A DNA stretch of 64,000 bases from Chloracidobacterium validum (GTDB lineage: Bacteria; Acidobacteriota; Blastocatellia; Chloracidobacteriales; Chloracidobacteriaceae), in contig NZ_CP072648.1 of the NCBI RefSeq assembly GCF_018304825.1, positions 1,967,501-2,031,500 of the forward strand, in the 5' to 3' direction. The notes under the pieces were generated by a model, which was not told the origin of the DNA, did not search any database, and saw only the letters and a list, made by a program, of their open reading frames with translations. This document shows positions 1 through 64,000 of the stretch, piece after piece. Both the position numbers and the translations under genes were made by a program. Numbering within the stretch: the stretch's first letter is position 1; each line of letters starts with the position of its first letter.

Positions 1-1550
1 GCATTGTCAATGATGGTCATAATCTGCGTGTCACGTCCCTGCGGAAGAAACGTCACGTCCGGGTTGGTGAACGGGAGTCCACCCAGAAAGAAAGCTGGAT
101 TTTGTGACCGGTTCACATTGAAAAACGGCGCAGTGAAATTAGCCCCAAACCGAATTTCGTTATTGAGACGCGGCGAAACATTCCACACCCAGGCGGCGGC
201 CCCGAAGTTCGTCGGACCAACATTGTTGACGATGACCGGATTGTTGAAGGTCGTATCAATATCCGTTCGCCCAATCGTTTCACCCGCTTGGCGGTAAATG
301 AACTCGAGATGGTGCCGCTCCGTTGGGTTGTAGTCCACCCGGAACGCCGATGTGTCGCGGTCAAATGGTGTGCTACGAATGATCTGGAGCCCAGTCGTAT
401 TCAAACCATCACCCACGGTCGTGAGGTTTGATTAGTTCGGCACGCGCGCAATGAACGAAGCAATGGTCGGATCAATCGAGATACCGCGGAGAGCAAGCAG
501 GTCAATCGTGCGGCGCACACCGGCATTGTCAATGTAAGTGAAAATGCCCTGGCGCGCGTTCGGTGTCAGGACAGTGGTGGTCAACCCGGCCTGAGACCGC
601 TGCCGAATTCCCTCAAAGGTCGCAAAAAAGAACAAATTCTTGACGCGGGGGCCACCGGGAATGCCCACCGGCCCACCAAGTGTGAAACCGAACTGGTTGC
701 GAATGAAGTTTGGGCGAGCAATGCCGGCGGCATTGTTGAAAAAGGCGTTGGCGTTGAGGACCTTGTTCCGATGAAACCAAAAGACCTCGCCGTGAAACTC
801 ATCCGTTCCGGCCGGAGTCACAAAGCGCACGGCCGATGAGCCGGCCACGTCGGCCGTCGCGTTCGAGGTAATGATGGTGGCTTCACCAACCCCGGCGACG
901 GTTGGGTTATTTGGCGAAAAGTCAATCGCGTTGGCACGAATGAAGTTGTCCTGGATATTGATGCCATCCTGGGTCACGACCGTGGTCGAAGACCGTTGGC
1001 CGTTGATGACGGTGTTCGTGTTGGCCAACCGGCCGTTCACGCCGGCCTGAAGCTGAACGAGCGCCAGCGGACTCCGGGTAATCAGCGGTAGCTCTTGGGT
1101 TTGTCGCGCATTGACGGTGTTACGCACTTCGGCGTTCGTCGTCTGAAGCAAGGCCTCACCACCCGAGATGGTGACGACATCGCTTGCGCCTCCGACCTGA
1201 AGCACGGCGGCAACGCCATATTCCTGCCCAACATTCAGGTTGAGATTTTCAATGATGCTTTTGGTAAAGCCATCGGCTTCGATGGTGATGCTGTAGCTCC
1301 CGACCGGTAGTGGCGAGGTCGTGAAGACGCCGCTCTCGGTCGTCGTTCCGGTAATGGTTTGCTTTGTCCCCTCATTCGTGACAGAGACATTCGCGCCAGC
1401 TACCACCGCACCGCTTGGGTCTTTAACCGTTACAACGAAGCGTCCGTTGGTGGTTTGTCCGAATGTGCCGAGGGACATCACCAAGAGACTAAGGACCAAG
1501 GTAAAGCTAGCCGCCCAAGACGGCGGGCATACCCACTGAAGTCTGATCAT
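1..1550 (-). pseudogene. Oar-like TonB-dependent receptor, interrupted by one in-frame stop; runs off the left end
   Basis: Encodes the N-terminal half of an outer-membrane receptor with a carboxypeptidase-regulatory-like domain. A signal peptide (about residues 1-31, ending near GTFGQ) is followed by an Ig-like regulatory domain (about 35-125) and a plug-like region (about 130-245). The ATG at 1550 has a good ribosome site (AAAGGAACG). The frame ends at a TAA at 434-432 after VPN, 372 codons in. Reading past that TAA, the same frame stays open for more than 140 codons to position 1, and the sequence is clearly receptor-like (for example GDGLNTTG, FRVDYNPTERHHLEF). So this is one gene with a single nonsense codon, not two genes. 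CAA to TAA is the simplest change. It may be a pseudogene, a sequencing error or a read-through site; the 3' end lies outside the window. Confidence 0.85.
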
Positions 1551-1873
1551 GAGACGTTCCTTTCGTGAAACTTGGCTCTGAGCCAGTCAAGCTTGTATCC
1601 GTACTTGGTGTTTGAGGCTTTGAGATAGGCAAATTTGAAGCCAAATCTGATGCGCACGCCAGTCTTTTTTCAAGGATGAGCATAAAACCAGCTATTCAAA
1701 GGCCATGTTGGCTGCACATCCCCGACAGGGAAAGGAGACCGGTTCGGTCAAATCCACGGAGCGGGAAGCATTTTTTCCAGATTTTTGGATAAGTCTTTAG
1801 AAAAGACCGGATATCAGCCTCACTTTGGCGTGGCTTCCCCAGTGGTTTTTAACCAAGCGCTGACGAGCTTCAT
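1551..1873. other. intergenic region between the two receptor genes
   Basis: About 320 bases with no convincing gene. It should carry the promoter of the interrupted receptor (minus strand, near 1560-1700) and, at its left-facing end, the terminator of the second receptor. Short open frames here lack ribosome sites and family features. Confidence 0.5.
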
Positions 1874-1905
1874 AAAAAAGCCCGCCAGCCAAGAGACTGA
1901 CGGGC
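1874..1905 (-). terminator. rho-independent terminator of the second receptor gene
   Basis: On the minus strand a 9-bp stem (GCCCGTCAG pairing with CTGGCGGGC, one G-T wobble) with an 8-base loop is followed directly by TTTTTT. It starts about 30 bases after the receptor stop codon at 1934. Confidence 0.85.
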
Positions 1906-1933
1906 AAACTGGCAACCGGTGTGGAACCGGCAA

Positions 1934-4900
1934 TCAGAAGGTGTACCGCGCCGTGAAGATCATCGAGCGGCCGCCAACATTCGTCTGTCCAAGGTTGAGG
2001 AACAGCGCCGGATTGGTGGCGTTGTTGACCGTGTTGGCGGGGATAACCGTGAAGTTCCGCCGGTTGAAGACGTTGAAGACTTCCCAGCGAATTTCGAGCC
2101 CCTGCCGCTCACCAAACGTGCGGATGCGCTTGACGAAGGCAAAATTCGTGCTGGCAACCCCGCCGGTCCGCAGAATGTTTCGTCCACTGTTACCATTGAT
2201 GCCCGAGTTGACCGGGTTGGCAACATAAAATGGGTTGGTCACACCGGTGAAACCGGTCGCCGTGCCGGGCTGGCCGGCCGGGTTGATGCTGACCCGCTGG
2301 GACAACTCAACGGTGGAAATCTGCCCAGGGAGAATGCCCAATGCATTGAACGCATTGAGGACACTGAAGGGCGTGCCGGACGAGAACGTGCTGACACCGG
2401 ACATGGACCAACCGTTGACCAACCGGTCGAAGAATGGATTCGAGATGTCAATGCGTGGAATCTCGAAGGAGTAGTTGGCGACAAAGCGGTGTGGTTGGTC
2501 GAGTCCAGAGCGTCCACGATCCTGACTGAAGTTAAGCGGATTGGCCGGCAACGTCGAGTTGGTCTGCCCGCCCAGGATGTCGTCGCTATCGTTGATAAAG
2601 GCGCTCCACGTATAGTTCAGTTCATACTGAATGCCATTGCGGAAGCGCTTCCCAAGCGTCAACTGCAACGAGTGATACCAGGAACTGGCCAAACCATCGC
2701 CGATGAGGATGGAGCCGCGGGACGGGTCACGCCGAAACGCGGTGATTTGCCCGGCGGCATTCCGAATGGGCTGCAACTGGGGCAGAATGTTGGCGTAAAA
2801 TGCCGGGTTGGCGTTGACGGCGGTCGCATTGAAGCCCAGATTGCTTTCAACCTCACGCACCAGCTTCAACCCACGTGAGCCGATGTAAAACATGCGGAAC
2901 ACATAATCACTCCACAATTGCCGCTCAAAGCCAAAGTTGAACGACTGTTGATACGGCAGTGACACGCGCTTGTTGGGCGAATACAACCGCACCGGCAGCA
3001 GGTTTGGGTCGCCGGTAAACTGCGATGGCGTTGGCGGTGCCGGACGGTTGCTGGCAATGTACAACCGCTGATCGCTGATGGGTCCAATGGCCACGTTGAC
3101 CCCGCGTGGGAAGTTACGCGAGTTGTTGAGCAAGATGTTGAGAAAGATTTGGTCGTAGGAGATACCATACCCACCACGAATCACCGTCTTGTCCCGGCCG
3201 AGCATGGTGGCAATGAACCCATCGCCTTCAACCCGTGGATTCCAGGCAAAGCCGATCCGTGGAGCAAAGTTGTTGATGTCTGGCTCGGCATTGGAGAAAA
3301 ATCCAAACGGGGCAGACACATACTCATAACGCAGTCCAAGGTTCAGCGTGAGCGAGGGACGGATGCGGTAATCATCCTGGAAGAAAACACCCACCTCGTT
3401 GACCCGCGCGGGAACCAGCCCCGTGCCAGCATATTGTGAGAAGCTGGCATTTCGGTCGAAGAGCAGGTCCGACAGCGAGCCGTAGGAAACTGAGCCACGG
3501 AAGTTGGGCGCAAAGAAGGAGTCGAGGTTGATGCGATTGTAGCTTCCACCGAACTTCAGCGTGTGTTTGTTAAAGGTCCAGGTCAGCGCGTCGGTGAACT
3601 CGATGACCCGGCTGTTGCGGAACTGCGGGAAGTTGGCATTTCCCACTGAATTGAAGCCACCGATACTAATTTGTGGTGGCACATTTTCCGGGAAGTTGAG
3701 CGCCCGATCCACAAAACTGAAACGGAACTCATTGACGATACGCGGACCGAAAGTCCGAATGTAGTTGACCGCGCCGTTGTAGTTGTCAACGTTCGTTCCG
3801 ATTTCGTTGCCGGCAATGGCCGTCGGCGACCCAGGGTCACGGCTGCGGTCCTGGAGGTACCGGAGTGAAAATCGGTCATTACTGGTCAGGTTGATGTCGC
3901 CCCTGACGAGGAGCCGCCAGAAGTTTGTGCCATACGGAAGACTTCCGGCCAGCGCCCGGTTGAATTGCTGCACAGGCAACGTTGCCACGATGGCGTTGTC
4001 TGACGGCCGCCGAACGGTGATCGTGCCGCGCGGCGTCGGGTCGTTTGCCGTTGGGAACGTATTGGTCAGAAAGGTCAATGCGCCTGGCGCGAGGGCGTTT
4101 GGCCCAGATGGATTGGCAGCCGCGTAGGCTTGCAAAGCTGCGATTCCAGACGGAGCAATGGCAACGGTGATCGGGGCGGCCGTTGTCCGAAATGTGTTCC
4201 GGTCAAAGCTGGTGAAGAAGAAGATTTTATCCTTCTTGATCGGCCCACCAAAGGTAATCCCCCAGGTATTTTCGACCGTCACGGCACGGGCGCGGCGCAG
4301 CGCTTCTTTCTCGCTAAAGCCTTGCGCGCGAGCGGCATTGAAGGTGCGTTGCTGGGCCGTGGTCAGTGAGTCACGACCGTTCCCCAGCCAAGTGTAGTGC
4401 GCAATCCCGCTAAACTCATTCGTTCCAGAGCGGGTGAGCTGCTGCACGATGGCGCCACCGTTGCGACCGAACTCAGCCGAAAAGTTATTGGTGATGATTT
4501 GGAACTCGGCCAGGGCCTCGGGCGGCAGGTTCTGCACCGGAATCGAGAGCGACGGGTCATTGTTCTGGGTGCCGTCAATGAGGAAGTTGTTGGAACGGGT
4601 CCGTGCGCCGTTGACAGCAAAGCCTGAACCTGGACGGGCGTTCTGGTTGTTGACCACACCCGGCTGGAGCAAAGCCAGTCCGTTGAGCGTGTTGCGTCCC
4701 GGCAGTTGCAAAATCCGGCGACCATCCACTTGCTTACTGACTTGGCTGCGGCTCGTCTCAATCAAGGTGGCTTCACCCGTCACGGTCACGACTTCCTGGC
4801 TGCTGCCGGGCTTGAGCTCGGCGTCCACAATGGCGTCGCGCGCGACCGTGACGTTCACGGGCTCCCGCACGAGCGTCTCGAATGAATCCGCCGAAATGCG

Positions 4901-5173
4901 AATGGCATAACGTCCGCCAGGCAGCGAGCGAAGAGTATAGGTTCCATCACTGCTACTGACAATTTCGCGAGTCTCTCCGGTGTCGAGATTCCTCGCTTCA
5001 ATCCGTGCGCCAACGATGGCAGCGCCTGTCTGATCGGTCACCCGACCGGAGACATTCCCGTAGATGGTTTGCGCCACGGCGGCAACATTGGCTAACCCGA
5101 CGATGAGGCAAAACACGCCGGTTTGAAGCCAATGCAGCCTGCGTAGGCTAGGGTAAGTCTTTACTGAGAACAT
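1934..5173 (-). CDS. Oar-like TonB-dependent outer-membrane receptor with carboxypeptidase-regulatory domain
   Basis: A 1079-residue outer-membrane protein, probably a receptor or porin for a large ligand such as a glycan or peptide; the substrate cannot be told from sequence. It has a signal peptide (about 1-35, cleavage near VAAVAQ), a carboxypeptidase-regulatory-like beta-sandwich (about 38-120, with GRVTDQTGAAIVGA), a plug domain (about 130-260, with FLIDGTQNND and FSAEFGRNGG), then a long beta-barrel ending in an aromatic C-terminus (ARYTF) typical of Bam substrates. ATG at 5173 has the ribosome site GAGAGGAAATCCT. Its strong terminator follows at 1905-1874. The neighbouring receptor on the same strand is a relative, not a close copy. 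Family is certain; ligand unknown. Confidence 0.93.
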   Translation of the reverse strand: MFSVKTYPSLRRLHWLQTGVFCLIVGLANVAAVAQTIYGNVSGRVTDQTGAAIVGARIEARNLDTGETREIVSSSDGTYTLRSLPGGRYAIRISADSFETLVREPVNVTVARDAIVDAELKPGSSQEVVTVTGEATLIETSRSQVSKQVDGRRILQLPGRNTLNGLALLQPGVVNNQNARPGSGFAVNGARTRSNNFLIDGTQNNDPSLSIPVQNLPPEALAEFQIITNNFSAEFGRNGGAIVQQLTRSGTNEFSGIAHYTWLGNGRDSLTTAQQRTFNAARAQGFSEKEALRRARAVTVENTWGITFGGPIKKDKIFFFTSFDRNTFRTTAAPITVAIAPSGIAALQAYAAANPSGPNALAPGALTFLTNTFPTANDPTPRGTITVRRPSDNAIVATLPVQQFNRALAGSLPYGTNFWRLLVRGDINLTSNDRFSLRYLQDRSRDPGSPTAIAGNEIGTNVDNYNGAVNYIRTFGPRIVNEFRFSFVDRALNFPENVPPQISIGGFNSVGNANFPQFRNSRVIEFTDALTWTFNKHTLKFGGSYNRINLDSFFAPNFRGSVSYGSLSDLLFDRNASFSQYAGTGLVPARVNEVGVFFQDDYRIRPSLTLNLGLRYEYVSAPFGFFSNAEPDINNFAPRIGFAWNPRVEGDGFIATMLGRDKTVIRGGYGISYDQIFLNILLNNSRNFPRGVNVAIGPISDQRLYIASNRPAPPTPSQFTGDPNLLPVRLYSPNKRVSLPYQQSFNFGFERQLWSDYVFRMFYIGSRGLKLVREVESNLGFNATAVNANPAFYANILPQLQPIRNAAGQITAFRRDPSRGSILIGDGLASSWYHSLQLTLGKRFRNGIQYELNYTWSAFINDSDDILGGQTNSTLPANPLNFSQDRGRSGLDQPHRFVANYSFEIPRIDISNPFFDRLVNGWSMSGVSTFSSGTPFSVLNAFNALGILPGQISTVELSQRVSINPAGQPGTATGFTGVTNPFYVANPVNSGINGNSGRNILRTGGVASTNFAFVKRIRTFGERQGLEIRWEVFNVFNRRNFTVIPANTVNNATNPALFLNLGQTNVGGRSMIFTARYTF

Positions 5174-5923
5174 AGGATTTCCTCTCTAAAGCCTAGCTAA
5201 GGGATTCCAAGGGTTATCAACGAGTCACTAGGTAACCCCACCGGAGTCTTTCAGGCAACTTTCGCGCCACAGCTTGCTTACTTAAACAGTTTTCGCTGCC
5301 TGGCTGCCTTCCTCAACGCAACCGGATACACCCAACGCTATTTTTCATTGGCTTCTCCAGGGGCTGGTACAAACACACGGACTGGTCGGCCGGTGCGCTC
5401 GCCCGCGTAGGGCATTTTATTTTTCGGATTAATTGTTTTTTTTGGATTACTGACCTGGCGCAAGCCTTGATGGTCAACCAAATCCAGGACGAATCTTCAA
5501 CGCTTGGCCCAGCTTGGTACGCAGTTTTGGTATTCAGTTTTTGATACTCAGGGCTTGGGTTTCAGATGTTGGCAAACAGCGGTTTCAGACGCTGGCAGAC
5601 AGCCCGCCGCAACGAGACCACGTTTTTCGGCCATACAGGCTGTTCCCACAGGACCGAATTCCACCGGACCGACCAACCTCGGTAAGCGTGGATGAGCGGC
5701 GGCGACTGGTCCGACACAGTCTTGATTCGCCAGGCCAGACGCTGTCAGGCTACAGTCGCTTGGCCGGCAGCACTCCTGTAAACCACCAAGCTCTGGAACT
5801 TTAGGCTGGGGGATAGCGTTTGAGCCACAGCTGGACGGTGGCCATGTGCCGCCTCAGAAGTGCTTTGTTCAACGAACAGGTAGATCCATTTCCCCCAAAT
5901 CACCATTGGAAGGAGTTTGCGAC
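5174..5923. promoter_or_regulatory. 750-base divergent upstream region with a 23-bp tandem repeat
   Basis: Non-coding spacer between the leftward receptor and the rightward lipoprotein gene; both promoters must lie here. It has AT-rich stretches around 5400-5450 unlike the coding DNA nearby. Two adjacent 23-base units, 5558-5580 and 5581-5603, differ at only three positions. Short open frames at 5504-5804 lack ribosome sites and look random. No clear sigma-70 pair could be assigned. Confidence 0.45.
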
Positions 5924-6922
5924 ATGGTTTCACCGACTGGCTTCTGGATGCGCGGCACGGCCCTTGGTATCGCCGCCCTCCTCACCAGTGGATGCTTTGC
6001 TTGCTCAGCATCCCGCCCAGCACCTCAACCGGTTAGCGCCCCACCAGCCAAGCCGTCAACGGTCACGGCAACCAGTAATGTTCCAGGTCAGGGGCTTGAC
6101 CTTCAGGCGCTCATCGGACTGACCAAGCAGGCTAAGGATGCCGAAACCCTCGAACGCTTGCTCAACCAGCCCGGCTCCATCAATAACCTCGACCTCGACG
6201 AAGATGGCAACGTGGACTACGTCCGGGTTCAGGAATATGGTGGCGGAACTACCAAAAACTTCTCCTTCGTCGCGCTGCTCAATGACGGCCAAGAGCAGGA
6301 AGTCGCCAACCTCGTCATCGAACAGACGCCAGGACAGTCGGAAGCAACCGTCCAAGTGCAGGGGCATCCGGCCGTGTATGGCCCAAACGTCTATTACTCA
6401 GCGGCACTCCCCATCGCGACGGCGCTCTTCTTGGCCTGGGCGCTGACGCCGCGACCGGCTTTTTATGTTTCTCCGTATGGGTTTGGGGCATTCCCGGCCT
6501 ACTACCGTCCCTATGCGCCAGTGCCGGTGGCGACCTATCGCACGACCGTCACGAACTACACCCGGAATGTGCCCGTTCAGCGGTCGTCCGCGCCGCCAGT
6601 TCGGTCGTTGCCGCCGTCACCCAACGCCGGCAAGGTAGCGCCTAGTTTCCGTCAGCCACTCACCCAACCAGGCCAGACCCAACGCCAGTTCCAGCAGCGC
6701 GACGACAATCGCCCGGTTGCCGCCGGGGGCTTTGGGCAAGGGCCGGCCGCACAGCGGTCAAATCCAGCATCGGCGCCGCCAGCCCGCCCAGCAGCGCCAC
6801 CACCGAGCGCCAGCCGTCCAACGGCACCGCCTCCGGTATCACGCCCTGCCCCACCGGCGGCTGCCCGCCCGACAGCGCCGCCACCCAGTCGCAACTTCAA
6901 CACGCGCGGTCGGCGCAACTGA
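5924..6922 (+). CDS. putative lipoprotein with proline-rich C-terminal tail
   Basis: 332 residues. The ATG at 5924 is chosen because GGAAGGAG lies just upstream; an earlier in-frame start at 5846 has no such site. A hydrophobic segment ends in LLTSGC, a plausible lipobox, so a membrane-anchored lipoprotein is likely. The middle carries DLDEDGNVDYVRV, an EF-hand-like acidic loop, and a short hydrophobic stretch (ALPIATALFLAWAL). The last 100 or so residues are rich in Pro, Ala and Arg and should be disordered, as in wall- or envelope-spanning proteins. No enzyme motif is visible. Function unknown. Confidence 0.8.
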   Translation: MVSPTGFWMRGTALGIAALLTSGCFACSASRPAPQPVSAPPAKPSTVTATSNVPGQGLDLQALIGLTKQAKDAETLERLLNQPGSINNLDLDEDGNVDYVRVQEYGGGTTKNFSFVALLNDGQEQEVANLVIEQTPGQSEATVQVQGHPAVYGPNVYYSAALPIATALFLAWALTPRPAFYVSPYGFGAFPAYYRPYAPVPVATYRTTVTNYTRNVPVQRSSAPPVRSLPPSPNAGKVAPSFRQPLTQPGQTQRQFQQRDDNRPVAAGGFGQGPAAQRSNPASAPPARPAAPPPSASRPTAPPPVSRPAPPAAARPTAPPPSRNFNTRGRRN

Positions 6923-7071
6923 TCCATCCGTCGCCAATCCTGGCGAGCCGAATCCACCCAGCAGCCACTCGTGGCGGACGTATGCCGTAGCTGGTCGCGT
7001 CCGCCGCGCATGCCCACACGCACGGCAGGCCGCCCACCAGCGACATGACCACCCCAAGTTGAGGAAGATCC

Positions 7072-7959
7072 ATGACCACACCCAAGCAGACCTATGCCCT
7101 AACCGACGCTCAACGGATTGGTTTCGCAAGCATCTTCGTGCTTGACAAAATGGCCCGCAAAGGCCGCCAGTTTGCCGTCGTGCCAACCGACCCGGATGAA
7201 ATGGCGCTCAAGGATGTCATTCAGACGCTCTTCAACGAACATCTGATTGAAATTCAGGGTGCGCACTACGCACTGACGGAAGCCGGCAAGGAGCGGGTGC
7301 GTCGGTTCCGTCAACGTTACGAAGAGTATTTGACGGTTTATGACATCTACTGCGCGGTGGACTTGGCAACCGGCGAATTTGCTTTTGAGCGTTACTACGA
7401 CTTCGACGACGATGGCTGGCGGCTTTACCTCCAGCAAGACCGCTGGGAAGACCTGCGCGTTGCCGTGGCGATCTACAAAAAGCTCGACCCAGTTGAAATC
7501 GTCTTCATGTCCTTCGTGATGGAAGGTCGGTTTGACGATTACGCCGATGGTAAGTGGGAACTGGGTGTGTTGTCGGGCGAGCTGTGGCAGGAGATTCTGG
7601 ATATCGTCAACACCAACCTCCACCCCTGCCAGCTTGGCTACACGACAACTGACCCTAACAATCCCGGTCAAACCCTCGAAGTCACCCCAGACGATGTCCT
7701 GACGGACATGGTCACGCGCGGCAGCCAAATCATGCTCGAACTGGTGCGCCGTGGGCAGGAAATCGAGGCTGAACAGCGCGCACTCGAAGCTGCCACACCC
7801 ACCACGCCTACCACTGCGACCACCACCACGACCGAAACGGTGTACGACTACGATTTTGTCATCACCAACCCGTACGTGTACTATACGCCCTATCTCAGTC
7901 CGTACTACGTCAGCCCGGTGTGGACCGTCCCGCTCTACCCGACTGTCGTCGTCTTCTGA
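7072..7959 (+). CDS. hypothetical protein with winged-helix-like N-terminus
   Basis: 295 residues, ATG preceded by GAGGAAG. Residues 1-85 look like a small helical, possibly winged-helix, domain (LFNEHLIEIQGAHYALTEAG is typical of such folds). The centre (85-235) is acidic and soluble, with no catalytic motif I recognise. A Thr-rich linker follows (PTTPTTATTTTTET), then a Tyr/Pro-rich tail (YVYYTPYLSPYYVSPVW). There is no signal peptide or membrane helix. It is 150 bases downstream of the lipoprotein and 30 bases before bioB, so cotranscription is possible. Function unknown. Confidence 0.75.
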   Translation: MTTPKQTYALTDAQRIGFASIFVLDKMARKGRQFAVVPTDPDEMALKDVIQTLFNEHLIEIQGAHYALTEAGKERVRRFRQRYEEYLTVYDIYCAVDLATGEFAFERYYDFDDDGWRLYLQQDRWEDLRVAVAIYKKLDPVEIVFMSFVMEGRFDDYADGKWELGVLSGELWQEILDIVNTNLHPCQLGYTTTDPNNPGQTLEVTPDDVLTDMVTRGSQIMLELVRRGQEIEAEQRALEAATPTTPTTATTTTTETVYDYDFVITNPYVYYTPYLSPYYVSPVWTVPLYPTVVVF

Positions 7960-7989
7960 GTCGATCTTGAGGTCAAGGCTGTTTGTTCA

Positions 7990-9036
7990 ATGTCCAACAT
8001 CTCGATCCGATTTGACTGGACGCGCGATGAACTGCGCGCCATTCACGATCTGCCACTCCTGGAGCTGGTGCACCGGGCAGCCACTGTTCACCGCGCCGGT
8101 CATGACCCGCGGGAAGTTCAGGTTTGCCGTCTCATTTCCATCAAAACCGGTGGCTGCCCGGAAGACTGCGGCTACTGTTCACAGTCGGCGCACTACGAAA
8201 CCGGTATCGCTTCCCAACCGCTCTTGGACAGAGCCACCGTCGTAGCGATTGCCGAACGAGCCAAAGCCAACGGGGTCAGTCGGATTTGCATGGGGGCGGC
8301 CTGGCGCAACGTCCGCGACGACGACCAGTTTGAGGCGGTGCTCGACATGGTGCGCGGCGTCAACGCGCTCGGCGTTGAGGTGTGCTGTACGCTGGGCATG
8401 CTGACCGAAGCGCAGGCCCGGCGGCTGGAAGCGGCCGGACTTCATGCCTACAACCACAACCTCGATACGTCCCGCGAGCACTATGGTCAGATCACGACGA
8501 CACGCGCGTATGACGACCGGCTAGAGACACTCGCCAACGTACGCAAAACCAACGTCACGCTCTGCACTGGTGGCATCCTCGGCCTCGGCGAAAGCGTTGC
8601 CGACCGCATTGGGCTGCTGCACACCCTGGCGACCATGCAGCCCCACCCGGAATCCGTCCCCGTGAACATCCTCACCCGTGTGCCGGGGACACCGCTGGAA
8701 AGCCAAGCGGATGTTTCCGTTTGGGAAACGGTGCGCGTCATTGCGACGGCGCGGATTGCCATGCCGCGTTCGATCATCCGCCTTTCGGCCGGTCGAACGC
8801 AGCTTTCCGAAGAAGCGCAAGCGATGTGCTTCCTGGCCGGCGCTAACTCAATTTTTTCAAGTGACGCCAAGATCATGCTCACCGAAGCTTCCCCGACCAA
8901 TGACTATGCCGAAGATACGCGGCTGCTGGCCACGCTAGGACTTTACCCGCGTGTGCCTTTCAAAGCGCCTGCTTCCAAAGAACCGGTGGATGGAGAACCC
9001 TTCGGCTGCGCTGCCGCGGCCGCGACACTCGGTTGA
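7990..9036 (+). CDS. bioB: biotin synthase
   Basis: Radical-SAM enzyme that inserts sulfur into dethiobiotin to make biotin, the last step of the pathway, in the cytosol. The 348-residue length is normal. The radical-SAM motif appears as [11 protein letters not shown] (about residues 55-65), whose three cysteines ligate the [4Fe-4S] cluster. The conserved YNHNLDTS and the late [16 protein letters not shown] segment with the arginine ligand of the [2Fe-2S] cluster are also present. No other bio genes lie in the window, so the pathway is scattered. The ribosome site is weak. Confidence 0.97.
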
Positions 9037-9124
9037 GGGCATTGACTTGAGAACGTCGTTTCACGGCCATGCCATCGTTTTTGGCAGCAAAACTTACTCA
9101 ACAAACCCATCATAAGGTAACACC

Positions 9125-9550
9125 ATGCGACGACAAGTGTTGGTTGGATTGGGAGTGTCCCTCGCGGCAGCGGTGGCGTTCCCTGCGTTTGGCCAAACTG
9201 CGCGCCCAACGCGCATTCGTTTCACGCCTGGGGCGTCATCCACGACGGTGAGCGGCACGCTGCTGCCGAATCGGGCTGGGCGAAAATACGTCCTACGCGC
9301 CTCGGCCGGGCAAACGCTTTCATTCGCCCTGAGCAAAACCACCCCACAAGTTGGCGCAGTGGTTTACGATGTTGACCCAGACGAGACTGGCGGCGCAGCT
9401 CCGCTGGAAGAAAGCGTGTACCAGCCTGTCCGCACGGCGTCGGTCACACTGCCCAAGACAGGTGATTATATTCTCATCGTCTCGCAGATCTCCCCGCCCG
9501 ACCGTCTCAGGAGCAGCATCAAGTACTCACTGACGGTCGAAATTCGCTGA
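9125..9550 (+). CDS. small exported protein, pre-peptidase C-terminal-like fold
   Basis: 141 residues with a signal peptide (about 1-23, cleavage near AFPAFGQ). The mature part looks like an all-beta domain: SGTLLPNRAGRKYVLRASAG followed by a hydrophobic strand and LPKTGDYILIVSQ resembles the bacterial pre-peptidase C-terminal-type fold, often appended to secreted proteins but here alone. AAGGTAACACC precedes the ATG. Its TGA overlaps the next ATG by one base (TGATG), so translation is coupled to aspartate kinase, an unexpected partner. Role unknown. Confidence 0.8.
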   Translation: MRRQVLVGLGVSLAAAVAFPAFGQTARPTRIRFTPGASSTTVSGTLLPNRAGRKYVLRASAGQTLSFALSKTTPQVGAVVYDVDPDETGGAAPLEESVYQPVRTASVTLPKTGDYILIVSQISPPDRLRSSIKYSLTVEIR

Positions 9551-10965
9551 TGCAGGTTTTGAAGTTTGGTGGCACGTCGGTCGGCAACGCGGAACGCATT
9601 CGGCAACTGGTCTTGATCGTTGCCGCCGAACGCGCCCGTGATCCGCATGTGGTCGTGGTGGTGTCGGCAATGGCCGGCGTCACCAATATGTTGCTTGGCG
9701 CCGTCCAGGCGGCCGTTGGCGGCAATGTCGCAGCCATTGACCACGCTCATGCCGAACTGCGGCGGCGGCACCTTGAAACGCTGGCGCAGGTGGTCGCTTC
9801 GGATGCCGAACACCAGGCGTTGCAGGCTCAACTCGACGCTTTACTGGAGCGTTTCGCCCGAATTGGTGAAGGCATTGCGTTGGTTGGTGAGTTACCGCCC
9901 CGCGCCCAGGATTTCATCGCCGGGCTAGGCGAGCGGTTGTCTGCCCGACTGGTCGCGGCAGCGCTGCGCGCGGACGGCATCCCAGCCGTAGCCTTTGACG
10001 CCGACCAACTGATTGTAACGGACGATATGTTCGGGTCAGCCACGCCTGACCTGGCCGCAACCGCGCTGGCCGCCCGCGAATGCCTGCGCCCGGTGCTTGA
10101 AACTGGGCAGATTCCTGTCGTTACCGGATTCATCGGCGCTACGCCAGAGGGTATTCCGACGACGCTTGGACGTGGCGGCTCGGACTATTCTGCCGGAATT
10201 CTGGGCGCGGCACTCGAAGCCGACGGAGTGGTTATCTGGACGGATGCCGACGGCTTCATGACGGCTGACCCACGCCTCGTGCCAACGGCCCAGGTCTTGT
10301 CAGAGATTAGTTACGCCGAAGCCGGTGAACTGGCCTACTATGGCGCAAAGGTACTTCATCCCAAGACCTTGCTTCCATTGATTCCAAAGGGGATTCCGCT
10401 CTACGTCAAGAACAGCTTTCGGCCCGACTCGCCGGGGACGTGCGTCTCAGCCACCACTGGCGACTGGCAGGCCGATGTCAAGTCAGTGACTTCCATCAAG
10501 GGGCTGGCGCTGATCACCGTCGCCGGACGTGGCATGCTGGGCGTGCCGGGCATTGCCGCCAAGACCTTCGCGGCCGTGGCGGCGGCCGGGGTGAATGTTT
10601 TACTCATTTCGCAATCGTCATCCGAGAATAACTTGTGCTTCATGATCGAAGGCGCGGATGCCGAAAAAACCCGGGCGGCCCTGGTCAAAGCCCTGGCCGT
10701 TGAGTTTCACCAGGGCTGTGTCGAGCGCGTGGATGCGCACCAGCCGGTGGCTATCGTAGCGGTGGTTGGGGCCGGGATGCGCGGCCGGCCGGGAATTGCC
10801 GCGCGAATTTTCTCGGCCGTGGCCACGGCCAACGTCAATGTCATCGCCATTGCGCAAGGTTCATCAGAAATCAACATCTCGTTTGTCGTGGCCGAAGGTG
10901 AAGCCGCCGCCGCGGTGACTGCCATTCACGAACGCTTTGAGTTGGGCGCGATGACTTCGGCTTAG
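9550..10965 (+). CDS. lysC: aspartate kinase with two ACT domains
   Basis: Phosphorylates aspartate, the committed step to lysine, methionine, threonine and diaminopimelate. 471 residues. The N-terminal amino-acid-kinase signature is KFGGTSVGN (5-13); GRGGSDYSAGILGAAL and WTDADGFMTADPR form the substrate and ATP sites. Two C-terminal ACT domains (about 320-395 and 400-465), each with a VGAGMRG- or AGRGMLG-type loop, imply allosteric feedback by an end-product amino acid. Its start overlaps the stop of the upstream gene by one base. No lysine riboswitch is possible in that overlap. It ends four bases inside the convergent Uma2 gene. Confidence 0.96.
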   Translation: MQVLKFGGTSVGNAERIRQLVLIVAAERARDPHVVVVVSAMAGVTNMLLGAVQAAVGGNVAAIDHAHAELRRRHLETLAQVVASDAEHQALQAQLDALLERFARIGEGIALVGELPPRAQDFIAGLGERLSARLVAAALRADGIPAVAFDADQLIVTDDMFGSATPDLAATALAARECLRPVLETGQIPVVTGFIGATPEGIPTTLGRGGSDYSAGILGAALEADGVVIWTDADGFMTADPRLVPTAQVLSEISYAEAGELAYYGAKVLHPKTLLPLIPKGIPLYVKNSFRPDSPGTCVSATTGDWQADVKSVTSIKGLALITVAGRGMLGVPGIAAKTFAAVAAAGVNVLLISQSSSENNLCFMIEGADAEKTRAALVKALAVEFHQGCVERVDAHQPVAIVAVVGAGMRGRPGIAARIFSAVATANVNVIAIAQGSSEINISFVVAEGEAAAAVTAIHERFELGAMTSA

Positions 10966-11669
10966 TGGTCGGGCTTGGCCGGTGGCGCTTGAACCGAAGA
11001 CGCTTGGACCTGTGCTTGCAGTTCCGTTGCCCGGCAACGCCAGTAGGTCGCCAGTTCGTCACCGGTCAGCAACAGGTTGCCGGACAGGTCGTTCCAGCGC
11101 AGCCATTCGTCATCCCGCTGCTCGAACGTTCCACGCCAGAGGGTCAGCCCCAGACCAAGCCGCGGAAGCTGGGTATCTGCCCGGGGCGTCAGGCGTTGTC
11201 CATTCCGCTCAAAGACGGTCACCGGTTGCGCCGAACGGAGACGACATGGGTCATAGACCACCCAGTAGGTGACGCCCATCTGTTCGTAGGCCTGCTGCCT
11301 TGCGACCGGTGTCTCAGGGCGCTCGGCGGCGCGCGTCAGCAGGTCAATGGCCACATCCGGTGGCTTACCAAACCGGGAAACCAGATACACACGATGGGAT
11401 GGCTTCCACCATTCGGCAGACGGCGTGACACCAGCGGCGACCAGGACATCCGGCACAACGGTTGTAACCTGGGATAACCGCTCCCCGCACCTGACGGCAA
11501 CCCGCGCTGCGGCCAGGAAGGTCACGGCAGACGGCCGCCAACTCGCGTACAGCGAGGAAACCAGCAAGCGCAGGGCCTTGTCGGCCGCAAAACCGCCCGT
11601 TTCATCATCGCCGTGAATGTCGTCAAAATCGGGGTCGTCAAGCTCCTGCAAGATATACGCCAACGACAT
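10962..11669 (-). CDS. Uma2 family (DUF820) protein, probably catalytically altered
   Basis: About 235 residues. It has the Uma2 layout: PDVLVAAG strand, then KPPDVAIDLL, then YEQMGVTYWVVYDP. The family has a PD-(D/E)xK nuclease fold. Here the usual glutamate of the VEV-type strand is aspartate (AIDLL) and I see no lysine in the following helix where the catalytic Lys normally sits, so activity is doubtful. The N-terminal segment is acidic (LDDPDFDDIHGDDE). The ATG at 11669 has AGGGGG upstream; an in-frame GTG at 11675 is an alternative. Convergent with, and overlapping by four bases, the aspartate kinase gene. Biological role of the family is unknown. Confidence 0.8.
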   Translation of the reverse strand: MSLAYILQELDDPDFDDIHGDDETGGFAADKALRLLVSSLYASWRPSAVTFLAAARVAVRCGERLSQVTTVVPDVLVAAGVTPSAEWWKPSHRVYLVSRFGKPPDVAIDLLTRAAERPETPVARQQAYEQMGVTYWVVYDPCRLRSAQPVTVFERNGQRLTPRADTQLPRLGLGLTLWRGTFEQRDDEWLRWNDLSGNLLLTGDELATYWRCRATELQAQVQASSVQAPPAKPDH

Positions 11670-11844
11670 CGCCACTTGCCCCCTGCGGCCGGAAACTGCC
11701 GTCAGAGACTAGCCGAAAGCGCAGAGGTCGCCAAGCGATGACGGGATGAGCAACGGCGGGACTGGCGCGCCGACGGCTCGCAGCCCTCCACGGTAACCCG
11801 GATGGACGGTGACACCGTTGGGCAACGCTTCCCCAAACCATTCC

Positions 11845-12294
11845 TCACTCAAACAACGAGCGTCCGACTTCCTCGAGCACAATCGTGGTGTGCTGTTCAT
11901 CTTCCATCCACCCACGATTGAAGAGAAAAATCAAGTCGCCACGTGACCGCCCATCGGCAATCTCCAAGGTGACGTGTGGCTTGCGTCCATAAGCCATCCG
12001 CATACTGAGGTCGTGGCACATCTCCGCGCCGTCACTCTGTGGGATTTCGATGGTCAACTGGTGGTAAAGCACATGGCCGATGTAAACCGGCTTGGTTTTA
12101 CCGACCAGCCAGCCCCGATGGACACGGTTTGTCTTTGAGTTGCGGATTGTGATGGCAGCGTAGTTAGCTTTGTGGTTGTCGCAAGCTGGGCACACATAAT
12201 CAAAACGGCGTGGTCCAGACTGCGCGGATGCCTCCATGGTTGCCCCACAAGTGCATACCTCAACCGGAGCTTCAACTGCGATTAGGGTCGGCAT
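11845..12294 (-). CDS. hypothetical zinc-ribbon protein
   Basis: About 149 residues. The N-terminus has a CxCG...CPAC pair (CTCG and VCPAC), a likely treble-clef or ribbon zinc site. The rest looks mixed alpha/beta (HVTLEIADGRSRGDLIFLF), cytosolic, with no recognised family. ATG at 12294 is preferred to a GTG three codons upstream. It lies just downstream of the small membrane-protein gene on the same strand. Function unknown. Confidence 0.65.
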   Translation of the reverse strand: MPTLIAVEAPVEVCTCGATMEASAQSGPRRFDYVCPACDNHKANYAAITIRNSKTNRVHRGWLVGKTKPVYIGHVLYHQLTIEIPQSDGAEMCHDLSMRMAYGRKPHVTLEIADGRSRGDLIFLFNRGWMEDEQHTTIVLEEVGRSLFE

Positions 12295-12323
12295 GGTTAT
12301 CACCAGGCTTTCTCGGAACTTAT

Positions 12324-12701
12324 TCAGTTGCCGCGATTGAGTGCGCTGTCCGCAGTCGTGCGAACCACACCCGTGATCTTGCCGATGAGGTTTTCCACCC
12401 CTTTGTCAATACCATGCTTGGCGACGTTGTCAGAGACAAACGTCAGCCCCTGAGCGAGGCCCAGCGGAACCATCAGCGGCATCATAATGACTGGCGTAAT
12501 GACAGCCGTAGCCGTGATGTGGGAGGTCGTCGTCTTACCGAGCGGCGTATCTTTGAGTTGCTCAAAGACGAGCTTGCCGGTTTTGTAAATCCCCGTCAGG
12601 GGCATGAAGGGCAGACAGGTCATCGGATAGAGAATGCCTGTCACGAGAAGGTTGGAAAAGCCGCGTTCGAGGAGCGGCGTAGCAGGATTCGATTCGCTCA
12701 T
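12324..12701 (-). CDS. small hypothetical membrane-associated protein
   Basis: About 125 residues from the ATG at 12701 (GAGGCACGAAG upstream); an upstream extension of the frame to 12779 has no ribosome site. Two hydrophobic stretches (LVTGILYPMTCLPFMPLTG and TAVITPVIMMPLMVPLGLAQ) suggest membrane association. The tail is polar and helical. No known family recognised. Same strand as the zinc-ribbon gene 29 bases away, so probably an operon. Confidence 0.65.
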   Translation of the reverse strand: MSESNPATPLLERGFSNLLVTGILYPMTCLPFMPLTGIYKTGKLVFEQLKDTPLGKTTTSHITATAVITPVIMMPLMVPLGLAQGLTFVSDNVAKHGIDKGVENLIGKITGVVRTTADSALNRGN

Positions 12702-12848
12702 GGCTTCGTGCCTCGCAGGAACCGAGGAATGGCGCTCCGGGGACACGAGCAGTCGCCGATGAACAGACGAGTTGTACACGCCGGCGTAGTTCCACTATCG
12801 CTGAAATTGCGCGCAAGTTCAAATTTTCCGCACAAGTCGTCTGACTAA

Positions 12849-13540
12849 TGCAGTCGTCTGACCGATGAAGGGGCCAGGCTGTCCGCTTCCATCTTGCGCA
12901 AAGCGCAGCAGGCGATGAGCCGCAAGGTGAAGTTCAGCCGCAACCGGAGGAAAGCCAAAGCGAGGAGACAACGCATGCATGCCCGCGTTCGCCACTCCGC
13001 CGCGACGTCCGGCACAAGGTCACGAGCGCCATCGGCCAAAACCACGCCGTGCATCGAGGACTTGCAGGTACGGAACATGTCCAAGTCGGCGGCCGGGACT
13101 GCCGCGCAACCGGGTAGAAACGTTCGGGCCAAGTCCAGACTGAACAAGTCCATTATCGAGCAAGGCTGGTTCGAGTTCCGGCGCCAACGAGCTTACAAGC
13201 TGGCATGGCGGGGCGGCTGGCCGGTCGCCGCGCCGCCGCAGAATCGCCGCGCCGCCGCAGAACATGAGCTAGACCTGTCGGGCTGTGGTTGCATGTCGGT
13301 GGACAACCGTCCAACGCAAGCCCGGTTGTGTCAAGTGTGGCTTCGAGGAAAACGCCGATGTGGTCGGGCGATAACATACCAGGGCAGGGTATGCCCGATG
13401 CGCCTGTGAAGTGAGCGATGCCGCATCGCTAGCCGCAGGTAAGGACGCCAAAGCGACTCAGAGGAGGTTTAAAGCCGCGCCTGAGCGTCGTAGGAATTTC
13501 CAGCCTTCAGGCCGGGAAGAATGTCCAAACCCCATGGATA
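12849..13540 (+). pseudogene. tnpB: decayed IS200/IS605-family tnpB (RNA-guided nuclease / OrfB zinc-ribbon protein) fragment
   Basis: Recognisable TnpB protein pieces occur in shifting frames. Piece one: LRKAQQAMSRKVKFSRNRRK and IEDLQVRNMSKSA, then GWFEFRRQRAYKLAW. Between them the family-like RRDVRHKVTSAIGQNHAV lies in another frame, so two shifts are needed. The zinc ribbon also breaks: SVDNRPTQARL is in one frame, and CVKCGFEENADVVG, carrying the last RuvC aspartate, is in another from about 13325. ACEVSDAASLAAG follows in that second frame after a TAA. The N-terminal half of TnpB and any tnpA are missing. At least three frameshifts plus a stop make it inactive. It marks an old insertion in the accessory patch. 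Confidence 0.85.
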
Positions 13541-13818
13541 CCTGCCAGACAGATAGAATATCTATAGCCTGAGACGGAGCGCGAGAGGGGGCAGTGCTGA
13601 CTTTTGGGTGCGGACGGCGACAGCGGATTGAGTTACCAACGTCACATCTATACGCAGGATAGACTGACTATGTCGCAGCTATGCTGGGTAATTTCGTCGC
13701 ATTGCCTGCTCTCGAAGCCCGATTACTCTGTTGCTGCTTGGTCCTTTTTGTCGCCTGCCTTCCGATGATTGACGACTGGAGCAGTCCTTCTGGTCACGTT
13801 CAGAACAAAGCATGAGTT
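13541..13818. other. intergenic region after the tnpB remnant
   Basis: About 280 bases with no supportable gene or RNA. It is less GC-rich than the surrounding housekeeping DNA and may include the decayed right end of the insertion element. Confidence 0.4.
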
Positions 13819-14565
13819 TTAAAGCATGAGTTTTTCGGCACACCAGAAGATACCGTCAGAAGTACCGTTACCGGTATCTTGATTGTACTGTGAATGGTAG
13901 AGTGCAACCTTTTTATCTAGATAGCCGGAATCGACCATGGCTTTGAAGGTCGGGGAATATTTGGAAAGCTCGACAAAACACTGCTTACCTTCTGGTGTGA
14001 TAGCAAATTCTCCTTCAACAAAAGGCAATATGCTTTTAGGAAAGAAAAAGTCCATAGCACCTTTCATCAGTTCTTTTTCTTGGTCTGACGCCTGCTCGTA
14101 AAGAGCCTCAAAAGCTTTGGCGAGTTCAGGACTTTGTCTTTGAGCGTCCTCGTCACTTTTGATATTAAAGCGTGCCTCGATTTCTTCAAGTTTGTTGAGG
14201 AGGGCACGCTTGGTTTCAAGCGGAACATCCGGTTGAATAACATGCTCTAAGGCATAGTAGTAGATAAGCTTACGTTTCTCAGGGGACATGGCGATATAGA
14301 CGCCGCGGCGAACGGGCGGTGGAAGGTCACGAAAGAAGTTCACGCCCTGTTTGAGATCCATTTGGTTGATATAAGCCGCAACTTCACCGTAAGCCTTCCT
14401 GAAGTTATTTTTTTCGGCAGCACAGGCTTCAGCGGATTGTGGGGTGGGCCGGTTCGCCTGCTGAGGTGTATCGGATGTGCGTTGAGCGTAAGAAGTCGTT
14501 GAGAATGCGAGCATTAACAAGGTGGCAACGATGGCGCAATGGCTTCGCGTAAGTTTCAGAAGCAT
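13819..14565 (-). CDS. exported hypothetical protein with a decayed paralogue next door
   Basis: 248 residues from the ATG at 14565, which has an excellent site (AGGAGAAGG, seven bases away); the longer frame to 14658 adds an unlikely N-terminus. Signal peptide about 1-27 (LLMLAFSTTSYAQ). The mature protein is mostly helical and charged (KRALLNKLEEIEARFNIKSD) with two cysteines that could pair (EACAAEKNN near the N-terminus, FWCAEKLML at the end). No family recognised. Its C-terminal segment recurs at 14942-15117 as a broken copy. Base composition is clearly more AT-rich than neighbouring genes, suggesting acquisition. Confidence 0.75.
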   Translation of the reverse strand: MLLKLTRSHCAIVATLLMLAFSTTSYAQRTSDTPQQANRPTPQSAEACAAEKNNFRKAYGEVAAYINQMDLKQGVNFFRDLPPPVRRGVYIAMSPEKRKLIYYYALEHVIQPDVPLETKRALLNKLEEIEARFNIKSDEDAQRQSPELAKAFEALYEQASDQEKELMKGAMDFFFPKSILPFVEGEFAITPEGKQCFVELSKYSPTFKAMVDSGYLDKKVALYHSQYNQDTGNGTSDGIFWCAEKLML

Positions 14566-14654
14566 AGGTTTACCTTCTCCTAGCGTTAGGATGTGACTCT
14601 GCTTCCGGCTTGGAAGCAGAGTCAGGTGGTTCACAGTTGAGTTCATGGGTGTGG

Positions 14655-14867
14655 TCACGAGCGTTTCAAGGTGAAGCTTGTTCGTTCAGGTCGTGGAATT
14701 ACAACCTCAACGATTGCATAGTCCCCCAGCGTCCCACCTACCAATGCTGGTAATTCCCCACATGCACCAAGTACCACACAAACCATGAGCGGGTTCACAG
14801 CTGCGATAGCCTGAAATGCATGTGACCTGACATCCACGACAACCAATATTATAAAGTGCATGTACAA
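14655..14867 (-). CDS. possible small ORF of unknown function
   Basis: 70 codons, with a hydrophobic start (MHFIILVVVDV) and a GACGELPALVGGTLGD segment. No clear ribosome site and no recognised family; it may be the C-terminal scrap of a larger decayed gene rather than a functional one. It sits between the exported protein gene and the paralogue remnant. Confidence 0.25.
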   Translation of the reverse strand: MYMHFIILVVVDVRSHAFQAIAAVNPLMVCVVLGACGELPALVGGTLGDYAIVEVVIPRPERTSFTLKRS

Positions 14868-14941
14868 ATCCCATTTCGAGTTATCGGCAGTGATAGGCGT
14901 TCGTCCAACCAGAAAGTCCCATCGGACATTACTTTACCAGT

Positions 14942-15117
14942 TTATTGCCTGAGTTGCTCCTGATAGAGGTTGACTTTTTTCCGCAGGTAGCCAGAGTCAA
15001 CCATTGTTTTCAGGATCGGCGAGTATTCGGAGAGTTGAACGAAGAGCTGTTGTTCTTATCATGAGGAACTTCCGCAAGCCAAGTCAAGCTGATAAGTATC
15101 TGTTTGGCAATGATCTT
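14942..15117 (-). pseudogene. C-terminal remnant of a paralogue of the exported protein at 13819
   Basis: Minus-strand translation gives FVQLSEYSPILKTMVDSGYL followed by RKKVNLYQEQ and a TAA at 14944-14942. The intact gene has FVELSKYSPTFKAMVDSGYL then DKKVALYHSQ at its end, so the match is unmistakable over about 35 residues. Upstream, AEVPHDK (matching ITPEGK) continues only after a one-base frameshift near 15055. The rest of the gene is not recognisable, so this is a decayed tandem duplicate. Confidence 0.8.
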
Positions 15118-15568
15118 CACATCTGAGGCATCTTGAGGGCAGGCATCAGTGATAATGCAGGATGAGTTTTTTTGGGGTGTCGTTTTTCTGAAAGATCGTC
15201 TTCGTCGGGTGGGCTATCACCGAACCCTGTGCCGCCCTTGTTCTCCATGATAACGGCATCCATGCTTGCGAAACGCCCGATACCATGACCTGCCCACAGT
15301 TCACTCAAGACGCAACGGTCTCTAACGACGTTGCAGTCATGTCGCTGGGGCACACATCACTTTCTTGGTTCTTGATCGTTACCGTGTTCCCCGGCACAGT
15401 GACAGTCATAGAGGCGGTCAATGAGGGGTGAGAGGGTTGGATTCCACAAAAAACATATCCGATCAAGGTTTACCGGCGCGTTGATGAGATTGGCCGGTAC
15501 TGAGAGCAACCTTCCAGACGCCAGCTCTAAGTGTGGTTGGCAACGACCTGAAAAAGCGTGCCTTTGGT
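15118..15568. other. degenerate or non-coding stretch
   Basis: About 450 bases between the two paralogue fragments. Small open frames exist (for example 15117-15353 minus) but I recognise no protein in them. Most likely decayed coding DNA or inserted debris. Confidence 0.4.
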
Positions 15569-15781
15569 CTATCGGGATTCGCGTGATATGTTCGGCATTT
15601 CTCGGTAAACCTTGGTCAACATGGCTTTTTCTGTGGACAGGTTAGCTTCGGCTTTGGTTGGCGCGGCGGTCGAGGCAGTCCGTTGCGGACGGGCTGTGTT
15701 GAGGTGAGCGTAGGTTTCATCGTAGGAGCCGGATAGCAGGCAACAGGCAGACGCGAAGGTCGCCACCGCCGTTTGGCCCAA
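15569..15781 (-). pseudogene. possible N-terminal remnant of the same decayed paralogue
   Basis: A minus-strand frame carries an Ala-rich, signal-peptide-like start, then ARPQRTASTAAPTKAEANLS and EKAMLTKVYREM, loosely like the intact protein's PTPQSAEACAAEKNNFRKAYGE. It lies upstream of the C-terminal remnant in the right order and strand. The similarity is weak and could be chance. Confidence 0.3.
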
Positions 15782-15898
15782 TGCAAGCCAGCAATGATGT
15801 TTCAGGCGCTGGATGTTTGGTATTGTTTACCCCTGCCAGAGAGAATGGGAGACTTAGCCTACCCAGTATCTGAGCTAGTGCATTGGCTGCCAGTTGTC

Positions 15899-16369
15899 AT
15901 GCGATCTTCATCGCCTTCTTCGCTTCCACGCCCATCCGACCCGTTGCCGCCCCGGCGGCTGCGGCCGGTCGTGATTGGCTACGCGATCTGGGTGGCATCG
16001 TGCACGGTTTTCTTTGCGCTCGGCGTGAACGTCGGCAAACTATCGCCCTTTGCTTCCCTGACCAAACGTTCTCCAGCGCCGGCGGCGATGCCGTTGGAGC
16101 AGCCAATTGAACACGCCATTGTGCTACCCGATGCACGGTACGCCGTGCAGGTCGCGGCAGTGGCCACCGCCGACGAAGCCAACCGACTTGTCGCGGAACT
16201 CAATCGGAAGGGCTTCACGAGCGCGTTCGTGACACGCCCAACCCCTGAAGCCGAAAATGAGTTGTACTTGGTCAAAGTCGGCTTGTATAACTTGGCGACA
16301 GCCAACCAAGTCAGCGAAGAGTTACGCCGCGATTTTGGTTTTCGCTCGGCCCGAGTCGTACAAAACTGA
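15899..16369 (+). CDS. SPOR-domain membrane protein
   Basis: About 156 residues from the ATG at 15899; an in-frame ATG at 15845 is possible. A short Pro/Ser-rich cytoplasmic tail is followed by one membrane helix (about 23-46, VVIGYAIWVASCTVFFALG). The C-terminal 80 residues form a SPOR domain (YAVQVAAVATADEANRLVAE and ELYLVKVGLY), which binds glycan strands stripped of peptides and often targets proteins to the division septum. The next gene begins 23 bases on. Role in cell division or envelope is inferred from the domain only. Confidence 0.85.
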   Translation: MRSSSPSSLPRPSDPLPPRRLRPVVIGYAIWVASCTVFFALGVNVGKLSPFASLTKRSPAPAAMPLEQPIEHAIVLPDARYAVQVAAVATADEANRLVAELNRKGFTSAFVTRPTPEAENELYLVKVGLYNLATANQVSEELRRDFGFRSARVVQN

Positions 16370-16391
16370 CGCGACGCCAAACCGATCTACC

Positions 16392-17318
16392 ATGTTCCAG
16401 CCGACGACACCGCTCATGACAAGCCGTTGCCAGTGCCTGATGGCGCATTGCCGGTTAGTGACCAAGATGGGTGCGATCGGGCTGGTTGTCTGTGGGTGGT
16501 TGCTCTGGGGTGCACTGACGAACGCCACGGCTCAACAACGCCCACTTCTGACCGAAGATGTGGATATTGTCGAGACTGGGCGTATCCGCCTTCAGGCCGG
16601 GGCTGACTTCTTTCAAAATCAGCGGTTTGGTTTGTCTGGGCTGCGTGGTGATCTGTACCGCCCGGTTGTGTTGGGCCTCCACTTTGGCTTGAACACCAAT
16701 GTCGGCTTTTCTATCGAAGGGAGTCTGCGGGACTACTTGAGTATTCGTGAGCGTGGTACCAGCGCGATTCCCCTCGCTATCGCACCAGGTGCAGCCTCGA
16801 CTTCCGGCGCGAGTGACTTCACGCTTTGGACCAAAATCAAGCTACGCAAGGAAACGCGCCGCGCGCCAAGCTTTGGCGTTCGGGTGGGGGTGCAGCTTCC
16901 AAACAGCGACCAGTCCCGTGGGATTGGCTTGAACGCGACCAATGTGTTTGGCGTGGCGCTGGTCGGCAAGCGGTTTGCCAACGAGCGCGTCAACGTTTTT
17001 GGCAACATCGGCATCGGAATTCTGACGAGTCCGATTGAACCCGGCGCACAGCAGGACGTACTGACCTACGGACTTGCCGCGATATACCGCGTAACCGATC
17101 GGGTGGATGTACTCGGTGAGGTGGCTGGGCGCTACAACCCGCGCACCCCAGTTCCTGGACTGGAAAGCCAGGGACAAGCGCGTTTGGGCGCACGCCTGCG
17201 AGCGGCTGGCTTCCAGTGGGACCTGGCCGGCGTGGCTGGGCTAACGAAGTTTAGCCCCCGGCGCGGGCTTACCTTTGGAGTGACCTATGAGTTCAAAGGC
17301 TTCGAGCCGGTCAAATAA
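16392..17318 (+). CDS. putative outer-membrane beta-barrel protein
   Basis: About 308 residues from ATG 16392; starts at 16440 or 16467 would also leave the signal peptide intact (GLVVCGWLLWGALTNATAQQ). The mature part alternates short amphipathic strands (RIRLQAGADFF, VGFSIEGSLRDYLSI, GVTYEFKGFEP at the end), as in small outer-membrane channels of the MetA/phenol-degradation transporter type. The upstream frame overlapping the SPOR gene is a shadow. No substrate can be inferred. Confidence 0.7.
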   Translation: MFQPTTPLMTSRCQCLMAHCRLVTKMGAIGLVVCGWLLWGALTNATAQQRPLLTEDVDIVETGRIRLQAGADFFQNQRFGLSGLRGDLYRPVVLGLHFGLNTNVGFSIEGSLRDYLSIRERGTSAIPLAIAPGAASTSGASDFTLWTKIKLRKETRRAPSFGVRVGVQLPNSDQSRGIGLNATNVFGVALVGKRFANERVNVFGNIGIGILTSPIEPGAQQDVLTYGLAAIYRVTDRVDVLGEVAGRYNPRTPVPGLESQGQARLGARLRAAGFQWDLAGVAGLTKFSPRRGLTFGVTYEFKGFEPVK

Positions 17319-17459
17319 CCCCTGGCAAGTGAAATTCAGGCGTCGCCAGACGCAAAAACTGAGCTATAGTCCGATATGTCTTCACCAAGTATGTCGCTAC
17401 CAACCAATGTTCCCAAGCGCTTCTCCTCTCATTCCACTACTGCCGTGATGAGGCTGCCA

Positions 17460-17876
17460 ATGAGTGCCAACGTCCCAAAGCGCGTCGAACTCGAAATCCC
17501 AATTGCTCACGACAAAGAGCTTGAGGCGACCAAAATCGCGGAGCAACTGGCGGCAGAGCTGGAGTTTGGCCCGGACTGCGTGGCTGAGATCAAGTTGGCG
17601 CTCGTCGAAGGGATCATCAACGCTTTTGAGCACAGCGGTAGCGCGATCCAGAAGGTGTTCGTTGAGTTTACCATCCATGACGAAGAACTTGAAGTTATTG
17701 TCCAGGACTTTGGTCAAGGCTTCGATGCGGCCAACAAACCCAACGTGCGGCCGCTTCAGAAGCGTGGTTACGGACGAATGCTTATGGAAAGCCTCATGGA
17801 TGAAGTCAACTACTTCACCAGCCCGCAAGGGACACGGCTGGTGATGAAAAAACGCCGCCCCCCGAAGTGCGCCTGA
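17460..17876 (+). CDS. rsbW: RsbW/SpoIIAB-type anti-sigma serine kinase
   Basis: About 138 residues from ATG 17460 (GAGG six bases before); an in-frame ATG at 17376 would add a Ser/Thr-rich tail. GHKL ATPase boxes are visible: EIKLALVEGIINAFEHSGS (N box), VQDFGQGFD (G1) and RGYGRMLMESLMDEV (G2). Such kinases bind a sigma factor or other target and phosphorylate an STAS antagonist. The STAS protein and the PP2C phosphatase follow directly, giving a complete partner switch. No sigma-factor gene is in the window, so the target is elsewhere or is not a sigma factor. Confidence 0.9.
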   Translation: MSANVPKRVELEIPIAHDKELEATKIAEQLAAELEFGPDCVAEIKLALVEGIINAFEHSGSAIQKVFVEFTIHDEELEVIVQDFGQGFDAANKPNVRPLQKRGYGRMLMESLMDEVNYFTSPQGTRLVMKKRRPPKCA

Positions 17877-18005
17877 CTGAATTTGACCGAGCTGACTCTA
17901 GCCTGCGACAGAGCCGATCGGCCGTTATGACAAACCGCTGACGGCACCTGAGCACCAAAAAAACTGAGCGCCAAGCTGCGAATCTTGCATCCACCCCTGA
18001 ACTTT

Positions 18006-18347
18006 ATGAGCGATGTATTCAAAGTGACAAGCCGCCAGGCTGGAAAATTTATCGTGATCGCGGTTGAAGGCTACATCAACAATCTAGCTGGCGAGAAAAT
18101 TCTGGACGAGTTCAACCGACGGGCCGCCGAGGGGTATCGGCACTTCGTCCTCAACCTCGAAAAAACGCAACTCGTCAACAGTATCGGCGTTTCGATTCTG
18201 ATTGAAATGATCGAGAAAACCCAGGAACTCAGCGGCTCGGTGGCGTTCTGCTGCCTGTTGCCGATCATTGCCAAAACATTCAAAATCATGGGGCTTACCC
18301 AGTACGCCCGAGTATATGAAACTGAAGCTGAGGCGCTCGCCGGCTGA
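18006..18347 (+). CDS. rsbV: STAS-domain anti-sigma factor antagonist
   Basis: About 113 residues (ATG 18006; an in-frame ATG at 17985 is possible). Single STAS domain: FIVIAVEGYINNLAGEKILD strand-helix unit, then LEKTQLVNSIGVSILIEMIE. The serine of NSIGVS matches the site phosphorylated by RsbW-type kinases. In its unphosphorylated form it should sequester the upstream kinase. The RsbU-type phosphatase just downstream would reactivate it. Confidence 0.92.
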   Translation: MSDVFKVTSRQAGKFIVIAVEGYINNLAGEKILDEFNRRAAEGYRHFVLNLEKTQLVNSIGVSILIEMIEKTQELSGSVAFCCLLPIIAKTFKIMGLTQYARVYETEAEALAG

Positions 18348-18434
18348 CTGCCCCACGCTCCTGCCAAAGCTAGACCGCATGGGCCATAACGTAGTTTGTT
18401 CAGGGCGTTCCCACGGCACGCCAAGGAATCCACC

Positions 18435-20237
18435 ATGTCGCTACCCTCCACGGCAACGCCCCCTGCATCCATGACCGTTAGCGAAGAGCGCATCGAACGT
18501 TTGCTGTACAGTCTGTCCGCCCTGGCCGACATTGGCGAAGCTACAACCGCCGGGGGGAGCTTTGAAACGACGGCACGGGAGCTGCTCCATTTGATTCTTG
18601 GAACGCTCGCCGCATCGAAGGGAGCGATTCTGCTTTACGATGCTGCCACAGAACAACTCCGGCCAGTCGTAGCACGCGGCATTGATAATCCACCCGCAAT
18701 CGCCCTGCCATCCCGGACGGCCGAGCAACTGCGGCTTCATCTAAAGCCGGTGGACCTGTTGGCAACAAATCACCTCCTGGCGGAACAAGTCACCGCTACT
18801 CCGTCGGCGTTTACCCGGTTGCAGTCACGTCTGTGGATGCCACTCGTCGTGGGGAGTCAGTTGGTTGGCATTCTAAGCCTGAGCGATAAGTTTGGGCGCA
18901 GCGACTATACGTCGGATGACCTGCAACTCCTGGCCACCATGGCGCAGCATGCGTCTCTCGCCCTCTATAATTTTCAAATCATCGGCGAGATTCGGGAAGC
19001 CAATTTTCGACTCAAGCGAAAAGTCCTCGAAATGCAATCGCTCTACGATGTCGGGCTGGCGATTGGAGCTTTGCATGAGCTAGACCCGATGGCCAGCGAG
19101 ATTATCCAACGGGCGGTAATGCTGCTCGATGCGAGTGAAGGCGTCCTGTTTTCGCTCGAAAAGGGAGGACTGCGGGTTGCGGCTTCGTTCGGACTGGATG
19201 CCGACTACCCCCCCAAAGCCCTGCTCCCGCTCCATCAAATTCAGCCACGTGAAATTCACGAGGTCGTCATTGCCAACCAACAGGGCTGCCGTCTCAACCT
19301 GCGGGAACAGGGCGGGTCTAAAAATTACGCCATTCTTCCGTTGGTGGTGAGCGGGCAGATCGTTGGCGTTCTCATGGTTTGCGATAAGCAGAGCCGGGAC
19401 GGTTACGCCTCCTTCACCGAAGAGGATGAGCAGTTCTTGTCGGCCCTCGCCACCCAGGCGGCCATTGCTATCGAAAACGCCCGGTTACACCAGGAAGCCA
19501 TCGAAAAAGAACGCATCGAGAAAGAGTTGGAGGTTGCCGCGGCAATCCAGCAACGGATTTTACCCGATGCCTCGCCCACGCTCGACGTTGTCGAAGTCAT
19601 TGGGGTGAACCTTTCCTGCCGCCAGGTGGGCGGTGACTACTACGACTACATCCGTTTCGACGAACCAAAGCTGGGGATCGTGATTGCGGATGTATCCGGC
19701 AAAGGAACGCCCGCGGCCCTTCTCGTTTCCACGCTCCAGGCAAGCTTTCGCGCGCTCGTTGAAAGCCATGATTTGGCTGAAACTGTCACACGCCTGAATC
19801 GGGTTATCTACAAGGCGTCGCCGTCATACAACTACATCACCTTCTTCTACGGCGTCCTGGACCTCGAAACGCGGTTATTTCGGTCAATCAACGCCGGGCA
19901 TAACGATCCACTCCTGTACCGTCCACGCACGGGCGAGTGGGTACGCTTTGCCAGCGGCGGTTTTTGCCTGGGCATGTTTGACTGGGGAACCTACGAGGTT
20001 CAGGAAACCCAACTCGAACCAGGTGATTTACTGTTTCTTTACACCGATGGCGTCACCGAATCCACCAATGAACGAGATGAGGAATTTGGCGAGGACCGCG
20101 CGCGCGCACTGCTTGCCGCAGCAGCCCACTTACCGGTGGATCAAATTTCAGCTCGCTTGTCAGCCGCCATTCAGGATTTCGTTGGGAACGCCCCCCAGCA
20201 TGACGACTTGACCTACGTACTTGCACGGGTGAAATGA
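18435..20237 (+). CDS. rsbU: GAF-GAF-PP2C serine phosphatase, RsbU type
   Basis: 600 residues from ATG 18435 (AAGGAATCCACC upstream). Two GAF sensory domains (about 30-175 and 205-350) are joined by helices; a helical linker (about 352-375, EKERIEKELEVAAAIQQRIL) leads to the SpoIIE/PP2C domain. Metal-binding aspartates sit in VGGDYYDYI, IADVSGKGTPAAL and HDDLTYVLARVK. It should dephosphorylate the STAS antagonist when the GAF domains sense a small ligand. It is the last gene of the partner-switch set, and the next gene starts one base after its stop. Confidence 0.93.
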   Translation: MSLPSTATPPASMTVSEERIERLLYSLSALADIGEATTAGGSFETTARELLHLILGTLAASKGAILLYDAATEQLRPVVARGIDNPPAIALPSRTAEQLRLHLKPVDLLATNHLLAEQVTATPSAFTRLQSRLWMPLVVGSQLVGILSLSDKFGRSDYTSDDLQLLATMAQHASLALYNFQIIGEIREANFRLKRKVLEMQSLYDVGLAIGALHELDPMASEIIQRAVMLLDASEGVLFSLEKGGLRVAASFGLDADYPPKALLPLHQIQPREIHEVVIANQQGCRLNLREQGGSKNYAILPLVVSGQIVGVLMVCDKQSRDGYASFTEEDEQFLSALATQAAIAIENARLHQEAIEKERIEKELEVAAAIQQRILPDASPTLDVVEVIGVNLSCRQVGGDYYDYIRFDEPKLGIVIADVSGKGTPAALLVSTLQASFRALVESHDLAETVTRLNRVIYKASPSYNYITFFYGVLDLETRLFRSINAGHNDPLLYRPRTGEWVRFASGGFCLGMFDWGTYEVQETQLEPGDLLFLYTDGVTESTNERDEEFGEDRARALLAAAAHLPVDQISARLSAAIQDFVGNAPQHDDLTYVLARVK

Positions 20238-20238
20238 C

Positions 20239-22152
20239 ATGCTCCGACACCAAATTGTCACACCTTTCAGTAATCGCTCGACCTGGGGCCGGCGGCTTTC
20301 CTACGGTGGCTTGCTTTTGCTGGTTGTTGTTGGCGCACTGGTGAGTGCCGCAGATCGCCGCGCGGCCGCCAATGACGGACTCGCCCTGGCGCGCGTGCTG
20401 CCGAAAGGGGCATTGGCTTATGTGCAGGCGCGTGATTTCTCCGACTTGTTGGCGCGCTGGCGAAACTCGCAGGTCCGTGAGCGTTACGAGGTGAGTGATA
20501 GCTACCGGGCCTTTCGCCGGTCACGGTTGTGGGCCAAGCTCAACGAACGGATCAAAGAGTTCGAGACCAATGTAGGTGTCACGCTGACAGAAGATGTCGT
20601 CGCGCAAATGGCAGGCAAGGGAGCGGCCATTGCGCTCTATGACATGGGCAAACTGGAGTTGGCTTTTGTCACTGAGCTGTCGGCAACCCAGGCAACGGCA
20701 ACGCCCCTGCTGGCTCGCAAAGCGCTCTTTGAGAACCGAACAACGGCCACCGGCCAGTCCTACTTGGTACGGGAGCTGGCTACGGATGGCGGACGGCTGC
20801 GCCAAGGGCTATGTGTTGCCACCCCACCTGGCCAATTCATTGTCACGACTAACGAAGCTTTGATGCAGCGCGCCCTCGATAACCTTGGTGGCAACCGTGG
20901 GGATGACCTTCTTTCCACCATGGGGCCGACGCTGTCCATTGCCGATGGCTTCGTGCCGCATGATCTGACGTTATGGACGGACGTACCGCGCCTCCGCAAG
21001 CAGCCTTATTTTGGCTACTACTGGGTACAGGGGGCGGCAGCCACCGAACTCAATGGCATCGAAGCCACGCTGGCAGATGTCACCTTCGCACAAGACGGCA
21101 TTGAGGAGCGCCGCTGGTCACTGACGACTGGGCGCGTAGTTCCGGCGGCCCTGACATCCCAGCAGCAGTCCGTTGCGCGCCAGTTGCTCAATGCCGCGCC
21201 GTTCGCGGCCGTTGAAACAGTCAAGAAGGCGGATGACGCGGTGGAGCGGATCGCCGCCTTGGTCGTTGGAGTGGTTTTCCCTCCATTGCGCACGCCAACC
21301 GCAACCGAGCCGCCACGGATTCGGGTGATTGACGATACGACGGACGCGACGGCAAGCCGTGGACGCTACCAGCGACTCGATGCGCGCTTCGACCGCGACC
21401 TCGACGACCCCAATGCGCCCTCATCACTCCCCACAGCGCGCCAGACACTGTCACGCCAGACGGCACAGCCACCCGATCCACTGGAGGTTGAGCTGGTCAA
21501 TCTCCTTCGGTCTGCCCAGCCAATCTATATTGCCAAGCTTGGGGAGACCAACACTGCCCCTGGCTCGCCGTTCGTGACCTTTGAGCGGGCGCTGGTCATT
21601 CACTGCGAACGTTCCTTTGATACCAAAGCCTATGAAGCCGCTGTAGCGCGGGCGATTGCGCGGCGGTACTTCGTGGCTGGAACAGTTCCACAAATCACGT
21701 GGCAAGTTGGACCCACTGGCGTGGCGGCAGCGCAGGCGGCTGCGCCGCTCGAACGTGGCAGCGCCTACTTCGTGAGCAACGACTTGGTGGTTATTGCCAG
21801 TTCCCAAGCCTATGCGGAACAGCTCAAGGCACGCTTGGCCGCTTCGTCTCCGGCAGGTGCCGGAGCGTTGCCGGCTCCCTATCGGCAGGCCATTGTTCGC
21901 CTGCCGGATTTGTCGCCAGGCTACCAACAAGCCATGCGAATGATCGGATTTCGGGGCGCTTCGCCCCTGATGCCGCTTGAAGAAGAACCGATGGATGAGT
22001 CCGTCGCGTTCTTTGGTCAGAATGTATCTTCTTTGCTCACGGTGACGGAGGAATTCAACACGCTGACGGTTGAGTCAGCGGCTACCGATGGCCGCTTGGT
22101 CGAGCGCATTCACTATGGACGCCGAACAATGTCACCCCGGACTGGCGAATAG
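20239..22152 (+). CDS. large exported hypothetical protein
   Basis: 637 residues; N-terminal hydrophobic segment (about 20-40, LSYGGLLLLVVVGALVSAA) is a signal peptide or anchor. LPKGALAYVQARDFSDLLAR and a later KFEN-like repeat architecture resemble the broad family of secreted proteins annotated as DUF3352, but I am not certain. A low-complexity Asp/Pro-rich stretch lies near 390-420. No catalytic motif. It begins one base after the phosphatase stop (TGACATG), so it is cotranscribed with the Rsb module. Function unknown. Confidence 0.8.
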   Translation: MLRHQIVTPFSNRSTWGRRLSYGGLLLLVVVGALVSAADRRAAANDGLALARVLPKGALAYVQARDFSDLLARWRNSQVRERYEVSDSYRAFRRSRLWAKLNERIKEFETNVGVTLTEDVVAQMAGKGAAIALYDMGKLELAFVTELSATQATATPLLARKALFENRTTATGQSYLVRELATDGGRLRQGLCVATPPGQFIVTTNEALMQRALDNLGGNRGDDLLSTMGPTLSIADGFVPHDLTLWTDVPRLRKQPYFGYYWVQGAAATELNGIEATLADVTFAQDGIEERRWSLTTGRVVPAALTSQQQSVARQLLNAAPFAAVETVKKADDAVERIAALVVGVVFPPLRTPTATEPPRIRVIDDTTDATASRGRYQRLDARFDRDLDDPNAPSSLPTARQTLSRQTAQPPDPLEVELVNLLRSAQPIYIAKLGETNTAPGSPFVTFERALVIHCERSFDTKAYEAAVARAIARRYFVAGTVPQITWQVGPTGVAAAQAAAPLERGSAYFVSNDLVVIASSQAYAEQLKARLAASSPAGAGALPAPYRQAIVRLPDLSPGYQQAMRMIGFRGASPLMPLEEEPMDESVAFFGQNVSSLLTVTEEFNTLTVESAATDGRLVERIHYGRRTMSPRTGE

Positions 22153-22154
22153 GG

Positions 22155-22694
22155 TCAACGGGGCGGCGGGGTGCGCAGCAAGGCAAGGATGCTTTCCAAT
22201 CCGGCGCGGACTTGATGGAGCGTCGCCAGGGCCTTGTCAACCTGGGACGCATCCGCAGGCGATAACTCAGCCGGGGTTTCCGTGGTCGTTTCCACAAGGG
22301 ACGACTCCACTGGTTGGGTAACGGAAAGTGAAGCGGCCGGTGAAGGGTCGGCCGGACGCTCGATGGATACGACCTTGAACCGACTACTAGCCGAGCGTTC
22401 AGCGGAAAGTCGCTTCTTGGCGCCGGCGATGGTGAAACCTTCATCCTCGCGCAACGACTTGATGCGGAGGGCAATCTCGACATCCTTACGCCGATAGATT
22501 CGCTGCCCAGCCGAACTTTTCTGGGGCGCGAGCTGCGGAAACTCTTGCTCCCAGTAACGCAACACGTGCGGCTCGACACCGACAATCTCGCACACTTCAC
22601 CAATTTTGAAGTACAGCTTGTCGGGGATAGAAACCTTGCCGCGCGGCGTCTCGACGGTATGCGCGGTTTTCCGCCCCTCAGATGAATACGCCAT
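22155..22694 (-). CDS. MerR-family transcriptional regulator
   Basis: 179 residues. The MerR-type helix-turn-helix starts near residue 27: [20 protein letters not shown] then [10 protein letters not shown] and [11 protein letters not shown]. The C-terminal part is a Ser/Thr/Pro-rich linker plus a helix ([20 protein letters not shown]). It has no metal-binding cysteines, so it is not a metal sensor of the classic kind; YFKIGEV-type regulators like this often neighbour translation or stress genes. AAGAGGTTAGTTT precedes the ATG. Convergent with the exported protein gene two bases away. Regulated genes unknown. Confidence 0.9.
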
Positions 22695-22802
22695 AAACTA
22701 ACCTCTTGGCGCGCGAACACGTGAGATGGAAGCACAGTTATGCGTAAACGTAACCGAATGTTAGGCTTCATCTCCTTGTCCGTCAACGATTTCAATCATG
22801 AT

Positions 22803-22827
22803 CCCTGGTCGCGCGGCGCGACCAGGG
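22803..22827. promoter_or_regulatory. perfect 11-bp hairpin upstream of the glutaredoxin-like gene
   Basis: CCCTGGTCGCG and CGCGACCAGGG are separated by three bases. The hairpin ends 19 bases before the ATG at 22847 and directly abuts the AGGAAAGG ribosome site. There is no T-tract, so it is not a standard terminator. It could be an operator or an RNA structure that controls ribosome access. Confidence 0.55.
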
Positions 22828-22846
22828 CAGGAAAGGCAAAACTCAC

Positions 22847-23371
22847 ATGCTCAGTGAAGTGGTTTACCTCTACGATGATGGTTCTCATGAAGCGGAAGTC
22901 GGCCAACTCAAGGCTTTTTTCCTAGGTCTCAACGTGGATTGCAACGTAATCAACGTCGCTGAAGATACAGAGGCACAGCACATGGTCGCCAACTGGACTG
23001 ACCAGATTCCGGCCGCCTTCCCCATCGTGCGCATTGGTGAAAAAATCCGCGCACTGTTTTTCAAGGCGACGCCAGCCACGCTCGCGCCGGCTTACGCGCC
23101 TGGGGTGGGCGTTCCGCTGGCCGGACAACCGGTGACCATCTATAGCGCCAACTGGTGCCCGGACTGCCGCCATCTCGAACATTACCTTGATGCCGCTGGC
23201 GCAACCTACACCAAAGTTGACATCGAGCAGACTTCGGGGGCGCCAGAGCAGATCATTCGGTGGAGCGGCGGACGGCGGGTCGTCCCGACCGTCAAAGTCG
23301 GCGATGCGGCGTTGCTCTTCAATCCAGGACCGCACGTTTTGGAGCGCTTGCTTGGTCTCAACGTAGCCTAA
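22847..23371 (+). CDS. tandem thioredoxin-fold / glutaredoxin-like protein
   Basis: 174 residues in two parts. Residues 1-80 look like a thioredoxin fold without an active-site CxxC, ending at FPIVRIGEKIRALF. Residues 95-174 are glutaredoxin-like with the redox motif WCPDC (about 103-107) and the cis-proline loop RRVVPTVKVG. It probably reduces disulfides or carries glutathione-type or mycothiol-type reductant in the cytosol. No signal peptide. A hairpin and AGGAAAGG lie just upstream. The exact substrate is unknown. Confidence 0.85.
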   Translation: MLSEVVYLYDDGSHEAEVGQLKAFFLGLNVDCNVINVAEDTEAQHMVANWTDQIPAAFPIVRIGEKIRALFFKATPATLAPAYAPGVGVPLAGQPVTIYSANWCPDCRHLEHYLDAAGATYTKVDIEQTSGAPEQIIRWSGGRRVVPTVKVGDAALLFNPGPHVLERLLGLNVA

Positions 23372-23533
23372 TAGCCTTTTGAGCCGTTGCCCCGCAGATG
23401 GTTGTCACTTATGATTCGACCAACTGCACAGGAGGACGCGAGACAGACGGCGAGCCGCATCGAGCATCGTGTTGCGCGTGGCGACTTATTCCCGTCTCGC
23501 CCTCAAGGGCGAAATCTCTCGCGCAAGATACGG

Positions 23534-24337
23534 ATGGAGCCACTCCCAAAACGCTTTGTCCTAGCGGTACTGGCTGCCCTCGCTTTGGCTGGACTGTCGG
23601 TCGGCGGGTACACTTGGCTTGGGTTCCGACCGCCAAACCCAACGGCTTCGACGCCAGGCTTCACACTAGAGACAGTCGCCGCCAAGGAAACCGCCAGTGA
23701 CGCCATCCTGAGCGAGTTGCTGGCCGACGATTACGCCGACGCCGAGGAACTTGAATACTATGACCGCGCGGCGGTTCGACAGGCGTTGCTGGCCGAGGAG
23801 CGACACGCAACCGGGAAGCGCGCAGTGGCGGTTGCTTATTTGCTTGCCGCGCTCGATGAGGACTACACCCGCCATCGGGACATCGTGGTGGCGGCACTTC
23901 AGGCGCGCCTGGCCGACCCGACTGAAGATGATGACGCCATCGAATATGCCATTTCGCTTTGCATGCGCGGTGACGCCACGCTTCAGCAGCCGCTTCTGGC
24001 AGCCGGACTACGGTGCGCCGGAGAGACGGCCGAACTCCTTGGCTCGTTCTACGCTGAACTCATCGCCAGTGACGTGGATGGTTTTTTGGACGCCCTGAGC
24101 CTGTTTCAGGAACCGGAGCAGTGCCGTATCGCCGACTTGATGGCGGCAAGCCTTGTAACGACAACTCAGGAACAAGTTTCCGATGAGGTCTTCGAGGCAG
24201 TTTTGGAACGCCTGGAACAGCGCGCCAAATATGGCAAGCCAAGGCTGCGGGCGGTTGCCAAGCGGTGTCTAGCCGCTTTGGACCGCGAACTATCGGACGA
24301 TACATCAACCTTCCCAAGCCACTTGGCGCGCGACTGA
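23534..24337 (+). CDS. hypothetical single-pass membrane protein
   Basis: About 267 residues from ATG 23534; the frame stays open upstream to 23411 or 23387, so the N-terminus is uncertain. One hydrophobic helix (RFVLAVLAALALAGLSVGGY) anchors an acidic, helix-rich exterior domain (LLADDYADAEELEYYDRAAV) that may be a repeat fold. No catalytic residues are recognised. It follows the glutaredoxin-like gene. Confidence 0.65.
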   Translation: MEPLPKRFVLAVLAALALAGLSVGGYTWLGFRPPNPTASTPGFTLETVAAKETASDAILSELLADDYADAEELEYYDRAAVRQALLAEERHATGKRAVAVAYLLAALDEDYTRHRDIVVAALQARLADPTEDDDAIEYAISLCMRGDATLQQPLLAAGLRCAGETAELLGSFYAELIASDVDGFLDALSLFQEPEQCRIADLMAASLVTTTQEQVSDEVFEAVLERLEQRAKYGKPRLRAVAKRCLAALDRELSDDTSTFPSHLARD

Positions 24338-24340
24338 AGG

Positions 24341-24368
24341 CGGGAAAGGCAAATTCACTTGTTTCCCG
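24341..24368. terminator. weak inverted repeat between convergent genes
   Basis: CGGGAAA and TTTCCCG are separated by 14 bases in the gap between the plus-strand membrane protein and the minus-strand small ORF. No U-tract, so it may only help termination. Confidence 0.3.
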
Positions 24369-24428
24369 TTCTCCTATCCGCCGTCCAGTTACTTGCCGGT
24401 CGCCACAGGGCAAAGACCAGGCGCAGAC

Positions 24429-24695
24429 TTAGTGGGTGGTTGTATGGCTATGGCCGCGGTCGCCACTCGGCACGACATTCATTGAAAAACGATTGAAGTC
24501 AATCGCCCGCTGGCGCCCAACGATGCTCTGACGGCTATACCCATCGAAGCCCAAGACATCCAAGTAAAGCGCGAGGTCAAAATCTGAAACTAGGTAGAGT
24601 ACGGCCGGGGCATGTTCTTCCTGGCATAGCATGAGAAGCCGTTCAACGACTTCCACTGGAGCGAAGTGTTTCTGTGGGTCTTGGAACGAGGCCAT
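24429..24695 (-). CDS. small hypothetical protein, 88 residues
   Basis: The ATG at 24695 has GAGGTGG upstream, and the protein has normal composition (VVERLLMLCQEEHAPAVLYL then a His/Thr tail, GDRGHSHTTTH). A buried amphipathic pattern suggests a small folded domain. No family recognised. It ends within a region free of other genes. Confidence 0.55.
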   Translation of the reverse strand: MASFQDPQKHFAPVEVVERLLMLCQEEHAPAVLYLVSDFDLALYLDVLGFDGYSRQSIVGRQRAIDFNRFSMNVVPSGDRGHSHTTTH

Positions 24696-24833
24696 CGTCT
24701 GCCACCTCGGTGGGGTGGCATCCCGTGCGGGATACCTTCCAAACTACGCCACGCTACCGGAAGGGACGAAACAACATTGGTGAGTGATAGATGGCGTGGC
24801 ACAACCTTGCCCGAACTTGCCACCCCCTGCAAG

Positions 24834-25685
24834 TCAAGCGCGTGAAGCGACTGGCGTCGTCTCGGTTTCCCAGTTAGCCGGCTCGGTGGGGGTCATGGCT
24901 GGCGCGCCCCACACACAGCGCCACTTTTCACGCCACGTTGGGCGCGTTCGCATCGCGTCAACCATCTCTTTCCAGGCGTGGAGATTGGCCCACAGCGGGT
25001 TGTAGCTCCGAAGTGGCTTGATGATGCCATAGCGCACCGGCTCGCGTTCCTCGGCAAATGTTCCAAAGAACCGGTCCCAGATGATCAGAATGCCGCCGTA
25101 GTTTTTGTCCAGATATGGTTCGTTGACGCCATGGTGAACGCGGTGATGCGTCGGGCAGTTGAAGACCCACTCCAGCCAGCCCATCCGCCCCACAAACTGG
25201 GTGTGAATCCAGTACTGATACAGCAGGTTGATCGCATGGGCAGTGAGCACCATCTCCGGTGGGAAGCCAAGCAGCGCAATGGGAACGTAAAAAATCCAGG
25301 CTACCAGCCCACCAAACCAGCTCTGACGCACCGCGACACTCAGGTTGTAGTGATCACTTGAATGGTGAACGACGTGCATGTTCCAGAAAAACCGGCTTTC
25401 GTGGCTAATCCGGTGGAACCAGTAGTAAAAGAAATCGTCCAGCAGGAGCACCACGGCCCATGACCACCACGCAGGCTCAATTTTGAACGGCGAAATGTAC
25501 CAACAGAACCAGTAAATCGCAGCGGTGGGGATAAACTTCCCCATCAAACTGCCGGCGCCAATCGCCATGTTCGTCAACGTGTCTTTCCAGCTAAAGAAGC
25601 CGGTGCCCTTGATGCGATCCCAAATGGCTTCCAGCGCGATGGTGATGAAAAAAAGCGGAATGGCAGAAAGAATCAGGTTTTTCAT
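24834..25685 (-). CDS. sterol desaturase / fatty acid hydroxylase family membrane enzyme
   Basis: 283 residues with several membrane helices and the family's histidine boxes: HRISHE, HVVHHSS and THHRVHHG, which bind a di-iron centre. These enzymes hydroxylate or desaturate lipids using O2. Downstream KNYGGILIIWDRFFGTF is a further family hallmark. Substrate is unknown (a hopanoid, sterol, carotenoid or fatty acid are all possible). No partner reductase gene is adjacent. It starts with ATG at 25685. Confidence 0.93.
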   Translation of the reverse strand: MKNLILSAIPLFFITIALEAIWDRIKGTGFFSWKDTLTNMAIGAGSLMGKFIPTAAIYWFCWYISPFKIEPAWWSWAVVLLLDDFFYYWFHRISHESRFFWNMHVVHHSSDHYNLSVAVRQSWFGGLVAWIFYVPIALLGFPPEMVLTAHAINLLYQYWIHTQFVGRMGWLEWVFNCPTHHRVHHGVNEPYLDKNYGGILIIWDRFFGTFAEEREPVRYGIIKPLRSYNPLWANLHAWKEMVDAMRTRPTWREKWRCVWGAPAMTPTEPANWETETTPVASRA

Positions 25686-25925
25686 GGCAAACGGCTCAGT
25701 CTAGCGATAGAAAACGGGTGAACGAGTTTAGCTCACCACACTGGAAACATAAACTTGGTAAACGACTTGTCTTGGTTGCGCTTCCAACCGTTCGGCGACG
25801 CACCGACGTCTGGTGTTTCCATACCGTCAGGGGATTGCTTCTGATGCCAAGGGCAAAGGCCACGTAGGTAACACGCAGATAACAAGCACATCGGATGACC
25901 AACCACACTGAACGAGGATACTGAC

Positions 25926-26810
25926 ATGACAGCCGACCGCATTCGAAGAACTTGCTCGCTAGTATGCGTGACTGGCCTGGCCAGCCTGCTGCTCGGATGG
26001 GGCAGTTTGGGAAGTGTCACAACCCAGGCGCAAAGTGGTGGGCGACCACGCACCGTCCCGCCGCCAACCACAAATCCGTCGGAGCAAGACTTCCCATCAC
26101 CGACCACCGGGCAGAACAACCGATCAGACGTCCGCCGTGGCAGCCCACTCGACATCGAGCGGATCATCGAGCGCTTTGTGGAGAATGAATCGCTGTTGCT
26201 ACGCGAGTTCGCCAACTACCTTTATCGGCAGGAAGTCCGCATGCAGACCCTAGGGATTGACGACCGCCCAACTGGTGAGTTCTACCGGCTATCTGAAGTG
26301 TCTTTCACGGAAAACGGTCAACGGAGAGAGGAAATCAAGCGATTCCCACCATCAACCCTGCAGGGGCTGCAAATCACACCGGCCGACCTCGAAGACTTTG
26401 GCACGACCAAGCCTTTCTCAATCACCAAGGAAGATGCTCCGCTGTACAGCATCGAATACGTTACGCGGGAGCGGCTTGACGAGCTGAACACGTACGTTTT
26501 TGAGGTTCGCCCCAAGCGAGTTCCCAAGTTTCAGTCTGGCGGCAAGCGATTCTTTGCCGGGCGCGTTTGGGTGGATAGCCAGGATTTGATGGTTGTCAAA
26601 ACGGCTGGGCGCACGCTGCCTGAAGACAAAAACAACAAGTTTCCACGCTTTGAAAGCTACCGGGAAAATATCGAGGGGCGATTCTGGTTTCCGACCTATG
26701 TTTACGCCGACGACGTCCTGGAGTTTCCCGGAAGTTCAGTCCACATCCGGTTGGAAATCCGCTACACGAACTACCGACGCTTTGAAACTGATGTGAAGGT
26801 GATTGATTAG
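25926..26810 (+). CDS. exported protein, outer-membrane lipoprotein-sorting-like fold
   Basis: 294 residues with a signal peptide (about 1-36, SLLLGWGSLGSVTTQAQ) and a Pro/Thr/Ser-rich linker. The remaining domain contains FFAGRVWVDSQDLMVVKTAG, a pattern I associate with LolA/LolB-like exported proteins that bind lipid moieties. GAGGATACTGAC precedes the ATG at 25926. It stands alone, followed by a hairpin and the convergent sodB. Function not established. Confidence 0.75.
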   Translation: MTADRIRRTCSLVCVTGLASLLLGWGSLGSVTTQAQSGGRPRTVPPPTTNPSEQDFPSPTTGQNNRSDVRRGSPLDIERIIERFVENESLLLREFANYLYRQEVRMQTLGIDDRPTGEFYRLSEVSFTENGQRREEIKRFPPSTLQGLQITPADLEDFGTTKPFSITKEDAPLYSIEYVTRERLDELNTYVFEVRPKRVPKFQSGGKRFFAGRVWVDSQDLMVVKTAGRTLPEDKNNKFPRFESYRENIEGRFWFPTYVYADDVLEFPGSSVHIRLEIRYTNYRRFETDVKVID

Positions 26811-26860
26811 CCGGCCGACAAAGTCAAATCTCACCGTTCAAAAGTGAACCTGCACCGAAC

Positions 26861-26889
26861 GTGGACGCGCGCGTTCGACGCGCGTCCAC
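26861..26889. terminator. GC-rich hairpin between convergent genes
   Basis: GTGGACGCGCG pairs with CGCGCGTCCAC around a seven-base loop, an 11-bp perfect stem, in the gap between the exported protein and sodB. A small GTTCA/TGAAC stem lies just before it. No U-tract on either strand, so termination is plausible but not certain. Confidence 0.45.
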
Positions 26890-26950
26890 AACGGTTGGTT
26901 TGCACAGAAGGCTTGCGAGCCAAGCCCAGGCGCGGCGGGCGGCTTGGAAG

Positions 26951-27550
26951 TTAGGCGGCCTGGGCGAGATTGGCGGCAGCGAAATCCCAGTTCACCAGGT
27001 GGTCAAGGTAGGTCTGGAGAAAGTCCGGGCGGCGATTTTGGAAGTCAAGGTAGTAGGCATGCTCCCAGACATCGCAGGTCAGCAATGCCGTTTGCCCATG
27101 CACCAGCGGCAAATCGGCGTTGGCGGTTTTGGTGATTTTCAGGTCGCCATGGTCAAGCACCAGCCACGCCCACCCGCTGCCAAACTGGGTGATGCCGGCT
27201 TGCTTGAAGGCTTCTTTGAACTGGTCAAGACTGCCGAAGGCGTGGTTGATGCGGTCGGCCAACTCACCCGTTGGCGCGCCGCCGCCATTTGGCTTCATCG
27301 AATTCCAGAAAAACGTGTGATTCCAAACTTGCGCCGCATTGTTGAAAAGCCCGGCATTGGCCTCGGTGTGGGCGGCTTGAATAATTTCTTCAAGCGACTT
27401 TTCGGCATGGGGCGTGCCGTCAATGAGTTTGTTCATGTTGTCCACGTAGGCCTTGTGATGCTTGCCGTGGTGAAACTCAAAGGTGGTCGCTGAAATGTGC
27501 GGCGCGAGCGCATCCTTGGCATAAGGCAATTCCGGTAGTTCGAAAGGCAT
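26951..27550 (-). CDS. sodB: iron superoxide dismutase
   Basis: Converts superoxide to O2 and H2O2 in the cytosol. About 199 residues from ATG 27550 (AGGAG upstream); the longer frame to 27574 is unlikely. Metal ligands lie in FEFHHGKHHKAYV (His), AAQVWNHTFFW (His), and TCDVWEHAYYLD (Asp, His). The glutamine in AAQVWNH and FGSGWAWLV favour the Fe-type over the Mn-type enzyme. No partner genes are needed. The nearest gene on the left, reached through a hairpin, is convergent. Confidence 0.95.
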   Translation of the reverse strand: MPFELPELPYAKDALAPHISATTFEFHHGKHHKAYVDNMNKLIDGTPHAEKSLEEIIQAAHTEANAGLFNNAAQVWNHTFFWNSMKPNGGGAPTGELADRINHAFGSLDQFKEAFKQAGITQFGSGWAWLVLDHGDLKITKTANADLPLVHGQTALLTCDVWEHAYYLDFQNRRPDFLQTYLDHLVNWDFAAANLAQAA

Positions 27551-27683
27551 GTGGGTTGCTACTCCTGAGAACATGATGGCGCGTCCGGTGGCCGTCAGCG
27601 CGGATGAAATTTGGTGTGACGAGACTTTACCGAAGCCCAGCGGCCAGGGCTATCCATTCCAGCAGGTTGTCGCCGGACACCGG

Positions 27684-28274
27684 TCAGGGCTGCCCAGTCT
27701 CTGGCGACTCATCAATAAAGTTGCGAAGTCGCCCTTTGAGAAGCTCGATTTCGGCTTTGATCTGAATGAGTTCAGCGTTTTTCTCATTGAAGCGCGTCTC
27801 AAGCCCCACGAGAAGGGTCTGAAACGTCGCGTCACGACTTGCCACATCAGCGCGAACACGCGCTTCAGCATCCGCCTGCGAGACATAGGCCATGCGCGCC
27901 ACTTCGGTGGACAGACTCTCCAGGCGGGCAAGGTTATTGGCGCGCTCCGTGCGCAACCGGTCATACTCAGTCTGAATGGCCTCGATTTGACTTTCGAGCG
28001 TCGTTTGGCGCTTGAGTAAGCTATCAAGGAGGGCACTGGCCGCCTGTACCCTGGTCTGGGCCTTGAGCGCCGCAACCGCCTTGACCAGTTCCTGGAGTTC
28101 TCGCACGATGGGGTTGGGCGTGTCCGACTCTGACGTGGTGACTGGTTCGAGCGGCACCCGATCTGGGACGGTTCCCGTGGGGAGTGGTGGCGGCAAGTCA
28201 CGGCGGCGTGGCGTTTGGCCCTCAGCCGTGGTGAGCCACAAGCTGCATAGCAGAAGCAGATACAATATCCGCAT
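27684..28274 (-). CDS. exported coiled-coil protein
   Basis: About 196 residues from ATG 28274. Signal peptide about 1-20 (LYLLLLCSLWLTTAEGQ), a Pro-rich linker, then a long heptad region (about 60-185, ETRFNEKNAELIQIKAEIEL) predicted to form a periplasmic coiled coil. A TTG three codons upstream is an alternative start. The ATG overlaps the divergent Nudix ATG in a CATG palindrome. No family-specific function. Confidence 0.75.
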   Translation of the reverse strand: MRILYLLLLCSLWLTTAEGQTPRRRDLPPPLPTGTVPDRVPLEPVTTSESDTPNPIVRELQELVKAVAALKAQTRVQAASALLDSLLKRQTTLESQIEAIQTEYDRLRTERANNLARLESLSTEVARMAYVSQADAEARVRADVASRDATFQTLLVGLETRFNEKNAELIQIKAEIELLKGRLRNFIDESPETGQP

Positions 28275-28950
28275 GACGATCAATCTCCAGATAGATAGGT
28301 CAGTTGCCGGCCCTGCCGGGCCGGACGCGCAACGCTACACGGTGAGCGTCGAGTTTACGAGGCGGGCGGCGCAGGTCTTGCGGCGGTGGGACGCCGGCTA
28401 TGCGCCAGCCAATGGTGATGACGCCCAGGCGGCGGTTCTCGTTCCACTGTTTTTCAAGCATGGCATGCCACACTTGCTCTTGACCAAGCGAGCTTCCCAC
28501 CTACGCCGCCACCGCGGAGAGGTCGCCTTTCCCGGCGGCCGCCGTGATCCGCATGATACCTCTCCGGTGATGACGGCGCTGCGCGAAGCTCACGAAGAGA
28601 TTGGGTTGCCAGCCGAACAAGTGCTGGTCATTGGCCTGTTGGACCCGTTTGAAACCAACACCGGTTTTCAGATTACGCCGGTGGTCGGCATCATCCCCTA
28701 CCCCATCGCGTTTCAGCTTGACCACAGTGAAACGGAGTGCCTGATTGAAGTTCCCTTGCCGGTCATTGCCCGCACCGAGGCCCGCGAAACTCGGCAATTC
28801 CTGGTCAACAACCGCCTGCGGAGTGTTTACTTTTTCCACTACGCCGAGCGCGACCCAATCTGGGGCGCGTCGGGCTATATCGTGCAGCGTTTTCTGGATG
28901 TGGTGTACCCACTCGTCATCGCCGATCTGGCCGGAGAAGCCGTGCTTTAG
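28273..28950 (+). CDS. CoA-pyrophosphatase-type Nudix hydrolase
   Basis: About 225 residues from ATG 28273. The Nudix box is FPGGRRDPHD...ALREAHEEIGL, with the extended LLTKRASHLRRHRGEVAF prefix specific to the coenzyme A pyrophosphatase subfamily. It should hydrolyse CoA or acyl-CoA to 3'-phosphoadenosine 5'-phosphate and phosphopantetheine. The first glutamate of the general box is replaced by an aspartate, as common in this subfamily. The open frame upstream to 28012 overlaps the antisense coiled-coil gene and is a shadow. Next comes cmk, 29 bases on. Confidence 0.9.
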   Translation: MTINLQIDRSVAGPAGPDAQRYTVSVEFTRRAAQVLRRWDAGYAPANGDDAQAAVLVPLFFKHGMPHLLLTKRASHLRRHRGEVAFPGGRRDPHDTSPVMTALREAHEEIGLPAEQVLVIGLLDPFETNTGFQITPVVGIIPYPIAFQLDHSETECLIEVPLPVIARTEARETRQFLVNNRLRSVYFFHYAERDPIWGASGYIVQRFLDVVYPLVIADLAGEAVL

Positions 28951-28979
28951 GCTGATAGCACGCTGTGCGCCAATGCGCC

Positions 28980-29741
28980 ATGAAGGAACCAACCGACCAC
29001 ACGCCACACATTGTTATCGCCATTGACGGCCCGGCCGGTGCCGGCAAAAGCACCATTGGGAAGCTGCTCGCCGCTCGACTCGGCGCGCTCTACATCGACA
29101 CTGGCGCCATGTACCGCACCGTCGCGCTAAAAGGTTTCCGGCTGGGGGTCATTCGTCCTGATCATCCACCCGAACCACTCATCCCAGAGCAGGAAGCGCA
29201 ACTGACGCAGATTGCCCAAGCGACCGAAATCACGCTGGCCGGCGACCCCTTTCACTTACAGGTTTTTGCCGACCGGGAAGATGTTTCGAGCGACATCCGA
29301 CTTCCCGAAGTCAGTCGCTACGCCTCGATTGTGTCAGCCGTGGCCGGCGTCCGGTCGGCGTTGGTTGCCCAACAGCGGCGGATGGGCGCGGAAGGCACAG
29401 TTGTCATGGACGGACGTGACATTGGAACGCATGTTTTTCCAGATGCGGATGTCAAGTTCTTCCTTGATGCGAGTGTTGAAACCCGAACCGAGCGGCGCTA
29501 CAACGAGCAACGCGCGCGCGGCATCGAGTGCACCCGCGAACAGACTCGGCTCGATGTCCTGGAACGGGACCGCCGTGACTACAATCGGGCGGTCTCGCCG
29601 CTGCGTCGGGCCGATGATGCCATCTGGCTCGACACATCCACGCTTTCACCAGAGCAGGTTCTCGAAAAAATGCTCAGCCTCATCCACCATCGGTTGACGC
29701 TTGCGGCTCCGGTTGGAAAGTCCACCTCTGACGCTAGATGA
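28980..29741 (+). CDS. cmk: cytidylate kinase
   Basis: Phosphorylates CMP and dCMP with ATP to give diphosphates. About 253 residues from ATG 28980; a GTG five codons upstream is possible. The P-loop is DGPAGAGKSTIGKLLAARLG, followed by YIDTGAMYRTVALKG, and the GRDIGTHVFPDADVKFFLDA segment contains the substrate-binding loop. In-frame family length is normal. It lies after the Nudix gene on the same strand. Often linked to rpsA, but not here. Confidence 0.95.
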   Translation: MKEPTDHTPHIVIAIDGPAGAGKSTIGKLLAARLGALYIDTGAMYRTVALKGFRLGVIRPDHPPEPLIPEQEAQLTQIAQATEITLAGDPFHLQVFADREDVSSDIRLPEVSRYASIVSAVAGVRSALVAQQRRMGAEGTVVMDGRDIGTHVFPDADVKFFLDASVETRTERRYNEQRARGIECTREQTRLDVLERDRRDYNRAVSPLRRADDAIWLDTSTLSPEQVLEKMLSLIHHRLTLAAPVGKSTSDAR

Positions 29742-29759
29742 CGCGCCAGAACACCAGTG

Positions 29760-30623
29760 TCAGGCCTCGGTGAGCAAGAAAAGACCGGCCTGCACGATAC
29801 CGACCAGCAGCCCGACCAGAGCGCCAAACCGGACAATCATCTGTAACTCGCGTCCGGCAGCCCGGTAAATCAGGTCTTCAATCATTTGATCCGTCAGTTG
29901 TTCGAGCTGGTTGCGCAGCAGTAGCTCGATGTTGAGCCGCCGACCTAGCGACTGCACGAACTCTGTCACAGGCGTGACATTGGGCGAGGGCAGCCGCGGC
30001 GGCGTGGACTCCGGCTCGAAGATATCTCCACCGACCGTTGTGATTGCCTCGACCATGGCGGCGCGCGCCGGCTCATTCCGGCTCAGCAATGCGGCAATAT
30101 CTTCGAGCGCCAAGGTGACAATCCGCTTGAGCATGCCGAGTTCGACAAGCCGGTGGGCAATCAAGCGGCCAACCAGGCCATAGGTTGCCCCTACTTCTTC
30201 AATCACCACATTGGCAAAGCCATCCGTGAGCCGGCGACCGATGCCAGCGGCATTCCGCTCGTCGGCCAGCAGTTCCACAATTCGCCGCGCCAAGTGGTGA
30301 AGAAAATCATCACTGGTCGTTTGCTCAGCGTAATGGCGCATTGACGCCGCCCCAACCTCACCCTCGATGCCAAGCGCCATGATCTCGTCAGCGATTGTTT
30401 CGACGGTGAGGACACGCTCGGCAATGACACTGGCAAAGCGTTTGAGAAACGCCGACCGTTCGGCCGGAATCATGCCCGGCGTAAAGGGAATCCGCCATCC
30501 AAACAGCTTCCAGGCGCGGCGCGGGCGAAATACCATCCGAACCGCCAGCCAGGCTCCCAGCATTCCATGACCGGTTGCGATGAGCAGGTGCAGAAGCGCC
30601 GTCCCAAACACGGAAGTCGTCAT
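29760..30623 (-). CDS. DUF445 family membrane protein
   Basis: 287 residues with an N-terminal membrane helix (about 5-25), a conserved FTPGMIPAERSAFLKRFA stretch characteristic of the DUF445/YheB family, a helical soluble centre, and a C-terminal helix (LVGLLVGIVQAGLFLL). The family has no established activity. Convergent with cmk (18-base gap). ATG at 30623. Confidence 0.85.
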   Translation of the reverse strand: MTTSVFGTALLHLLIATGHGMLGAWLAVRMVFRPRRAWKLFGWRIPFTPGMIPAERSAFLKRFASVIAERVLTVETIADEIMALGIEGEVGAASMRHYAEQTTSDDFLHHLARRIVELLADERNAAGIGRRLTDGFANVVIEEVGATYGLVGRLIAHRLVELGMLKRIVTLALEDIAALLSRNEPARAAMVEAITTVGGDIFEPESTPPRLPSPNVTPVTEFVQSLGRRLNIELLLRNQLEQLTDQMIEDLIYRAAGRELQMIVRFGALVGLLVGIVQAGLFLLTEA

Positions 30624-30712
30624 GGCGCGTCATCTACTTTGGGTTGATAGGCAGTGGTCGGGCGTCATGCTCAGTCAGTCTTGGCGTGACCCAGAGTGCT
30701 TCGTGACGCGCG

Positions 30713-31042
30713 TCATCGCCACAATTTTCCCTGCAACATCAATCCGACCATCTTGTAATCACCCCGGAGTGAATACCAGGGATTGGTCCACGTCGCCGGA
30801 CGATTGCGCTCGAAAACAAAATGAGAAAACCAAGCCAGACCGTAAGAAACAAAAGGAATGGACAAAAGCCCCCACCACCAGCCTGTCACGGCGCAAGCGA
30901 CGATAATCGGCACCTGAAGCACCGTTCCAACAAAGTGGAAAATGCGTGTCATGGGGTGACTGTGCATGGCGAGATACAAGGGAAAGAATTCCTCGAACGT
31001 CCGAGGCGACGCTTCAACGAGCGCCTTGGAAGCCGCATCCAT
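30713..31042 (-). CDS. Mpo1-like / DUF962 family membrane protein
   Basis: About 109 residues from ATG 31042, chosen for GGAGGA about ten bases upstream over a longer frame from 31126. Conserved features are MHSHPMTRIFHFVGT and HFVFERNRPATWTNP, both hallmark blocks of the Mpo1-like family, plus two helices (VPIIVACAVTGWWWGLLSIP). Eukaryotic Mpo1 is a dioxygenase for 2-hydroxy fatty acids; histidines here fit a metal site, so a lipid-oxidising role is possible. Interesting beside the hydroxylase-family gene at 24834. Confidence 0.85.
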   Translation of the reverse strand: MDAASKALVEASPRTFEEFFPLYLAMHSHPMTRIFHFVGTVLQVPIIVACAVTGWWWGLLSIPFVSYGLAWFSHFVFERNRPATWTNPWYSLRGDYKMVGLMLQGKLWR

Positions 31043-31126
31043 GGCGGAGTTCCTCCGATCTACAGGAAAATCCAAAGGAAAATGGCGATCCAAGGGTAGC
31101 CGAGGTTTCACGCATGACGCAACCAA

Positions 31127-31435
31127 CCGCCTGAGTTATGGCGTCAAGGTGACCGGAGAAGTTGGGACAAGGTGACTTGGAGAAAAGGCGGCAACGTGAC
31201 CGGATATTGTGCGCCGCCTCCCCGTCTCCCTCCTGGCCGTCCCGGCTGCCCGCGCCTGAACGCCAACGGCGCTGCCTCTCACTCGGTCAGTTGCTTAGCG
31301 CGCAAGTATCACCTAGCATCGGCCAGGTCAGTTTTCTCTTGTTGCGTATTTGTTTTAGCCATGCATCTGCGCCCTGTTGTCTAGGATTCAACCGAGCCGC
31401 TGCCGGGCCAACTGATTGGGGAAGGAGTCTTTTGC
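31127..31435. promoter_or_regulatory. upstream region of pilT
   Basis: About 310 bases with no gene. It holds the GGGGAAGGAG ribosome site of pilT. No well-matched promoter pair was assigned. Confidence 0.4.
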
Positions 31436-32680
31436 ATGTCTGCGCCACACCAACTGAGTCAGGTTCAACAAAGTTTCAACCAAGTCTTGCAGATGATGCT
31501 GTCCGTCTCAGACAAAGTCAGCGATCTGATTTTTTCGCCGGGGCGGCCGCCGCAAGTCGAGCTTGTCGGACAACTCCGCGCCGTCAAGATACAGGGGCTT
31601 GAACAGCTCACCCCACAGCACACGCATGCCTTTGCACAGGTTTTGCTGGCTAATAATGCGACCAATCTTGAGAAGCTCGATAAGTTTGGGTCCGTGGATT
31701 TGTCCTACAGCGTGCCAGGACATTCACGTTTCAGGGTCAATGTTTTCAAGCAGCGCGGAACAGAAGCCATCGTGATGCGGGTGATTCCAAACCGCATCCC
31801 AACCCTGGAAGACTTAGGCTTACCGCCGCAACTTCGTCAGATTGCCGACCTCAAAAACGGCGTTGTGTTGGTGACTGGGCCAACCGGGAGCGGCAAGTCT
31901 TCAACCTTGGCGGCGATTATCAACCTCATCAACGAGACAAAGTATTACCATATCGTCACGATTGAAGACCCGATTGAATTCATCCATCCGCACAAGAACT
32001 CAACCATTCACCAGCGTGAGCTGCACAGCGACACGCCAGATTTCGCGCTGGCGCTGCGGGCGGCGCTGCGGCAAGCGCCGAAGGTGATTCTGGTCGGCGA
32101 AATGCGTGACCGCGAGACCATCGAAATTGCGATGGAAGCCTCGGAAACCGGACACCTCGTGCTTTCCACGCTGCACACCATTGACGCCGCGAAGACTGTG
32201 GATCGCATCATTGGGGTGTTTCCAAAGAGTGAAGAGCACATTGTGCGGACGCGCTTGGCGCAGTCGTTCCGGTACATCATCTCCCAGCGGCTCATACCGC
32301 GCGCCGACCAGCGGGGACGGGTCGCGGCCATTGAAATTTTGCGCTCGACCATGCGGACCCGCGAATACATCGAGAAAGGCGAGACGGCGGGCAAGACCCT
32401 CGTGGACGCCATGCGAGATGGCGAAATCGAAGGCATGCAGCACTTTGACGGTGTGCTTGAAAAGCTGATTCGCCAGAACATCATCACAAAGGAAGACGGA
32501 CTTGCCTACGCCACCAATCCGGGCAACCTCATGTTGCAGTTGAGCGATATGGGGCGTTCCACGCCGGAGTCCACACCGCAGCCCCTTACCGGCGGGCATC
32601 GGGTGCCGAATGATGCGTCAAAATCAGCATCGCCGACCGGTCAGCGGACGGGCTCCATGCTCGACTTGATTGATCGCTGA
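31436..32680 (+). CDS. pilT: PilT-type twitching motility ATPase
   Basis: 414-residue hexameric ATPase that retracts type IV pili. ATG 31436 has GGGGAAGGAG upstream. N-terminal PAS-like region about 1-115; Walker A is GPTGSGKSST (about 144-153); the Asp box is TIEDPIEFIHP; Walker B region is VILVGEMRDRETIEIAMEAS; the His box is LSTLHTIDAAKTVDRI. Its C-terminus is extended beyond standard PilT by about 40 residues, rich in Ser, Thr and Pro. No pilus structural genes lie in the window. The following gene may be cotranscribed. Confidence 0.95.
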   Translation: MSAPHQLSQVQQSFNQVLQMMLSVSDKVSDLIFSPGRPPQVELVGQLRAVKIQGLEQLTPQHTHAFAQVLLANNATNLEKLDKFGSVDLSYSVPGHSRFRVNVFKQRGTEAIVMRVIPNRIPTLEDLGLPPQLRQIADLKNGVVLVTGPTGSGKSSTLAAIINLINETKYYHIVTIEDPIEFIHPHKNSTIHQRELHSDTPDFALALRAALRQAPKVILVGEMRDRETIEIAMEASETGHLVLSTLHTIDAAKTVDRIIGVFPKSEEHIVRTRLAQSFRYIISQRLIPRADQRGRVAAIEILRSTMRTREYIEKGETAGKTLVDAMRDGEIEGMQHFDGVLEKLIRQNIITKEDGLAYATNPGNLMLQLSDMGRSTPESTPQPLTGGHRVPNDASKSASPTGQRTGSMLDLIDR

Positions 32681-32692
32681 CGCTGTTCCGCC

Positions 32693-33328
32693 GTGAAGGT
32701 TCGGCTAAGCCTTGTCAAGCGCCTGGAACGCGCCACCGGGACGGTTCACCACGCACTCCTGGAAAAAGCCGTTGCCGACCTCAATCCATCGCATCAGGTT
32801 GGTGTGGTGGCTGACCACGGCGGGGTCTGGCTCAAGTTGCTTCTGGCTGGCTACCCTGACCATGCCGTTCACCATCTCGCCACATCACCCCAGGAACAAG
32901 CCGTGGCGCGCGCGCTGCACGACCAATGCCCTGCACTCATCCAGTGGAACGTACTCAAGCTTCCAAATCTCCCGTCCCCTGAGGCGTGTGCCTTCGATGT
33001 GCTCCTTGGCGGGCTATCGGTTGGATGTCTCGACCTGGAGGAATTCCTGACTTGGGCGCGGAAGGCTGTTGTTCCCGGCAGGCGACTGGTGTTGCTACTT
33101 GAAACCTTCCAAGGCAATGTCCGCTGGCAAGCTTCCTACACGTGGTTTTGTCAGCAGTGGATGCGGCATATCGCCTGCGCACCGGAGCTTGAGAACCTGA
33201 AGTTTCCCACCGACGACAGACTCATTGCCAGCCTTCAGGGGCAAGGCTTCAAGCAAGTTCTACTCTGGGGTTTGCATCGGGCGCCGGCCTGGCGCGCGAC
33301 CCGCTTCGTGCTGGTCGAGGCGCACTAG
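32693..33328 (+). CDS. hypothetical, possibly degenerate methyltransferase-like protein
   Basis: 211 residues from a GTG at 32693, 12 bases after pilT, so likely in the same operon. The sequence follows a class I methyltransferase plan (VGVVADHGGVWLKLLLAG, DVLLGGLSVGCLDLEEFLTW, VVPGRRLVLLLETF), but the glycine-rich SAM loop is not canonical. So it may bind nothing or another ligand. Function unknown. Confidence 0.65.
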   Translation: MKVRLSLVKRLERATGTVHHALLEKAVADLNPSHQVGVVADHGGVWLKLLLAGYPDHAVHHLATSPQEQAVARALHDQCPALIQWNVLKLPNLPSPEACAFDVLLGGLSVGCLDLEEFLTWARKAVVPGRRLVLLLETFQGNVRWQASYTWFCQQWMRHIACAPELENLKFPTDDRLIASLQGQGFKQVLLWGLHRAPAWRATRFVLVEAH

Positions 33329-33387
33329 TCTTCACCAAAAGCGACGTTCAAGCCGGCGCCATGGTCCGGCCGCGCTACGTTTGCCGT

Positions 33388-34227
33388 CTAACGCGGACGT
33401 TGCTTTGGATCGAGTCGCTCACGCAACCCATCCCCCAGTAGGTTGAAGCCCAGGACAGTCAAGGTGATCATCCCGGCCGGAAAAACGGTCATGTGCCAGC
33501 CCGAAGCAAAGTGGGTTCGGGCATCACTGAGCATCGCTCCCCAGCTTGGGGTGGGTGGCGGAATGCCAAGCCCCAAAAAACTCAGGCTGGCTTCAGCCAG
33601 GATCGCCCCGGCCATGCCCAGGCTAGCCTGGACAATCAGCGGCTGGACGGCATTTGGGAGGATATGCCAAAGCAAAATCCGTGCGTTGCTCGCCCCCAGC
33701 GCGCGCGCTGCGGTGACAAAATCATATTCCCGAACCTTCAACACCTGCGCCCGGATGAGCCGCGCATACCCAACCCAACCGATCACGCACAAAGCCAAGA
33801 TGAGGTTGACCAGACTGGCGCCCAGAAAAGCTACCGTGGCAATCGCCAGCAAGATACCGGGAAAAGCTAGAAAGACATTGAACCAGAACCCAGAAATAAA
33901 GCGATCCACCCAGCCCCCAACGTAACCGGAGACCAGTCCCAGAAGCATGCCAACGAGGGACGAAATTGCGACCACAATCACGCCGACCGTCAACGAAACC
34001 CGCGCCCCATAGACCACTCGCGCCAGGATGTCGCGGCCGTTTTCGTCCAGCCCCATCGGGTGCGCCCAGGAGGGCGGATCAAAGCTGCGGTCGAGGTCCT
34101 GAAACGTTACCTGTTCTGGGGCGATGAAAAACGGCCCCACGGTGGCGATAAGCACGAGCATCACCACAATTCCCAGACCAATTTTCCCGACGAGATTCAT
34201 AAGCGGTAGAAAGAAGCCACTGCTCAT
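33388..34227 (-). CDS. ABC transporter permease, DppC/OppC type
   Basis: About 279 residues from ATG 34227 (a TTG five codons upstream is possible). Six membrane helices and the N-terminal DppC region (MGLDENGRDILARVVYGARV). The EAA-type cytoplasmic loop, YDFVTAARALGASNARILLW, couples to the ATPase. It imports dipeptides, oligopeptides or related solutes. Its partner permease, ATPases and binding protein are absent on both sides, so this is an orphan subunit or its operon is split. Confidence 0.92.
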   Translation of the reverse strand: MSSGFFLPLMNLVGKIGLGIVVMLVLIATVGPFFIAPEQVTFQDLDRSFDPPSWAHPMGLDENGRDILARVVYGARVSLTVGVIVVAISSLVGMLLGLVSGYVGGWVDRFISGFWFNVFLAFPGILLAIATVAFLGASLVNLILALCVIGWVGYARLIRAQVLKVREYDFVTAARALGASNARILLWHILPNAVQPLIVQASLGMAGAILAEASLSFLGLGIPPPTPSWGAMLSDARTHFASGWHMTVFPAGMITLTVLGFNLLGDGLRERLDPKQRPR

Positions 34228-34347
34228 CGCCGTGGCCGCCAAAGTTCGCTACTATCAACTTTGCTACACTAAGGCCATGACACTTGAGGCAAGGGCTTCA
34301 CTTGTTATCCACGCTGCCAGTGGTGGTGGCGGCGCAAGAAAGGATGC

Positions 34348-36024
34348 ATGGGAATCGTGACGGACACCAGACTGGAAATTATTCCGCTTGGCGGTCTCGG
34401 CGAGTTTGGCATGAACTGCATGGTCATGCGCTTTGGCGAAGACATCATCGTGATTGACGCCGGGATTATGTTTTCTGAGGTCGGTCACTTCGGCGTGGAC
34501 TCCATGACCCCGGATTTTACCTTTCTCGAACGTCACCGCGAACAGGTGCGCGCCGTCATTCTCACGCACAGTCACGAAGACCATATCGGATCACTTTCGT
34601 TCCTACTCAAAAAAGTCAATGTTCCGGTTTATGGAACGCCCTACACGCTGCGGATTGTCGAACCCCGCCTGGAGGAACATCACCTGCTGCCTGCGACAGC
34701 GCTGCGGGTTGTCCAGGCCGGGGAGACGGTCGAGGTCGGCGCGTTTTCCATCGAGTATATTCGCGTCTCCCACTCCACTGTGGACTGCTGCGCGCTCGCC
34801 ATCACGACGCCGATTGGCACCATTGTTCACACCGGAGATTTCAAATTCGATGCTACACCGGTTTGCGGCAACGCCATTGATGTCGCCCGGCTGCGCACCA
34901 TCGGTCAGCGCGGCGTCTTGGCCCTGCTCTCTGACTCGACGAATGTCGAACGCCCTGGGCAAATGCCTTCCGAGCGCGTCGTCATTCCCGCACTGGAAGA
35001 AATTTTTGACCGCGCCCGCCGGCGTATCTTCGTGAGTTGTTTTGCCTCAAGTATCCACCGCATTCAGATCATGTTTGACCTGGCCCAGCAGTTTGGGCGA
35101 CAGGTCGTAGCCGTCGGCCGCGCCATGGAGCGCAACATCGAGATTGCCGAGCGCACGGGGTTTCTCGACACCGCGGATTTACTGGTTAACCCAAAGGATT
35201 TCAAGCACTTCGACCCGTCTGAGATTGTCGTTTTGGCATCTGGCTGCCAGGGTGAGCCAATGGGCGCGATGGCGCGCATTGCCGACCGGAGCCACCGGCA
35301 GGCCTGGATGGAAGCCGGTGACACGGTGGTGCTTTCAGCCCGCCAGATTCCAGGTAACGAAAAGGCCATCTCGAAGCTCATCAACCGCTGCTACCGGAAT
35401 GAAGTCGAGGTGATTGATTCCACGCAGGCGCGTATTCATGTGTCCGGTCACGGCGCGCAGGAAGACCTCCGCCTCATGCTCGAAGCCATCCGTCCCAAAT
35501 ACTTCATTCCCATTCACGGCGAATACCGGCAGCTCTATCGCCACAAATTGTTTGCTTGCCAAACGCTTGGCTATGCGCCTGACCGGGTTCTGCTCATCGA
35601 GAGCGGCGATGTTGTGCTCCTAGACGGCGAAACGGCGCAGATTGGCGACAAGATTGCCGTGAATCGGGTGTATATTGACGACACCTGCTCACTGGAACTC
35701 GATGAAACGCTGTTGCGCGACCGGAAGCGTCTGGCGTACGAAGGCGTTGTCATTGCCGGCGTCGCGGTGGAAGAAACCACCGGAGCCTTGCTCGGCCCGC
35801 CTGAAATCACAACCCGTGGGTACTTGGGCGTAGATGGAGAGGAAGAAGAAATTGCCGAACTGCGCGACGTTGCCCTGTCCGCGGTAGAGGCGATGCCGCC
35901 AGCCGAACGGGTCAACGGCGGCAAGGAGCACTTCCAAGAACATCTTCGACTGGCCCTCAAGCGCCACATCATGCGCTTGACCGGGCAAAAGCCAACCATC
36001 GTGCCGCTCGTCGTTGTCGTTTAG
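34348..36024 (+). CDS. rnj: ribonuclease J
   Basis: 558 residues. Metallo-beta-lactamase and beta-CASP nuclease that processes and degrades RNA by endonuclease and 5'-to-3' exonuclease action. Metal motif LTHSHEDHIG (about 73-82), later HTGDFKFD, and the C-terminal HVSGHGAQEDL. The final segment (about 450-558) is the RNase J C-terminal domain. Length is normal. The ATG at 34348 follows GAAAGGATGC. It is divergent from the permease. Confidence 0.95.
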   Translation: MGIVTDTRLEIIPLGGLGEFGMNCMVMRFGEDIIVIDAGIMFSEVGHFGVDSMTPDFTFLERHREQVRAVILTHSHEDHIGSLSFLLKKVNVPVYGTPYTLRIVEPRLEEHHLLPATALRVVQAGETVEVGAFSIEYIRVSHSTVDCCALAITTPIGTIVHTGDFKFDATPVCGNAIDVARLRTIGQRGVLALLSDSTNVERPGQMPSERVVIPALEEIFDRARRRIFVSCFASSIHRIQIMFDLAQQFGRQVVAVGRAMERNIEIAERTGFLDTADLLVNPKDFKHFDPSEIVVLASGCQGEPMGAMARIADRSHRQAWMEAGDTVVLSARQIPGNEKAISKLINRCYRNEVEVIDSTQARIHVSGHGAQEDLRLMLEAIRPKYFIPIHGEYRQLYRHKLFACQTLGYAPDRVLLIESGDVVLLDGETAQIGDKIAVNRVYIDDTCSLELDETLLRDRKRLAYEGVVIAGVAVEETTGALLGPPEITTRGYLGVDGEEEEIAELRDVALSAVEAMPPAERVNGGKEHFQEHLRLALKRHIMRLTGQKPTIVPLVVVV

Positions 36025-36102
36025 GAACCAGAGCCAGTCCAGTCAGTCCCGATTCCGAAGCTGGCTGCCTTCCCACCCCCAGCACGGCTTGAGCCGCTCA
36101 CC

Positions 36103-38574
36103 ATGCCGGAAGTCGAAACGTTGCAATCCGACCTGTTTGCCGAAGTGGCCGTGCCCGCCGCCGTCACAAGCACGTACACCTACCGGATTCCACTGATGTT
36201 TCACGCCCAGGCCGAACCTGGCTGTCGAGTGGTCGTTCCGTTTGGACGCCAGACGCTGGTGGGGTACGTCGTGGCCATCCACGAGCAACCGCCGCCCGAC
36301 TTACCGCTCCACGACCTCAAGGCGATTACCCACTGGATTGATGAGACGCCCATCATCAATGCTGAGATTCTTGCCCTCACAAGGTGGGTGGCGGACTACT
36401 ACTACGCGCCGTGGGGCGAAACCTTGAAAGCCGCGCTGCCGGCCGGACTCGATATTGTGCTGGAGGAGTGGGTCGTTCTGACCGATGCCGGGCGTCAAGC
36501 TGTCGCGCAAGGCACTTCCCGCAGCCGCGAGCAACACTTGCTGGCTTGGTTGGCCAAACTCGGTGGAGAAAGTCTGCTCGATAGTATTCCCAAAGACTTT
36601 GGAACAAAGCCGCGTCAACTTGCGCGCGACCTTGAGCGCGATGGCTTCGTTTCCATCACGGTCCGGCCGAGCGAGTCCCGCGTCAGAGCAAAGCAACGCC
36701 TGGTTGCCCGGCTCCCGAACCACACCGCCACGCCAGCCTCACCGGCGCAAGCGCGTGTCATTCACTGCTTGCTCGAGACACAGACCAAAACACTCACCGA
36801 CCTTGCGCGGCAGGCTCAAGTCAGCCCGGCGGTGCTTCGCCAAATGGCTAAGAAGGGACTGATTGAAATCAGTCCCGAAACCGTTCGGCGCGATCCGCTG
36901 GCCCATTTGGCGGACTTGCCCTCCACCACGCCACTCGAACTCACCGCCGAGCAGCGCCAAGCCTACGAAGCGGTACTGGACGCCCACGACCGGGGACGGT
37001 TCCAGACATTCTTGCTCCATGGCGTGACGGGATCAGGCAAAACGGAAGTCTATTTGGCGGCCATCAGCGCCGTTGTCGAACGTGGGGGGTCGGCGCTCAT
37101 GCTCGCGCCTGAAATCGGACTCACGCCCATGCTGTCCCGGCGGCTCATCCAACGTTTTGGCCCGCTGGTCGCGCTGTTGCACTCCTCGCTGTCGCCGGGG
37201 GAGCGCGTGGACGAATGGGAACGCATCCGGTCGGGCGCCGCGCGGGTGGTCATTGGCACGCGCTCGGCGGTATTTGCCCCGCTGGTCAACTTGCGCCTAA
37301 TTGTCGTGGATGAAGAGCATGATGCTTCCTACAAACAGTCCGAAGGCGCGCCCCACTACCACGGACGGGATACAGCCATTCTCCGCGCAAGTCGGCTTGG
37401 CTGCCCGGTGCTGCTGGGCAGCGCCACCCCGGCTGTTGAAACCTTTCAAAATGCGTTGAGTGGAAAATACACGCGCTTGGTTCTGTCGCAGCGAATTGGC
37501 AACCGCACCTTACCTGAAGTGACGCTGGTGGACATGCGTAAAGTCTTTGAGCGCCACCATGCCGCCCGGTTCGTTTCCGATGAACTCCAGACCGCTATTG
37601 CCGAGACGTGTGCGCAGGGCGAGCAAGTGATGGTACTCCTCAATCGGCGTGGCTTTGCCAGTTGTTGGCTCTGCCGTGAATGCGGTTTTGTGGCCGAGTG
37701 TCCGCAGTGTTCGGTGACGCTCACCTACCATCGTGCCGACCACTATCTGACGTGTCACTACTGTGGCTACACCGTGCCGCCACCAAGACGTTGCCCAACA
37801 TGTCGCGGCGAAGGCATGGCTTACATCGGTGAGGGCACGGAACAGCTCGAAACGCGCCTACGCGAACTCTTTCCGACGCTTTCCATCGCCCGCCTCGACC
37901 GCGACACGACGCGGCGGCGCGGCGCTTTCGAGCGGATCTTCAATGACTTCGCCACCGGTAGCCTCGACATCCTGGTCGGCACGCAGATGATCGCCAAGGG
38001 ACATGACTTCCCGAACGTCACGCTGGTCGGCGTCGTCTCGGTGGATGCCGGACTCATGATGCCGGACTTTCGCGCCCCGGAACGCATTTTCCAGCTTATC
38101 GCTCAAGTGTCTGGACGCGCCGGACGTGGCGACCGCCCAGGGCGAGTCATCGTCCAGACCTATCGCCCTGAACACTATGCACTTGCCGCCGGCTGCCAGC
38201 AGGATTACGAAGCCTTTTTTGCCCAAGAAATCATCCAGCGGCGTGAAGCCTACTACCCGCCCTTCTGCGCGCTGGCCAACGTCATGATCCGGCATGAACG
38301 GGAACTCGAAGGGCAGGCCCTGGCCGAAAAAGCAGCGTGTTACCTGCGTGCCTTGACGAAAGCCAGCGCGAGGTGGTCACCTGAGTCGGTTCGGGTGCTT
38401 GGGCCGGCGCTAGCACCACTTGCCCGCTTGCGTGGCGAGTATCGTTTTCAAATTTTGCTCAAATCCCGTCAGCGACGGCAGGCCCGCCAAGCGCTGGAAC
38501 GACTGCTGCCTGAACTCACAGACACGGAGCGCCGCCATGTTTTCATCGAAATTGACCCAATTGACCTGATGTGA
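36103..38574 (+). CDS. priA: primosomal replication restart helicase PriA
   Basis: 823 residues. Restarts stalled replication forks. The 3'-DNA-binding domain is at about 10-110. Walker A is HGVTGSGKTEVYL (about 304-316), Walker B is VVDEEHDASYKQ. The cysteine-rich zinc insert (about 525-570) has four CxxC pairs in pattern: CWLCRECG, CPQC, CHYC and CPTC. The C-terminal helicase motif SGRAGRGDRPGRVIVQTYRP is present. mutL follows 80 bases on. Confidence 0.96.
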   Translation: MPEVETLQSDLFAEVAVPAAVTSTYTYRIPLMFHAQAEPGCRVVVPFGRQTLVGYVVAIHEQPPPDLPLHDLKAITHWIDETPIINAEILALTRWVADYYYAPWGETLKAALPAGLDIVLEEWVVLTDAGRQAVAQGTSRSREQHLLAWLAKLGGESLLDSIPKDFGTKPRQLARDLERDGFVSITVRPSESRVRAKQRLVARLPNHTATPASPAQARVIHCLLETQTKTLTDLARQAQVSPAVLRQMAKKGLIEISPETVRRDPLAHLADLPSTTPLELTAEQRQAYEAVLDAHDRGRFQTFLLHGVTGSGKTEVYLAAISAVVERGGSALMLAPEIGLTPMLSRRLIQRFGPLVALLHSSLSPGERVDEWERIRSGAARVVIGTRSAVFAPLVNLRLIVVDEEHDASYKQSEGAPHYHGRDTAILRASRLGCPVLLGSATPAVETFQNALSGKYTRLVLSQRIGNRTLPEVTLVDMRKVFERHHAARFVSDELQTAIAETCAQGEQVMVLLNRRGFASCWLCRECGFVAECPQCSVTLTYHRADHYLTCHYCGYTVPPPRRCPTCRGEGMAYIGEGTEQLETRLRELFPTLSIARLDRDTTRRRGAFERIFNDFATGSLDILVGTQMIAKGHDFPNVTLVGVVSVDAGLMMPDFRAPERIFQLIAQVSGRAGRGDRPGRVIVQTYRPEHYALAAGCQQDYEAFFAQEIIQRREAYYPPFCALANVMIRHERELEGQALAEKAACYLRALTKASARWSPESVRVLGPALAPLARLRGEYRFQILLKSRQRRQARQALERLLPELTDTERRHVFIEIDPIDLM

Positions 38575-38655
38575 CGTTGACATCCTGCAACCAGCTTGGC
38601 ATGGCGCTTGAAGCAACCCACAGACGAACTATCGAACAGCTACATCTGAATAACT

Positions 38656-40665
38656 ATGTCCAAGATTCGCATTTTGCCGGATGTCGTCGCCAACCGTATC
38701 GCGGCCGGGGAGGTCGTTGAACGCCCGGCTTCAATCATCAAGGAATGTCTCGAAAACGCCCTCGATGCCAACGCCCAGCAGATTGATATTGCCATCGCGC
38801 GTGGCGGGAAGGAAAGCATTCGCATTCGGGATGATGGCGAAGGCATGACGCGCGATGACGCGCTGCTGGCCTTCGAGCGTCATGCGACGAGCAAAATCCG
38901 CTCGGCCGAAGACTTGACCTCCATACAAACCTTTGGATTTCGCGGTGAAGCCCTGGCGGCCATCGGGTCGGTAACGCGCGTTACCCTGACGACGAAGCTC
39001 CACGGAGCAACGTCCGGCACCGAGGTGTTCATCGAGGGCGGAAAGATTCGTCATGTCCGCGATGCGGCTGCCCCGGGCGGCACGGAGCTTGTCTTGCGTG
39101 ACCTGTTTTTCAACTTACCGGCGCGGCGCAAGTTCCTCAAGACGGATGCCACCGAAGCGTTTCACATTACAAATCTCGTGACGCACTACGCGCTGGCCAA
39201 TCCAACGCGCGGCTTCACCCTCGAACACAACGGCCGGCAGGTACTTGCGGTCACAGCAACGACTGACCTGCGCGCCCGCGCCTACCAGCTTTTTGGAGCG
39301 AACTTATTGGATAATTTGGCAGCACTCGACTTTGCCCAAGCCGATGTCAATGTTCGCGGCTTCGCGTCGCGCCCACACGTTCAGCGAACCAATCGAGATG
39401 GGCAGTATCTTTTCGTCAACGGGCGCTTCGTGCGCGACAAGCTCATCGGGCGAGCGCTCTCTGACGCCTACCGAAACATTTTGCCACCGGGCGCCTTCCC
39501 ATCGGCGATGCTCTTTGTCGAGGTGCCACCCGACATGGTGGATGTCAACGTCCATCCACAGAAGACGGAAGTGCGCTTCCGCGCGCCGCAGCGCGTGCTG
39601 GAAAGCATTACCGCGGCCGTCCAGCGTGCGCTGGGCGTGGAGCCCAAGTTTGCTCCATTTCCGGCGACATCCCTCCCACCGCAACCCACCGTCGGCGCGA
39701 AACATCGCTCGCCCGTGGCGGCTTCCCCATCAACCATTCAGGCCGCGCTCGACGCCTTTGCGCCGCAAGCCACCGCGCGGCAAGCGCCACCACCACCAGA
39801 CGCATCAGAACCAGGGACGGCAGAACAGCAACCACCACCTTTTTTCGCCACCGACCCAAGCCCTCGACCGGAAGTTGTCCAGTCCGGCGTTACAGCGCAC
39901 CCGGACCACCTATCACTCACCGATGAACCACCATCCGAAGACACCGCCGCGCACCGGCTAAGAAGCATTCTGGAAGGTCGTATCGGCGGAGCGTCGCCCC
40001 GTCCCTCCCGGACTCACTGCGCCGGCGCTGCCCGCCCGGCGCAGGCCGCCGCGCCATTGCCGGAAACCACGCCTCAACGCGGAGCGCGAACCGACCTTCG
40101 CATTCTCGGACAAATCCATGACAGCTACATCGTTGCGACGGACGCCAACGGACTACTGTTGATTGACCAGCATGTGGCGCACGAGCGCATCCTGTTTGAA
40201 CAGTGCGTCCGCGCCCTGCTTGCCCGTGATGTCGTCACGCAAATGCTACTCACGCCCCTCGTGGTGGATTTGTCACCCGCCCAAGCTACCGTGTTTGATA
40301 CCCTGGCCGCCGAGCTGGAAGCCGCTGGATTCAGAACCACCCGTCTCGCCGGACGAACGGTAGCCGTGCAGGGCGTCCCGGCCGACCTTGCCCCTGAAGA
40401 CACCCAACATCTGCTTACGGAACTGCTCGACACCTTGACGGCCGAGCACCACGGCCTCTCCCGTGAGCATTTTCTTCGGGAATTGGCCGCCAGCCTAGCC
40501 TGTCGGGCCGCCATCAAGGTCAACATGAACCTGACGCCGGAAAAGATGACTTGGCTGGTGGATGAACTCTTCAAATGCGAACAGCCGACCAACTGCCCGC
40601 ACGGTCGGCCGGTCATCTTGCGATTCGACCTGCCGCTGATTGAGCGTGGCTTCAAGCGGATTTAG
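38656..40665 (+). CDS. mutL: DNA mismatch repair protein MutL, endonuclease type
   Basis: 669 residues. The N-terminal GHKL ATPase has ENALDANAQQI, IRDDGEGM, and HATSKI/GFRGEALA motifs. The Pro-rich linker (about 340-470) joins the dimerisation domain. The C-terminus has the metal-dependent nicking motif DQHVAHERILFE, varying from the usual DQHA at Ala to Val, and the partner motifs ACRAAIK, CPHGRP and FKRI, so it is of the nicking type found in bacteria lacking MutH. The window contains no MutS or MutH. Confidence 0.95.
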   Translation: MSKIRILPDVVANRIAAGEVVERPASIIKECLENALDANAQQIDIAIARGGKESIRIRDDGEGMTRDDALLAFERHATSKIRSAEDLTSIQTFGFRGEALAAIGSVTRVTLTTKLHGATSGTEVFIEGGKIRHVRDAAAPGGTELVLRDLFFNLPARRKFLKTDATEAFHITNLVTHYALANPTRGFTLEHNGRQVLAVTATTDLRARAYQLFGANLLDNLAALDFAQADVNVRGFASRPHVQRTNRDGQYLFVNGRFVRDKLIGRALSDAYRNILPPGAFPSAMLFVEVPPDMVDVNVHPQKTEVRFRAPQRVLESITAAVQRALGVEPKFAPFPATSLPPQPTVGAKHRSPVAASPSTIQAALDAFAPQATARQAPPPPDASEPGTAEQQPPPFFATDPSPRPEVVQSGVTAHPDHLSLTDEPPSEDTAAHRLRSILEGRIGGASPRPSRTHCAGAARPAQAAAPLPETTPQRGARTDLRILGQIHDSYIVATDANGLLLIDQHVAHERILFEQCVRALLARDVVTQMLLTPLVVDLSPAQATVFDTLAAELEAAGFRTTRLAGRTVAVQGVPADLAPEDTQHLLTELLDTLTAEHHGLSREHFLRELAASLACRAAIKVNMNLTPEKMTWLVDELFKCEQPTNCPHGRPVILRFDLPLIERGFKRI

Positions 40666-40692
40666 GCCGGCCTTCGGCACGCTGCCCAACGC

Positions 40693-42408
40693 TCATTCGG
40701 CCGCCACCATGCCGGGACGCTTGAGGGTCTCGATGTAACGCTTGATGCCATCGCAGAGCGACTCGGCGATACTTTGGCGAAACTCGATGGTACGCAGCGC
40801 TTCCCCATCCTTGGGATGACTCAGAAAAGAGACTTCTGCCAGGATGCTCGGCATATTGGCACCGAGCAGGACCACGAAGGGAGCTTTCTTGACGCCACGG
40901 TTGAAGCCAGCCGTTGGGCTGACGCGGCCGAGACCGGCGACGAGGCTCGTTTGCACGCTCTGCGCGAACGTCCGCGACTCAGTGACTCGCGTGTCGGTGA
41001 CAATCCGTTGAAGCAACCCCTGCAACTCACCGGCGCTGCGCGACGTGGTCGCGTTTTCGCGGGTGGCCACGTCAAGCTCTTCCTTCGTGGCATCGAGGCT
41101 GAGGAAGTAGGTTTCGACCCCGCTGGCCAACGGGGTTGGGCTGGAATTGAGGTGAATGGAAATAAACAAATCAGCCTGGCGAGCGTTGGCAATAGCCGTC
41201 CGCTCTTCAAGTGGCACGAAGCGGTCGGTGTCGCGTGTCAAGACTACTTCGACATCCTTCAGTTCACGTTGAATGGTTGCCCGCAGGCGCAAAGCGATGT
41301 CGAGCGCTATATCCTTTTCATAAATCCCGTCCCGTCCAATGGCTCCGGTGTCTGAACCACCATGGCCGGGATCGATGATGATCCGTTTGACTTTGAGGCC
41401 GAGCGCGCGCACCAGCGATCCCGGCACTGAACCGGACGATGGCAGCGCCGGTGATTCCGCAACCAGGGAGGTTTCTTCGGCAATCGGCTGCGTGCCTCGC
41501 ACATCGGCGACCAAGCGTGCGGGATTGTCGAGCGCAAAGATGGCAAAGTCGCGGAGGCGCACGCACTCGATCCGAATTTCAACCCCGCCGTCGCGGCTGC
41601 TGAACCGGATGTGACGGAGCATGCCATTCGATGGCGAAAGATTTTGTACCGGCGACACGAGGGGCGATAACTTGGCCGCCGGCAGTTTGATGACCAGGGC
41701 GGACCCCTCGATGCGCCGCTCATAGGTCACGCCGACGCTCAGGTCCAGGATCACCCGCGCATAGTCTGGACCCGAGAAATGGCGAATTTGGCTAATGGTA
41801 GCAATGCCGGCCGCATCATCTTCGGAGTGGGCTTCGGCAACGTCACGCGGATAACGCTGCCCAGCGGTGGCGTGGAGACGCGCCACACAGGCGACGGCTT
41901 CGCGGGCACTCACCGACTGCGGGAATCGTCGGATGATTTCGCGGTAGGCCTGTTCGGCGGCGTCCGGCGACTGCAAATCTCGCTCGTGGATTCGAGCAAC
42001 ACCGACCAGCGCGCGCACCAAAAATGGACCATCTGGATACCGTCGCAGCACAGCATCGTAGCTATCCAGCGCCGCGTAAAGATAGCGGGGTTTGTCAAAG
42101 ACCTGCGCCATTTCACGGAAGATTTCCGCCCGAGCGACCAAGGCGGCGTCACCCGTGGTAGCGGAAGCATCCAAGGCAATAGCGCGGGTGTACACATCCA
42201 CCAGGGCAAGGTATTCACTCTCCTCACGACCGGACGGCGGCTGCCGATACAGGGACTGCGCCAGAAGCGCTGCCCGGTGCATGAGTTCATCGGAGGCGGA
42301 AATAGTCGGGGTTGCCTGTGGGTGCGCCTGATGCTCACGCAACGGAGCCAACAGAGTCAGGAGGAAGCTGAGAATGAGCGAGTAACACAGCCTGAGCGAA
42401 CGTTTCAC
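40693..42408 (-). CDS. N-acetylmuramoyl-L-alanine amidase, AmiC type with TPR and AMIN regions
   Basis: 571 residues from a GTG at 42408 (GAGGGAATGAACC upstream). Signal peptide about 1-30, a TPR-like helical section (about 40-185), an AMIN domain that binds the cell wall (about 210-310), and a zinc amidase_3 domain (about 345-560). Zinc/catalytic markers are IIIDPGHGGSDTGAIG (His), EKDIALDIALRL (Glu), SIHLNSS (His) and LAEVSFLSHPKDGEAL (Glu). It splits cell-wall peptides from glycan during division. Convergent with mutL (27-base gap). Confidence 0.94.
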   Translation of the reverse strand: MKRSLRLCYSLILSFLLTLLAPLREHQAHPQATPTISASDELMHRAALLAQSLYRQPPSGREESEYLALVDVYTRAIALDASATTGDAALVARAEIFREMAQVFDKPRYLYAALDSYDAVLRRYPDGPFLVRALVGVARIHERDLQSPDAAEQAYREIIRRFPQSVSAREAVACVARLHATAGQRYPRDVAEAHSEDDAAGIATISQIRHFSGPDYARVILDLSVGVTYERRIEGSALVIKLPAAKLSPLVSPVQNLSPSNGMLRHIRFSSRDGGVEIRIECVRLRDFAIFALDNPARLVADVRGTQPIAEETSLVAESPALPSSGSVPGSLVRALGLKVKRIIIDPGHGGSDTGAIGRDGIYEKDIALDIALRLRATIQRELKDVEVVLTRDTDRFVPLEERTAIANARQADLFISIHLNSSPTPLASGVETYFLSLDATKEELDVATRENATTSRSAGELQGLLQRIVTDTRVTESRTFAQSVQTSLVAGLGRVSPTAGFNRGVKKAPFVVLLGANMPSILAEVSFLSHPKDGEALRTIEFRQSIAESLCDGIKRYIETLKRPGMVAAE

Positions 42409-42696
42409 GGTTCATTCCCTCGGTGGCAACGATGACTGGCATGCCAAGCGTCATCAGATTTCCCTGGACCCATGCGCCGATATGAGAGCCTGTTTGACCG
42501 TGGCCAACGCAAAGCATAGCACAAGTCACACGCCGGCCAATGACGCAATACAGCACGAAGCAAAAGCGTGACTGGAGAAAGCTGCCTGCCACCGCAGATG
42601 CGCCCTGCCTGACATTTCGGTACAATCAAAGTCAGCCGTTTTGCGACTTGCCTGGTTGTGACCAGCCCACCTCAGACCTGGAAGGAAATCCGCCCT

Positions 42697-43767
42697 ATGC
42701 CGACGCCGCCTACCACCGCCGATGCCGCGTGCCTGAGCTTCCCCAGCGACCTTGACGGCGCGTCCCCCACCATGGATGACCTGCCCAGCGAGTTTCCCGG
42801 AGAAGAGGGTTTGCCTAACGAGTTTCACGCCCTGTTCGCCATGCTCCTGATGGAGACGTTTTGCCCGACAACCTTCCCCCCTGACCGCGTCTTCAGCGTG
42901 CTGGACATGTACCTTTACTTTCCGTACCAGGGCAAGACACGAGGCTTTCGTCCCGACTGGTTTGGCGTCGTTGACGTGCCGGCGCTGTACGAGGGGTATC
43001 GGCCGCGCCAGAGCTATGTGACGGCGGTGGAAGGCAAACCACCCTTGATCATTGCCGAGGCACTGTCAAAGGGAACGGCACGCAATGACCTCGGGCGCGG
43101 GGCCTGGCCACCGGAAGGTGCGCCCCGGAAGTGGGATGTCTATGAGCGTGTGCTGCGGATTCCCTACTACGTGACCATTGACTATGAGACGGAGGACGTG
43201 CGGTTCTTTCAGCATGACGGAACCCGCTTGGTGGAAGTGGAAACACCCAATGGACGGCTGTGGATGCCTGAAGCCGGGTTGTGGGTCGGTCGGTGGCAGG
43301 GGGTGTACCGCGGACTCGAAACCGTCTGGGTACGCTTTTTTGACCCGGATGGGGCCGTGATACCGACATGGGCGGAGCGGACAGCCGCCGAGCGAGCCGA
43401 CAAGGCGGTCGCGCAGCAAGTTGCCGAGGAAGAGCGACGACAACGCGAAGCTGCCCAGCTTGCCGCCGAGGAAGAGCGACGACAACGCGAAGCTGCCCAG
43501 CTTGCCGCTGAGGAAGAGCGACGACAACGCGAAGCTGCCCAGCTTGCCGCTGAGGAAGAGCGACGGCAACGCGAAGCTGCCCAGCTTGCTGCTGAGGAAG
43601 AGCGACGGCAACGCGAAGCTGCCCAGCTTGCCGCTGAGGAAGAGCGACGGCAACGCGAGGCTGCCCAGCTTGCCGCCGAGGAAGAGCGGCGGCAAAAAGA
43701 AGCCTTCCTACAGGAAACTGAGAAACTGAGACGAAAATTGCGCGAACTTGGTGTCGAGCCGGATTAG
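42697..43767 (+). CDS. Uma2 family protein with C-terminal repeat coiled coil
   Basis: About 356 residues from ATG 42697 (GGAAGGA upstream). The Uma2 (DUF820) PD-(D/E)xK-type domain spans about 40-215. The putative active-site strand PDWFGVVDV, IIAEALSK and RKWDVYERVLRIPYY keep D, E and K residues, unlike the Uma2 protein at 10962, so activity is plausible. The C-terminal third is a charged coiled coil of seven 14-residue units (EEERRQREAAQLAA), encoded by a tandem DNA repeat. Convergent with pafA. Nuclease function is inferred from family fold only. Confidence 0.85.
   Translation: MPTPPTTADAACLSFPSDLDGASPTMDDLPSEFPGEEGLPNEFHALFAMLLMETFCPTTFPPDRVFSVLDMYLYFPYQGKTRGFRPDWFGVVDVPALYEGYRPRQSYVTAVEGKPPLIIAEALSKGTARNDLGRGAWPPEGAPRKWDVYERVLRIPYYVTIDYETEDVRFFQHDGTRLVEVETPNGRLWMPEAGLWVGRWQGVYRGLETVWVRFFDPDGAVIPTWAERTAAERADKAVAQQVAEEERRQREAAQLAAEEERRQREAAQLAAEEERRQREAAQLAAEEERRQREAAQLAAEEERRQREAAQLAAEEERRQREAAQLAAEEERRQKEAFLQETEKLRRKLRELGVEPD
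43426..43701 (+). repeat. tandem 42-bp repeat in the Uma2 coiled-coil gene
   Basis: Six full 42-base units plus one divergent partial unit. Each full unit encodes the same 14 residues; units differ mainly at silent third positions. Being a multiple of three, changes in copy number would keep the frame, so the coil length could vary by slippage. Confidence 0.95.
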
Positions 43768-43795
43768 TTCAAGCTACGGCAACAGTGCATCCAAA

Positions 43796-43825
43796 GGCGG
43801 CACGGGACCACTGGCCTGTGCCGCC
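43796..43825. terminator. imperfect hairpin between convergent Uma2 and pafA genes
   Basis: GGCGGCACGGG and CCTGTGCCGCC pair with one mismatch around an eight-base loop. It lies between the two stop codons. No U-tract is present on either side. Confidence 0.4.
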
Positions 43826-43836
43826 AAGGCAAGTCG

Positions 43837-45543
43837 TTATCGAGTCGGCGTGGTCGCCGGATCGAGCAGGGCTTCGCTCAGGACACGTCCAACAGCACCA
43901 TTCGGCATCATGACGCCGAGTAACATCGTCAAGGTCGGCGCAATGTCGGACGGGCTGGCTTCCGTCAGATACCGGCCCGGACGCAACCCACGCCCCATGA
44001 GGATGACCGGAACGTGGGTATCATAGGGATATGGCGTTCCGTGGGTGGTCGCTGAGGTGTATTCCTCCTCGGAGAAGAAACAAAACGGTTCAGGCACCAG
44101 AAACACATCGCCGCTGCGCTGTGGGTGAAACGCCATTTGTACTCGCTGTGCCAGCGTCGTGCGCGGCAACCCGCCGGATAGAATCTGCGTGCGCGTAAAG
44201 GCTGCCGCCACACCATTCACCGTCAATGCCGCTTCTGCCGCGACCCGTTCCACTTCTGAACGGTCAAGCTTTTTCTCCGCCAGCGTTTTGAGGTCAAAGT
44301 AAACCGATTCCGCCGAAAAGCCCGCAAACCACTGACCGGCGCCAAACCTGGCATCCAATGCGCGCTTGATGGCGACGGCAATCTTCTCAAAGGAAACCCG
44401 TTGGCTGCTGAGTCGCTGACGCTGGGCATATTCCGGCACTGGCGATACACCATGGTCAGAGGTCAGAATAACCAACGTCTGGTCAAGCCCAACCTTTTGG
44501 TCAATCAAGTCTAGCAAGCGAGCCAGCGTTTGATCGGTCCGAACCGTCATATCCAGCACTTCGTGGCTATTTGGCCCAAAGGCATGCCCAAGAATATCGT
44601 TTGCCGAAAAGCTGATGGACAGCACGTCGGGAATGGCATCGCCCCCAAGCTTTTCGTGTTCAATCGCCGCTGCCGCGAAGTCCACCAGGAAGTCATTGGC
44701 CCAGGGCGTCATCGTGAACTCGTCGTAAAAACGCGCGTTGGGCCGGTCGCCGCGCCCGACGACATGGGGGAAGGATGACCCGCCCCCGGCAAAGCGGCCT
44801 TCGTATGGCACGTCGTCAGCATCGCAACGGGCATAGGCGCTTTCCGGGAGTAACTTTTCCCAGGCTTTCCCGAACCATTGGTCAGGCAGCCGGCGGTTGT
44901 TGAAGGATGCCACCCAAGTGGGGAGTTCCTTCATGTAGTATGTGCTCGTTTGCATCTGGCCACGTTTGCTATCGAACCAGTAGGCAGCGTCGGCAGCGCG
45001 ACCGGCTGGCAGAATCGCCGCGCGATTCTTGAGCGAGATGCCAATGACCTTGGACTGCCCTCCGGTCGCGGATTTGAGTTCATCTCCAAGGGTTGACACT
45101 AGCAACCGGCTGGGGGAAGCCCCCTTCCCCTCTGGAACACCGGCCGTCGTGTCATCCGTGATGCTCTCCACAGATTTACCAGTTTCCCGGTCATACCACT
45201 TGTTGCCAATGATGCCATCCACGGCTGGGACGGAACCCGTCATAACCACGCCGTGACCTGGTGCTGTATAGGTACAAGCGTGCAGATAATGAGCATTGGT
45301 AAAGTAAGCGCCCTTGGTTTTGAGGCGATTGAAGCCCTTGCTGCTAAACAGATCAGCAAACCGCTCGAGGTAATCAGCGCGGAGTTGATCGACCACAATC
45401 CCGACGACGAGCCGGTAGGCAGGCGACGCCGGACGCGCTCGGTGTGAAGCGCAGGAAGCCGGTGCTGGCTGCCCGAGAAGTGGCAAGATGGCACTGGCCA
45501 GCATCAGCCCGGCGGTAAGGGTTCGATAGGGTAAAAAACGCAT
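43837..45543 (-). CDS. PafA-type alkaline phosphatase
   Basis: 568 residues, signal peptide about 1-25, so periplasmic or secreted. It removes phosphate from many phosphoesters. The threonine nucleophile lies in TYTAPGHGVVMTGS, followed by IIGNKWYDRETG, whose Asn fits the PafA oxyanion residue, and SLKNRAAILPAG, whose K-x-R matches the PafA Lys-Arg pair. Metal ligands include VVDQLRADYLERF, SANDILGHAFG and TSDHGVSPVPEY. This distinguishes it from PhoA (serine nucleophile). AAGGAAACTCA precedes the ATG. The palindrome at 45617 lies upstream. Confidence 0.92.
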   Translation of the reverse strand: MRFLPYRTLTAGLMLASAILPLLGQPAPASCASHRARPASPAYRLVVGIVVDQLRADYLERFADLFSSKGFNRLKTKGAYFTNAHYLHACTYTAPGHGVVMTGSVPAVDGIIGNKWYDRETGKSVESITDDTTAGVPEGKGASPSRLLVSTLGDELKSATGGQSKVIGISLKNRAAILPAGRAADAAYWFDSKRGQMQTSTYYMKELPTWVASFNNRRLPDQWFGKAWEKLLPESAYARCDADDVPYEGRFAGGGSSFPHVVGRGDRPNARFYDEFTMTPWANDFLVDFAAAAIEHEKLGGDAIPDVLSISFSANDILGHAFGPNSHEVLDMTVRTDQTLARLLDLIDQKVGLDQTLVILTSDHGVSPVPEYAQRQRLSSQRVSFEKIAVAIKRALDARFGAGQWFAGFSAESVYFDLKTLAEKKLDRSEVERVAAEAALTVNGVAAAFTRTQILSGGLPRTTLAQRVQMAFHPQRSGDVFLVPEPFCFFSEEEYTSATTHGTPYPYDTHVPVILMGRGLRPGRYLTEASPSDIAPTLTMLLGVMMPNGAVGRVLSEALLDPATTPTR

Positions 45544-45616
45544 TGAGTTTCCTTGGAAACAAGACTTTTAGACAAAGCTAGACTGGACAGGCACTCATAA
45601 CGTTGCGTGAAGCATG

Positions 45617-45632
45617 TGACAGCAATATGTCA
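45617..45632. promoter_or_regulatory. inverted repeat, possible operator in the pafA/redox divergent region
   Basis: TGACA and TGTCA separated by six bases, a spacing typical of CRP/FNR-family sites. It is 74 bases upstream of pafA and 192 bases upstream of the redox gene start. No regulator is identified. Confidence 0.4.
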
Positions 45633-45823
45633 TGACCGCCGGTCGGACTGGCAATCCCCAACTTGCCATCGAGGCCAACGGACTTCAGCGCTGACATTTT
45701 GTGTGCTTTTATTTACAAATCAGCTATCTTCCCCCTAGCACGACTCTACTTTGCTCAAACCCGCCAGTGCGTTCTCCGATAAGCGCACCCTGCTCGGTGA
45801 GCGCATCCTGATTGGAAAGTCCC

Positions 45824-48421
45824 ATGAGCGCGACTGCAACTGCCGCGGTTACCCCAGCCAAACGCCAAGAGATTGTGAACCGGCATGCCATCCTCGAAGC
45901 CATTCGAGGCATTTCGGCCATTGAAGAACTCGTCGAGCATGAGCCAGGCCATGGCTACAAGTTTGGCGTGGATTTGGAAGTCGCCATTTACGGACGCAAC
46001 TACGGCCCCGGCAAAAAAGTCGGACCGTATATACGGATGTATGACTATCCACCCGGACTGGAGATTGTTCACCAAGGCGATTGGGATACCAACACCTTCT
46101 ACATCATCGTTTCTGGCGCGGCTGAAGTGTTTGTGGCGGGCGTCACCAATCCGGTGGCGACCTTTGAGCCAGGCAAGCCCTTTGGCGAAATGGGGGTGTT
46201 GGCCGGCGTACCGCGCAGCGCGACCGTGATTGCCCACCGGCAGCGGGGTGCGCGCGTGCTTGAAGTGCAGCGCCCGGCGCTGCGGGTGCTCCGCAAACTC
46301 AAGAAGTTTGGCGCGGCACTCGACATTACCTACCGCAACAATGGGCGGGCAGCGGCTGCCAACCAGCTTCAGATTTCAGATGACCTCAAGCAAAAAATCG
46401 CTGAGATTGCTGAGTTTCGGTTGGTGGCGCGCGGCCATGTGCTGGCTAGTGAGGCCGAACCCGTCCACAACTTGGTCATCATCCGTGATGGGTGGGTCAA
46501 ACGGATTGGTCAAGCCCAGCAGGGTGAAACGGCTGACTACCTGGGACCAGGCTACATCCTTGGGTTCAACGCTTTGACCACCCGCGGCGCGCGCTTTCCG
46601 TACCGTGCCGTCGCCATGAGCCGAACCGAGTTGCTCGAAGTGCCAGTGGAAGCTCTTTACCGTGACCAACAACTCCTTGAAGGGGTGAAGGCGGCCCTGG
46701 GCGCGGCCGGTGACATTGGGACGCCACTTCAACCCACGAAAGCGCTAGCGTTCAACCCAGCGGTCAAAGCAGCGCAGGAGCGGATCCTTGACCGCGGGCT
46801 AGCCGATGCCAACAACCTGCTCCTGATGGATATGGACCTGTGCATCCGCTGCGGCAACTGCTCCCTGGCCTGCCATGAAATCCACGGACATTCCCGACTC
46901 AAGCGAACGGGCATTCATGTTTTGCGCCCACAGACGCCCACCCACGCCAAGCTTGACCAATCGCTCCTGATGCCGGCGGTATGCCTGCACTGTAAGGACC
47001 CGGAGTGCCTGACCGGCTGCCCAACTGGAGCCATTGCGCGCTTTGAAGGCGGGCAGGTGGACATCATCCCAAGCCTGTGCATCGGTTGCAGCGATTGCGC
47101 GACGCAATGCCCCTACAACGCCATTTCACTCATTCCACGCAGCGAACTCAAAAAGTCCACGCCGACCAAAGCCGCTCCGGCCAAGGTGGCGGCGCCTTCC
47201 AAGAATGGCAAGAGCGCGCCAACCAAAGACACCGATGCAAGCCATGAAGCGTTTGATCCCCTCGCTGCCTTTGGCCTGCGTTTCGACCCAAAGCCGAACC
47301 CGGTGACCCAAGGCGAAGACTTGGTCGCGATTAAGTGCAACCTGTGCAATAACACGCCGCTCAACCCCAAGGACCAAACCGGCAAGCCGGTCTATGCCAC
47401 GCACAAACACAACTGCGAAGAAAACTGTCCGACCGGTGCGCTCAAGCGCGTCAAACCCAACCAGTACTTCAACGAGATTGCCCAGATTCACGGCCCGGCT
47501 TTTCGACGGGTTGGCGAGATGATTGTCGGGAATCGGTTTGGCCACGCCGACCGCGCCAAGACTCTGGCGCATGTGCTTGGCGTGACGCTCACCCTGTTGC
47601 TCTGCGGGGCCACGATGGCCGGCATCGTGCAGTACGGTCTTGGCACACCGCTCCTTCGGTCAGATTGGTTCAACTTTCGGTGGATTACCGGGCTGGTGGG
47701 CTTGGCTGGGATCATCATCGTCATGCTTTACCCGGTCCGGCGCCAAATGTGGCGGCGGCGGGGCGGGGCGCTCAAAACCTGGATGCTCTCGCACACCTAC
47801 GCCGGCGTGATTGCCGGCATCGTCCTCCTCCTCCACGGCGGAACCAACCTGGGGGGCGCAGTCACGGCGGCACTCATGATTTCATTTGATTTGGTGATCT
47901 TGACTGGATTGATCGGTATTTTGCTCTACCAAATCGGTCCGCGCCTGCTCACCAAGATTGAGGGTGAACCCCTGTTGGCGGAAGACCTGATGCGGCGGCG
48001 CAGTGAGCTTTATCGGGAAATTGCCGACTTGACCGTGACGGCCCAGGAGCAAGCTGAAAAAGAAGGGCGCGGCGCGCAGTTTGCCCAAACGTTTCTTCCG
48101 GCGCGTGACCGGGTGATTGCCACGCTTCTCTCGCTTGGTTTCCTATTCCGACAATACATCCGCCGGGAATCACTGGATGACCTGCTGGCCGATGTTCGCC
48201 GACGGTTTGATGGTACCATTGCCAAACAACCCCACCCAAACGAGCGGGACGTCATGCGGCAAATTGTCGAAGCCGGCGCGACCATTCGGCGGATTGACGC
48301 GCTGCTTTACATTCATCGGGCGCTGAAAATCTGGCTTCCGCCGCACGTCATTTCAACCTCGGTGATGCTGGCCCTGCTGGTCGTGCACATCCTTCAGGTG
48401 GTGTATTACCTGTGGCGCTAA
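45824..48421 (+). CDS. cyclic-nucleotide-binding / polyferredoxin / membrane fusion protein
   Basis: About 865 residues from ATG 45824 (GGAAAG upstream). First CNB domain, about 65-160, keeps the phosphate-binding cassette (FGEMGVLAGVPRSAT, Glu and Arg present); a second (about 190-290) is degenerate. Ferredoxin region: C340-C343-C346-C350, C387-C390-C395-C399, C419-C422-C425-C429 and C505-C508/C531-C535, 16 cysteines suited to four [4Fe-4S] clusters, as in DmsB/NrfC-type subunits. Then membrane helices at about 581, 621, 658, 682 and 841, with histidines (SHTY, LLHGG, PPHVIS, VVHIL) that could bind b-type haem. It probably moves electrons between soluble donors and the membrane under nucleotide control. 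It precedes its partner by 80 bases. Confidence 0.88.
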   Translation: MSATATAAVTPAKRQEIVNRHAILEAIRGISAIEELVEHEPGHGYKFGVDLEVAIYGRNYGPGKKVGPYIRMYDYPPGLEIVHQGDWDTNTFYIIVSGAAEVFVAGVTNPVATFEPGKPFGEMGVLAGVPRSATVIAHRQRGARVLEVQRPALRVLRKLKKFGAALDITYRNNGRAAAANQLQISDDLKQKIAEIAEFRLVARGHVLASEAEPVHNLVIIRDGWVKRIGQAQQGETADYLGPGYILGFNALTTRGARFPYRAVAMSRTELLEVPVEALYRDQQLLEGVKAALGAAGDIGTPLQPTKALAFNPAVKAAQERILDRGLADANNLLLMDMDLCIRCGNCSLACHEIHGHSRLKRTGIHVLRPQTPTHAKLDQSLLMPAVCLHCKDPECLTGCPTGAIARFEGGQVDIIPSLCIGCSDCATQCPYNAISLIPRSELKKSTPTKAAPAKVAAPSKNGKSAPTKDTDASHEAFDPLAAFGLRFDPKPNPVTQGEDLVAIKCNLCNNTPLNPKDQTGKPVYATHKHNCEENCPTGALKRVKPNQYFNEIAQIHGPAFRRVGEMIVGNRFGHADRAKTLAHVLGVTLTLLLCGATMAGIVQYGLGTPLLRSDWFNFRWITGLVGLAGIIIVMLYPVRRQMWRRRGGALKTWMLSHTYAGVIAGIVLLLHGGTNLGGAVTAALMISFDLVILTGLIGILLYQIGPRLLTKIEGEPLLAEDLMRRRSELYREIADLTVTAQEQAEKEGRGAQFAQTFLPARDRVIATLLSLGFLFRQYIRRESLDDLLADVRRRFDGTIAKQPHPNERDVMRQIVEAGATIRRIDALLYIHRALKIWLPPHVISTSVMLALLVVHILQVVYYLWR

Positions 48422-48501
48422 CCTTCCCTACTCGCTTGCGTTCTTTTGCGCCTTGCCCATCGGCACGCAACCTCTGCTAGCCCCCCGGTCTGGAAAACAC
48501 C

Positions 48502-51500
48502 ATGGCGAAACTCAGCCGCTTTACGATTCAGCGCAAAGACCTCGTTGATAAAGGCGACCTCGTTCTGGAACTTGAGGGCTTGGTCATTGGCTCGCAGTCC
48601 GACTGTGACCTTCTGCTCAATCATCCCACCGTGTCACGTATCCACGCCGGTATCCGCGAAGTGGAAGGCCGGTGGTGGTTGACGAACCTCTCCAGCACGA
48701 ATGGCACACAGGTCAACGGCGCGCTGGTTGAAACGGTTGAACTTCAGCCGGACGACATCATTCGGATCGGCATTTTTGTCTTGCGCCCAACCTTTGCGGA
48801 TGGCGTCCTGACGCTCGATGTGGATCGCCAGGTGGACGCCTACGCGGCTGCCGAGCGCACGACGCGCCTGTTGGGCGATCCCATCCAAGCCACGACGCAG
48901 GGCAAGACGGCGCTCCTACCCAAACTGACCGGGTACTTACAGCAACGCGGACTCACCCAACCCTTACGCGGACAGACTCAGCAACTGCAACCGAGTCAGC
49001 AACGACCAGAAGCCCCGTCCACGCCGCCGCCAGCCGCAGAACCGCCAGCGCCACCATCGGCAACGGGACTGCTTCAGGCCGCTCGGTTGCAACGCGGCAT
49101 GACCGGGCTACTGACCTCGATCCTGGCGCTGCCGGAGCAAGAGCAGAAGCGTTTCCAGCAGGCGATGAATGTCTTCTGGGAACGGCGCAAAGCTGCCATC
49201 AAGGGCGAGCAGAAGCTCGATGAGTATTCCCCGCTTGAACCACGGGAACTCCCCGAAGAACTCAAAAAGCACAACCTCCACCTGGGGAAAAAGCGCTTCA
49301 ACTGGATTCCGACCAATGACCTCATTCGCCCGTGGCCGCGTGGGTATCTCTATGTGTTCGGCGCGGTGGCAACGGTGCTGTGCATCCTGGCTTTCTTCCT
49401 CTGGGAAGCTGCCTACTTGCCGGGCGAAACTTCTCATCCGCATGCGCTGCCAGTTGGCAAATTGCCGGAACCGGTTCGGCAGCGCCTCGACTTAAAGTTG
49501 GTCGCCAACGCTCCGGTGGAAAACAATTGTAGCGCCTGCCATGCGGCGGCAACCTCGATGCAGAACAAGTGCGTGGACTGCCACGAAACCAGCCATTTCA
49601 ACACGACGGTTATCGCCAAGCATGAGGAAGCCAAAATCCAGTGCGTGGACTGCCACACCGAACACAAGGGCGCGGATTTCCGCCCCGGTATCGTGTCGCG
49701 CAGCATGTGCATTGACTGTCACCGGGATGCGCCAACCCATCCCAAGGCCGTCAGCCTCAAGGACGGCACACCGTTGCGCGAACCGCACCGTGGCTCGTTT
49801 GGCTATCCGGTCGAAAACGGTGTGTGGTCGTGGCAGCATCCCATGAACCCTAAGTGGGACAAGCTCTTCAGCGAGAGTAAAACGCCGCTCGATCCCTCGA
49901 CCAAGTTTCATCTGGTTCATGCGGCGGTGGCGCCCTCCACGAGCGCGTGGAAGTGCAGCGAGTGCCATGATGGGTCATTCGCCAAGGGCGCGGCGGATGT
50001 AAAAGTCATCAACCGCGACAAATGCGCCGTATGCCATGGCCAGGCGTACGTCCAGACGGCTTCGCTCAAAGACCTCGATACCGATGCGCTCCGGCTGGGC
50101 ATTGACTGCAACTCCTGTCACGGGCAGCACCCACAGTCGCAAACCTTGACGGCGGCCCGTCGCCCGGCCGGGAGCGGGCCCGAGCCGGTCGTGTTTACCA
50201 AAGACCGGGTTTACCGGGGTGGCAAAGACTGGCAGTGGACCAGCCTGGCCGCGAAGTTTGGCGGCTTCACCCTTGGCAACTGGGCACTCTTTTTCAGCCT
50301 CATTCCGCTGACCGGAATCGGGTTTCTCACCTTTGACACGCTGCGCAAGCGCCGTGAGCAGGCCACGCTCAAAGGCAATACCCTTGACCTAGCCAACCGA
50401 CACCGGAAGTTTACCGACACGCGCTATGCTGAACGGTGGGAGTCCCAGGTCCAAATCGAACGCGCGCGGACTTCCGCCCGGGAAAACCCGGTTCCACACC
50501 CGGTCATCAACTACGAAACCTGCATTGGCTGCCACGCCTGCATTCTCGCCTGTCCGCAGGACGTGCTGGGGTTTGACGAGCAAGAGCACCACGCCATCGT
50601 CGTCAACCTCGAACAGTGCATGGAAGACACCGGATGCCAGCAAGCGTGTCCGACGGTTCCGCAGTCTTGCGTTCTCATCAATACCCGCCAAACCATTCGG
50701 GAAGCGCCCAAGCCGTTGCGCAAGGGGGCCAACGAGGGATTTGAAACAGAAAGCGCCACAGGTATCTACCTCGTTGGGGATGTCTCCGGCGTGCCACTCA
50801 TTCGGAACGCCATCAAGGAGGGCCGCCTGGCCATCGAACGGATTGCCGACAAGCTCAAGGCTGAAGGGCCGGTGGCCGGCGCGGATTACGACGTTGCCAT
50901 CGTTGGCATCGGGCCGGGCGGTATTTCAGCGGTGGCGCGGGCGGCTGAACTCGGGTTGCGCTACGTCGCACTCGAACAGGGCCGCAGGTATTCGACCATT
51001 GCCGAGAAATACCCGGCCGGCAAATACGTGGCTTTCAATCCGTTCAATCCATCTGACCCACCGTTGGGTGCGGTTCGACTTGACGGACCGGGCGATCTCA
51101 AAGAGGTCATGCTTGGGTGGTGGGATGAAACCGTTGAAAAACTTGGGTTGGTCATCAACGAATACGAAGGCTGCAAGGAAATCACCCGTGAAAACGACTA
51201 TTTCATTGTCAAAACGACCAAAAACGCCCATGGGTACAAAGCCCGCAAGGTCCTGCTTGCCATCGGCAACGCTGGTGAGCCACGCAAACTGGGGTGCCCC
51301 GGAGAAGTCGAAGGACGAGTCCTGTATCGGCTACAAGACCCGAGCGCTTTCAAGGGCAAACATATCGTGGTTGTCGGCGCGGGCAACTCCGCCGTCGAAG
51401 CGGCCGTGGACCTCACCGGACAGCGTCAGCCCGATGGAACGGTCAAGTTTCCACCCGATGCCGAGGCAAACCACGTCACACTCGTCATCCGGTCAGACTT

Positions 51501-51756
51501 TCCGAAAGACCTGACGCTTGAAAACAAAATGTGGGTTTATTACTGCATGGACGCCGGGCGAATTAAGGCGTACTTCGGGGCCGGCATCCGCGAGATCACT
51601 GAGCGGGAGGTGGTGCTCGAGAAGGTACGTGACAAGTCTGAAATCGCGCGAATTCCAAACGATTACGTGTTTGCGCTGATTGGGAGCATTGCGCCCAAGG
51701 AGTTTCTCACCAAGATCGGGGTCAAATACGCCGGGGATGACAAGAAGAAACGGTAG
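48502..51756 (+). CDS. FHA / heptahaem cytochrome c / ferredoxin / flavin oxidoreductase fusion
   Basis: 1084 residues. FHA domain about 20-95 (SRIHAGI, LSSTNGTQVNG). Pro-rich linker about 145-200. Membrane helix one near 281-304. Seven CxxCH sites with first cysteines at 343, 357, 381, 403, 485, 508 and 536, so seven c-type haems are expected outside the membrane. Helix two near 592-613. A ferredoxin-like CIGCHACILACP begins at 674, followed by CMEDTGCQQACP. Two Rossmann motifs, IVGIGPGGIS (about 797) and VVGAGNSAVEAA (about 957), give an FAD/NAD(P) oxidoreductase. FHA recognises phosphothreonine, so phosphorylation may gate it. The inferred role is electron passage between NAD(P)H and periplasmic haems. 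Confidence 0.9.
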   Translation: MAKLSRFTIQRKDLVDKGDLVLELEGLVIGSQSDCDLLLNHPTVSRIHAGIREVEGRWWLTNLSSTNGTQVNGALVETVELQPDDIIRIGIFVLRPTFADGVLTLDVDRQVDAYAAAERTTRLLGDPIQATTQGKTALLPKLTGYLQQRGLTQPLRGQTQQLQPSQQRPEAPSTPPPAAEPPAPPSATGLLQAARLQRGMTGLLTSILALPEQEQKRFQQAMNVFWERRKAAIKGEQKLDEYSPLEPRELPEELKKHNLHLGKKRFNWIPTNDLIRPWPRGYLYVFGAVATVLCILAFFLWEAAYLPGETSHPHALPVGKLPEPVRQRLDLKLVANAPVENNCSACHAAATSMQNKCVDCHETSHFNTTVIAKHEEAKIQCVDCHTEHKGADFRPGIVSRSMCIDCHRDAPTHPKAVSLKDGTPLREPHRGSFGYPVENGVWSWQHPMNPKWDKLFSESKTPLDPSTKFHLVHAAVAPSTSAWKCSECHDGSFAKGAADVKVINRDKCAVCHGQAYVQTASLKDLDTDALRLGIDCNSCHGQHPQSQTLTAARRPAGSGPEPVVFTKDRVYRGGKDWQWTSLAAKFGGFTLGNWALFFSLIPLTGIGFLTFDTLRKRREQATLKGNTLDLANRHRKFTDTRYAERWESQVQIERARTSARENPVPHPVINYETCIGCHACILACPQDVLGFDEQEHHAIVVNLEQCMEDTGCQQACPTVPQSCVLINTRQTIREAPKPLRKGANEGFETESATGIYLVGDVSGVPLIRNAIKEGRLAIERIADKLKAEGPVAGADYDVAIVGIGPGGISAVARAAELGLRYVALEQGRRYSTIAEKYPAGKYVAFNPFNPSDPPLGAVRLDGPGDLKEVMLGWWDETVEKLGLVINEYEGCKEITRENDYFIVKTTKNAHGYKARKVLLAIGNAGEPRKLGCPGEVEGRVLYRLQDPSAFKGKHIVVVGAGNSAVEAAVDLTGQRQPDGTVKFPPDAEANHVTLVIRSDFPKDLTLENKMWVYYCMDAGRIKAYFGAGIREITEREVVLEKVRDKSEIARIPNDYVFALIGSIAPKEFLTKIGVKYAGDDKKKR

Positions 51757-51910
51757 GCCATTTACCACAACGGAAAGCACGGCACGCCGCCACCGAACCT
51801 GAATCCGCCAGATCGAGCGGGGATTCGTTACCCGCCAGTGGTTCAGGGTGGCTGGGCGCGTGCTGCCTTCAGAAACAGGTTTACGGGCCAGTACGCAGCC
51901 GATGACTTGA
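51757..51910. other. intergenic region between convergent redox and CorC-type genes
   Basis: About 150 bases. No gene or clear terminator with a U-tract is visible. A short inverted segment around GCGGGGATTCG is not convincing. Confidence 0.3.
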
Positions 51911-53299
51911 CTAAACGGATGGCTGGCGGAGGAGTACCGGCGGTAAAACGGGTGATTCCGCGAGCTTGGTCACGCGCACCCGCGCCACCCGCCGCCGCTC
52001 AACCTGCTCGACCCGAAACTCATACCCGTTATAACGGACGACATCGCCCGAATCGAGGAGTCGCCCAGCTTGCATCATGAGAAAGCCGGCCAGCGTAGCG
52101 TAGTCATCGGATTCAGGTAAGTTCAGGCCAAACTTTCGGTTGACTTCACGGATGGCAATCGTGCCATCGAAAATGAGGGTTCCGTCTGGCTCATGCCAGA
52201 CCATCACTTCCTCATCGGTTACGTCGTGTTCGTCGCGGATGTCACCAACAAGCTGCTCAAGAATGTCTTCGAGCGTCACGATGCCCTCAACGGTGCCATG
52301 CTCATCCACAACCACCCCAAGCGGCGACTGTGCCGCCCGAAGCTGGCGGAGAGCTTCTTCGAGATGGGCCGTGTCAGGGATAAAGACTGGCCGGCGGAGC
52401 ATTTCCTGCACTGAAAGCGCACTCTGGTGCGTATCCTTATGCACGAGGCGGTGGAGAATATCCTTGACGTGAACAAAACCCACGATGTTATCTGGATGAG
52501 CATCGTGAACCGGCAGCCGGGAATAACCTGACTCACATAACGTCTGCAAGATTTCATCCGAGCTGGCCTTCAGTGGAAGACTAATGACTTCTGGCCGCGG
52601 CACCATGACCTCGCGCACAACCGTGTCGCTGAAATGAAAGACATTGCGGATCAGTTCTTGCTCATCGGCCTTGAGGTGTCCGCTCTGGTGGGATAAGGCG
52701 ACGAGTTGCTGAATTTCTTCTTGCGTATAGGCCGCCGCGTGATGCCCGCCACGCACCGGAACGACACCGAATAAACGCACGGTTTGGCTTCCGGCACGAT
52801 CCAGCAGCCAAATGAAGGGCCTGAAGACTCGGCAAAAGATCGCCAAGGGAAGTGCAACGGCAAGAGCGATCTGCTCTGAACGCGCCAGTGCCAATGACTT
52901 GGGCGCAAGCTCGCCAAAGACAATGTGCAGGGTGGTGATCAGGGCAAAGGCCACGGCCACCGCCAAGGCATGCGCAGAGACAAACAACCACAGCCCCCCC
53001 GGTATGAAAGCGGAAAGCCAGCTTTCAAATATCCGTGAGAAGGTCAGCTCGCCAACCCACCCCAAAGCCAAGCTGGCGAGCGTAATCCCAAACTGGGTTG
53101 CGGAAATCGTCCCGTCAATGTCATCCAACAAACGCAGCGCCACCGCGGCCCGCCGACTCCCACCGGCGGACAGCGAGAGCAAGCGTGGACGCCGCACCAC
53201 GACCAGCGCAAACTCAGCCGCCACGAAGAACGCATTCGCGGCCACGAGTAGCCCAACACTCAAGAGTTTGAGGACGACAATGGGAACGGAGTCATCCAT
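51911..53299 (-). CDS. CorC/CNNM-family divalent cation transporter (HlyC/CorC-like)
   Basis: About 462 residues from ATG 53299; a TTG at 53356 is an alternative. N-terminal CNNM/DUF21 membrane domain (about 1-180; VAANAFFVAAEFALVVVRR, QFGITLASLALGWVGE), a pair of CBS domains (about 200-330; VMVPRPEVISLPLKA, VVDEHGTVEGIVTLEDILEQ) that bind Mg-ATP, and the C-terminal CorC_HlyC domain (about 340-440, ending in VRVTKL). It probably exports or regulates Mg2+. carD lies 62 bases upstream on the same strand. Confidence 0.93.
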   Translation of the reverse strand: MDDSVPIVVLKLLSVGLLVAANAFFVAAEFALVVVRRPRLLSLSAGGSRRAAVALRLLDDIDGTISATQFGITLASLALGWVGELTFSRIFESWLSAFIPGGLWLFVSAHALAVAVAFALITTLHIVFGELAPKSLALARSEQIALAVALPLAIFCRVFRPFIWLLDRAGSQTVRLFGVVPVRGGHHAAAYTQEEIQQLVALSHQSGHLKADEQELIRNVFHFSDTVVREVMVPRPEVISLPLKASSDEILQTLCESGYSRLPVHDAHPDNIVGFVHVKDILHRLVHKDTHQSALSVQEMLRRPVFIPDTAHLEEALRQLRAAQSPLGVVVDEHGTVEGIVTLEDILEQLVGDIRDEHDVTDEEVMVWHEPDGTLIFDGTIAIREVNRKFGLNLPESDDYATLAGFLMMQAGRLLDSGDVVRYNGYEFRVEQVERRRVARVRVTKLAESPVLPPVLLRQPSV

Positions 53300-53361
53300 T
53301 CCTAACCAGCCTGGATCAGTGGAATCGTCAACTGACGCAGCGGTGACAGGGGACAACAGTC

Positions 53362-53901
53362 CTACACGGCTGCGGCCGAAGCGGCGGCTTTGCCATTTTT
53401 CTTCTCAAACTTTACAAAGGCTTTTTGAAGCGCTTGTTCGACCGCTTCCTCAACCTTGCCCTGTGGCTTGCCAGAAGCCATGGTCAGCTCACTGATGACC
53501 AAGTAACGGGCGCGCTCAAGCAGTCGCTTCTCACGAAACGACAGTGGCTTGAGGCTGCCGAGATACGTCAGGTGCTTGAGAATTTCCGCGACGCTGAAGA
53601 TGTCGCCGGTTCGCATCTTTTCTGAAAACTCCTTGAAACGGTCTTTCCAGTCGGAAGGCGGCGCCACGAAGTTCGTCGCCAGCAGCTTCAACAACTTTTC
53701 ACCGTCAACCGTTTTGATGGGGGTGCGAATGCCAATGGACTGGACCTTGTCAACTGGGACATTGACTGTCGTGTTATTTCCACTCAGGCGCAACTGGTAA
53801 AACTCCATCTCGACACCATCAAACTCCATGCGCTTGATCACTTCGATGACGCCGATGCCGTGATTGGGATAAATCACTTTGTCGCCTACTTTGAATCCCA
53901 C
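53362..53901 (-). CDS. carD: CarD-family transcriptional regulator
   Basis: About 179 residues from a GTG at 53901, with AGGAGG eight bases before; the longer frame to 54006 is a 5' extension without a site. The RNA-polymerase interaction domain is VGDKVIYPNHGIGVIEVI (about 4-21) followed by beta strands; the C-terminal helical domain contains KRLLERARYLVISELTMAS. CarD/CdnL proteins bind the RNA polymerase beta subunit and stabilise open promoter complexes, often at rRNA genes. The tail is Lys/Ala-rich. It precedes the CorC-type gene. Confidence 0.95.
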   Translation of the reverse strand: MGFKVGDKVIYPNHGIGVIEVIKRMEFDGVEMEFYQLRLSGNNTTVNVPVDKVQSIGIRTPIKTVDGEKLLKLLATNFVAPPSDWKDRFKEFSEKMRTGDIFSVAEILKHLTYLGSLKPLSFREKRLLERARYLVISELTMASGKPQGKVEEAVEQALQKAFVKFEKKNGKAAASAAAV

Positions 53902-54153
53902 AGTAATGACCTCCTGAAGAACGAAGAAGGAACCGTGCCAGCCTGTCAGCACGGACTGGGTAGAAATGGCAGATGACTCGTATTCGAGAGCGCTACCCAA
54001 AAACATAAAACACGACCGTTGAGCATTTTACGCCGGATAGGGTGGACGGTCAAACGGATTGCGATACCATCCATCACGAAATGACTCGCCTGGAATGGTC
54101 GCGCCGCTCGCGCGCCAGTTCCCACCAACCAATGTTCACGAGGATTTCGCCCT

Positions 54154-55071
54154 ATGCCAGGTTCGGATGACCGTACGCGCGCTTTCGTTTATGACCTCAC
54201 CATTGCGCCCCTGTGGTGTGAGTGCTTCGACCGGCTGTTGACTGAAACGGTTTCCCTTCCAGCCAGTGGGCGCATCCTGCTGGTTGAGTGCGGCACCGGC
54301 GGACTGGCCATCGAACTGGCGCACCGACTCCGCGAGACTGGTACGGTCACAGCTAGCGACAGCAACCCAGCACGCCTTCAGATCGCGCGTGACAAATGTC
54401 AAGTCGCCCAGCTTGACAATCTGTATCTTATTGAAAGTCAAGAACTTGTAGATAATTTCACCGAAGACGGCTATGACCTTGTGGTGGGGGATGCCTCCCT
54501 TCTTCCCACCACGGCCCTTGAGCCGATGTTGGCAATGCTACGTGAGCGCGTGGGAGAAGACGGACAAGCCGTCGTCTATGTGGTTTCCCGTGGCAGCTTT
54601 GACGAGTTTTTCTCAGTCCTTTGGGAGGCGCTCTATGAATGTGACTTGGCGGAAACGCTGGCGACACCGCTTGAAGCGCTCTTGCATACCTATCCCACAC
54701 TGTCCGACCTGAGCGACCAAGCGGCCGCGGTTGGGCTGCGCGGCATCCACATCACGGTTGGTAAAGAAATCTTCAAATTTGATAGCGGGCAGGATTTCCT
54801 TGACTCACCGCTCATTGCCGGCTACTGGCTCGACCGTTGGCTGGCCATTGTGCCGCCGGCGCATATCGAGACCGTCAAGGCATCGCTACAAGCCATCATT
54901 GACCGTGATTGTGGCGCGTATCCGTTTGAGGTCAGCATCAAAGCCGCTTTGCTCGTCGGTCGCATCGAACCGCCATACCTGACTGACGATGAAGACGAGG
55001 CTGACGAGGAAGCCGCAGACGACATGACCGATGACGACGACAAAATCAATCATGACGACGAACGTAACTAG
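54154..55071 (+). CDS. class I SAM-dependent methyltransferase
   Basis: 305 residues from ATG 54154 (GAGGATTTCGCCCT upstream). Motif I is LLVECGTGGLAIELA, then TASDSNPARLQIA, and DLVVGDASLLPTT. The C-terminal 40 residues are almost all acidic (DDEDEADEEAADDMTDDDD), an unusual tail that could bind basic partners. The substrate is unknown. Its end overlaps the TPR gene start, so translation is coupled. Confidence 0.85.
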   Translation: MPGSDDRTRAFVYDLTIAPLWCECFDRLLTETVSLPASGRILLVECGTGGLAIELAHRLRETGTVTASDSNPARLQIARDKCQVAQLDNLYLIESQELVDNFTEDGYDLVVGDASLLPTTALEPMLAMLRERVGEDGQAVVYVVSRGSFDEFFSVLWEALYECDLAETLATPLEALLHTYPTLSDLSDQAAAVGLRGIHITVGKEIFKFDSGQDFLDSPLIAGYWLDRWLAIVPPAHIETVKASLQAIIDRDCGAYPFEVSIKAALLVGRIEPPYLTDDEDEADEEAADDMTDDDDKINHDDERN

Positions 55072-56335
55072 CCGCCTCCAAACGACTGGCTACCGATGGA
55101 AAGCCGGGAGGTGGGCCGCCCTGCTGTTTGTGGCTTGGTTTGCTGTCGGCGGCGGGGATTGCCCAGCCACAGCCCAAGCGCCGGATGTGCGTCCGACAGA
55201 TGTCGTCAGGCTCTTTGAAGCCGGACAAGATGCTCACCAGGCCGGCCAGTTGGACGAGGCGCTCCGTCTTTACGATGCGGCCCTTGCGCTCGACGACACG
55301 CTCGCACCGATTCACTTTCAGCGCGGCATGGCGCTCCTTGCACTCAAGCGCACCACGGAAGCGGTCGCAGCCTTTGAACACTGCCTAACCCATCAGCCCG
55401 ATTTCTTGCGTGGCTGGCTCCACTTGGGTGCTGCCGCGCTGGCGGTCGGAGCCAACCAGCGAGCCGAGCAGGCCTATGCCAGGGCGCTTGAACTGTCACC
55501 GGAAAACCGGGAGGCGCGACTCCAACTGGCACAACTAGCACTTGCGCGCCAGGAGGCGGACAGAACGCTCGCTCTGCTCGATCCGCTTGGACTGGACGCC
55601 AAGACACCTGACGTTGATGTGTTGCGTGGGCAAGCCTATCGCCTCGGCGGGCAGATAGAACCTGCGATTGAGGCGTTTTCCCGTGTGCTTAGTCGCTTGC
55701 CGGATCATCCCGTAGCGCGCCGTGGACGGGGTGATGCCTACGCTGCCCAGGGGCGCGCCGAAGCCGCCCTCGACGACTGGCAACGGGCCTATACCGTCAA
55801 TGCCACACCGGAGCTTGCCGCCGACATCATCAGCGCACTTCACCAGCTTGGCCGCCAGGATGCCGTTCGAGCGTTTATCCGTTCAGCCAGAACGCAGTTC
55901 CCCAACGATGAACGACTGGCCACCATCGAAGCCGAGTTGACCAGTGATGCCGCACTGGATGCCGCCGCCGCGCTGCTTCGGGCCGGGCGCTTTGCCGAAG
56001 CCGCGGTAGCCTATGCCCCGTTGGTAGCGCAGTCGCCGGAAGCTACCCCGCCACGCGCCGGGCTGGCCACGGCGCTCTTCAAGCTTGAGCGCTTTGCCGA
56101 AGCTGCCCAGCACTTTGAAACCCTGCGCCGCTTACAACCGGAAGTTGCCGCAACCTACTTTTTTCTGGGCGTATGTTATGACAAGATACGCGACTACAGG
56201 ATGGCGCTGGCGGCTTACGAGGCCTTTCTTGCCCGCGCTGATGGCACACAAAACCGACTCGAAATCGAAAAAGTCCAACTTCGGTTGCCAAGCTTGAAGC
56301 GGCAAGCCGAACAATCGAAACCACGGAAACCATAG
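55031..56335 (+). CDS. exported TPR-repeat protein
   Basis: 434 residues from ATG 55031 or 55052. A signal peptide or anchor (AALLFVAWFAVGGGD, about 29-43) is followed by many tetratricopeptide repeats (about 55-420), for example AGQDAHQAGQLDEALRLYDA and LERFAEAAQHFETLRRLQPE. Such proteins scaffold complexes in the envelope. The first 41 bases overlap the methyltransferase's end. The cysteine in GGGDCPATA could be a lipobox but does not fit the consensus well. Confidence 0.88.
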   Translation: MTTTKSIMTTNVTSRLQTTGYRWKAGRWAALLFVAWFAVGGGDCPATAQAPDVRPTDVVRLFEAGQDAHQAGQLDEALRLYDAALALDDTLAPIHFQRGMALLALKRTTEAVAAFEHCLTHQPDFLRGWLHLGAAALAVGANQRAEQAYARALELSPENREARLQLAQLALARQEADRTLALLDPLGLDAKTPDVDVLRGQAYRLGGQIEPAIEAFSRVLSRLPDHPVARRGRGDAYAAQGRAEAALDDWQRAYTVNATPELAADIISALHQLGRQDAVRAFIRSARTQFPNDERLATIEAELTSDAALDAAAALLRAGRFAEAAVAYAPLVAQSPEATPPRAGLATALFKLERFAEAAQHFETLRRLQPEVAATYFFLGVCYDKIRDYRMALAAYEAFLARADGTQNRLEIEKVQLRLPSLKRQAEQSKPRKP

Positions 56336-56385
56336 CTCGGCGGGATAGTCGCCGGCAGGTTTCCCTGCCGATGGAGGTGACGACG

Positions 56386-56937
56386 ATGCAGCGTTCGACG
56401 TTGTGGTTCAATCGTGGTCAAGTACGGCGACTCCTTGGCCTCTGGCTCTGGATGGTGGTTTTAGGTGGGTTATCCTGGGGGGACGACCTGGGTAACACCG
56501 GCGCGCTTCTCCCGGACGGTCTCTCGGAAGTGGAACGTCAGTCCCTACAGAAGAAAACCAACCCCAAGGATCATGTCGAGGATTGTCTGCGGATCGGAAC
56601 AAACCGTCTGGCCCTGGCAGCGGACGCGGTCAAGCGTGAAAACTTTGACGCCGCCGCCCAGGCATTGCGGGGGTACGCAAACTTGCTCGACTACTCACAT
56701 GGCTACACGCAACAGATTGCCAAACCGAAGGTTCGCAATCAGATGTATCGCAAACTTGAGATTACCCTGCGCCAACACCTGCCGCTCCTGGAATGGCTGT
56801 CCAACGAGATGCCGGACTGCCACGAAAGCTGTGTGCGCCACGCGCTGAGTCGGGCCAAGACCATTCGCCGGGAATCGCTCAATGCCTTCTTTGGGGATGG
56901 CTTCCTGAAAGCAAGCACGGAAACAACCACCGAATAG
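56386..56937 (+). CDS. small exported hypothetical protein
   Basis: About 183 residues from ATG 56386, with GGAGGTGACGACG directly upstream; an in-frame ATG at 56371 is less good. Signal peptide about 12-33 (LWLWMVVLGGLSWG). Mature part is helix-rich, with cysteines in VEDCLRIG and DCHESCVRH. No family recognised. It lies between the TPR protein and another small exported protein, all on one strand. Confidence 0.75.
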   Translation: MQRSTLWFNRGQVRRLLGLWLWMVVLGGLSWGDDLGNTGALLPDGLSEVERQSLQKKTNPKDHVEDCLRIGTNRLALAADAVKRENFDAAAQALRGYANLLDYSHGYTQQIAKPKVRNQMYRKLEITLRQHLPLLEWLSNEMPDCHESCVRHALSRAKTIRRESLNAFFGDGFLKASTETTTE

Positions 56938-56955
56938 TGGTCTGGCACTTGCACG

Positions 56956-57480
56956 ATGTCCGGCCGGTTTATGCAACGCCACTGGGTGCTTGGCATCCTG
57001 TTGGCGCTCCTCATCCAGATTGGTAGCCAGGCTGGTTCAGCCCTGGCCCAGCGTCGTGGAGATACGCTCAACGAGCAGGAAATCGAGCGTATCCGCGAGG
57101 CCCAGGAAATTGACCGGCGAACTGATGTTTTCCTTAGATTGGCCAGTCGCCGCCTCGACGCGCTCGAAGGGCGTCCAGACCAACCACCCAAGCGCGAAGC
57201 GTGGGGCGATCCACCTACTGGGTCGCCACGTCAGCTCCTGACGGCTTACGCCAGCCTTCTGGAGGAACTCGCCGATAAGCTCGATGCCGTGGCCGAAACC
57301 AAAGGCGAGCAAGACCCCAAGCTGCGCAAGGCACTGGCGCGCGTCCGCCATGACATGGAAATGCATATCACGCGCCTTGAACGACTTTCCATTACCGACG
57401 ACGATCTGGCGGCACGCCGTACCGCGCTCCAAATGGCGCGCCTGTTGCTTGACGGCGCCAGCGCTGCCCTGGCGAAATAG
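56956..57480 (+). CDS. small exported helical protein
   Basis: 174 residues from ATG 56956 (56971 also possible). Signal peptide about 6-31 (VLGILLALLIQIGSQAGSALAQ). The mature chain is a long charged helix region (NEQEIERIREAQEIDRRTD, LEELADKLDAVAETKGEQD). No catalytic residues or family recognised. With the preceding gene it could form a small envelope operon. Confidence 0.75.
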   Translation: MSGRFMQRHWVLGILLALLIQIGSQAGSALAQRRGDTLNEQEIERIREAQEIDRRTDVFLRLASRRLDALEGRPDQPPKREAWGDPPTGSPRQLLTAYASLLEELADKLDAVAETKGEQDPKLRKALARVRHDMEMHITRLERLSITDDDLAARRTALQMARLLLDGASAALAK

Positions 57481-57542
57481 CGCATCCGAGGTACGCCCCC
57501 ACCACGCTGGCCAACCTTTGACGATTTGCGTCCCCAGCCCCG

Positions 57543-59387
57543 ATGTCTCTTGCTGAAAAACTGTCCAGCCTGCCAACTTGCCCTGGCTGTTACCTACACA
57601 AAGACAGCCGCAGCCAGGTCATTTACGTCGGCAAAGCCAAAAACCTGCGCCACCGCGTGCGGAGCTATTTTCAGTCCAGCCGCCAGCATGATCCAAAGAC
57701 CCAGGAACTGGTGGCGCGCATCGCCGACTTCGAGTTCATCGTCACCGACACCGAGATCGAAGCCTTAGTTCTCGAAAGTAACCTCATCAAGCAATACAAG
57801 CCGCGCTACAACGTCCTGCTCAAGGACGACAAGCAGTATCCGCACCTGAAGCTGACGCTCAACGAGTCGTTCCCACGAGTGATCAAGACGCGGCGCGTGC
57901 TCAACGACGGCGCGCTCTATCACGGGCCTTACTTACCGGCTTCACTGGCCCACCAGACGCTCAGGCTCGTCAACCAGATGTTTCAGTTGCGGACATGTGA
58001 GATTGAGATTGATGGGCGGCGCGACCGTCCATGCCTGGAATACCACATCAAGCGCTGCCTTGGCCCATGTGTGCGCGATTTGTGCAGCAAAGCCGAATAC
58101 GCTGAGGCCGTCCGCGACGTGAAGTTGTTTTTCGAGGGCAAAAACAAACAGCTCGTTGCCGAGCTACAGGCGCGGATGGAGCGAGCTTCAGAAGCGCTGC
58201 GCTTTGAGCAGGCAGCACGCTACCGCGACCAGCTTCGCCTCATCGAACGGCTGGGCGAAACCCAAAAGATGATGCTCAAAGATGCCGCCGATGTGGACAT
58301 TTTTGGCTACTACCGGGACGGCGCGCGGCTGGCGTTGCAGCTTTTCACCATGCGGGAGGGGCGCATCATTGGGCGGCGCGAGTTTTTCTGGGAGGACCTT
58401 CCGCCGGATGACCGGTTTGACGCGGCGACGTTTCTCGGTGAGGCGCTGACGCAGTACTACGCGCTGGGCAACTACGTGCCGCACGAGGTTCACGCGCCAC
58501 ACGACTTTGCCGACCGCGATGTGCTCGAAAGCTTTTTATCCGAACGGCGCGGCGCGAAAGTGCGCATTCTGGATCCACGGCGTGGGCAAAAGCGTGAGCT
58601 GGTGGAACTGGTCGAACGCAATGCGCGGGTCGCGTTTGACCAGCGCTTCCGCACACTCAAGCCCGACTTGGCGCAGGTCCTGGACGAACTCGCCGACTCA
58701 CTTGAGCTACCGCGCTTTCCGGCCCGGATTGAGTGCTTCGATATTTCGCATATTCAGGGGGCGGAAGCCGTCGCGTCACTGGTCGTCTGTGAAAACGGGC
58801 AGCCGGCCAAACCGGAGTACCGGAAGTTTCGCATCAAGACGGCGACCGGCGGCGACGATTTTGCCTCGATGCAAGAAGTTGTCCGGCGGCGCTATGCCCG
58901 CCTTTTGCGCGAAGCAAAACCGCTGCCCGATTTGGTACTTGTGGACGGGGGAAAGGGTCAGCTCAGTGCGGCCGCGCAAGCGCTGCGTGAACTTGAGCTG
59001 GAGGCGCTACCCCTGGCATCCATTGCCAAGCGCGAGGAAATCATCTTTGTCAAAGGCCGCGAACATGACCCAATCCGGCTGGAGCGCCACTCACCGATTC
59101 TGCGGCTCATTCAAATGATTCGAGATGAAGCGCACCGGTTCGCCGTGGCCTTTCACCGTCAACGGCGGACGTTACGCGATTTCGACTCGGAACTGTTATC
59201 CATCCCCGGCATTGGGCCAAAGCTCAAGACCCGCCTGCTCCGCAACCTCGGCAGCCTCGACAACATTCGGCGGGCAAGCTTGGCGGAACTGACGCCCTTT
59301 GTCGGAGAACCGCGGGCAAGGGCAATTTGGCGGCACTTCCACCCCGACGCACTCGAAAGCGCGCAGCCAGCCGCGAAGGCAGACTGA
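57543..59387 (+). CDS. uvrC: UvrABC system protein C
   Basis: 614 residues. Makes both incisions in nucleotide excision repair with UvrB. GIY-YIG nuclease at about 12-90 (GCYLHKDSRSQVIYVGKAKN, LVLESNLIKQYKPRYNV), UVR domain (about 200-235, LQARMERASEALRFEQAARY), an RNase H-like C-terminal nuclease (IECFDISHIQG; LVLVDGGKGQLSAAA), and tandem helix-hairpin-helix (SIPGIGPKLKTRLLRNLGSL). The GIY motif reads GCY, a mild variant. Length is normal. Isolated from uvrA and uvrB. Confidence 0.96.
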   Translation: MSLAEKLSSLPTCPGCYLHKDSRSQVIYVGKAKNLRHRVRSYFQSSRQHDPKTQELVARIADFEFIVTDTEIEALVLESNLIKQYKPRYNVLLKDDKQYPHLKLTLNESFPRVIKTRRVLNDGALYHGPYLPASLAHQTLRLVNQMFQLRTCEIEIDGRRDRPCLEYHIKRCLGPCVRDLCSKAEYAEAVRDVKLFFEGKNKQLVAELQARMERASEALRFEQAARYRDQLRLIERLGETQKMMLKDAADVDIFGYYRDGARLALQLFTMREGRIIGRREFFWEDLPPDDRFDAATFLGEALTQYYALGNYVPHEVHAPHDFADRDVLESFLSERRGAKVRILDPRRGQKRELVELVERNARVAFDQRFRTLKPDLAQVLDELADSLELPRFPARIECFDISHIQGAEAVASLVVCENGQPAKPEYRKFRIKTATGGDDFASMQEVVRRRYARLLREAKPLPDLVLVDGGKGQLSAAAQALRELELEALPLASIAKREEIIFVKGREHDPIRLERHSPILRLIQMIRDEAHRFAVAFHRQRRTLRDFDSELLSIPGIGPKLKTRLLRNLGSLDNIRRASLAELTPFVGEPRARAIWRHFHPDALESAQPAAKAD

Positions 59388-59416
59388 GGTGCCGGTGCAG
59401 GCTCGCCAGGTCGGGG

Positions 59417-62400
59417 CTAGAAACGCTTGGTCACACGCACGTCAAACCCGAAGTTCCCCTGCTGGTCACGCAGCCCAATAATCGAGAGGTTGCTACGCAA
59501 GCGGTACTCAATCAGGATGATTTGCTCCTCGGCGGTCGCCAGGTTGGTGGAGAAGGTCACGCTCAAGTCCTTCGTAATCCGACGCCCGACGGTGAGCCGC
59601 GCCGTCGGGTCACCACCCCGCCCAACCAGCAACGGGTCAATCTGAAACCGATTGATGCCAAAGAGTCGCCCGGTTTGTTCCTCGATGCGCTCGGTGAGCA
59701 GTTCAGAAAGCAGGGTCGTCGCGGCACTCACATTGGCTTGCTGGGCCGCCGTCGTTGTGTTGGCAATGTCCGGCGGTGGCAGCGTCCCAGTCGCCAGCAG
59801 CGACAGAATGCTCGATTGCGGCAGGTTTGGCTCCGAACGCAAAATGGGGTTGAAGTTGTCAGCCGTGCCAGTGAGGCCGACAATGATCCGGTAGCCCTGA
59901 ATCGTGGCCTCGGCCTGGATGTCGTAGAAGGTCGTTCCAGTTGGTCCTTCGGGAATGGCGACAATGCCGCGCGTGACCTCGAAGCGGTCGTTGCGAAACT
60001 CGAGTTGCCCACGGGTGATCAAAATCCGACCAGAAACGTCCGGGTCGTCAATCGAACCGCTCAAGCGCAGTGACGCTGAGCCGACCACATCGGCAATGTT
60101 ATTCCGAATAAAGAGCGTATCCGGCGCTTCTACCCGGACATCGAGCGTCGTGAAGGTATTCCGCTTCGCACGGGTCTGAAGTGAACTGCCGACCCCCCCT
60201 AGCCCAACGAACTGCGTCCGAACCAGCGTCGCCAAATCGGTGTTCGTGGTGTATTCGGCGCGCTTGATCCGCACCACGCCGCTGAGGACTTGCAGCGACT
60301 GATTCCCTTGTAACACCAGATCGCCATCCGCCAGTGAGCGGATGTCGCGTGGGTACTTGACCCGCACATTTTCCGCCCGAATCCCAAAGCGCCACCGCAC
60401 ATCGCTGATTCGTTCAAAAATTGCCCCGCCCGTTACCTCGACCTTGCCGCTTCCGGCATCGGCGGTCAGGGTCTCGATTTGCGCCCGGTTGGCATTGAAC
60501 AACACCCGTCCGCCACCATTTTCGAGCGCCAGCGGCACGTCGGTGATGCGCAGCCCAAAGTCGTCGAGATCGGTGTAGCCGGTGAGCCGTGGATTGGCCA
60601 AGCTTCCGGCAATGGTTGCCTTGATGGTCAGCAGTCCGCGTGAGGTGATGCGCTTTGAAAAACCACGCAGGAGCTTCAAGTCCACCTTGCCATCGGCCGT
60701 CACCGTGTCGCGCCCACTCAACAACCCAAGCCGCCCGGATAGTGAAAACGACGTGGTATCGCCGGGTTCATCCCGGAGGCGAAAGTTTTTGAACTCCAGC
60801 GCGCGGTCACTCAGGCTGAACTGAAGCGGTCCGTCATTGACAATGACGTAGTTATCCGCGGCTGCGCCCAGTTCGCCCAGCGGGACGGCCAACTTGAGCG
60901 CCGAAAAATCGCCGGTCAATGCCAGCTTACTGGTTGTGAAGCCGCCTTCATCGGTCGCTGGATCAACGGCATAAAGCGGTCCCGCCAAGCGTAAACGACC
61001 AGTGACTTCGCCACTGAGGCTTTGCGGTCCAATATCGAAAATGGCGAGGAGTGGCGTGAGCGGTGTCCGGTCGAAATCAAACTGGCTTTCGACGAGGAGG
61101 GCCAATTCGCCGTCTGGATCGAGGTAGGTCACAGTGGCGTCCGAGCGGTAGGGAAAATCACGATACCGCGCGGTCAGCGTGAGCGTCGCTTTTTCACCGG
61201 CCGCATCGCTGGCTGCCGCCAGCCGCACATCCCGGAAATCATCATTGCCGACCGTGAGCTTCTCGCTGGTCGCCTTGAGTGCAAAATCAAGATGGTTGGT
61301 CAGAATTTGCCCGACCGTGGAGCGTGAACTGAAATCCAACTGGATGACGCCATCGAGCGGTATGTCCGAACGCCCCAGGGACTGACCTAGGGCCTTGGCA
61401 TCGAGTCCGTTTGATTGGAGGGTCACTTCATAAGCGCCATCAGTCGGGTTGTAGCGCCCTTGACCGTTGAGGACGCCGGCCGGGAAACGGGAGACAATGC
61501 CATCAACCACCAGCCCTTGGTCACGGAATGAAACCCGCGCTTCGCCGCGCCGCAACTCACCGACTGGGGTTTTCGTGGCGGTGAGTGCCAACGTCCCCCC
61601 GCCACGGATGGTTTCCACGGCCTTGGTCCAGTCGCGCAGTGTCAATCCAGCTCGCAGGGTTGCCAGATTGGGAAGTCCCGTGAGGTCAAGATCGCCAGCG
61701 GCAATGCCCCCGGCCGCCGTCAACTGCTCGCCCACCGACTTGGTGGCTGGAATCGTCTGGAGGATTGCCCCGACCGATGCCAGCCTGAGATCATAGGCCC
61801 TGAGTTTGACTTGTGTCGGGTGCGCTTCCGTCCAGCCGCCTCCAAAACTGGCTATCACGCACCCGCCATCCGGTTGGATTAGGGAAGCTTCCGTCACCGT
61901 TAGCTGGGTGGGCGCAGCCTCGAAGTGGACGGCAGCCCGACCAATTCGTTGGTCATTGACTCGAATTTCGCCAACGCTTGCCGTTCCGCTCAAGGTCAGG
62001 GCGCGGAGGTTTCCAGAAAGCTGCCCGGTGACATCGCCCGCGCCACGCAGCTCTAACCGAGCCTCATCGGTTTGCGTTGTGAGTGCTGGAATCTTGACCC
62101 CCAACCACGTTGCCAGCGTTTGCGCCTGGGCGAGTTCAGGCGTGTGGTAATCCACCGTTGCCTCTACTTCACGTGCGCGCCAGCGATAACGTCCAGAAAC
62201 AGTTAGCGTGCCTTCCCCAACACGGGCCAGAAACGGGTCAGCCTGCACGACCCCCGGGGTCAGGATGGCGCGCGCTTCAACCGAGAGCGGCAGTGGCGTG
62301 GTGTCTGGGCTGGCATCCGGCGGACGGGCCTGCCCGGTCAAGGCGGCCTGTATCCGTCCGGTTGCCTGGAGCGCATCAAGCCCAGGCCATGTCACATCCA

Positions 62401-63697
62401 GTTGCGCCTGTCCGCGCCCAGCCAGTGAACCGCGAGCAACGGCCAGGCGACGAGTAAGCTGTTCGACATCAAGCCCGCTGGCAGTCAGTTTGGCCATGGA
62501 ACGTTCACGGGTGCCGGCTGGATAAGCCAGTCGCGCCTGCCCTTGCAACCGACCACCCAGGACGCGCGCGGTGATGTCGGTGATGTCCACGGCGACTGGC
62601 GATACGGAAACATGCGCAGCCGGGGCGTCCAGGACATACCCGGCAAAGGTCACCTGTCCGGCCTTGACATCCGCCTCCGCGCGTTTTGGGACTTGCCCAA
62701 AAGGTGTATCGAGAACGTAGGCCGCCGTCAGCCCAGCGACGGACGCGCCTCCCAGTCGCCCGGTCAGGGGTTCGAGGTTGCCCTCAAGCACGAGTCCCGT
62801 CGCGTCACCGGCCACCCGAACCGGCATCTGAACCCGGCCCGTCAACGGAAGCCCATCCAAAAGCGACTGGCTGGCTGTCGCCAGATCGAGCACGACGTAA
62901 GCATTGCCCTCGTAGCGCACGTTTTCATTCGGCCAGCGCACGGTGCCGGACAGCGTCATCTCGCCCATTGGGGTAGTGATGATTAGCGACTGGATGTTGG
63001 CGGCATCTTTTTTGACTTCGGCCGTGAGGCGCAACGTGGCGTCCCGCAACATCCGCCGCCGGCCATCCGTGGCGGTAATGCTTACCTCGCCAGCATCGAA
63101 GCCGGTTTCGACCTGAAGGGTTTGTTCATCCGCCGCGCGGCCAAAGAGATTGAAGTTACGGACTTGTCCTTGTACGCCATAGGTCTCGGCGCCAACGTTG
63201 ACTAGCCCATCCCGCACGACCACCCGTCCACCGCGCAGGACTTCATCTACCAGTGGTTCATCGGGTTCGGTGGGCAGCGTCCGTTTGCGTTCCGGCATCC
63301 GAATACGCGCTAGATTCACTCCCCGCTCGTCAAAAACGATATTGAGCGTTGGATGGTCAAGCGCCGCATGACGCACTGAAAAGGCCTGTCGCCAAAGGCT
63401 TTCGACTTCGACTTCAGCCGCCAGGCGATCAGCCGTGAAGAATGGTTTGGTGTCACCCGGTAGGAAACAGGCAATTTGCCTGGCTTCGGCCGATACAGAG
63501 AACACATGCACGCGCAGTTCACCGATTTCAGCCCGCACATCGGTTTGCCGTTCGAGTTCGGCAATGAGCAGGCGGCGCGCCCAGTCGTCCAACCCGCCGC
63601 GGTTGAGCCAAACGATGCCCCACGTCAGAAGGCTGACCATCGCCAGCGTCAGGCCAAGCAATCCGATGATGACGATTCGTCTGCGTGTCAAAGCCAT
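59417..63697 (-). CDS. tamB: translocation and assembly module protein TamB (DUF490)
   Basis: 1426 residues, an inner-membrane anchored bridge that aids outer-membrane protein or phospholipid transport. Signal anchor about 7-31 (IVIIGLLGLTLAMVSLLTWG). The middle is a long series of beta strands typical of bridge-like lipid-transfer proteins, and the C-terminal DUF490/TamB domain (about 1050-1426) includes QGYRIIVGLTGTADNF and SLLATGTLPPP. The last residues, VRVTKRF, are barrel-like. The partner TamA is not visible in the window. ATG 63697. Confidence 0.94.
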   Translation of the reverse strand: MALTRRRIVIIGLLGLTLAMVSLLTWGIVWLNRGGLDDWARRLLIAELERQTDVRAEIGELRVHVFSVSAEARQIACFLPGDTKPFFTADRLAAEVEVESLWRQAFSVRHAALDHPTLNIVFDERGVNLARIRMPERKRTLPTEPDEPLVDEVLRGGRVVVRDGLVNVGAETYGVQGQVRNFNLFGRAADEQTLQVETGFDAGEVSITATDGRRRMLRDATLRLTAEVKKDAANIQSLIITTPMGEMTLSGTVRWPNENVRYEGNAYVVLDLATASQSLLDGLPLTGRVQMPVRVAGDATGLVLEGNLEPLTGRLGGASVAGLTAAYVLDTPFGQVPKRAEADVKAGQVTFAGYVLDAPAAHVSVSPVAVDITDITARVLGGRLQGQARLAYPAGTRERSMAKLTASGLDVEQLTRRLAVARGSLAGRGQAQLDVTWPGLDALQATGRIQAALTGQARPPDASPDTTPLPLSVEARAILTPGVVQADPFLARVGEGTLTVSGRYRWRAREVEATVDYHTPELAQAQTLATWLGVKIPALTTQTDEARLELRGAGDVTGQLSGNLRALTLSGTASVGEIRVNDQRIGRAAVHFEAAPTQLTVTEASLIQPDGGCVIASFGGGWTEAHPTQVKLRAYDLRLASVGAILQTIPATKSVGEQLTAAGGIAAGDLDLTGLPNLATLRAGLTLRDWTKAVETIRGGGTLALTATKTPVGELRRGEARVSFRDQGLVVDGIVSRFPAGVLNGQGRYNPTDGAYEVTLQSNGLDAKALGQSLGRSDIPLDGVIQLDFSSRSTVGQILTNHLDFALKATSEKLTVGNDDFRDVRLAAASDAAGEKATLTLTARYRDFPYRSDATVTYLDPDGELALLVESQFDFDRTPLTPLLAIFDIGPQSLSGEVTGRLRLAGPLYAVDPATDEGGFTTSKLALTGDFSALKLAVPLGELGAAADNYVIVNDGPLQFSLSDRALEFKNFRLRDEPGDTTSFSLSGRLGLLSGRDTVTADGKVDLKLLRGFSKRITSRGLLTIKATIAGSLANPRLTGYTDLDDFGLRITDVPLALENGGGRVLFNANRAQIETLTADAGSGKVEVTGGAIFERISDVRWRFGIRAENVRVKYPRDIRSLADGDLVLQGNQSLQVLSGVVRIKRAEYTTNTDLATLVRTQFVGLGGVGSSLQTRAKRNTFTTLDVRVEAPDTLFIRNNIADVVGSASLRLSGSIDDPDVSGRILITRGQLEFRNDRFEVTRGIVAIPEGPTGTTFYDIQAEATIQGYRIIVGLTGTADNFNPILRSEPNLPQSSILSLLATGTLPPPDIANTTTAAQQANVSAATTLLSELLTERIEEQTGRLFGINRFQIDPLLVGRGGDPTARLTVGRRITKDLSVTFSTNLATAEEQIILIEYRLRSNLSIIGLRDQQGNFGFDVRVTKRF

Positions 63698-63974
63698 CAG
63701 AAAAACCTAAACCACAGAGGCTTTGGCGCTCCGCGCCACACTGCCAGTCAACGCAGCCTAGCATGGCGCGTTCCCTTTCCGCAGGGTTCCAGCCAATGGC
63801 TAGCTGCCCGGCTGAACCAGCAGATTGCCTTCTCCACAAAACCTTTGGTCAAATGGTGACCTTCGTGCCACAGCTAGCCTAACCAGTGGCGCGTCGGCTA
63901 AATCTTTTTATGCTTGCGATGAACTTTGCCTTATCCTTTGCTTATGTAGCGCCGTATAACCAGGAGAACTCTTC
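63698..63974. promoter_or_regulatory. intergenic region upstream of the right-end gene and of tamB
   Basis: About 280 bases between divergent genes. It carries a small GGCGC/GCGCC hairpin near 63724 and an AT-rich stretch near 63900-63950 that could hold a promoter. No safe promoter assignment. Confidence 0.4.
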
Positions 63975-64000
63975 GTGGCACCATCTGCTGCATCAAACCT
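63975..64000 (+). CDS. start of a gene cut by the window edge
   Basis: AGGAG lies eight bases before a GTG at 63975; eight codons follow (VAPSAASN) and remain open to the end. Too short to identify. Confidence 0.4.

Follow-up and report, generated by a model that had tools for sequence, protein, structure and literature searches.

What might a bacterium do with two adjacent genes that join signal-recognition domains to a whole series of redox centres? This question is raised by a locus at 45824-51756 of the window analysed here, a 64,000-nucleotide stretch of contig NZ_CP072648.1 from Chloracidobacterium validum. The original prediction described two large neighbouring fusions in which cyclic-nucleotide-binding (CNB) and FHA domains accompany up to four [4Fe-4S] clusters, possible b-haems, seven c-haems, another ferredoxin and a flavin/NAD(P) module, and proposed that electrons run between cytosolic NAD(P)H and the periplasm under control of cyclic-nucleotide and phosphothreonine (pThr) signals. 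Indeed, two open reading frames lie at exactly that span, separated by 80 bp, and Pfam matched the called domains in both proteins (Table 1). The genes on either side, encoding a phosphodiesterase-like protein (43837-45543) and a CNNM/CorC protein (51911-53356), are on the opposite strand, and gene 1 and gene 2 therefore form a two-gene unit. The genome as a whole comprises 3.66 Mb in two contigs (2.66 and 1.00 Mb), and named relatives at 81-84% identity agree with its placement near Chloracidobacterium (Blastocatellia, Acidobacteriota).

Table 1. Features of the gene pair in window coordinates, and of putative partner cytochromes on the second contig (C2) of the same genome.
Feature	Position	Strand	Basis
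Gene 1, ATG to stop, 865 aa: CNB-CNB-4x[4Fe-4S]-di-haem cytochrome b fusion (b-haems predicted)	45824..48421	+	
CNB1, residues 75-154, cassette FGEM...PRSATV intact	46046..46285	+	Pfam, alignment
CNB2, about residues 195-290, cassette degenerate, probably no nucleotide site	46406..46693	+	second Pfam stretch, alignment reading
Four [4Fe-4S], 16 invariant Cys, residues 340-535, HycB/PsrB/FdnH-like polyferredoxin	46841..47428	+	
Membrane domain: five TM helices, H657-x13-H671 and H841-x13-H855 (two predicted b-haems), plus H583	47555..48409	+	
Gene 2, ATG to stop, 1084 aa: FHA-TM-heptahaem c-TM-ferredoxin-NAD(P)H:FAD fusion	48502..51756	+	
FHA domain, Ser31 at the pThr-contact Arg site	48583..48771	+	Pfam, alignment
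TM helix 1 of gene 2, residues 283-301, in to out	49348..49404	+	topology prediction
Periplasmic heptahaem c domain, seven CXXCH, residues 343-540, MtrA/NrfB/ActA-like by profile	49528..50130	+	
TM helix 2 of gene 2, residues 591-609, out to in	50272..50328	+	topology prediction
Cytosolic ferredoxin domain, two Cys quartets (predicted 2x[4Fe-4S])	50497..50697	+	Pfam, Cys motifs
TrxR/YpdA-like NAD(P)H-FAD domain, GIGPGG motif, without the YpdA Cys	50887..51732	+	
9-haem and 4-haem cytochromes	C2:93.3-95.3 kb		
9-haem cytochrome, beside HbpS-like protein	C2:408.5-410 kb		
LVIVD protein (10 CXXCH), beside a 669-aa secreted, possibly outer-membrane protein	C2:722.4-726.6 kb		

Gene 1 carries one intact CNB cassette, four iron-sulfur clusters and a predicted di-haem b domain

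In gene 1, Pfam recognised two cNMP_binding stretches (2.3e-25) together with Fer4 families. CNB1 has the cassette Glu and Arg expected of a ligand-competent CNB domain, and alignment shows both residues of this phosphate-binding cassette (Glu122 and Arg131) to be kept in 66 of 68 relatives. CNB2 has no cassette that we could recognise in the alignment and is probably not a nucleotide site. The iron-sulfur (FeS) domain allowed the predicted 'up to four' clusters to be sharpened to four, as its 16 cysteines are invariant in 68 of 68 aligned relatives and follow the order of the PsrB, NrfC, FdnH and HycB polyferredoxins, corresponding to the CISM-type arrangement of four [4Fe-4S] clusters on 16 cysteines.

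The C-terminal 300 residues of gene 1 form five transmembrane (TM) helices. Two of these hold the pairs H657-x13-H671 and H841-x13-H855, which are invariant in 57 sequences with identities as low as 20%; a di-haem cytochrome b is recognised by just such an arrangement, two TM helices that each bear two histidines some 13-14 residues apart, and a spacing of H-x13-H is classical. Positive-inside flanks place H657 and H841 near the cytosolic side and H671 and H855 near the periplasmic side, and an additional, nearly invariant histidine (H583) lies in TM1. The member of lowest identity with both pairs (20%) is a Binatota protein. A Foldseek search with a confident AlphaFold2 model of the domain (mean pLDDT 88.8) returned no solved structure with an E value under 0.001, and a sequence-profile search of the PDB gave no significant match. 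Cytochrome b561 (PF01292) was considered and rejected, with a best value of 4.7e-5, no more than 7 of 57 members reaching E<=0.1, and a score of 13.8 bits for the window's own copy against a gathering threshold of 30.1. Because Pfam, PDB sequences and Foldseek yielded no significant match for the b domain, we infer two b-haems from the histidine spacing alone, strongly but short of proof, and the 'possible b-haems' of the original prediction become two predicted ones.

Gene 2 joins a heptahaem domain to a ferredoxin and an NAD(P)H-FAD module

For gene 2, Pfam returned FHA (4.3e-18), cytochrome c3/c7, Fer4 and Pyr_redox_3 (7.8e-27), the last two corresponding to the anticipated second ferredoxin and flavin/NAD(P) module. 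The FHA domain keeps Ser45 and Asn72. At the site of the Arg that contacts pThr in such domains, which 46 of 58 relatives keep, the window's clade has Ser31, leaving it without the full Arg, Ser and Asn set of pThr contacts. Weak Yop-YscD_cpl and TagH matches raised the idea of a role in Type III or Type VI secretion, which we rejected: there are no secretion genes nearby and the matches reflect the FHA fold.

The c domain contains seven CXXCH motifs, in keeping with the seven c-haems proposed. An eighth motif was discounted as a haem site, as C674 belongs to the first Cys motif of the ferredoxin. Exactly seven further histidines (H314, H374, H388, H429, H470, H473 and H543) are invariant in 59 sequences, and this equal number of invariant non-motif histidines and CXXCH motifs suggests that the c-haems are of the bis-His electron-transfer type, as far as ligation can be predicted. 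By profile, the domain matched NrfB, ActA-type cytochromes and 6r2q, which we take to be MtrA of an MtrCAB complex (the database lists a wrong molecule name). Its structure model was poor (pLDDT 66), and Foldseek found no usable match for it. A check of the genome for cytochrome maturation genes, as recommended with the original prediction, found cytochrome c assembly proteins.

The ferredoxin domain, with its two Cys quartets, is fused directly to a C-terminal domain that has the TrxR fold and carries motifs for FAD and NAD(P), its activity being predicted from sequence. This domain resembles YpdA (TIGR04018, 9e-35; PDB 7a76, 4.7e-19), and a TrxR-type ferredoxin-NADP reductase (FNR), 3ab1, is also among its matches. 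A YpdA/Bdr disulfide reductase proper was rejected, with a score of 119.9 bits against a cut-off of 339.9 and with Gly in place of the catalytic Cys (GIGPGG, as compared to GGGPCG in 7a76 and 7a7b). The missing disulfide-reductase Cys is consistent with a YpdA-like domain that would pass electrons to the adjoining FeS clusters.

The pair is conserved, and its parts recur in other arrangements

Relatives of gene 1 were found in 16 of 297 genomes of a phylum sample, all belonging to the same class, and in 76 of 162 genomes of that class (Blastocatellia). The original prediction staked itself on conserved co-occurrence of the two genes, and this was borne out: an FHA-haem gene follows gene 1 in 18 of 18 loci of the phylum search, and an FHA-heptahaem gene lies directly downstream in 58 of 74 further loci, with a median gap of 42 bp. 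At one more locus (L132) the start of the FHA-heptahaem gene overlaps, giving an adjacent pair in 59 of 59 loci with enough sequence; in the remaining 15 of the 74 the sequence ends before the downstream gene is visible whole. Pairwise distances of the gene 1 and gene 2 proteins correlate (r = 0.90, n = 54), a value to which shared ancestry contributes. The same pair occurs in every species of the genus that was sampled and in dozens of other genomes. A photosynthesis-specific role was set aside on the grounds that many related species not belonging to this phototrophic genus also have the pair.

The NAD(P)H module is the variable part. Among the 58 loci, 12 have it fused, 33 encode it in a gene of its own close to the pair, and 13, some of them on short contigs, show no such module. 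Therefore, the conserved core consists of the FeS, di-haem b and multihaem c parts, and NAD(P)H does not serve as cytosolic partner throughout; in other species this core may take its electrons from ferredoxin.

Similar parts are joined in different orders in other phyla. For example, in Binatota (L155) a CNB-FeS protein, a di-haem b protein and a multihaem c protein with a YpdA-like part are encoded by three genes with no FHA domain, and on plasmid pMSHV of Sphingobium herbicidovorans the order is YpdA-CNB-FeS, di-haem b and FHA(weak)-TM-decahaem c, and an LVIVD multihaem protein is encoded nearby. The CNB-FeS gene is also present on eleven other Sphingobium plasmids. Such rejoining of the same parts is the usual signature of a single complex, and is evidence for one here.

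Other multihaem cytochromes with 4, 8 or 9 haems adjoin the pair in 36 of 74 loci, and the LVIVD multihaem protein is beside it in several. In the genome of C. validum, relatives of these cytochromes are located not at the pair but on the second contig or replicon (Table 1). Across the 162 class genomes, the LVIVD decahaem protein and gene 1 are both present in 71 and both absent in 79, with 12 discordant (71/5/7/79; Fisher p about 3e-31, n = 162, a statistic that ignores kinship). The 9-haem cytochrome, found in 91 of 162 class genomes, is alone no specific marker. The LVIVD protein had no match in the PDB.

A putative route from NAD(P)H to periplasmic cytochromes

Positive-inside topology assigns a cytosolic location to the FeS and NAD(P)H parts and an external one to the c-haems, and the order of parts in this topology agrees with that of the redox chain we propose. 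The analysis establishes the domains, the invariant ligand residues, the predicted topology, the pairing and the co-occurrence with partner cytochromes; beyond these we infer a single complex, the order of electron flow within it, which follows topology and ligands, its outward direction and its gating. In the YpdA/FNR-like domain of gene 2, NAD(P)H would reduce FAD, from which electrons would pass to the two [4Fe-4S] clusters of gene 2 and on to the four of gene 1; they would then cross the membrane over two stacked b-haems, reach the seven c-haems at the periplasmic face and leave for partner multihaem cytochromes such as the 4-haem, 9-haem and LVIVD decahaem proteins. The overall role would be like that of an extracellular or periplasmic respiratory chain, and a cyclic nucleotide at CNB1 could adjust the activity of the complex. 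We put the probability of this whole reading, one inner-membrane complex that passes electrons outward from NAD(P)H to periplasmic multihaem cytochromes and is modulated through CNB1, at roughly 0.6.

Parts of the earlier proposal held and parts call for qualification. A redox module between NAD(P)H and the periplasm is upheld by the full membrane-spanning chain and its cytosolic and outer ends, but the NAD(P)H module is optional in relatives. Gating by cyclic nucleotides is plausible through CNB1 only, whose cassette is intact whereas that of CNB2 is degenerate; the genome encodes one class III cyclase. Phosphothreonine gating in this organism is doubtful, given the change from Arg to Ser in its FHA domain; most relatives (46 of 58) keep the Arg, and the Binatota version has no FHA domain.

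The NAD(P)H module, together with partners that are secreted, makes outward flow probable. The same parts are reversible in principle, and an unlikely alternative is that periplasmic or extracellular donors feed electrons inward via LVIVD and 9-haem cytochromes to ferredoxin or NAD(P)+. The multihaem neighbours fit this direction equally, and TrxR-type FNRs such as 3ab1 work with ferredoxin and NADP; however, inward flow would be uphill and need proton motive force or light, the conserved set contains no coupling subunit (NrfD, Rnf, Nqr), and none of the partners was identified as a donor-oxidising enzyme. It is rather improbable that the di-haem b domain instead oxidises or reduces menaquinone, which would make the pair an NAD(P)H/ferredoxin:quinone or quinol:cytochrome c oxidoreductase. 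The di-haem b proteins NarI, FdnI and CbcL do use quinones, and the nearly invariant extra H583 would suit such a role, but Pfam, PDB profiles and Foldseek gave no homology above threshold to a quinone-reactive family. Quite remote is a purpose that is mainly that of a redox or ligand sensor, in which the pair would report periplasmic redox state through FHA and CNB domains rather than carry bulk electrons: sensory domains are fused to both subunits, but neither has an output domain of the kinase, cyclase or DNA-binding kind, and the full redox chain and its multihaem partners are strongly conserved. Chance neighbourhood or an assembly artefact can be dismissed, because conservation of sequence and gene order extends across genera, with the pair found in every sampled species of the genus and dozens more genomes.

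Returning to outward flow from NAD(P)H, a more specific version can be offered only tentatively: a hitherto undescribed cyclic-nucleotide-gated transmembrane NAD(P)H:multihaem-cytochrome oxidoreductase. It would act as an electron valve where a chain for extracellular electron transfer begins, in Acidobacteriota both phototrophic and from soil as well as in Binatota and Sphingobium, and its di-haem b domain would be one for which no relative has been solved. If true, an as yet unnamed class of electron gate in the inner membrane would couple NAD(P)H metabolism directly to chains of multihaem cytochromes, and its own second-messenger sensor could allow the flow of electrons, outward or else inward, to be set post-translationally. 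Most substrates of Acidobacteriota multihaem cytochromes were called unknown in a wastewater-genome survey (PMC8100337). The pair is a concrete candidate for the entry point to these unexplained cytochromes.

Comparison with known systems

As the original prediction had surmised, the arrangement corresponds to no named system: no NCBIfam or Pfam family spans the whole architecture, and a literature search for the domain combination found no description. Several systems are nonetheless alike in part. The Hmc, Tmc, DsrMKJOP and QrcABCD complexes of sulfate reducers similarly use b-haem or quinone subunits in the membrane to connect periplasmic multihaem c with FeS proteins, and the best NCBIfam match of the gene 1 FeS domain is DsrO (3e-18, far below its cut-off). 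In contrast to these complexes, the FeS domain of the pair is fused to b and CNB domains, gene 2 adds FHA and NAD(P)H-FAD parts, and the NrfD- or HdrD-type subunit of such complexes does not occur among the conserved neighbours of the pair. Alternative complex III (ActA/ActB) gave weak profile matches to the multihaem c and polyferredoxin domains (6f0k, 6lod, 8k9e, 6btm); it has NrfD subunits and is without b-haem, CNB, FHA or NAD(P)H parts, and a separate cluster resembling it is present in the same genome.

Entry to a periplasmic multihaem chain at the inner membrane is provided by Geobacter CbcL, in which a di-haem b domain is fused to multihaem c, by other inner-membrane b/c cytochromes and by CymA. 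Unlike the pair, proteins of the CbcL/CymA type act as quinol dehydrogenases and have no cytosolic FeS, NAD(P)H or sensory domains. The C-terminal domain of gene 2 belongs to the fold family of YpdA/Bdr and TrxR-type ferredoxin-NADP reductase, and differs from YpdA/Bdr in its fusion to ferredoxin and multihaem c as well as in its Gly for the catalytic Cys. NADPH oxidases and transmembrane ferric reductases move electrons from cytosolic NAD(P)H through FAD and two stacked b-haems to the outside. This is the same working principle, with no homology found, and to it the pair adds six FeS clusters and seven c-haems as relays. The pair would work like the transmembrane redox systems of Hmc/Dsr type or of NADPH oxidases, yet it fell short in the membership tests applied for such systems. 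Most unusual in it are the di-haem b domain, for which no relative has been solved, and the built-in second-messenger sensor.

Variants of the gene pair

A second, divergent copy of the pair is present in L076, a locus of genome G283. There the membrane domain encoded by the gene 1 copy is shortened and lacks the long cytosolic loop, the FHA-heptahaem gene still follows, and the NAD(P)H module is absent beside the pair. At the loci L070, L075 and L078, the gene 2 homologues carry an insertion of ~45 residues with a CxxC..CxxC pattern inside the NAD(P)H-FAD domain, of zinc-ribbon or rubredoxin-like type.

Cytochrome loci and candidate partners

On the second C. validum contig (C2), the gene for a 669-aa secreted protein directly adjoins that of the LVIVD-repeat protein. 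The former has zero Pfam matches and is possibly an outer-membrane barrel, and no relative of the latter was found in the PDB; together they are a candidate extracellular electron conduit. HbpS-like (haem-degrading) domains occur in a protein adjoining 9-haem cytochromes, an arrangement common to the Chloracidobacterium second contig and Pyrinomonadaceae gene 1 neighbourhoods. A class III cyclase, the only one found in the C. validum genome, lies ~8 kb from 9-haem/4-haem cytochrome genes. Within the window, a Uma2-family protein ends in a C-terminal tandem repeat with a unit of ~14 residues (EEERRQREAAQLAA).

Locations of the features discussed
Feature	Location	Remarks
Uma2-family protein	window 42658-43767	
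CxxC..CxxC insertion	gene 2 homologue alignment (A2), about columns 1244-1290	present in some genera
LVIVD-repeat protein	C2:722357-726631 (in L170:7358-13659)	10 CXXCH; anchor-like C-terminal tail
669-aa secreted protein	C2:726649-728658 (in L170:7358-13659)	last residue F
HbpS-like protein and 9-haem cytochrome	C2:408.5-411.9 kb (L169:10534-13907)	C. validum
HbpS-like protein	L071:361-2538	beside 9-haem cytochrome
Class III nucleotide cyclase	C2:103325-103900	C. validum
Sphingobium megaplasmid module	e.g. NZ_CP020539.1 805892-825259 (L156)	

An LVIVD multihaem cytochrome adjoins the module on Sphingobium megaplasmids such as NZ_CP020539.1, and this plasmid version offers a more tractable setting in which to test the function of the module.
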